From contig MNXM01000225.1 in assembly GCA_001872605.1 (NCBI GenBank), forward strand, positions 1-34,568: a DNA stretch of 34,568 bases, given 5' to 3'. The notes beneath the pieces are model-generated. The model made no database searches, was not told where the DNA came from, and saw only the letters and a list, made by a program, of their open reading frames with translations. The translations under genes were made by a program, and so were the position numbers. Positions 1-34,568 of this stretch are shown piece after piece. The DNA comes from Armatimonadetes bacterium CG2_30_59_28 (lineage in GTDB: Bacteria; Armatimonadota; Abditibacteriia; CG2-30-59-28). The stretch's first letter is position 1. Each line of letters starts with the position of its first letter.

Positions 1-63
1 GTCCTTTTGTGGGGGAACTTCCAAAACGATGCACTAGGAAGCTACCGTCGCTTGAAAGGGAAT

Positions 64-221
64 GGGTTGTAGGGCAGAGTCTCCGTCCCTGCCTGAGTAA
101 CAGCCTCGTCCAGCCCTTCATCCAACGCAACTCGTCGGTGAGCATGAATCCAACAAAACCCATCCACTGCATAGCCGAGAAAACCGGATTCGGCAGGGAC
201 GGAGACTCTGCCCTACAACCC
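64..221. repeat. Perfect 30-bp inverted repeat (64-93 / 192-221) in the intergenic region upstream of tsaD
   Basis: gggttgtagggcagagtctccgtccctgcc (64-93) is the exact reverse complement of ggcagggacggagactctgccctacaaccc (192-221); 98-nt spacer. Confidence 0.85.
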
Positions 222-474
222 GTTCGAGCCTTTGCGCCGGTGGCAGAAAGATCAGCGTATGTCCCGCATTCCTTTATGATACAATTCCTGGGATTCAAGC
301 AAAAGCTTGCACGCGCACCCTCCAGGCTCAAGGAGTCCAACTCCCTGAGCATCCTGAAGGCGACCACAAGGGTTTCGACTACAACCACCCTGATTGTGCT
401 TGCATCTTGCTTTCATCGTCGCGGCGTGGTTTAATCAGAGCCTACTTTGCGGAACGGCAGATTGGGCGCTTGTG

Positions 475-1524
475 ATGTTAATCCTGGGAATTGAAACGAG
501 TTGCGATGAGACTTCCGTTGCCGTCGTTCAGGACGGCAGGCGGGTGTTGTCCAATGTCATCTGCTCCCAGATCGACATTCACGCCAAGTTCGGGGGAATT
601 GTCCCTGAAGTAGCATCGAGGAAGCACCTCGAGTTGATCGGTCCTGCTGTTGAGGAGGCGATGCGGGAATCGGGAATTCAGTGGCAGTCGGTGGACGGGA
701 TTGCCGTCACTCATGGGCCTGGGCTGGTGGGGTCTCTCCTCATCGGCGTCGCCACTGCCAAGGCGCTCGCCTATGTCCACAAGCTCCCCCTCATCGCCAT
801 CAATCACCTGGAGGGACACATCTACGCCAACTTCCTTGCACACGAGGACATTCAGTTTCCGGTTCTCAACCTCATCGTTTCAGGTGGACACTCCGATCTG
901 GTGCTGATGCGTGGACATCCTCAGCGGATGATGGACATACCGGCGGATAGACCCCATCGGCACATCCGGGTGGGGAGGGCGCGTGACGACGCCGCGGGAG
1001 AAGCCTTCGATAAGGTGGCGCGGGCCTTGGGCCTTGGATTCCCCGGAGGCCCGGCAATTGACCGACTGGCCCGGGAGGGCAATGCCTACGCAGCAGATTT
1101 CCCCACGGCAGACCTCGGCGACAGTCTCGATTTCAGCTTCTCCGGACTAAAGACTGCGGTCTTCCGACGAGCGGAAGGCATTGACTCTCCCGAAAAGCCG
1201 TTATCCACAGCAGACTTGGCTGCCAGTTTCCAGCGTGCTGTGGTGCACGCCCTTGTGGAAAAGACGTTCTTTGCCGCTGAAAGATACCGGGTAACGACCG
1301 TGGGAATGGTTGGGGGTGTGTCCGCGAACCTTTCTCTGCGCAAAGCGATGGAGCGGCGCGCGCAGGAGACAGGGGTTCGACTGCTCATTCCCCCTGTGGA
1401 ACTGTGCACGGACAATGCCGCGATGATCGCCTGCGCGGGTCACCATCACTTGGCGGCGGGAGAAGAATCCGGGCTGGAATTCGATACACACGCCCGTTGG
1501 CCACTGGGAGAAACGATCGCATAG
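475..1524 (+). CDS. tsaD: tRNA N6-adenosine threonylcarbamoyltransferase TsaD
   Basis: [18 protein letters not shown] N-terminus, SGGHSDL and [23 protein letters not shown] motifs. ORF track starts at 394, but the conserved N-terminus begins at ATG 475. Confidence 0.96.
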   Translation: [349 protein letters not shown]

Positions 1525-1641
1525 AACTCGTCCAAGAACTAACCCGCGTTTCCCACAGTGCACCCGCCGAAATTCAACAGCGGAACAAAGTTGCGGGTGC
1601 GAAGTTGTCCTTGGACGAGTTCATAGCGTTGGAGAAGCTCG

Positions 1642-2874
1642 TCAAGGCACCTGCAGCGCAATCACCCGGCCGTTCCCCGTCACGAGACAGACCAACCCGT
1701 CCGACACAATCCCAATGCCGCGTATGGGACCACCTGCGTCATACTGCCACAGTCGTTCGCCTGTGTCCCGATCAATACCACATACGAGGCCGTTGTCAGC
1801 GCCACAAAGCACCGTATTTGCGTACAGCACGGGATCGCAGTGAATTTCATCTCCCAGGCTATGCCGCCACCGCTCGTACCCGGTTGTGCATCCCAACGCC
1901 CGCAGGATACCATCATTAGAACCGATATAGACGGCGTCTGAGTCCGCAACGGAGCCGCAACGCACAATGCCACCGGTCTGCACTTCCCATACGCGTCGGC
2001 CGGTAGTCACGTTTAGAGCATAGACATTTTGGTCATCCGAGCCAACAAAAACGGTTCTGCCATGCACGGTACATGGAGAGAGAACCGCCCCATGAGTCTG
2101 GAAAAACCATCGTCGCGCTCCTGTGGCAGACTCCAGCGCATAGACCCGGCTGTCACTCGCGCCAAAAATGAGCAATGGCTGCTGGCCGACGGGCTCCACC
2201 GAGGCGATGCACAGCGAGGGCGCGACAGCCCCCCCCGCCTTGAGCTTCCACATCAGCTTGCCCGTAATCGATTCGGTAGCATAAACGTAGCCATCGTCAG
2301 TGCCAACGTAGACATGACCGAGGGCTTCCTTGCGAACCGTGGCCGCGTCCGGAGTCAATTCGTTGCCCGGCGCTGTAGAATAGTCTACAACCTTCAGAGG
2401 GGTTGCGGTTGTCGACGCTTCACCGGCTGAAGAAGAAACGACGGTCGCCCCGACCTTCATGACCCACCGGAGTTTCCCTGTAGCTCCATCAACAGCATAG
2501 ACGACCCCATCTTCGGAACCCACGAACACGCGCCCATGGACCAATCCCGCCGTTGACGTGAGAGGGAAGTCGGACGAGAACAGCCACTCGAGTCGTCCCG
2601 TCAGATTGTCCAGTTTGCGAAGATCGCCGTCCGCCCCGGATACGTAAATACAGGTGTCTGCGAAGGCCGGTGCGACGGATATTTCGGACCCGATATCGAC
2701 CGCCCACAAAGGGGTCGCCACGTCGCGAGGGCTGTTGAGCGCCATTCCCCAGAGCCATGCCCCCGCCAGAAGGAGGACAACAAGGATGGCCGTTCGCTGT
2801 CGAATGGCGCGCGCGCGCGACTTCTCCCTGCGCAAAGCTGACCGTGTTCTGTATGTTCTGCGGTCGGTTCTCAT
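1642..2874 (-). CDS. PQQ-binding-like beta-propeller repeat protein with N-terminal TM/signal anchor
   Basis: Repeated VYAL(D/N)..TG...W modules (VYAVDGATGKLRW, VYATESITGKLMW, VYALESATGARRW, VYALNVTTGRRVW, VCGIDRDTGERLW); hydrophobic AILVVLLLAGAWLW near the N-terminus. Confidence 0.85.
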   Translation of the reverse strand: MRTDRRTYRTRSALRREKSRARAIRQRTAILVVLLLAGAWLWGMALNSPRDVATPLWAVDIGSEISVAPAFADTCIYVSGADGDLRKLDNLTGRLEWLFSSDFPLTSTAGLVHGRVFVGSEDGVVYAVDGATGKLRWVMKVGATVVSSSAGEASTTATPLKVVDYSTAPGNELTPDAATVRKEALGHVYVGTDDGYVYATESITGKLMWKLKAGGAVAPSLCIASVEPVGQQPLLIFGASDSRVYALESATGARRWFFQTHGAVLSPCTVHGRTVFVGSDDQNVYALNVTTGRRVWEVQTGGIVRCGSVADSDAVYIGSNDGILRALGCTTGYERWRHSLGDEIHCDPVLYANTVLCGADNGLVCGIDRDTGERLWQYDAGGPIRGIGIVSDGLVCLVTGNGRVIALQVP

Positions 2875-3006
2875 GCGGTGTCCTCAGTGCCCCTTGGATA
2901 CCCCCGCCGGTCGCTCAAACCACGATGGCTCCATACTCCCAACAAACTCCTGAAATCATAGGCTCTCGGAGGCTTCGTCGCCCCATTGTCTGACCGAACA
3001 CTCAAT

Positions 3007-3035
3007 TTGACTGGGGGGGTATTGACTGGTATAAT
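3007..3035 (+). promoter_or_regulatory. Sigma70-type promoter, TTGACT-17 bp-TATAAT
   Basis: ttgact 3007-3012, 17-nt spacer, tataat 3030-3035, in the PQQ/gyrB divergent intergenic region; about 550 nt upstream of the gyrB ATG. Confidence 0.6.
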
Positions 3036-3585
3036 TACCCCAGCTTTTGAGTCATGCGATGGGTCTTCCCGAACGTAGAAGTTAGCCGTGAAAACCATAC
3101 CTCACAGCCATCGAATGCGAACCCCTCGTACCGGTCTGCCTGGGCGATGAAGGGCCAACATGGATTCTCAAAGGCTTTGCATTCGTTCACCGAGTTCTCT
3201 CCTCGTTCGTCACCACGGACACGTTGAACTCAAGGAGTTCACATGCACTTGGCAGGACATGGACGTAACAGACAAACGACTCATGGAAGTAATCAGACGC
3301 AGCATTGAATCGAGTTCTCAATACCAGCGCGCTCCCTTGGCCACCCGATTCGTTTGATTATCAATGGCAGCAGGCCCACCCGAAGATCGTGTGAGCCACG
3401 TTGAGTGAGTATTATATCATTTCTGCAGCCGTCGGGTACCGCACAACTTCTGCGCCCGTTGCATGACGATGACACGGAACCAGGGCTTATCAAATGAACG
3501 CACCATCGCTTGCGGACTCATGGGGTCCACCTGCGGACTCGTTGAGTACGCAGAGGCTTTGGCTGACGATTGATGGAGGGATTGA

Positions 3586-5595
<2,010 letters not shown>

Positions 5596-5660
5596 GGGAA
5601 GCTTGCAGGCCGTTGCCTGCCCTTCTCGATATCCCTCGACCCGTATCCAATCTGCGATCA

Positions 5661-8108
5661 ATGGAGGCGACACAGTTGTCTAACGGTAAGGACGTCGTTC
5701 CTATTACCCTTGAAGATGAAATGAAGGAATCGTACACCCGGTACGCGATGAGCGTCATCGTTGGCCGCGCGTTGCCGGACGTGCGCGACGGGCTGAAGCC
5801 CGCCCACCGACGTATTCTGTATGCGATGCAGGAGCTTGGTCTTACGCCGGACCGACCGCACAAAAAGTGCGCGACCACTGTTGGCGCAGTCCTCGGCAAG
5901 TATCATCCCCACGGCGACATGGCCGCGTACGACACCCTCGTCCGCATGGCGCAGGACTTCTCTCTGCGCTACCTCTTGGTAGACGGTCACGGGAACTTTG
6001 GCTCCGTGGATGGGGACCCCCCCGCCGCCTACCGGTACACGGAGGCCCGGCTATCTCCGCTCGCCATTCAGCTTCTGCAGGACATTGAACAGGAGACCGT
6101 GGATTTCACGCCCAACTTCGACGAAAGCACGGAAGAACCCGTCGTTCTCCCGTCGATCTTTCCCAATCTGCTCGCCAACGGCTCTGCCGGAATCGCGGTT
6201 GGAATGGCAACAAACATTCCGCCGCACAACCTGACTGAACTGTGCGACGCTGTTTCAGCAATCATCGATAATCCAGATATCTCACTGGAAAAGCTGATGA
6301 AGATCATTCCGGGACCCGACTTCCCCACGGGAGGCCTGATACTCGGGACACGGGGCATCAAGCAAGCATATTCGACCGGACGCGGTCAAGTAACGATGCA
6401 GGCGCGCGCGGTCATCGAACCGATGGATAGCGGCAAAAACGCCATACTGGTTACGGAAATCCCCTATCAGGTGAACAAGGCAACCCTCATCGAGCAGATC
6501 GCGAAACTCGTTCGCGAGAAGCGGCTGGAGGGTATCAGTGAGTTGCGGGACGAATCGGATCGCTCCGGCATGCGCATCGTCATCGAACTCAAGCGGGACG
6601 CCAATCCCAACGTCGTATTGAACTTCCTCTATAAGCACACCCAGATGCGCCAGAACTTCGGTGTCATCATGCTGGCCCTGGTCGACCGGGAGCCTAAGGT
6701 ACTGACGCTCAAGGAGATGCTGCAGTATTTCATCGAGCACCGGCGCGAGGTGATTACGCGCAGAACCCGGTTCCAACTCGGCAAGGCGAAGCAACGGGCC
6801 CACATTCTGGAAGGTTTCCGGATTATCCTGCGAAACCTCGACGAAACGATTGCCATCATCCGCAACGCTGACAATCGGGAGGAAGCTCGGAAGAAACTGA
6901 TGGAACGGTTCGAGTTGAGCAACGACCAGGCTCAAGCCATCCTGAACATGCAATTGGGGCAGCTCACTCAACTCGACCAAAAGAAGATCAAGGATGAATA
7001 CGAAGAGTTGCTCAAGACGATCGAGTATCTCGAAGGCATTCTCGCCGATCCAAGAAAGGTGCTGCACCTCATTCAGGAAGACATGAAGAACGTCAAAAAG
7101 GAGTTCGGTGACGAACGACGATCAGTAATCCATGCGACCGAGGCCGAAGATATTTCCATTGAAGACCTCATCGCCGAAGAAGACATGATCGTCACTATCA
7201 CGCGAGATGGGTACATCAAACGCCTGCCCATCGACACGTACCGTACTCAGGCGCGTGGCGGGAAAGGTGTCATCGGCCTTACGAAGAAGGAACAGGACGC
7301 GGTGGAACACCTGTTCGTTGCGACGACTCACCACCTCATCCTGGTCTTTACCAACAGAGGGCGTGTCTACCAATTGAAGGCGTACGAAGTTCCCGCAGCC
7401 AGCCGTCAGGCCCGCGGAACGCCGATTATCAATCTGGTACAGATCGAGCCGGGAGAATGCGTCACCGCTACCGTCCCCGTATCCAACTTTGGCGAGGGGG
7501 GTTGCCTCTTCTTCTGCACCAGGAATGGCGTCGTGAAGAAGACAGCTCTGGAGGAATTCAACACTCGACTCTCCAAGGGAATCATCGCCATCAACCTGCA
7601 AGGAAAGGATGAACTTAAGTGGGTTCGTTGGACGGACGGCAAACGAGAAATCATCCTCGGAACTCACCAGGGGCTGGCGGTGCGCTTTAACGAGGAAGAA
7701 GTAAGGTCCATGGGCCGTCAAGCCGCGGGAGTGAGAGGGATCCGCTTTAAGAAGACAGGCGATTATGTCGTCTCCATGAACGCAGGACGCACGGACGCCG
7801 ACCTGCTGGTAGTCAGTGAAAAGGGCTACGGCAAAAGAACCCCCATTGATGCCTACCGGAAGACGGCGCGAGGGACGCAAGGCGTGATTACACTCAACAT
7901 CACGGAAACCAACGGCCCCGTTGTGTGCATGCACGTTGTCGACGCCGATGACGAACTGCTGATCATTACCGCCAAGGGCGTCGTGATCCGCCAGCCCGTC
8001 GAGACCATTCGACAGACCGGCCGCAGCGCCCAAGGCGTGCGCCTTATTCGCCTGGGCGAGGGAGACTTGGTGCGCGCCGTTGCCCGCGTCATCAAGGGAG
8101 ACGAGTGA
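5661..8108 (+). CDS. gyrA: DNA gyrase subunit A
   Basis: [61 protein letters not shown], GyrA-box-like QARGGKGV. Start uncertain: ATG 5661, or TTG 5676 preceded by GGAGG at 5663-5667. Confidence 0.97.
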
Positions 8109-8272
8109 CTGTTCGGCTACCACCGATTAACCGCGGGAAGGATGCCGTTCCGCGTATGACGCCGCACTCAGGGTGTTGTTGCAGCGCCCTTTGCGGCGAA
8201 AGCCAACGGCGGCACATCCCTGGGTGAGAGACGCACCGCCTGACCTTTGCAGTTACGGAGACGCGAAAGACG

Positions 8273-8704
8273 ATGACCCTGCCAACCCACGCATCCTTCG
8301 AAGTAGCGGATCACACCGCCGATGTTGCCCTGCGGGCGTGCGGCGACTCCCTGGCGCACTTGTTCATCAGCGCGGCACGCGGAATGTTTACGCTGATTGC
8401 GGAGGGCGAGACGCCGGGAGATGGATATCCGGGAGAAGTGACCGTTGAGTCAGCGGACTGGGAGTCGCTTCTGGTTTCGTGGCTACGTGAATTGCTGTTC
8501 CGTTTTGAGTTGCATTCCCAACTCCCTGTGGACTTTGCCATCCGAGACATCTCGCCTCAGCGCCTGTTGGCTGAAGTGCAATGGGTGAACTTTGACCCGC
8601 AACACCATGAGCTGTTGCGGCACATCAAAGCTGTTACCTACCATGGACTCGAGGTTAAACAGACAGACGAGGGGTGGGAAGCGACCCTCGTGTTCGATAC
8701 ATGA
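8273..8704 (+). CDS. Archease family protein
   Basis: FEVADHTADVALRACGDSLAHLFISAARGMFTLI, LLVSWLRELLFRFE, IKAVTYHGLEVKQTDEGWEATLVFDT match the archease pattern. Confidence 0.9.
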   Translation: MTLPTHASFEVADHTADVALRACGDSLAHLFISAARGMFTLIAEGETPGDGYPGEVTVESADWESLLVSWLRELLFRFELHSQLPVDFAIRDISPQRLLAEVQWVNFDPQHHELLRHIKAVTYHGLEVKQTDEGWEATLVFDT

Positions 8705-8743
8705 TGGTTGAAAACCTGAATCACGTATGAGATAGTAGTCGTC

Positions 8744-9325
8744 GTGGAAACGCTGTCTCCCTCACTCACAAGATTTATCGATGCCGCCGGGCTCCGCAAG
8801 CGTTTGATCCTGGGAATGGCTACGCATGTATGGGGCGATTGCGTTGGGAGACAGATTGCCCAACATGCATACGTAGAGCGTGTTAGGCAGGGAACGCTGT
8901 ACGTTGTCACTGACAGCCCGGTCTGGTCGCAGGAACTTTCCTACCTGAAACCGAAGATCATTGATGAGGTCAATTCCCGTCTCGACGAACCTGTCGTGAC
9001 CGAGATACGGTTCCGGACTCAGGCGAAGTCGCAAGCACGAGAGTCCACGCGGACGCCGCTGTACCCGTGGAACCGTCATATCGACAGTGTCAATCTCTCC
9101 GATTCCCATCACGAAACCGTCGCCTCCTGCACGGATCATCTCCGCAATAGAGAACTGCAGGCGACGCTTCGCTCCTGGGCGGAAAGAATGCTGAAACTCA
9201 GAGAATGGGATAAGCGTCATCCGGTTCGGTACTGCGTCGAATGCAACAAACACTTTCGATCTCACCGCAAGAGATGTCCGATGTGTAACAGGGATGTATC
9301 GCTCGAAAGGAAACCACTGGATTGA
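8744..9325 (+). CDS. DciA/DUF721 family protein with C-terminal zinc ribbon
   Basis: ATHVWGDCVGRQIAQHAYVERVRQGTLYVVTDSPVWSQELSYLKPKIIDEVN is DUF721-like; C-terminal CVEC-(11)-CPMC Zn-ribbon; GTG start at 8744. Confidence 0.8.
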   Translation: METLSPSLTRFIDAAGLRKRLILGMATHVWGDCVGRQIAQHAYVERVRQGTLYVVTDSPVWSQELSYLKPKIIDEVNSRLDEPVVTEIRFRTQAKSQARESTRTPLYPWNRHIDSVNLSDSHHETVASCTDHLRNRELQATLRSWAERMLKLREWDKRHPVRYCVECNKHFRSHRKRCPMCNRDVSLERKPLD

Positions 9326-9337
9326 GGGACATGACCC

Positions 9338-10612
9338 ATGCAGGACCTTAAGTACATACGTGAGAACACAAGCCTGGTAAAGATCGCCCTTCGGAACAAG
9401 GGATCCGATACCGCACCGGTTGACGAGTTGCTTGCCTGCGACGAAGACCGCCGTCGACTCCTTCACGAGGTCGAGCAGATGAAACATGCGCTCAACGAGA
9501 CCTCGCAGGAGATCAGCCGTCTGAAGAAGGCAGGACAGAATGCTGATGAAAACATCATTGCCATGCGGGACCTGTCGGGCCAAATCAAGTCGATGGACCA
9601 GAAAGTCCGTTTGAGCGAGGAGCGCATGAACGCGCTTCTTCTATCAATCCCCAATACTCACCACGCATCCGTGCCCGTTGGCGCCAGTGAAGCGGAGAAT
9701 ATTGAGGTGCGGCGTAAAGGAGAGCCCCCAACCTTCAGCTTTCAGCCGAAACCTCACTGGGAGGTTGGTGAGCGGCTCGGCATCATCGACTTCGACCGCG
9801 GGGTCAAGATCTCAGGGGCCCGGTTCTATGTGCTGAAGGGATTGGGGGCGAGACTGGAGAGAGCCATCATCAGCTTCATGATCGACTACCACGTCAATCA
9901 GCACGGTTACAGTGAAATCTACCCTCCCGTCCTGGTTCGCTCCGAATGCATGGTGGGCACGGGACAGTTGCCCAAGTTTGGCGAAGATGCCTTTCACTGC
10001 GAGCTGGACGACCTCTGGCTCGTGCCAACCGCAGAGGTTCCCGTGACAAACCTGTACCGCAACGAAATCCTCGACTTCGACATGCTTCCCATCTGCCACG
10101 TCGCCTTTTCGCCGTGCTTCAGGAGGGAGGCCGGAGCAGCCGGAAAGGACACACGCGGCATGGTTCGCGTGCATCAGTTTGATAAGGTGGAGATGGTGAA
10201 GTTTGTGGAACCGGAGAAGTCCTATGAGGAACTCGAGGCGCTCCTCGGCAATGCCGAAGCCATCCTTCAAGCCCTCGGACTCCATTACCGAATAGTGGAA
10301 ATATGCACTGGCGACCTCGGTTTTACAGCGGCGAAAAAGTATGATCCCGAAGTGTGGTTCCCCGGTCAGAATCGGTTTGTGGAGATATCATCGTGCAGCA
10401 ACTTCGAGGATTTCCAGTCGCGTCGAGCCAACATCCGCTATCGGCCAGGGCCCGGCGCCAAGCCGCGTTTTGTGCATACATTGAACGGGTCGGGACTTGC
10501 GGTGGGCCGAACGTTCGCAGCCATACTTGAGAATTATCAGAACGAAGACGGGACAGTTAACCTACCGCCGATTCTTCGTCCGTACATGGGTGGGGTCGAG
10601 AAGATTGAGTGA
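9338..10612 (+). CDS. serS: Seryl-tRNA synthetase
   Basis: [23 protein letters not shown]-terminus; class II motifs [65 protein letters not shown]. Confidence 0.97.
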
Positions 10613-10634
10613 CCGACAGACATCCCCGTGTCGG

Positions 10635-10683
10635 AATTGCAGTCAGTCGGCTACCCGTCGCGCGCGGCTTCGCGACTGCAATT
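10635..10683. repeat. Intergenic hairpin, perfect 10-bp stem (aattgcagtc / gactgcaatt)
   Basis: 10635-10644 is the reverse complement of 10674-10683; located between serS and the J-like gene. Confidence 0.6.
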
Positions 10684-10708
10684 GGGGAACGCAACCTTCA
10701 AGTGGAGG

Positions 10709-11275
10709 ATGATGAGCATGGCAACCAATAACTACTACGAGATCCTTCAGATTTCGCCGACGGCGAACCACCTCCTTATTAACAAGGTGTACAGAGTCCT
10801 GGCTGCAATGTACCACACCGACAACCAGCAAACGGGTGACGCCGAGCGGTTCCGCGAAGTTTGCACGGCATACGAAACGCTCTCCGATCCGAAGAGACGG
10901 AAGGAGTACGATCTGGAGGTTCTTGGCTCGGCGAAGCCAGCCGAGGCGCACCCACGGGATGCGCTGTCGGATGATGACCTCCCAAAACCGGAAAGCCAGC
11001 AGGACATTCGAGACCTCGTTGTGCGTGTGCTCTACGAGAACCGAATCTCCGATCCTCACAAGCCTGAGCTACAACTCCAGGTGCTCGCGGCTGTCATCGG
11101 CGTCGACCCGGACGACTTGGAATTTGCCCGCTGGTACCTCCTTGAGAAAGGCTACATTCGTATGAGCAGCTCCGCCGACTTCCAGATTACCGTGGCCGGG
11201 GTGGACTACGTGGAATCGAGTCTACGCGCCCGAAGAGATGCCACTGACCCCGGCCGCGCGGCGCTCCCGGCCTGA
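10709..11275 (+). CDS. J-domain-like protein (degenerate HPD -> HTD) with C-terminal extension
   Basis: NNYYEILQISPTANHLLINKVYRVLAAMYHTDNQQTGDAERFREVCTAYETLSDPKRRKEYD. ORF track start 10628; J-domain start near the Met codons at 10709-10718. Confidence 0.8.
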   Translation: MMSMATNNYYEILQISPTANHLLINKVYRVLAAMYHTDNQQTGDAERFREVCTAYETLSDPKRRKEYDLEVLGSAKPAEAHPRDALSDDDLPKPESQQDIRDLVVRVLYENRISDPHKPELQLQVLAAVIGVDPDDLEFARWYLLEKGYIRMSSSADFQITVAGVDYVESSLRARRDATDPGRAALPA

Positions 11276-11300
11276 TGGATTGATCCGGAGAAGGAGACCC

Positions 11301-12278
11301 ATGTCCGCGCAAGTGAACCATTTCAGAATCACCCACCCGTTAGCGCGTGCCTGTGTGATGGCCTTCGTTATCGCGCATCTGGTAGCCGGCGGCATGTTGT
11401 CCGCAAAGGACGCGTCCACTGACAATCCCGGCGAGGGTCAGGATGCAATTGCCACAGTCAATGGACACGCTATCACGCATCAGCAATTGATGGTCACCCT
11501 CGTCTCCCGCCAGGGAACAAGACTCCTGCACCAACTGATCGACGAAATGCTGCTGGCGCAAGCCGCTCAACGGTATCTTGTAACCGTGACAGCCGAAGAC
11601 ATCGAGGCTGAAGCAAACCGGCTCCGGTTGCAGCATCCCTCGGAGGAAATGTTTCAGAGCGCGCTGCAGAAATCGGGACAGACGCTCGCACAAATCAGGG
11701 ACCAACTGCGCGTCACCGTCCTCATCCAGAAAATCAGCCGCGCGCAGGCATCAGCGCAGGTTTCCAGGAGAGTAACGCGTGACTATTACGACGAGCACAA
11801 GGGCGACTTCATTTCCCAGGAATCGGTTCATCTTCGCGACATGCTACTGGATACCCGGGAGAACGCAGAAGAGCTGCTGAAGGTGCTCAAGTCGGGAGGG
11901 GACTTCTCAGGACTTGCTACAGCATTCTCTACGGACCCGGCCACACACGAGTCTGGCGGCGACATGGGTGTTCTACCCGTGGGTTCACTTGCGCCACACC
12001 TGGCCAACGCCGTGAAAACCATGAAGCCGGGAGGGATCAGTCCCATCATTGAGGCGCCCGACGGCTGGTATATCCTGAAGCTGGAGAAGAGAACCCCGGC
12101 TTCCCAACGCTCTTTTGAGGAAGTACGTCGACAAATTGAGAACAAGCTTGTCGAAGAGCGTGCGCGTGCGTTACAATCAGACCTCCTGCAGCGCCTCCGG
12201 AAAGACGCGCACATCGAGGTGGACGAGAATGCCTTGCGCACTTGCGTACAGGACGATCATTCTTCCGCAGATAATTGA
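11301..12278 (+). CDS. SurA/PpiC-type (parvulin) peptidyl-prolyl cis-trans isomerase, exported
   Basis: Hydrophobic N-terminal signal, SurA_N-like helix region, HLRDMLLDTRENAEELLKVLKSGGDFSGLATAFSTDPATHESGGDMGVLPVGSL...GWYILKLEKRTPA parvulin domain. ATG 11301 preceded by aggag. Confidence 0.9.
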   Translation: MSAQVNHFRITHPLARACVMAFVIAHLVAGGMLSAKDASTDNPGEGQDAIATVNGHAITHQQLMVTLVSRQGTRLLHQLIDEMLLAQAAQRYLVTVTAEDIEAEANRLRLQHPSEEMFQSALQKSGQTLAQIRDQLRVTVLIQKISRAQASAQVSRRVTRDYYDEHKGDFISQESVHLRDMLLDTRENAEELLKVLKSGGDFSGLATAFSTDPATHESGGDMGVLPVGSLAPHLANAVKTMKPGGISPIIEAPDGWYILKLEKRTPASQRSFEEVRRQIENKLVEERARALQSDLLQRLRKDAHIEVDENALRTCVQDDHSSADN

Positions 12279-12289
12279 GAGGAGATAAC

Positions 12290-12691
12290 ATGATTTTCCG
12301 CCTTGCCGTGGAAACCCACCAACGCGACGAGTTGATCGACATCACCTGTCAAGTGCAGAATGTTGTCACCGATGCAGCGGCCCATGAGGGAATCTGCACC
12401 GTATACGTCCCCCACACAACAGCAGCGGTGACGATTCAGGAAAACGATGACCCCAATGTTGCGGTCGACATCATCGATGGGCTGGACCGCCTCATCCCCG
12501 TCAAGGGAGTGCTGCCATACAAACACATTGAGGAAAACGCACCCGCGCACTTGAAGGTTGCCCTTGTGGGCACATCTGAGACGCTCTTTGTTGAAGAAGG
12601 CAAACTACAGCTTGGGCGTTGGCAATCGATCTTCCTGTGCGAATTCGACGGGCCGCGTCAGCGAGAGGTACTCGTGAAACTGTCGGCATGA
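12290..12691 (+). CDS. yjbQ: YjbQ family (UPF0047) protein
   Basis: VYVPHTTAAVTIQENDDPNVAVDI, YKHIEENAPAHLKVALVGTSE, LQLGRWQSIFLCEFDGPRQREV; ATG 12290 preceded by gagaggag. Confidence 0.88.
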   Translation: MIFRLAVETHQRDELIDITCQVQNVVTDAAAHEGICTVYVPHTTAAVTIQENDDPNVAVDIIDGLDRLIPVKGVLPYKHIEENAPAHLKVALVGTSETLFVEEGKLQLGRWQSIFLCEFDGPRQREVLVKLSA

Positions 12692-12729
12692 GTTTCCGTT
12701 TACACACGAATATGGAGTGGTGACGAGTA

Positions 12730-13551
12730 ATGAAGTTCTGTTTCATGACATGGGTCTGCCCCGAATGGGATACGCCCACCATTATCGAGAAGTGTCGGCA
12801 GTACGGATACCACGGAGTGGAATTCCGGGTGGAGTGCGACCACAAACACGGAGTTGAACTTGACGCGTCTCCCGACCATCTCCGGTGGGTGCAGCAATCC
12901 TTTGCCAACGCTGGAGTGGAGACGCCGTGTATCGCTACATCACAGAGATTCTCCTCCAACGATCCGGCAGAGCGACGGCAGCAAGTGGACGTGGCAAAGC
13001 GTTACGTCGAGCTTGCAGCAGCAATCGAGGTCCCCATCATTCGCGTATTCGGAGGTCCCATCCCGGAAGGAGTCGACAGAAGAACTGCAACAAGCTACAT
13101 CGCGGAGGCGCTGCGTGAGCTGGGTGCGTTCGCGGATCAACACGATGTTGTGGTGGGTCTTGAGACGCATGACCATTTTAGCCTCGCCAGAGACGCCGTT
13201 GCGGTCATCAACGAAACAGACCATCCGAGAGTCCGTTGCCTTTGGGACATCATGCACCCCGTGAGCCACGGGGAGACCATGGCAGAAGCTTTCTCCCACG
13301 TGAAACCCCATGTCGTCCACTGCCACATCCACGACGGCAGGAGAGAAAACGGCAATATCGTTCTCACTTTCCCGGGAGAAGGGATCGTCGACCACCGTGA
13401 GGCGGTGCAGTTGCTGCAGACGATCGGGTTCGATGGTCATCTTTCGGGAGAGTTTATCAACTGGCTCCCCCCGGATGAAGTCCTGCCGAAGTATGCGGAG
13501 ACACTCTCTGGTTATCTGCGCGAGATCGAGGAAGGGCGTGAACACGTCTAA
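12730..13551 (+). CDS. Sugar phosphate isomerase/epimerase-like TIM-barrel protein (AP endonuclease 2 superfamily)
   Basis: CRQYGYHGVEFRVE, VPIIRVFGGPIPEG, VVVGLETHDHFS, VRCLWDIMHPVSHGE, VVHCHIHDGRRENG, FDGHLSGEFINWLPPDE. Confidence 0.85.
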   Translation: MKFCFMTWVCPEWDTPTIIEKCRQYGYHGVEFRVECDHKHGVELDASPDHLRWVQQSFANAGVETPCIATSQRFSSNDPAERRQQVDVAKRYVELAAAIEVPIIRVFGGPIPEGVDRRTATSYIAEALRELGAFADQHDVVVGLETHDHFSLARDAVAVINETDHPRVRCLWDIMHPVSHGETMAEAFSHVKPHVVHCHIHDGRRENGNIVLTFPGEGIVDHREAVQLLQTIGFDGHLSGEFINWLPPDEVLPKYAETLSGYLREIEEGREHV

Positions 13552-13609
13552 GTGTTGCCGCCTCCGACATTCCTCAGCGGAGGGTTGAACTCATACGCGC
13601 ACGGACTTC

Positions 13610-14494
13610 ATGCAAGACGACGTGTCGGCGCCCCGAATGATGGGCATGCCGGCTCAGTTCCGCATTCCGCAGGTTCGTGGAGGTGGCAGAATGCTCCCTG
13701 ACAACGAAATCACCGTCGACCAGGCTGCGGCGATGCTTGACACAACGCCCCAGGAAGTTGAGCGTCTCATCAAGCGAAGTCTGCTGCCCTGTCGGATGCA
13801 CATCACGCCCAACGGTCAGCGGTATCGGCTCATCGACAGGGACGTGTGTCGGCGTCTTGTCGATTCCGGGTACATGCAGAACCTCCACAGGGAAGACACG
13901 CCCACGCCTCCACAGCGTGCCGACAAAGAAGTCGTCAGAGCTTCCGAGCTGACGACCGAGAACTGGAGCTCCTCCACACACGTGATTGCTGAGGACGAAG
14001 GGAGCAATGAAGAAGCGCTCCCGGCTGTCCGTTCCCCGGCTCCGGAGGCCCCTCTTGCCGGGGACATTGAGGAGCGGCTTCTCACCGTGGTCAAAGAAGT
14101 GGCCGGGGTCGCTGCGCGAGTCGGCGTCATCGAGGGACGCTTTGAGGTAACCCGGCAACTCGAGCGGGACCTGTCCACACTGAGCGAACGCCTGAGACAC
14201 CATGAGGAGACGCTCAAGGCGCTGAGCGCCCGTATAGGGGCTGTTGAATCAACCGAGGAGCAGCACTCCGATCAATTAAAGCGCGACCTGCACGCAACCA
14301 TCGGAGAAACCGAACATCTGCAGGAAGCCATCGCTGTCATCAACCATCAAACCAATCCGTTGTATGACCTTCTGAGCGCCTTGGATGAACGGCTGAGGGT
14401 TCTTGAGGAATGGGTCAAGGAATCGGAAAATAAGCGCCCCCTCGCGCAGGTCAAGAAGTTCATTGCCGAGAGAAAAGGCAAGGAAGATGCCTGA
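13610..14494 (+). CDS. Helix-turn-helix (MerR/excisionase-like) protein with C-terminal coiled coil, unknown function
   Basis: ITVDQAAAMLDTTPQEVERLIKRSLLPCRMHITPNGQRYRLIDRDVCRRLVDSG HTH pattern followed by long heptad-rich helices. Confidence 0.65.
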   Translation: MQDDVSAPRMMGMPAQFRIPQVRGGGRMLPDNEITVDQAAAMLDTTPQEVERLIKRSLLPCRMHITPNGQRYRLIDRDVCRRLVDSGYMQNLHREDTPTPPQRADKEVVRASELTTENWSSSTHVIAEDEGSNEEALPAVRSPAPEAPLAGDIEERLLTVVKEVAGVAARVGVIEGRFEVTRQLERDLSTLSERLRHHEETLKALSARIGAVESTEEQHSDQLKRDLHATIGETEHLQEAIAVINHQTNPLYDLLSALDERLRVLEEWVKESENKRPLAQVKKFIAERKGKEDA

Positions 14495-14554
14495 AGACCT
14501 GCGCGTTGCTTGTGGGGGTTGACGCCACACCCAGATCCGCGTTCTCCACTCGCG

Positions 14555-15037
14555 TCACAGACGTCCCTCCAAATCGGGATACACCATCAGCATAATTTCC
14601 CGCTGTCTCCGCCGCATCTTTCTTTTTTCTGCCGGCGCGGTATCCTCATAACCCACAAGATGCAACACTCCATGCACGGTAAGCAGCGCGAGCTCCTGCT
14701 CCAGAGAAAGTCCATTCTCCTCTGCCTGGCGCACCGCCGTCTCAACAGAGATAACGACATCGCCAATAATGCCGGGAGCGTCATCCGGCACGGCAAAACG
14801 GAACGTCTCTCCACCCTCCGGGTCGTCGTGCCCGAACGCGATAACGTCCGTGGCGGTATCGATTCCGAGGAAGCGACAGTTGAGGTCTTGTATCTCTTCG
14901 TCCGTCGTCAGGAGCACATTCAGCTCCCCGAGGGGGTCAACTCCCTCTTCCCGAGATACGACGGAGATGATGTGACGGACCGGTCGTTTCTTTACCAGCC
15001 CCCTTCTCGCTCCTCGGGACAACACTGACACGGGCAT
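14555..15037 (-). CDS. ybeY: Endoribonuclease YbeY (rRNA maturation factor)
   Basis: LNVLLTTDEEIQDLNCRFLGIDTATDVIAFGHDD, IIGDVVISVETA, TVHGVLHLVGYED. ORF track extends to 15076; MPVSV start at about 15037 fits family length. Confidence 0.92.
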   Translation of the reverse strand: MPVSVLSRGARRGLVKKRPVRHIISVVSREEGVDPLGELNVLLTTDEEIQDLNCRFLGIDTATDVIAFGHDDPEGGETFRFAVPDDAPGIIGDVVISVETAVRQAEENGLSLEQELALLTVHGVLHLVGYEDTAPAEKRKMRRRQREIMLMVYPDLEGRL

Positions 15038-17237
15038 CTGAGGCGTCTCCTTTCCTTCGTTTTTTTGAGGGATCAAAGGGAATTGCAGGGAGGTCCCTGT
15101 CCTGCCCGGGGTACTCCACGCGCGTATGCAGAAGGCCCTTCAGCATGTGCGCGAAGGTCTTCTCGATTGTGTCGAGATCTTTCAGAGTCAGGTCGCACTC
15201 GGTCAACTGGCCTTCATCCAACCGCTCGCGGAAGATCTTTCTCACCATCGCCTCAACACGCGCGGGGGTGGGATTCGCCAGAGAGCGCGCCGTGGCCTCC
15301 ACCCCGTCGGCCAGCATAATAATCCCCGCCTCTCTCGTCTGAGGCTTGGGGCCGGGGTACCGGAAGGCAGCGTCGTTGACTTCGCCTTCGCTCAGACTCT
15401 CGAGAGCGCGGCTGTAGAAATAGCTCACCAGATTTGTCCCATGGTGTTGGGGGATAATATCGATGATCGCCTGAGGCAGCTTGCATTCACGGGCCATCTC
15501 AATGCCTTCCTTGACGTGCGCAATAATGGCCAGGGCGCTCAGCGTTGGAGTCAGCTTGTCATGGATATTGTCCGCCGAGAACTGGTTCTCGGCAAAACAG
15601 GAAGGTCGCTTGATCTTCCCAATGTCATGATACAGACTGGCCACGCGCGTGAGGAGAGCGTCTGCATTGATGGCCTTGGCTGCGCTCTCCGCGAGATTGC
15701 CGACCATGATACTGTGGGTGCAGGTCCCCGGGGACTCTATCTGCAGCCGCTTCAGTATAGGCTCATTGGGATCCGACAACTCCAAAAGCCGAAGATGACT
15801 GGTGATCCCAAAAGGTCGCTCGAGGAACATGACCAGTCCAAGGGTGAGGATTGTGCAGGCAATCCCGCTCCCCAACCCCCAACTCATTTCGATCAGAATG
15901 TCGGAGGTCGTGTCATTCGTCAGAGTGCCCACGCTTGCGGAGAGAATGACGTTTGCCCCACCCAGAAGGAAAGCCGTCCGCGTCAACTGCGCTCTGGAAT
16001 GAAGCTCGGCCACACTGCGAATCCCCACCAGTGCGCTCCCCAATGACATAACAAGGACTGCAAATTGATTGCTTGAGAGGGTCGCCGCCAGCACTCCAAC
16101 CATCATCGCCACCATCACAGCAAAGCGAGCGTCGAGCATGATGCAAACGACCATCCCGATCGTGGTGGTAATGGGCACGGCCGCGTAGTCGACGCCGGGG
16201 AACTGGGCTGCAATCTTGAACGAGATCAGTCCGAGCAGAACCAGCATACTGAGTAACAGCATATTCCGGTCGGCGTTGAAGATTTTCAGGGAGTACTGCC
16301 GCATATACAGCCCCGTCACCGACACGAAGAACAGCGTTAGCAGGAACAGCGCAGCAGCGCGTTTCGGGTCGAGGCGAGGTCCCTGCAAACCCAGCGCGAC
16401 CAGCTTGTCGACTTCGGACTGAGTCAGCTCGTGTCCCGCCTTCACGATGACCTCTCCGGCCTCAATGCGCCTCCGGATAGGCTCCACTTCATCGCGTTTC
16501 TCCTTGCGGCGACGCTCCGTATCCTCGGTGTTGTAGATGAAGTTGGGTTCCTGCACGGCCGCTATAGCCACTTGGGCGGCAAATCCCCGCAGCGCATTGG
16601 GGACCTCAGACCCCTGCAGCAGTGTGCGGAGCATACTGTGAGCGATCTCGAGGTCCTGGGTGTTACTGCGAATTCCCTGATGAAACACCCCGCCCACCGC
16701 GTCCTTGATCGACTTCTCGACCCCGGCCAGATTCTCATTGCTGGCCGACAGTGCCTCACGAAGATTCTGATCGCCCACCAGCTTGAGGTTGCGTTCGGCC
16801 TTCAACCCGGCGAGTTTCTCAGCGGTGCTCACCGCCGGGGTCTCCCGCGCGGCCCTTAGATTCTCGAAGGTATTGTGGATACGGGACTGAGCGGTGTCGA
16901 AAACGTGGGGGGCCACGTCGTACACGGGGGGAACCGTTAATTCAGCCTCGCGCTGATTCTCCACGGTTGCACGAATGTCAACGTAGTAGCCGCTTCTGGG
17001 AGCCCGGATATCCTCGGTTGCGGTTTCCCCTGCCTGTAGAGGAACAGACTTCGTTGGGATTTCCAGGGCAAGAGCCAGCGCCGCTGCCAGAGACGTGAAT
17101 ATCCCCAGAGCGACAACCTGCCGCCGAAGCCCGAGCTGGCTCCATTGCTCGCCCCAGCACAGCGCGAGACTCATGAGTGGCCCGGGCTTGCGCTTCTTTG
17201 TCCTCATGCAGCAGTCCTCCAGTCTCCCCGCAACCAA
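14937..17237 (-). CDS. 7TMR-HD (PgpH/YqfF-like) membrane HD-domain phosphohydrolase
   Basis: Periplasmic/extracytoplasmic N-terminal domain, multiple TM helices, HSIMVGNLAESAAKAI, ASLYHDIGKIKRPSCFAENQ HD motif, IDIIPQHHGTNLVSYFY, LADGVEATARSL. Confidence 0.93.
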   Translation of the reverse strand: MVAGRLEDCCMRTKKRKPGPLMSLALCWGEQWSQLGLRRQVVALGIFTSLAAALALALEIPTKSVPLQAGETATEDIRAPRSGYYVDIRATVENQREAELTVPPVYDVAPHVFDTAQSRIHNTFENLRAARETPAVSTAEKLAGLKAERNLKLVGDQNLREALSASNENLAGVEKSIKDAVGGVFHQGIRSNTQDLEIAHSMLRTLLQGSEVPNALRGFAAQVAIAAVQEPNFIYNTEDTERRRKEKRDEVEPIRRRIEAGEVIVKAGHELTQSEVDKLVALGLQGPRLDPKRAAALFLLTLFFVSVTGLYMRQYSLKIFNADRNMLLLSMLVLLGLISFKIAAQFPGVDYAAVPITTTIGMVVCIMLDARFAVMVAMMVGVLAATLSSNQFAVLVMSLGSALVGIRSVAELHSRAQLTRTAFLLGGANVILSASVGTLTNDTTSDILIEMSWGLGSGIACTILTLGLVMFLERPFGITSHLRLLELSDPNEPILKRLQIESPGTCTHSIMVGNLAESAAKAINADALLTRVASLYHDIGKIKRPSCFAENQFSADNIHDKLTPTLSALAIIAHVKEGIEMARECKLPQAIIDIIPQHHGTNLVSYFYSRALESLSEGEVNDAAFRYPGPKPQTREAGIIMLADGVEATARSLANPTPARVEAMVRKIFRERLDEGQLTECDLTLKDLDTIEKTFAHMLKGLLHTRVEYPGQDRDLPAIPFDPSKKRRKGDASDARVSVVPRSEKGAGKETTGPSHHLRRISGRGS

Positions 17238-18296
17238 TCAGTCAGAGAGATTCTCCTCGCTTGTGGACACTGACGGGTTCTCGAACCGGTCATAGGCCAA
17301 GACGATGCGCTGTACCAACCGATGCCGCACAACATCCCGGTCCGTCAGTTGCACAAAGGATATCCCCTCAACGCCCGCAAGAATTCGGCGCGCCTCCTTG
17401 AGGCCCGACTGCGCGCCTCGCGGGAGGTCTATTTGCGTGACGTCACCGGTCACCACTACCTTGGACCCGAAACCCATCCGCGTCAAAAACATCTTCATCT
17501 GTGCGGGCGTGGTGTTCTGGGCCTCATCCAGGATGATGAAGGAATCGTTCAGCGTGCGTCCGCGCATATACGCCAGCGGGGCCACCTCAATGACGCGGCG
17601 GTCGATGTAGCGCTGGACCTTGTCCACCCCCATCATGTCGTACAGAGCGTCATACAGCGGTCGGAGATAAGGGTCCACTTTCTCCTGGAAGTCGCCTGGC
17701 AGGAACCCCAGCTTTTCCCCCGCCTCCACGGCGGGACGCGTCAGGATCAGTCGAGTGACGCTCTTCGCTCTCAGCGCCGCTACGGCCATGGCCATAGCGA
17801 GGTAAGTCTTCCCGGTTCCAGCGGGGCCAATCGAGAATACCAGGTCGTACTCCCGTATGGCCTCTGCATAGGCTTTCTGCCCCTCCGTCCGCGGGGAAAT
17901 CTTCTTCCCTCGATCACTGGTCAACAGAACGTCGGAGAGAATATCTCGTGCATCGAGGCGACCCTGATCTTGCTTGGTCTGACGGACGAAGTAGGAGACA
18001 TCCTCAAGGGACAACGGCTTTCCCTCGGCAACCACCTCTAACAGTTCGGAAAGCAACTGTGCCGTGCGACACGCGCGCCCTTCCTCCCCGAAGACATGCA
18101 GGGAATTCTCCCTCACCACAATCCGGATGCCCAGTTCTCGCTCAATCAGCAAAATATTCTCATCGAAGTTCCCCAGCAGGCAGCGTAGACGCTGATTGTC
18201 ACGCACGTCCACGGTAGCCTCATATTCACCACTTCCCTCGGGACCCTTGGTGCCACTTCCATGTGAGGTCTGAGTTGGGTAAGAGATCGCGGTCAC
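17238..18296 (-). CDS. PhoH family ATPase
   Basis: FSIGPAGTGKTYLAMAMAVAAL Walker A, LTRPAVEAGEKLGFLPGDFQEKVDPYLRPLYDAL, FIILDEAQNTTPAQMKMFLTRMGFGSKVVVTGD. Confidence 0.95.
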   Translation of the reverse strand: MTAISYPTQTSHGSGTKGPEGSGEYEATVDVRDNQRLRCLLGNFDENILLIERELGIRIVVRENSLHVFGEEGRACRTAQLLSELLEVVAEGKPLSLEDVSYFVRQTKQDQGRLDARDILSDVLLTSDRGKKISPRTEGQKAYAEAIREYDLVFSIGPAGTGKTYLAMAMAVAALRAKSVTRLILTRPAVEAGEKLGFLPGDFQEKVDPYLRPLYDALYDMMGVDKVQRYIDRRVIEVAPLAYMRGRTLNDSFIILDEAQNTTPAQMKMFLTRMGFGSKVVVTGDVTQIDLPRGAQSGLKEARRILAGVEGISFVQLTDRDVVRHRLVQRIVLAYDRFENPSVSTSEENLSD

Positions 18297-19549
18297 TCCC
18301 CCGTAAATGCAGATTTTAGAGCGCGGAATGCGGAATCCGCATTTTCAGGGGAATGGTCGAAGAGCAGTCTGGCTCCAGAGTCGGTGATGTGCACCATCTG
18401 CTCAAGACGAATCCCCCCAACTCCCTCGCAAAACGCGGCTGGTTCCAGCGTGATGACCATGTTCTTGCGCAGGGGTTCGTAGTTTGCGGGAGACAAAACC
18501 GGTCGTTCGAATTTCGTAACCCCGAGACCATGCCCGCTGTGCTGGTAGCACTCAAAACCAGCATGTCGCACATGGTCACGGATTACGCCGTCCAGTTCCG
18601 AAGCCAGCACTCCGGGACTTGCCGCCTCCAGCCCCAGGACCATTGCTTCCCGCAAGACTCCGTGCATGTCGCAGATGCCTGCGGGGGGGTCGCCCACCGA
18701 CAGGACTGAACAGGAATCACCCCAGTATCCATCAACTCTGGGCGCAATGTCACAAACGAGAACGCCTCCCTTGCCGCAAACATTCCCGCTGGGCAATCCG
18801 CCGATGCTATCCACGGACGTCCGTGCCGCACAAACCACGTCCAGGGAAACCTCCACAATTTCACCGACTTCCACCTCCATGGCGCGCCGTGCGTCGGCAG
18901 CCACCTCGATCTCCGACCGCCCCTCTACGAGGGCACAGCGCGCTGCTTCCTGCCCAACGCTGGCCACGCGCGCCGACTCGCACAAGGCGTCGACCTCGGC
19001 ATTGCTTTTCACCAGTCGTTGTTCCTGCAGGAGCGAGGTGATGTCCGCCACCTCCAAATCGGCGATCTTCAACTGGAGAAACTCAATCAGAAAGTGGGGA
19101 ACGTGCTCAATCTCCACGCCGATCATGGCCCCCCTCACCCGCCATCGTCGGAGGACATCGACCACCTGCCTCGCGAGGTTCAGGTACCCGCTCCCCTCCG
19201 ACTGCCCAGGGTAGTTCTCGTATGGCCGGACATCCACCTCGTCCAGCGACGGAAATGGACACAGAAGCGCCGAGGGAATCACTACAATCGGTTTCTCGCC
19301 TGGCGCCATTGCCAGCATTGCAGGGCCGTCTTCCCAGTAGCTCCGGTAGCCGGTTAAATAGGTCACGTCGTGCGGGACGGAGACAATCGCACATGTAAGT
19401 CCGCGGTCTTGCACCATGTCCTGAAAACGCTGGATGCGACACGCAAGTTCTGTCATACCACGGGCCTCACTGAACAAGGTTTGTACGCGCCCCATTGTAG
19501 GAGGTCGTTCCATACTCGTCAATACATGCACCGGATCCCTCAGCGACAA
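18293..19549 (-). CDS. M24 family Xaa-Pro dipeptidase/aminopeptidase
   Basis: Pita-bread metal-ligand pattern: VCDIAPRVDGYWGDSCS, HSGHGLGVTKFERP, ITLEPAAF, IRLEQMVHIT. True start may be internal (MTELACRIQRF). Confidence 0.88.
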   Translation of the reverse strand: MSLRDPVHVLTSMERPPTMGRVQTLFSEARGMTELACRIQRFQDMVQDRGLTCAIVSVPHDVTYLTGYRSYWEDGPAMLAMAPGEKPIVVIPSALLCPFPSLDEVDVRPYENYPGQSEGSGYLNLARQVVDVLRRWRVRGAMIGVEIEHVPHFLIEFLQLKIADLEVADITSLLQEQRLVKSNAEVDALCESARVASVGQEAARCALVEGRSEIEVAADARRAMEVEVGEIVEVSLDVVCAARTSVDSIGGLPSGNVCGKGGVLVCDIAPRVDGYWGDSCSVLSVGDPPAGICDMHGVLREAMVLGLEAASPGVLASELDGVIRDHVRHAGFECYQHSGHGLGVTKFERPVLSPANYEPLRKNMVITLEPAAFCEGVGGIRLEQMVHITDSGARLLFDHSPENADSAFRALKSAFTGE

Positions 19550-19658
19550 CGCCTCGATACTTCTTTCTGCCGGGAAGCCGCCGGGGGTGCTTGACGCAGA
19601 GTTCGCTGTCCGCTATCCTGCAATCGTTCATTCTCACTTGTGAAGGGAGCAGTCCTCA

Positions 19659-20564
19659 ATGAGAGTCGCTGTAACAGGCGCGACAGGTTTTGTGGGCAGG
19701 CAATTGTGCGAGACGCTGCTTGTTAGAGGTCACTGCGTGACAGTCATCACGCGCCAGCCCGACAGGGGTCGATTGCTGCTGCCCCAAGTAGACAGTTTCC
19801 TGCAGTGGGACCCTGATGGAACCCTCGGCAAATCGCTGGATGGTGTGCATGCCGTCGTTCACCTCGCCGGGGAGAGCATTGCGGGACGGTGGAGCAAAGG
19901 GAAGAAAACCAGCATCCGTAACAGCCGCGTTACCGGGACACGAAACCTGGTGCGATCATTGCAGCAGTTAAGCCCGCCGACGCGTCCCCGCGTTCTGGTG
20001 AGCGCGTCAGCAATCGGGTACTATGGCGACTGCAAAGAGACTGAAGTGAATGAATCGTCCCCCGCGGGAAGCGGATTCCTCCCCGAAGTCTGTGCCGCGT
20101 GGGAGGCGGAAGCATCTCGGGCTGAGGAGCAGGGAATCCGGGTTGCCTCCGTACGCACCGGCATAGTGCTGGGACCTGGCGGCGCCCTTCAGCAGATGTT
20201 GCGCCCCTTCAGAATGGGGCTGGGAGGACGATTGGGGGATGGAAGGCAGTGGATGTCATGGATTCACATTGAGGATCTCATTGGCATCTTCGTCTTTGCA
20301 CTGGAGCAGGAGGCCGTGGTCGGCCCGATTAACGGCGTTGCGCCGCACCCCGTCACCAACCGGGAGTTCACGAAGGTCCTCGCCCATGTCCTCCGAAGAC
20401 CGGCAATGCTGCCGGTCCCCTCATTCGCCCTGAAAATGGCAATGGGAGAGTTCGCTGACGTCCTGCTGCAGGGACAAAAAGTGCTGCCGATAAAAGCTCT
20501 GAATTTCGGATACGCCTTCAAGTACCCGCATCTCGAACCGGCCTTGCGACAGGTACTTGCATAG
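19659..20564 (+). CDS. TIGR01777 family NAD(P)-dependent epimerase/dehydratase-like protein
   Basis: MRVAVTGATGFVGRQLCETLL, AVVHLAGESIAGRWSKGKKTSIRNSRVTGTRNLV, SASAIGYYGD, VRTGIVLGPGGALQQMLRPFRMGLGGRLGDGRQWMSWIHIEDLIG. Confidence 0.93.
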   Translation: MRVAVTGATGFVGRQLCETLLVRGHCVTVITRQPDRGRLLLPQVDSFLQWDPDGTLGKSLDGVHAVVHLAGESIAGRWSKGKKTSIRNSRVTGTRNLVRSLQQLSPPTRPRVLVSASAIGYYGDCKETEVNESSPAGSGFLPEVCAAWEAEASRAEEQGIRVASVRTGIVLGPGGALQQMLRPFRMGLGGRLGDGRQWMSWIHIEDLIGIFVFALEQEAVVGPINGVAPHPVTNREFTKVLAHVLRRPAMLPVPSFALKMAMGEFADVLLQGQKVLPIKALNFGYAFKYPHLEPALRQVLA

Positions 20565-20566
20565 CA

Positions 20567-21058
20567 TCAATCGGTGGTCAGCGCAATCAGGTCATCCGCT
20601 TCTTTGAGCCAGACGAGCGTCCCGCTCCCCGGGGCAACTCCTTCACGGAGATGGATCAGCACAACCGTACCCGGCTTCATGGGGGTTCCCGCCAACCCAC
20701 ACAATAGGTCAATCATGAGCCCACAATCAGGTTGATGCCCTACCAGCATCACCGACTTCACATCAGGCAGCGTCTCCAACACGCGCTCCAGCTCGATGAT
20801 CTCACACCCCGGTGAAAGCTCGGCGCGCGTCTGCACCTCCTCCTCCATCCCCAAGGCCACTGCGATCAGTTCCGCCGTCTGCCGCGCCCTCACCAGGGGG
20901 CTACTCAGGATGAATTCCGGTTTGACGCCGAGGCGCTCAAGTCCGTGACCTGCAAGCTGCATCCTCTGCACGCCCGCATCGGTCAACGGGCGCTCTGCAT
21001 CACTCACATACCCCTGGAAGCCAGCGGCATCTCCGTGCCGAACAATGTAGATATCCAT
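20567..21058 (-). CDS. sixA: Phosphohistidine phosphatase SixA
   Basis: MDIYIVRHGDAAG, RPLTDAGVQRM, LSSPLVRARQTAELIA, VMLVGHQPDCGLMI. ORF track extends to 21340, but homology begins at ATG 21058. Confidence 0.9.
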   Translation of the reverse strand: MDIYIVRHGDAAGFQGYVSDAERPLTDAGVQRMQLAGHGLERLGVKPEFILSSPLVRARQTAELIAVALGMEEEVQTRAELSPGCEIIELERVLETLPDVKSVMLVGHQPDCGLMIDLLCGLAGTPMKPGTVVLIHLREGVAPGSGTLVWLKEADDLIALTTD

Positions 21059-21096
21059 AAAGCGTCTCCGCGTGTGCAATCTTTCGTGCAGACAGC

Positions 21097-21590
21097 CTAT
21101 GTCGTCGCTTTCCCAACCATGAGCTCCTGCACCAGCCGAACATTTTCGGTCACCTGTTCCCCGCTCTCCACACCGACGATGAAGGCGTCCACCGGCGACT
21201 CGAGCTGGAACCCGATAGCGGCGCGCGCGTCGTCCATCTCGCCCTTCCCAAGCGCCTTCATGGCGGGAACAACCTTGTCCGTCTCCGCATCCATGTTGAT
21301 GCCGCAGGCATGTAGTCGAACCAACACCACGTCCCTCCACGGATCATCGACACACGCACACAGTGCCCCGAACTCGTGATTGGAGCGCCCAACGGCCCGA
21401 ACCACGCCGGAGTCTTTCGCCCTGCTCAACACGTCCGCAAGCCCTTTCCGTCGCAACATCCGAGTGTCTGCTTGCAGTTACCGCTCCAACCGTCGGTTCC
21501 CGTGCGAATACCAAGCAGCGAGACCTCGATGCCAGTCTGCCCTAACTCAACCTTGGAAATCGTCACGGAAACGGGAACTCCTGTCGCCAT
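21097..21590 (-). pseudogene. Aldo/keto reductase remnant (frameshifted and internally deleted)
   Basis: N-terminal piece from ATG 21590 (MATGVPVSVTISKVELGQTGIEVSLLGIRTGTDGWSGNCKQT..) ends at an in-frame stop. The downstream frame carries only an AKR C-terminal part (LADVLSRAKDSGVVRAVGRSNHEFGAL...DVVLVRL...ALGKGEMDDARAAIGFQLESPVDAFIVGVESGEQVTENVRLVQELM). Confidence 0.75.
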
Positions 21591-21636
21591 GCGCGTTAGT
21601 AACTCGGGCTATTGAAAGTGTTCTCTGATTGCGTCA

Positions 21637-21666
21637 TTGTCTCTTTTGGCGCGAGTGGATTATACT
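21637..21666 (+). promoter_or_regulatory. Candidate sigma70-like promoter upstream of cysK (TTGTCT-18 bp-TATACT)
   Basis: ttgtct 21637-21642, 18-nt spacer, tatact 21661-21666; cysK GTG at 21805 with aaggaggt SD. Confidence 0.45.
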
Positions 21667-21804
21667 GTGGGCTGGGAACAGACGTCAAAAGGCTGGCTCT
21701 TACTTCACAATTCTGCAGCCACATGGACCGGCAGCCGCGCCCTCGCCCAGCACCGAAATATACCGTCTGAAATCGCGGGCTTGTCGCCGCAAGGAGGTAA
21801 CGAA

Positions 21805-22743
21805 GTGAATATTGCGCACGACACAACAGAACTAGTCGGGAGAACACCCCTTGTTCGGCTGAACCGGGTGACCGAAGGTTGCATCGCCGAGGTGGCGGCC
21901 AAGCTGGAATTCTTCAACCCCCTCGGTTCGGTCAAAGACCGCATCGGCGTGAGCATGATTGAGGACGCGGAGAAGACAGGGAAGATCGCCCCGGATACCA
22001 TCATCATCGAGCCAACCTCGGGGAACACCGGCATTGCCCTCGCCTTCGTCTGCGCGGCGAAGGGATATAAGCTGGTCCTTACCATGCCGGAGACAATGAC
22101 CGTTGAGCGCCGCCAACTGCTCAAGGCCCTCGGCGCCGACCTGGTACTCACGCCCGGACCCGACGGCATGCCTGGAGCGATTCGGAAGGCAGAAGAACTA
22201 GCCAGGGAAACCCCCAATTCCTTTGTCCCTCAACAGTTCCAAAATCCCGCCAACCCGAAGATTCACCGCGAAACTACTGCTGAAGAGATCTGGAAGGATA
22301 CCGATGGGGAAGTGGACATCCTGGTATCCGGCGTTGGCACCGGCGGCACCATCACCGGCGTTGCCGAGGTAATCAAAGAACGGAAGCCTGAATTCAAGGC
22401 CATTGCCGTCGAACCAGTTCATTCCCCCGTCCTCTCGGGCGGACAACCTGGACCGCATAAGATTCAGGGAATCGGTGCGGGGTTTGTCCCCGACGTCCTG
22501 AGGACCGACCTCGTCGACGAAATCGTTCAGGTCAGCAACGATGAAGCGGCAGCGATGGCGCGTCGCCTCACGCAGGAGGAGGGCGTCTTTGCCGGGATCT
22601 CATCCGGAGCCGCCACCCACGCGGCCATCCAGGTGGCGAAACGAAAAGAGAACAACGGCAAGCTCATCGTCGTTATTCTCCCGGACACCGGCGAACGCTA
22701 CCTCAGCCACGAAGTCTACTCCATCTACGCCGAGGGGAAATAA
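21805..22743 (+). CDS. cysK: Cysteine synthase A (O-acetylserine sulfhydrylase)
   Basis: [34 protein letters not shown] (PLP Lys), [57 protein letters not shown] start preceded by aaggaggt; ORF track starts at 21637. Confidence 0.96.
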
Positions 22744-22784
22744 GGGTAACTGGGGGATTGGGTAATGACGGGAACTGGGTAATA

Positions 22785-22813
22785 GATAGCTGGTATCCTG
22801 ATGACCAGCTATC
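22785..22813. terminator. Perfect 10-bp stem hairpin between convergent cysK and OMP genes (candidate bidirectional terminator)
   Basis: gatagctggt (22785-22794) / accagctatc (22804-22813), 9-nt loop; no strong T-tract. Confidence 0.4.
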
Positions 22814-22840
22814 CCTATCAGCCATCCGCCATCCGCCGTT

Positions 22841-23962
22841 TCACCAGCTCTTCGTCAGGCTGATAGTGTGCAGGTCGGCATCGCCGAAAAGTGGTGCGAG
22901 GTCGTCCTGCTCGAAGTCCTTCACGAAGGCGTACTCCACCTTCCAGTCATTGTTGGTGTAGCTGAAGCCGAGAGTCGGGTTTCCTTCATGCGATCCGGCG
23001 CGCAGTTCCCATTGGTCGCCAGCCTTCACTTCTGCCCCGAAGTTCAGCCCCTCATCGCGGTACGCGAAGGAATCTGAGGTCAGCTTCCGCTTGAACCACT
23101 CACCGGCGAGTGTCACCTTGTCGTTGGGATGATAGGCGAACCCCACGTCATAGTCCACTTGGTCAAAGTGATCAGTCGCGTCAGCAGCCACGAACCCCGG
23201 AAGGGTGATAGTTGCGCGCTGATCCGACGCGGTCAGGACCGCCCCGAAGTCCCACTGGTCATCCAACTCGTGTTGCACAGCAACACGGAACTTCGGCGTG
23301 ATGACGCTGTCGCTGTCCGCCTCGGCGACCTCCGTCATCGGCCCAACGGGGAAAGAAATCGGCGCATACACGCGGGTCCTGCTGTTGCGCAGGGCGGTGG
23401 AAATTCCGAGAGCTGTCTTCTCGGTGATGAAGAAACCGTAACCCAGATAGACCCCCTGATCTTCCATCTGAATCTGCGTCGGCACTCCGGGAGGAGCGCC
23501 CGTAATTGATACCCCGCCACGGTTGGAGTCCAGATTGAAGTAGACCAGTTGCAGCCCATCCTTGTGCTTCGTCCACTTCACCGGGAACTCATAGCGAAAC
23601 ATCGTGTAGTCCGCGTCCAGTCCGCCGTTAAAGCTGTAATTAGCGTAGACCACGTTCGCCTGCGGCTCCTCCAACCACGCCGCGTGCGCCGGATTGCGCG
23701 AATACGGGTCGACAACGACGCTGGAGATATTCCCCATTCCCATCGTGCGGACACTGGCGAAAGTCAACGCCTGCGGAGCGGAAAATATCTCCGGTCCGGG
23801 AGGCAACGTAATCTGGGCGCGCCCATTTCCCACCAAGCCCGTCACCGCCACCGCCGCCCAAGCCAGTACTGAAACTCTCCTGCTTCTCAACCTGCTACCC
23901 CCATTGCTGTGCTGGATTGCTGCATTCACTTGCCACTCGAATGGTGAGGATAACCGCTGCAT
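22841..23962 (-). CDS. Outer-membrane beta-barrel protein (PorV/FadL-like), hypothetical
   Basis: Signal-like LAWAAVAVTGLVGNGRAQ, early GMGNISSVVVDPYSRNPAHAAW, alternating amphipathic strands, C-terminal LHTISLTKSW ending in an aromatic residue. Confidence 0.7.
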   Translation of the reverse strand: MQRLSSPFEWQVNAAIQHSNGGSRLRSRRVSVLAWAAVAVTGLVGNGRAQITLPPGPEIFSAPQALTFASVRTMGMGNISSVVVDPYSRNPAHAAWLEEPQANVVYANYSFNGGLDADYTMFRYEFPVKWTKHKDGLQLVYFNLDSNRGGVSITGAPPGVPTQIQMEDQGVYLGYGFFITEKTALGISTALRNSRTRVYAPISFPVGPMTEVAEADSDSVITPKFRVAVQHELDDQWDFGAVLTASDQRATITLPGFVAADATDHFDQVDYDVGFAYHPNDKVTLAGEWFKRKLTSDSFAYRDEGLNFGAEVKAGDQWELRAGSHEGNPTLGFSYTNNDWKVEYAFVKDFEQDDLAPLFGDADLHTISLTKSW

Positions 23963-23991
23963 ATACCAAAGTCAAGGAGAATGATGAGTGA

Positions 23992-24237
23992 CTGAAGTTC
24001 CAGCATAAGGTTCGACGCCCACGATTTCAAATCGGGGGAGCCTCACGTTCTCGCTACAAGTGCTGTCGTACTGCTTTTTTGGGTTTGGCGACCATCCCCT
24101 TCCGACCTAATGCCGGAAGGGGATGGTCGCCAAACCCAGGAAGTGGGTGGAAAACGAATGTAGGCTAATTGTGAGGCTCCTCCGATATGAAATCGTGGGC
24201 GTCCCGGCAAAGTTTCGTTCTTATGCTGGAATTTCAG
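23992..24237. repeat. ~246-bp three-tier nested inverted repeat (MITE-like/palindromic element)
   Basis: Outer arms 23992-24009/24220-24237 (17/18 match); middle arms 24014-24046/24171-24203 (31/33 match); inner arms 24081-24104/24114-24137 (24/24 match), 9-nt loop. Confidence 0.85.
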
Positions 24238-24879
24238 ATAAGTGAGAAGGAGGTTTCCCTCCCCTGCGAGTCTCCTCAATAGTGTTTGCGTGTGGGGAGG
24301 ATTCCATCTGCCACGCCAACGTTCGCCAAATTCATCCTGCGATCCCAGGCATTCCCCCCATCAGAAATGCGGAATTTGGGGTAGAGACTGCGTCCCTGCG
24401 GACGCCCGTATGGGCGGAATGTATCTGCGGAGTCGTTGCCTCTACCTGCAAACCCCGCGCCTCTGCTGGCAAAGCCTCAGCCTCTGCTGATAGCGTGTTT
24501 GCCTGCGGCATTTTCCCATTTCTGACGGGTTTTGGGTTTATACTCCTCCGTGAGTTGCAGGTTGGGTTCCAGCGCAAGGTTGCGCAACGTCTCCAGCCGC
24601 ATCCTGGCCGCCCTCCAGAAGGAGTGTCTTACGACCTGAGAAAACAACCAAACAACGTCAGGTGCCCCGACTTCGCGTTGGGACGAGGATCGCATCAGTC
24701 AACGGACTGGGATATAGCACAGCGCGCAAGAGCGCAACTTTGGAGTGCGGTGGCAGCGACCCCGGTTTGACTTCCCTCCCTGCGTTTGTTACACTTCCCG
24801 CGTTCTTCTGCACGCTTGTGTCTGCTCGAGCAGATGCCTGTCATATTCGTTCACGGTTTGATCCTCGGGACACGTTGGC

Positions 24880-26100
24880 ATGTTCTTCTTCATTCCCTAC
24901 GGCACCGACCGGCCTGCCCGGAGTTTTCCCTTCATCACGTACACCCTCATCGCGATCAACGTCATCGTGTTTGCCTGGCAATACGGGGTGTCTAATTCCG
25001 ATGCTGTGATGGATCGCTACGCCTTTATCCCCAACCAACTGAACGGCATGTCATGGTTTACCTACATGTTCCTGCACGGGGGGTTGAGTCACCTTGCCGG
25101 CAACATGCTCTACCTGTGGCTTTTCGGTTGCGCGCTGGAGTGTGCGCTGGGTTGGTGGATATTCCTGCCTACCTACCTGCTATCCGGCTGCGTGGCGATG
25201 ATGCTGCACTACAGCATCGTCATGGCCACCGATCCGGTCGGCGCGAATACCCACCTGGTGGGCGCCTCCGGCGCCATTGCCGGGCTGCTTGGCATGTACG
25301 CTCTGCGCTTCTATCAAACCCGAATCCGCATGTGGTATTTCGTTTTCCTTCTGTTTTTCATCCGCTGGGGGAAGTTCGAGATTGGCTCCGTGTGGTTCAT
25401 CGCAATATGGATAGCGCAACAGATTTTCGGCGCGGCGATGAGTGCATGGTCTCCCGACGTTGGCTCCCATATTGCCTACTGGACTCACATCGGTGGATTT
25501 GGGCTGGGGATGCTGTACGCTCTACTCATCAACCTTCAGAGCGAGGGGAAATCAGAGTACGTCCTTGCCGACGCAGTGTACGCCCTCGACCGCCAGGACT
25601 ATCGCAGGGCTCTTCAGTTGTCCGGAGAAGTGGTTAAACGAGAACCGGCGAACTCTGAGGCGCGTCTCGTTCACGTCCGTTCCGGGATGCACACGCGGCC
25701 CTTCGAGGATTTCATACCTGAGTATGAATCGCTGATGAAGGACAGCCTGCAGAAGCACAACCTCGAGTTGGCGCAGGCGCTGTACACGGAACTGGAGTCG
25801 CTGTATCCCACTAACGGTATGGATTCGCGATTGCGCCTCGCAATCGCGACGTGTCTCGCCCAGCTTGGGGACCATGCAGGCGCCGTTCGAGTTCTCCAGC
25901 GAATTATCCAGGAGGCGCCCAACAGCGCGGAAGCGGAGACGGCAACGCTGAGGTACGCTCAACTGTTAATTGAGCAACTGGGACGCCCGAAAGAGGCCGC
26001 CGATGCACTCCGCCACTTTGTGGTGCGCTACCCGAACAGCCAGTGGAAGGATTTCGCAGAACAACTGCTGGCTAAGGCGCGTCAGGCGATGAGAAAGTAA
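24880..26100 (+). CDS. Rhomboid family intramembrane serine protease with C-terminal TPR region
   Basis: FLHGGLSHLAGNMLYLWLFG, HLVGASGAIAGLLGMYALRF (catalytic GxSG), YWTHIGGFGLGMLYAL (catalytic His), TPR-like C-terminus. Confidence 0.93.
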   Translation: MFFFIPYGTDRPARSFPFITYTLIAINVIVFAWQYGVSNSDAVMDRYAFIPNQLNGMSWFTYMFLHGGLSHLAGNMLYLWLFGCALECALGWWIFLPTYLLSGCVAMMLHYSIVMATDPVGANTHLVGASGAIAGLLGMYALRFYQTRIRMWYFVFLLFFIRWGKFEIGSVWFIAIWIAQQIFGAAMSAWSPDVGSHIAYWTHIGGFGLGMLYALLINLQSEGKSEYVLADAVYALDRQDYRRALQLSGEVVKREPANSEARLVHVRSGMHTRPFEDFIPEYESLMKDSLQKHNLELAQALYTELESLYPTNGMDSRLRLAIATCLAQLGDHAGAVRVLQRIIQEAPNSAEAETATLRYAQLLIEQLGRPKEAADALRHFVVRYPNSQWKDFAEQLLAKARQAMRK

Positions 26101-26130
26101 GCGCGGCACGGCGCCGGGCGGTGAGTCGCT

Positions 26131-26802
26131 CTACGCCTGGAAACGGTAGCCGACGTTCCGAACGGTCTCGATGAGGTCGCAGATAGGATGCGGCAGTTTG
26201 GCCCGCAGGCGACGCACGTGAACATCGACCGTGCGGGTGCCGCCAAAGTACTCCTCTTCCCACACTCGCTCCAGCAGCACGTCACGCGTATACACTCTTC
26301 CGCGGTGGGTCGCGAGGAATTTTAGCAGTTCATATTCCTTATACGTCAGCTCGACAGCCCGGCCCATCGCGGAGACCTGGTAGTTGGCGAGGTTAATGAC
26401 CAGGTCGCCAATCTTCACCGTGTCTTCGGAGTCTACCTTGTTGGCGCGCCAGAGAGTGTGCCGGATGCGAAACGCAATTTCCGCGGTGTTGGCCGGGATG
26501 AAGACGAAGTCATCTATGCCAAGCGAGAAGTCGAGCTCCCGGACGGCGTCCAGATCCGCCACGACAACCAGAGAAGTGTCGTTGAGCGCCTCGTCCTTTT
26601 TCAGCGACCTGCACAGGGAGAGGCCATCCACCGACGCGGATGTGAGATCAACGAGCGCCAGGTCGGGAACATCCACGGCCAGGCTGTCCACAACGCCGTC
26701 GCTGAACCCCAGCCCGGTCACCCGATATCCCATGTCTTTAAGTCGCGCCTGCAATCCCTGTTGCACGTCCTGGTTCTCACTGAGGATACAGATACGAAGC
26801 AT
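26131..26802 (-). CDS. OmpR/PhoB-family response regulator with atypical receiver
   Basis: Winged-helix Trans_reg_C: ELTYKEYELLKFLATHRGRVYTRDVLLERVWEEEYFGGTRTVDVHVRRLRAKL...IETVRNVGYRF; receiver lacks conserved Lys and the acidic pair. Confidence 0.9.
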   Translation of the reverse strand: MLRICILSENQDVQQGLQARLKDMGYRVTGLGFSDGVVDSLAVDVPDLALVDLTSASVDGLSLCRSLKKDEALNDTSLVVVADLDAVRELDFSLGIDDFVFIPANTAEIAFRIRHTLWRANKVDSEDTVKIGDLVINLANYQVSAMGRAVELTYKEYELLKFLATHRGRVYTRDVLLERVWEEEYFGGTRTVDVHVRRLRAKLPHPICDLIETVRNVGYRFQA

Positions 26803-26817
26803 GGGCGGTCGAATCCT

Positions 26818-28569
26818 TTAGCTCCGGCAGGAAGCCTTCTCTACATAAGCGTTGGTGATGGGGAGTCGCCGATCCTTGCCGAAGGCGCGTGGTGTGATCT
26901 TGATCCCCGGCGACGCCTGGCGACGCTTATATTCATTTCTGTCGACCATGCGAACAACGTCGCGGACCAGCGCCTCGTCAAAGCCCGATGCGGCAATCTC
27001 AAGGACGCTGCGGTCTTCTTCGACGTAGGCTTTGAGAATCTGGTCCAGCACCACGTAAGCGGGAAGGCTGTCTGCATCCTTCTGATCCGGTCGAAGCTCC
27101 GCCGATGGTGGCTTGTCCAAGACATTCTGTGGGATGATCGCTCTGCCCGATTGCCGGTTCTTCAGGATTGCGAGATCATAGACGGTCATCTTCGGCACAT
27201 CCTTGACAATGCACAACCCGCCACTCATGTCGCCATAGAGGGTGCAGTAGCCAACGCTGTTCTCGCTCTTGTTCCCGGTCGCCAGCACCAACCACCCGAA
27301 CTTGTTGGACAAGGCCATCAGCAAGTTCCCCCGGATGCGCGCTTGAATGTTCTCTTCGGCCTGGTTGGGGGCAAGTCCCTCAAACTTATCGGCCAACAGG
27401 GCAATATACGACTCAAAGACGCTCTGAATCGGCAGATTCTCAAGCCGGATGCCGAGATTCTCCGCGAGCGCACGAGCATCGTCCTTGCTGTGGTCGGAGG
27501 AGAACTGCGACGGCATGATGACGCCGATGACGTTCTCGGCGCCGAGAGCATCCACTGCGATGGCAGCGGTGAGTGACGAATCGATCCCACCGCTCAGCCC
27601 AAGCACCACCTTCTCGAAGCCATTCTTCCGGACGTAATCGCGTGTTCCTAAAACGAGGGCGTGGTAGATCTCCTCGGTCGCTTCGAATCTGGGCGCGAAT
27701 GCAGCCTCGATGGCGCCCCTTTCGCGAGACCCCGATGGAACCACCTCGATCTGCGCTTCCTTCGGCACGGGAGCGCCTCTCTGCCGAGCCAGCAGCTTCT
27801 CCTTCCGACGGCGCGGGTCGTGCAGGCGTCGCCGGAACACGGCCCCCAGATCCAGATCGACGATCAGTAGATCCTCCTCAAACTGCTTCCCGCGACAGAG
27901 CAGCTTCCCGTCCTGATCGACGATCATGCTCTGCCCGTCGAAGACCAACTCGTCCTGCCCTCCCACCAGATTGCAGAGCGCCACGACGGTGGCGTTATCC
28001 GTCGCGCGAGTGGCCAGAAGGTGTTCCCGATACACGCCCTTGCCTGCGTGGTAGGGCGACGCGGAGATGTTGACGATCAGGTCGGCGTCACCCAATAGAG
28101 CCTGCTCCGTCATCGGAGGACCTGGATACCAAATGTCTTCGCAGATGCTGACACCGATGCGCGCCGATCCGAAGGATACCACCTCGATGTCTGTCCCGGC
28201 CTGAAAATAGCGGTTCTCGTCGAAGACACCGTAGTTGGGCAGGAAATGCTTGTGGTGCACGGAAACGATGCTGCCCTTGTGCATGATCGCCGCGGCATTA
28301 TAAACGTCATCGGATCGATCCACAAACCCGACGACGCAAACAACGTCTCCCGTCTGCTGAGCGACGGACTCCAGACATGCGAGGTTGTCGTCTATGAAGC
28401 GAGGCTTCAGCAGCAGGTCTTCGGGAGGGTAGCCGGTGATGGCCAGTTCCGGGAACACCACGATGTCCACGCCGTGTTCACGGGCGCGCGCCATCCAGGC
28501 AATCACTTTGTTGGTGTTCTGGTCTAAAGCGCCAACCGTCGTGTTGATCTGGGCTAAAGCAATACGCAT
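26818..28569 (-). CDS. nadE: Glutamine-dependent NAD+ synthase
   Basis: Nitrilase-type N-terminus (FPELAITGYPPEDLLL, VSICEDIWYPGPP) plus LGLSGGIDSSLTAAIAVDALG, GNKSENSVGYCTLYGDMSGG, RRQASPGIKITPRAFGKDRRLPITN. Confidence 0.96.
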   Translation of the reverse strand: MRIALAQINTTVGALDQNTNKVIAWMARAREHGVDIVVFPELAITGYPPEDLLLKPRFIDDNLACLESVAQQTGDVVCVVGFVDRSDDVYNAAAIMHKGSIVSVHHKHFLPNYGVFDENRYFQAGTDIEVVSFGSARIGVSICEDIWYPGPPMTEQALLGDADLIVNISASPYHAGKGVYREHLLATRATDNATVVALCNLVGGQDELVFDGQSMIVDQDGKLLCRGKQFEEDLLIVDLDLGAVFRRRLHDPRRRKEKLLARQRGAPVPKEAQIEVVPSGSRERGAIEAAFAPRFEATEEIYHALVLGTRDYVRKNGFEKVVLGLSGGIDSSLTAAIAVDALGAENVIGVIMPSQFSSDHSKDDARALAENLGIRLENLPIQSVFESYIALLADKFEGLAPNQAEENIQARIRGNLLMALSNKFGWLVLATGNKSENSVGYCTLYGDMSGGLCIVKDVPKMTVYDLAILKNRQSGRAIIPQNVLDKPPSAELRPDQKDADSLPAYVVLDQILKAYVEEDRSVLEIAASGFDEALVRDVVRMVDRNEYKRRQASPGIKITPRAFGKDRRLPITNAYVEKASCRS

Positions 28570-28639
28570 GTCTGGTGTCCTGCGGTTACATGAGGTCTAC
28601 GGTCTCCCGGGAAAAGGTGTGAGCGGATTATAGCAAATC

Positions 28640-28858
28640 AGAGCGGATACCATCAACTGCTCCGAAGCCATCATCGCGACGGCTGATGCCCAGAATCTGA
28701 ACCCCAATGCCGCCAGCCTTCCGGAGGAGGTTCTCATCAGTTCCAGCACTGCGGGGCGTCCCTCGCTCGATGCTCAATAATCTCATCGGCAACAGACTCT
28801 GCGACCGCGTCATGGTCTTCGCAGACAACCACCGGGAACTTCTCATGTCGGAATGACA
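28640..28858 (-). pseudogene. NagB-like (glucosamine-6-phosphate deaminase) remnant
   Basis: MSFRHEKFPVVVCEDHDAVAESVADEIIEHRARD.. from ATG 28858 stops early; another frame has TDENLLRKAGGIGVQILGI, resembling the NagB internal segment before GxNGHIGFNEP. Confidence 0.55.
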
Positions 28859-28899
28859 TTACTGACACCTGCACTTTCAGTCGCAAGGAGAGGGAGTTA

Positions 28900-29964
28900 T
28901 TACGCGAGCCACTTCTCTAACCACTTCCATGCTTTCTTCCCGCTCCATTGATGGTCGTTCGGGTGATGGTCTCCGCCAATCCTGTCGGGGAATCCGGCAG
29001 CCTTGTAGATTTTCCGGAGGTGGCGGTAAGCCTTCAGCATGTCAGGATAATGGAAGCAGGTCTCCTGCTTTCCCATCTCGAACAGCATCGGCTTGGGCGC
29101 GGCGAGGCCGAGCATGTCCGGGATGTCGCCATGGACAAGAAGTCCCGGAACGTGTTGGGCGCCGCACGTGTTGCCTTTCCCTCGTTCACCGAGAGCGTCG
29201 CCCCGCACGGTGCTGATGTATCCGCTGACAACCCCTGCCTTGATTCGTCGTTCATTGATGAGCATGTGAGTTGCCATCGTGCCCCCTTGGCTGAGACCGA
29301 TGACTGCGATGCGATTCCTGTCCACATGGGGATGGTTGACCAGCACATCCACGCACCGCATTCCATCCCAGATGCTCTGCGCAATCAGGGGACGGCAAAA
29401 ATACTGCCAGGCCAAGTCCGTGATGTTGCAGGCGTCTCTGCTTGGTGTGCGTACCCACCAATCCGGCGGACGCCGCTCACCAAAGGGGCACCAGTCGGGC
29501 GCGATCACAACATACCCACGGCGGACTGCTTCGACGCCATACTCGTAGTTCAGGGCGTCGAGTGTTTGGGCAGATTGCTCACTTCCCTGTTCCCGCGTTA
29601 CTCCGCAGATGTCGGCTTTTCCGTTCCCATGCCCGTGTGAGGCGAGTATTCCCGGACGCTTTTCGTCGGGGGGAAGTCCTTGGGGGGTTAGTACATACGC
29701 AGGGACGGTCACACCGAACGTCGAATCAAAAAGGATTTTCTCCCGGATGTAGTCCCCCTTATCAACACTCTCAACCACTTCGAGATTCGGAGGGACGCGC
29801 TCCGGCCAACGCCCGAGACACCTGCGGTAGTGGCGGTTGAAGGACCTGCGCCAGGACTTATAGTCGTCTATTGTTGTTCCGTCAAATACGCAATCAGGCT
29901 GCCAGTGCGTACACCAGTACTGAAGCACGTCGTAGAGATTCACGTTTCGCTCGGGATTTCTCAT
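28900..29964 (-). CDS. Alpha/beta hydrolase (dienelactone hydrolase/acetyl esterase-like)
   Basis: RPGILASHGHGNGK, GYVVIAPDWCPFGER, IAVIGLSQGGTMATHML nucleophile elbow, GDHHPNDHQWSG C-terminal His region. Confidence 0.85.
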   Translation of the reverse strand: MRNPERNVNLYDVLQYWCTHWQPDCVFDGTTIDDYKSWRRSFNRHYRRCLGRWPERVPPNLEVVESVDKGDYIREKILFDSTFGVTVPAYVLTPQGLPPDEKRPGILASHGHGNGKADICGVTREQGSEQSAQTLDALNYEYGVEAVRRGYVVIAPDWCPFGERRPPDWWVRTPSRDACNITDLAWQYFCRPLIAQSIWDGMRCVDVLVNHPHVDRNRIAVIGLSQGGTMATHMLINERRIKAGVVSGYISTVRGDALGERGKGNTCGAQHVPGLLVHGDIPDMLGLAAPKPMLFEMGKQETCFHYPDMLKAYRHLRKIYKAAGFPDRIGGDHHPNDHQWSGKKAWKWLEKWLA

Positions 29965-30184
29965 GGCGGTTTCCTCCTCCTGAATTCCACCTTGAAGGCT
30001 GATCTAGGATGTTACATTCCCGTGCACCACACTGTCAAATCCGCGAGCCACATGGGCGCATGGGCACGCCGGCCGCATTGACGAACGACGGGGATTGTGG
30101 TATTTACGATAGGGTGGATAGTGAGAACGGCGCTCTCTGGGCCTGTCCCCTTCCCGGTATTACCCGAAACGCATGTGAGACACC

Positions 30185-32284
30185 TTGAGGAAAGACAGCA
30201 CAAATCGCCCGCCTGCTCGGAAGAAGTCCTCATCTCCCTCCCGAACTCTCAGGAAGCCTGCATCCACTGCAATCGACGAGAGTCGGTTGCGGGCCTTGGT
30301 AGGCGCAGGACTTGCGCTTACGCAAGAACTCAGCCTCGACGCTGTGCTCCAGAAGATCGTGGACGCGGCCTGCAATGTCATTGATGCCAAGTACGCCGCT
30401 TTGGCGGTACTTGAGGAAAACGGGAGATTGTCACGCTTTCTGTATTCAGGGATGACCGATGAGCAAGTCCGACTTATCGGCAACACACCGGTGGGGCGCG
30501 GGTTACTCGGGCTTCCACTCAAACCGGAGCCGCCACTTCGTGTTCACAACGTCCAGGAACATCCTTCTTTTTCAGGCTACCCGAAGCATCACCCGAAGAT
30601 GAAGTCCTTCCTTGGCGCGTCGGTGGTTGCTCGCGGACACACGGTGGGGCGACTGTACCTGGCGGAGAAACAAGGGGCGGAAGAATTCTCCGAAGAAGAC
30701 GAGCTCCTTGTTTCCATGCTGGCATCTCAGGCCAGCACGGCAATTCGGAACGCCCGACTTTACGAGAGGAATATCCGAGAGGAACGTGATCGCGCCCAGC
30801 TGTATCTCGACACTGCAAGCGTTATGTTGGTAGCGCTGGATACCAAAGGAAACGTCTCCATGATCAACCAGCGGGGGTGCAACATTCTCGGCTATAACGA
30901 ACGCGACCTCCTTGGCAGAAACTGGTTTCAGAAGTGCATACCCACGGCAGAGCGACCGGCTCTACGCCGACTGTTCTCCCATATCATTTCAGAGAAAATT
31001 GCGGAGAACGGACACCATGAGAGCAGGGTACGGACGAAATCCGGTGAGGAACGTCTGATCTTTTGGCGCAATACGGTTATCCGCAACCGCGACGGAGAGA
31101 TTGCGGGCACGCTGAGCTCCGGGGAGGACATCACCGAGCGCAAGCAGACTCAGACCGCCTTGCGCGAGGGCGCAGAGGAGCTTGCTCGTCTTCACGAACT
31201 CTATCATGCGGTTGTTGAAAACGTTCCGGCCAGCGTCCTGATCTTCGATCAAGATCTGAATCTTGTTTTCGCGAACGCGGTCTACCGACAGCAGTGGACG
31301 CCGTGGGACGACGTGCATGGGAAGAGCCTGTCTGAGTTGCTTCCCCCGGAAACCATCGAGAACGAGGGATGGGCGGCGAAGATGCGAGACGTGCTCGCGA
31401 CAGGTCATCCCCTGACGGTATCGGATTCCCGCCACCACTCCCCCTATCGGGGAGACACCATCATCAATTACCACCTTGTGCTGCTTCCCGGCAAGGCGAA
31501 GCAGGACGACAAGGTACTGCTGGTTCTTGAGGACGTGACCGAGCAGGCCGGGCTGCAACGCCAGCTGGTGCAGAGCGAAAAACTCGCCGCGATGGGGTTG
31601 CTGTCGGCAGGCGTTGCGCACGAAATACGCACCCCCCTTTCAGTGATTCGCCTCGCGGCTTACGATGTTCAGGATATTCTCTCTGAAATCACGCACACCG
31701 CGAACGTTGACAATCCCGTCAACGAGGCGCGGGGGCAACTGGAGCTGATCGAGCGCAATGTGATGGACTGCAATGGCGTCATAGAGAACCTTCTCAAGTT
31801 CGCCCGGGAAGCGAAACATGAGCCGACATGGATTGAGATCGGCGCCTTGCTGAAGGGGTGTCTTAGCCTGGCCGAGAAAGACACGGCGCTGCAGGGAATA
31901 CGTATTGAAGAACACCTCAAAGCTCCCGTCAGTGTTTACGCAGGTGAGGACGACCTCAAGCAGGTATTCAGCAATCTGGTCCTTAACGCTGTGCAGTCGA
32001 TGCCTCACGGAGGGCTACTCACGCTCGCAACCGAAATGCAGGACGGCGCAGTGACCGTGCGAGTATCGGACACGGGACACGGAGTGCCTGCAGAGCTGCT
32101 GGACAGAATTTTCGACCCGTTCTTCACTACGAAGGAACCTGGCAAGGGCACGGGGCTGGGACTCTCGATTTGCCGGAAAATCCTCGAGAGAATGAACGGG
32201 CGGATTGATGTCCGGAGCATAGAAGGAGAGGGCACGACATTTGTCGTCACACTCCCGACAGAAGGAAGGAACGTGCAGGAATGA
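30185..32284 (+). CDS. Sensor histidine kinase (GAF-PAS-PAS-HisKA-HATPase)
   Basis: GAF domain, PAS regions, VAHEIRTPLSVIRLAA H-box, NLVLNAVQSMP, VRVSDTGHGVPAELLDRIFDPFFTTKEPGKGTGLGLSICRKI. TTG start. Confidence 0.94.
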   Translation: MRKDSTNRPPARKKSSSPSRTLRKPASTAIDESRLRALVGAGLALTQELSLDAVLQKIVDAACNVIDAKYAALAVLEENGRLSRFLYSGMTDEQVRLIGNTPVGRGLLGLPLKPEPPLRVHNVQEHPSFSGYPKHHPKMKSFLGASVVARGHTVGRLYLAEKQGAEEFSEEDELLVSMLASQASTAIRNARLYERNIREERDRAQLYLDTASVMLVALDTKGNVSMINQRGCNILGYNERDLLGRNWFQKCIPTAERPALRRLFSHIISEKIAENGHHESRVRTKSGEERLIFWRNTVIRNRDGEIAGTLSSGEDITERKQTQTALREGAEELARLHELYHAVVENVPASVLIFDQDLNLVFANAVYRQQWTPWDDVHGKSLSELLPPETIENEGWAAKMRDVLATGHPLTVSDSRHHSPYRGDTIINYHLVLLPGKAKQDDKVLLVLEDVTEQAGLQRQLVQSEKLAAMGLLSAGVAHEIRTPLSVIRLAAYDVQDILSEITHTANVDNPVNEARGQLELIERNVMDCNGVIENLLKFAREAKHEPTWIEIGALLKGCLSLAEKDTALQGIRIEEHLKAPVSVYAGEDDLKQVFSNLVLNAVQSMPHGGLLTLATEMQDGAVTVRVSDTGHGVPAELLDRIFDPFFTTKEPGKGTGLGLSICRKILERMNGRIDVRSIEGEGTTFVVTLPTEGRNVQE

Positions 32285-33657
32285 GTCGGAAGAGAGTTCT
32301 CATCGTTGATGATGACGTTGATCTGTTACAGACACTCAGCAAAGTGCTGACCCGCCGAGGTTACGAAGTTATCGCGGCAAAGGACGGAGTGGCGGCGCTA
32401 AAATCCATCAAGGAAGCTATTTCAGATGTTCCGTTCATGGCTGTTGTTTCCGACGTTAAGATGCCTCGCATGGATGGCACTGAGCTTCTGCGGCACGGCA
32501 AATCGGCGGCGCCCAGTACGGAATTCATCTTGTTGACGGGATATGGAACCATCGAGACGGCCGTCACGGCGATGAAGGCGGGCGCTTACGACTACCTCAC
32601 AAAGCCACCCAACCCCGATGAACTGCTCATCACCCTTGACCACATCGCTGAGAACCAACAGTTGCGGAACCTCAATGTTGCCCTGCAGCAGGAATTGAGT
32701 ACCGCCGCGAAAGGGGCGGGACTCATTGGCAGACACCCTGCCATGCAGGAAGTCTACGAGATGATCGCCCGCGTTTCCGAGAGCGATATAAACGTTCTGA
32801 TATACGGGGAGACTGGGACCGGGAAGGAGCTTGTCGCAAAGGCCATCCACCGTGGCAGCAATCGCGCAAAGTACCCTTTCATTGTCGTTAACTGCGCGGC
32901 CCTGCCATTGGAGCTATTGGAGACTGAGCTGTTCGGGAATGAGCGCGGCGCGTTCACCGATGCGCGGGAGCGACGCTATGGAAAGTTTGAGGTCGCCCAT
33001 CATGGCACGCTGTTCCTCGACGAGGTCGGCACGATGAGTCCTGCACTGCAGCAGCGACTCCTCCGCGCCGCGGAGACCAAGAGCTTTGAGCGAGTGGGGG
33101 GCACGGACACGGTTGAGGTGGATGTGCGGATTCTCTCCGCCACCAATGCGGACCTGATGGAACTCGTGCGAAACCAAACCTTTCGCGAGGACCTGTACTA
33201 CCGACTAAACACCGTGGCCATTCAACTTCCACCGATGCGAGACAGAAGAAGCGACATCCCACTCCTTGCCCGACACTTCCTGGAAAAACACAAGAATAAG
33301 GTTTCTCGCAAGGTGACAGGAATCCACGCCGATGCTCTTGCCGCGCTGCAAGAATATGCATTCCCGGGGAACGCCCGGGAGCTGGAGCACATGATCCAGC
33401 GCGCCCTTGTCCTTGGGCGTTCGGAGAAGATTGAGGTCGCAGATCTGCCGGCTGAATTGCGAGGAGGTTCTACGCAGATTCAGGAGCAGTCCTTCACGGG
33501 TTTGCTTGCAGAGCAATTAGGCCAGTATGAAAGCAAAGCGATTCGGGACGCGCTGTCAGCGTCTGGGGGGAACCAAAGCCGAACGGCTCGAGCGCTAGGG
33601 ATCAACCGAACCACCCTCATCGCCAAGATGAAGAAATATGACCTGAAAGAGAGTTAG
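32281..33657 (+). CDS. NtrC-family sigma54-dependent response regulator
   Basis: Receiver LIVDDDVDLLQTL..VVSDVKMPRMDG..LLTGYG..LTKPPN; AAA+ YGETGTGKELVAKAIH, ELFGNERGAFTDA, HGTLFLDEVG; Fis HTH NQSRTARALGINRTTLIAKMKKY. Overlaps kinase stop by 4 bp. Confidence 0.96.
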   Translation: MSRKRVLIVDDDVDLLQTLSKVLTRRGYEVIAAKDGVAALKSIKEAISDVPFMAVVSDVKMPRMDGTELLRHGKSAAPSTEFILLTGYGTIETAVTAMKAGAYDYLTKPPNPDELLITLDHIAENQQLRNLNVALQQELSTAAKGAGLIGRHPAMQEVYEMIARVSESDINVLIYGETGTGKELVAKAIHRGSNRAKYPFIVVNCAALPLELLETELFGNERGAFTDARERRYGKFEVAHHGTLFLDEVGTMSPALQQRLLRAAETKSFERVGGTDTVEVDVRILSATNADLMELVRNQTFREDLYYRLNTVAIQLPPMRDRRSDIPLLARHFLEKHKNKVSRKVTGIHADALAALQEYAFPGNARELEHMIQRALVLGRSEKIEVADLPAELRGGSTQIQEQSFTGLLAEQLGQYESKAIRDALSASGGNQSRTARALGINRTTLIAKMKKYDLKES

Positions 33658-33689
33658 TCGGATGCGGGGGCGATAACACACCTGCGGCT

Positions 33690-33800
33690 TTTCCCGCAAA
33701 ACACGCGGAATGCGCGGAAACTTCAGTACGGGTTCTGGGTCCCAAAGTGGTCTCTTCCTTCTGCGGTATCTGCGTATTCTGCGGGACGTTTGGTTTTTTC
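33690..33800. repeat. Degenerate ~9-10-nt period repeats in spacer between convergent genes
   Basis: cgcggaatgcgcggaa and tctgcggtatctgcgtattctgcggga clusters. Confidence 0.45.
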
Positions 33801-33813
33801 AGTGGACTCATTC

Positions 33814-34142
33814 CTATCCCGCCATTGGAACGCGAACCGTAAACCGGGTTCCCTCACCCTCTTCCGTCTCGAAGTCCAGCCTGCCACGGAGGGATTCCAC
33901 AATATCCTTGCACACGGCAAGGCCAACTCCCATCCCCGCTCCCGGGCGTCCGGCCTTCGTCGTGTAGAACGGCTCAAAGATACGCTCACGGATATCGACA
34001 GGGGAATCCCATTCCCATGGTCAGAAACGTCGATGCGCAGCTCTCCGTCTGTCGCTGATGCCGTAATGCCCACGGGGTCCCCTTCGGCAGATGCTTCGAT
34101 GGCATTGACGACGATGCTGTACAGGGTCTGACGGATCAGCGG
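33814..34142 (-). pseudogene. Truncated histidine kinase HATPase domain with frameshift
   Basis: Minus strand reads LIRQTLYSIVVNAIEASAEGDPVGITASATDGELRIDVSDHGNGIP, then after a shift at a CCCC run DIRERIFEPFYTTKAGRPGAGMGVGLAVCKDIVESLRGRLDFETEEGEGTRFTVRVPMAG*. 5' part missing; ends at IS-like sequence. Confidence 0.85.
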
Positions 34143-34145
34143 ACA

Positions 34146-34191
34146 AGTGCAAGTAACTCCCGGTCACTTGAGTGCAAGCAACTCCCGGTCA
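34146..34191. repeat. Two 21-bp direct repeats, 25-nt period (IS end / transposase-binding-site-like)
   Basis: agtgcaagtaactcccggtca (34146-34166) and agtgcaagcaactcccggtca (34171-34191), one mismatch. Confidence 0.75.
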
Positions 34192-34286
34192 GGTTATGAT
34201 ATCCAGAAACTTTACTGGAGGGTAGTGGGCGGACTCGCAGAGTCCGAAGTGACTAAAAAGGGTCTGAGGAGCAAAGGCGTCGCGAG

Positions 34287-34568
34287 ATGGTAACCGCGGT
34301 ACGCCGAGGTGCTTCGGAACGGTCGGTCGCGCGACGGTATGGGGTCGCGTTGTCGACCGTTCAACTGTGGGTTGCTCGGGCTGCGGGGAAACGCCTTGAC
34401 CGAGTGAACTGGAGCGATCTTCCCGGTGGTCCTTCGGTTCCCCCCGGACGCACCAGCGGGGAGACGGAAGATCTGCTTTTGCAGGGGCGACGGGAGTTGA
34501 GAGAGACAAGCGACCTGGGCGAGTTTGGGGCTGCCGCTATCCTTATGGAGCTGCTCGCCCGGCGCATC
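34287..34568 (+). CDS. Transposase N-terminal HTH region (partial at window end)
   Basis: MVTAVRRGASERSVARRYGVALSTVQLWVARAAGKRLDRVNWSDLPGGPSVPPGRTSGETEDLLLQGRRELRETSDLGEFGAAAILMELLARRI; open reading frame to the window edge, not in the supplied ORF track. Confidence 0.65.
   Translation, partial: MVTAVRRGASERSVARRYGVALSTVQLWVARAAGKRLDRVNWSDLPGGPSVPPGRTSGETEDLLLQGRRELRETSDLGEFGAAAILMELLARRI

Follow-up and report, generated by a model that had tools for sequence, protein, structure and literature searches.

Prokaryotic Mutator-like (p-MULT) transposases were described by Guerillot et al. in 2014 (PMC3942029). For elements of the TnGBS/ISLre2 group and some of the ISKra4 group, insertion takes place 15-17 bases upstream of the -35 element of sigmaA promoters, and p-MULT targeting has been proposed to involve contact with the initiation complex of RNA polymerase (PMC3942029). 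The p-MULT elements have 8-9-bp repeats and inverted repeats of 18-39 bp with a terminal cytosine, and near-perfect inverted repeats lead to insertion in either orientation (PMC3942029). In the open-access literature such measurement of promoter distance by bacterial transposition is known only for Mutator-like elements that carry their transposase, and we found no MITE with this kind of promoter targeting described there.

The window, i.e. the whole 34,568-nt stretch of DNA analysed here, contains a complete 246-bp non-coding copy of a multi-copy element with conserved ends at 23992-24237 (no strand assigned). We conclude that this is a MITE and not a structured RNA, and that it is very probably (with a probability of roughly 0.8) a non-autonomous, promoter-targeted element moved in trans by a Mutator-like transposase of the TnGBS/ISLre2 or ISKra4 type. 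We prefer Mutator-like mobilization because the targeting has been published for these two groups, and because 8-9-bp duplications and the terminal C are also held in common. Every published p-MULT feature that does not need the transposase itself is found in the element.

The element is built from three inverted repeats. The outermost, 23992-24009/24220-24237 (18 bp, 94% identity, centre 24114.5), provides the terminal inverted repeats (TIRs), the left reading CTGAAGTTCCAGCATAAG on the plus strand and the right CTGAAATTCCAGCATAAG on the minus strand. Within these lie a middle pair at 24014-24046 (plus)/24171-24203 (minus) (33 bp, 94% identity, centre 24108.5), the left arm of which contains a small hairpin of the family, GACGCCCACGATTTCAAATCGGGGG, and an inner stem at 24080-24104 (plus)/24114-24138 (minus) that is perfect over 25 bp (100% identity, centre 24109), with a left arm identical in a sibling copy on contig C29. 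A sequence-only reading of this DNA had recognised the three pairs and the perfection of the inner arms, and both are real; the inner length is 25 and not 24 bp, and the centre is not shared by all three, since that of the outer pair is displaced by 6 bp. That reading had also seen no clear target-site duplication. One is present over 8 bp with one mismatch, ATGAGTGA at 23984-23991 and ATAAGTGA at 24238-24245 (both plus strand). No ORF reaching 80 aa lies within 23992-24237. The middle arm and the TIR together make a weak outward promoter-like site, TTGAAA-17-TATGCT (24030-24002, minus strand). A second long palindrome is present in the window at 60-93/192-225 (34-bp arms, 97% identity); since both of its arms recur on contig C270 of the same genome (L011, approximately 1667-1820), directly downstream of an 86-bp copy of the MITE, it represents another repeat family.

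The 18-bp outer arms had been proposed as TIRs of a non-autonomous element, and this is borne out by the copies, the terminal repeats and the target duplications; the suggested search of the source genome and its relatives returned many copies with conserved ends. The genome of origin (G000, Armatimonadota; 5.49 Mb in 344 contigs) has a full-length sibling at C29:2053-2299 that is 93% identical, together with many partial matches to the 246-bp element. The TIR end CTGAAATTCCAGCATAAG gives 36 matches in this genome at ≤2 mismatches, compared with 1 for the reversed control. Full copies fall into size classes of 246-247, 84-86, 256 and 304-306 bp, with common ends and differing palindromic interiors, and over the whole family the elements are 71-306 bp long and gene-less. 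Identity between the two flanks peaks only at 8 bp, at 52% compared with 27% for mismatched pairs (23-35% at other lengths). Contigs of this genome often stop inside an element, as expected of repeats in a draft assembly. Its recurrence at many sites, with target duplications, makes an assembly chimera unlikely. The interiors are modular, with palindromic cassettes and tandem units shared and reshuffled among copies and genera (L025, L029, L035, L037, L059). One 306-bp copy (L035:1212-1517, on C321) has in-register promoters at both ends and lacks a target duplication; it probably arose by recombination between two copies.

The family extends to a distant relative, G021, that belongs to another family of the same phylum and was first flagged with two copies by a phylum-wide scan. 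A looser pattern finds about 167 TIR ends there, compared with 2 for the control. Around 60 sites were retrieved and 39 full-length copies were scored for promoter register. These elements are about 238 bp long, their mean column identity is 90%, and flank identity peaks only at 9 bp (72%; 27-34% at other lengths). Contigs C45, C75, C89 and C191 of G021 break about 110 nt from the TIR, near the middle of the element, which is the signature of an assembly break at a repeat. Copies are also present in G001, which appears to belong to the same family as the window genome and to another genus; an exact match to the TIR end in L090 (JACQGJ010000045.1, an Armatimonadetes MAG) has coordinates equal to those of the G001 match. 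In GTDB contigs a TIR scan returned 23 stretches, a number not much higher than that estimated by chance (~7), and most of them belong to unrelated phyla. The same scan of viral contigs gave 15 stretches, among which no two TIRs were convincingly paired at the spacing of an element, and plasmid and phage collections had no match to the 246-bp element.

The window copy sits between two divergent genes, upstream of the predicted promoter of one of them. A -35 box, TTGACT (23970-23975, minus strand), begins 16 nt beyond the left TIR and is separated by a 17-nt spacer from a -10 box, TATCCT (23947-23952, minus strand). This sigma70-type match, TTGACT-17-TATCCT (23975-23947), was also picked up by an independent consensus scan. 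The gene behind it (22841-23893, minus strand), with a TTG start assigned from the G001 orthologue, has a weak match to an outer-membrane beta-barrel that falls under the Pfam cut-off. Its orthologue in G001 has no element upstream but is paired with a different right-hand gene, which makes that locus a weak candidate for an empty site. The divergent neighbour in the window (24880-26100, plus strand) encodes a rhomboid and TPR protein.

The spacing at the window copy is a property of the family. We define the index as the position, counted outward from the TIR end, at which the -35 box begins, and we take consensus matches as in-register promoters. For the own genome and G001 combined, 15 of 46 ends have TTGAC within 5-30 nt; random places would give 1.3, and none of 500 trials exceeded 5. 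Of the 46 ends, 10 have it at index 16 and 2 at 17. Scored -35/-10 pairs occur at index 16 at 12 of 43 own-genome ends (0 expected), and at index 17 at 27 of 120 ends in G021 (0.12 expected), where the TTGAC peak lies at 17 and the -10 peak at 40. At least one end has an in-register promoter in 25 of the 39 full-length G021 copies, compared with 0.6 expected (0.8% per random end); none is present in the remaining 14, nor in several own-genome copies. There is an end bias of 18:6 in G021 (p = 0.02), with both ends and both orientations occurring. In a minority of ends the -35 box lies roughly a helical turn closer, at index 5-6, or else at 29 (own-genome L002, L033, L040 and L170; G001 L059 and L064).

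The index follows the length of the duplication. An 8-bp duplication, the length found in the own genome and in one G001 copy, goes with index 16 in eight of nine elements from the two sets (the other has 15); a 9-bp duplication, which is mostly that of G021, goes with 17 in 17 of 22; and a 10-bp duplication is found with 17 and with 18, in one element each. Thus the fixed quantity is the distance from the cut to the promoter, 8 bp. The copies, their ends and duplications, and the fixed register to promoter-like sequences are all apparent from sequence comparison. Such an almost exactly fixed distance upstream of predicted promoters, in dozens to hundreds of copies and in two distant bacteria, indicates a transposase that would aim at promoters or at bound RNA polymerase. 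The sequence-only reading was correct in proposing a MITE, and was silent on this register.

An autonomous partner should have the end sequence CTGRRATTCCRGCATAAG. Searches of the own genome and relatives, in drafts that break at repeats, with the DDE_Tnp_1, ISKra4 and ISLre2 models and by protein turned up no autonomous element bounded by these ends; the ISLre2 model gave nothing over cut-off in 25 genomes. Transposases of PF01609, ISKra4, ISH6 and IS256 type in the own genome or G021 have different ends where these are readable, or no such TIRs nearby. Candidates rejected on this basis are the PF01609 transposases of the own genome and relatives, the ISKra4-like fragments at C20/C296 (with ends GTGTGCATAATCC...), the IS256 of G021 and the ISH6-family transposase at C318 (with ends GGCTTTGTCCCATAGTTGAGAGATTTG). 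The last (p-MULT 2; 456 aa, 437 bits) is found at C318 (L252/L254) and C106 (L255), and is a bacterial example of a family that is almost wholly archaeal as published. Incomplete drafts breaking at repeats may hide the partner, or it may have been lost.

Folded as RNA, 271 nt covering the element reach -161 kcal/mol on the plus strand and -149 kcal/mol on the minus strand (z of -15.5 and -16.4), and none of 200 plus-strand shuffles folds as low, so the suggestion that both strands be folded gave structures far more stable than shuffled sequence. This extreme stability would be consistent with a structured RNA or attenuator transcribed from between the genes, its repeat ends being incidental, as would one compensatory change of A-T to C-G between the two full-length copies (window and C29), though that change may equally stem from template switching within the quasi-palindrome. 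Yet the compensatory changes looked for as a sign of RNA function do not exceed the control: for the related 238-bp element of G021 (38 copies) the covariation term is -0.12 kcal/mol and 5 of 69 pairs have any double change, and covariation in the small internal hairpin common to the own-genome copies is not above that of shuffled controls. An Rfam scan of the window found no family, the element separates divergent genes and precedes the predicted promoter of one, and its ends, duplications and copy number are typical of a transposable element; we therefore give a structured RNA almost no weight. Nor is the palindrome, which the earlier reading had judged far larger than a rho-independent terminator, a terminator of that kind, for which a GC stem with a following T run 3' of a gene would be expected: it is placed between two divergent genes, and a terminator scan found none in the element.

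Two further readings accept the repeats and explain the register or the enzyme differently. In one, a host activator binds the TIR and copies are kept only about 61 bp upstream of the start site, so that the register would result from selection. Index 16 places the TIR centre near -61, which we take to be the classical class I activator position, and the few own-genome ends at index 5-6 lie one helical turn closer. However, the distance from TIR to promoter is not constant, changing from 16 to 17 as the duplication lengthens from 8 to 9 bp, and it is the cut site that is fixed; a register that tracks duplication length is predicted by target choice and not by a regulator site. Many copies moreover have no in-register promoter, both ends and both orientations occur, and a transposase family with such a target preference is already known (PMC3942029). 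Selection for an activator site is thus highly improbable. The other keeps the promoter-targeted MITE and ascribes its movement to a DDE enzyme that does not belong to the Mutator superfamily (e.g. IS4/IS50-like), or to a quite unknown enzyme. Ends that begin CTGA and 8-9-bp duplications are also properties of the IS4/IS50 group, and the missing autonomous partner would be in keeping with this. But G021, the genome with most copies, has zero matches to PF01609 (DDE_Tnp_1), which argues against an IS4-type partner, and the accessible literature describes a fixed promoter distance for no families other than the Mutator-like ones; we consider a non-Mutator enzyme unlikely. It is possible, though doubtful, that a transposase lineage of Armatimonadota not described before, perhaps outside the known promoter-targeting Mutator-like families, measures 8 bp from the -35 box or from the upstream edge of the polymerase, and was amplified independently in at least two lineages.

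In the mechanism we propose for mobilization by a Mutator-like enzyme, a transposase supplied in trans would recognise the 18-bp ends and position its staggered cut so that the promoter-proximal edge lies 8 bp before the -35 hexamer of a promoter of sigma70 type. Insertion would leave a target duplication of 8 or 9 bp, its length varying on the promoter-distal side of the cut. The enzyme would be a prokaryotic Mutator-like transposase (TnGBS/ISLre2 or ISKra4 type) that probably finds its site via promoter-bound RNA polymerase, and not via the -35 DNA alone. The nested palindromes would be inherited baggage of the interior, probably from template switching or inverted duplication, and nothing points to an RNA role of their own. 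Insertion upstream of an intact promoter would spare genes, and so offer a low-cost niche.

The roughly 167 ends of a gene-less family in one genome make up a large natural dataset of insertion sites. The constant 8 bp that separate the promoter-proximal cut and the -35 box make targeting via bound RNA polymerase directly testable, and the elements could be used to locate promoters in this poorly cultured phylum.

The closest likeness is to TnGBS/ISLre2 (p-MULT 3), which share with the MITE the 8-9-bp duplication, the terminal C and an inverted repeat length within 18-39 bp (PMC3942029). These insert 15-17 bases upstream of the -35 element with a peak at 16, compared with MITE peaks of 16 (own genome) and 17 (G021), and they too have some orientation bias (18:6 for the MITE in G021). 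By contrast, those elements, ISs and ICEs, encode their own transposase, and ISLre2 is mostly found in Firmicutes, whereas the MITE is a gene-less element of 71-306 bp in Armatimonadota for which no homologous transposase with matching ends was found. The ISKra4 group (p-MULT 4) likewise inserts upstream of promoters, with either end promoter-proximal when the inverted repeats are near-perfect (PMC3942029); unlike the MITE it encodes a transposase, and the ISKra4-like fragments of the own genome have the other ends given above. The bacterial MITEs Correia, MITEAba12, Chunjie and QMITE resemble the element in being small, non-coding and multi-copy, with TIRs, a target duplication and a stable fold, and differ, in the passages of the review consulted (PMC10969869), in a preference for AT-rich or intergenic sequence and in having internal promoters. 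Those passages describe no fixed distance to a host promoter for bacterial MITEs, whereas here the host promoter lies outside the element in a fixed register. As with yeast Ty3 at Pol III promoters, an analogy taken from PMC3942029, integration would be placed by the transcription initiation machinery, but Ty3 uses a eukaryotic retrotransposon integrase and the analogy is functional only. What is new is the kind of host, the gene-less state and the high amplification; the mode of action is like that of the published class.
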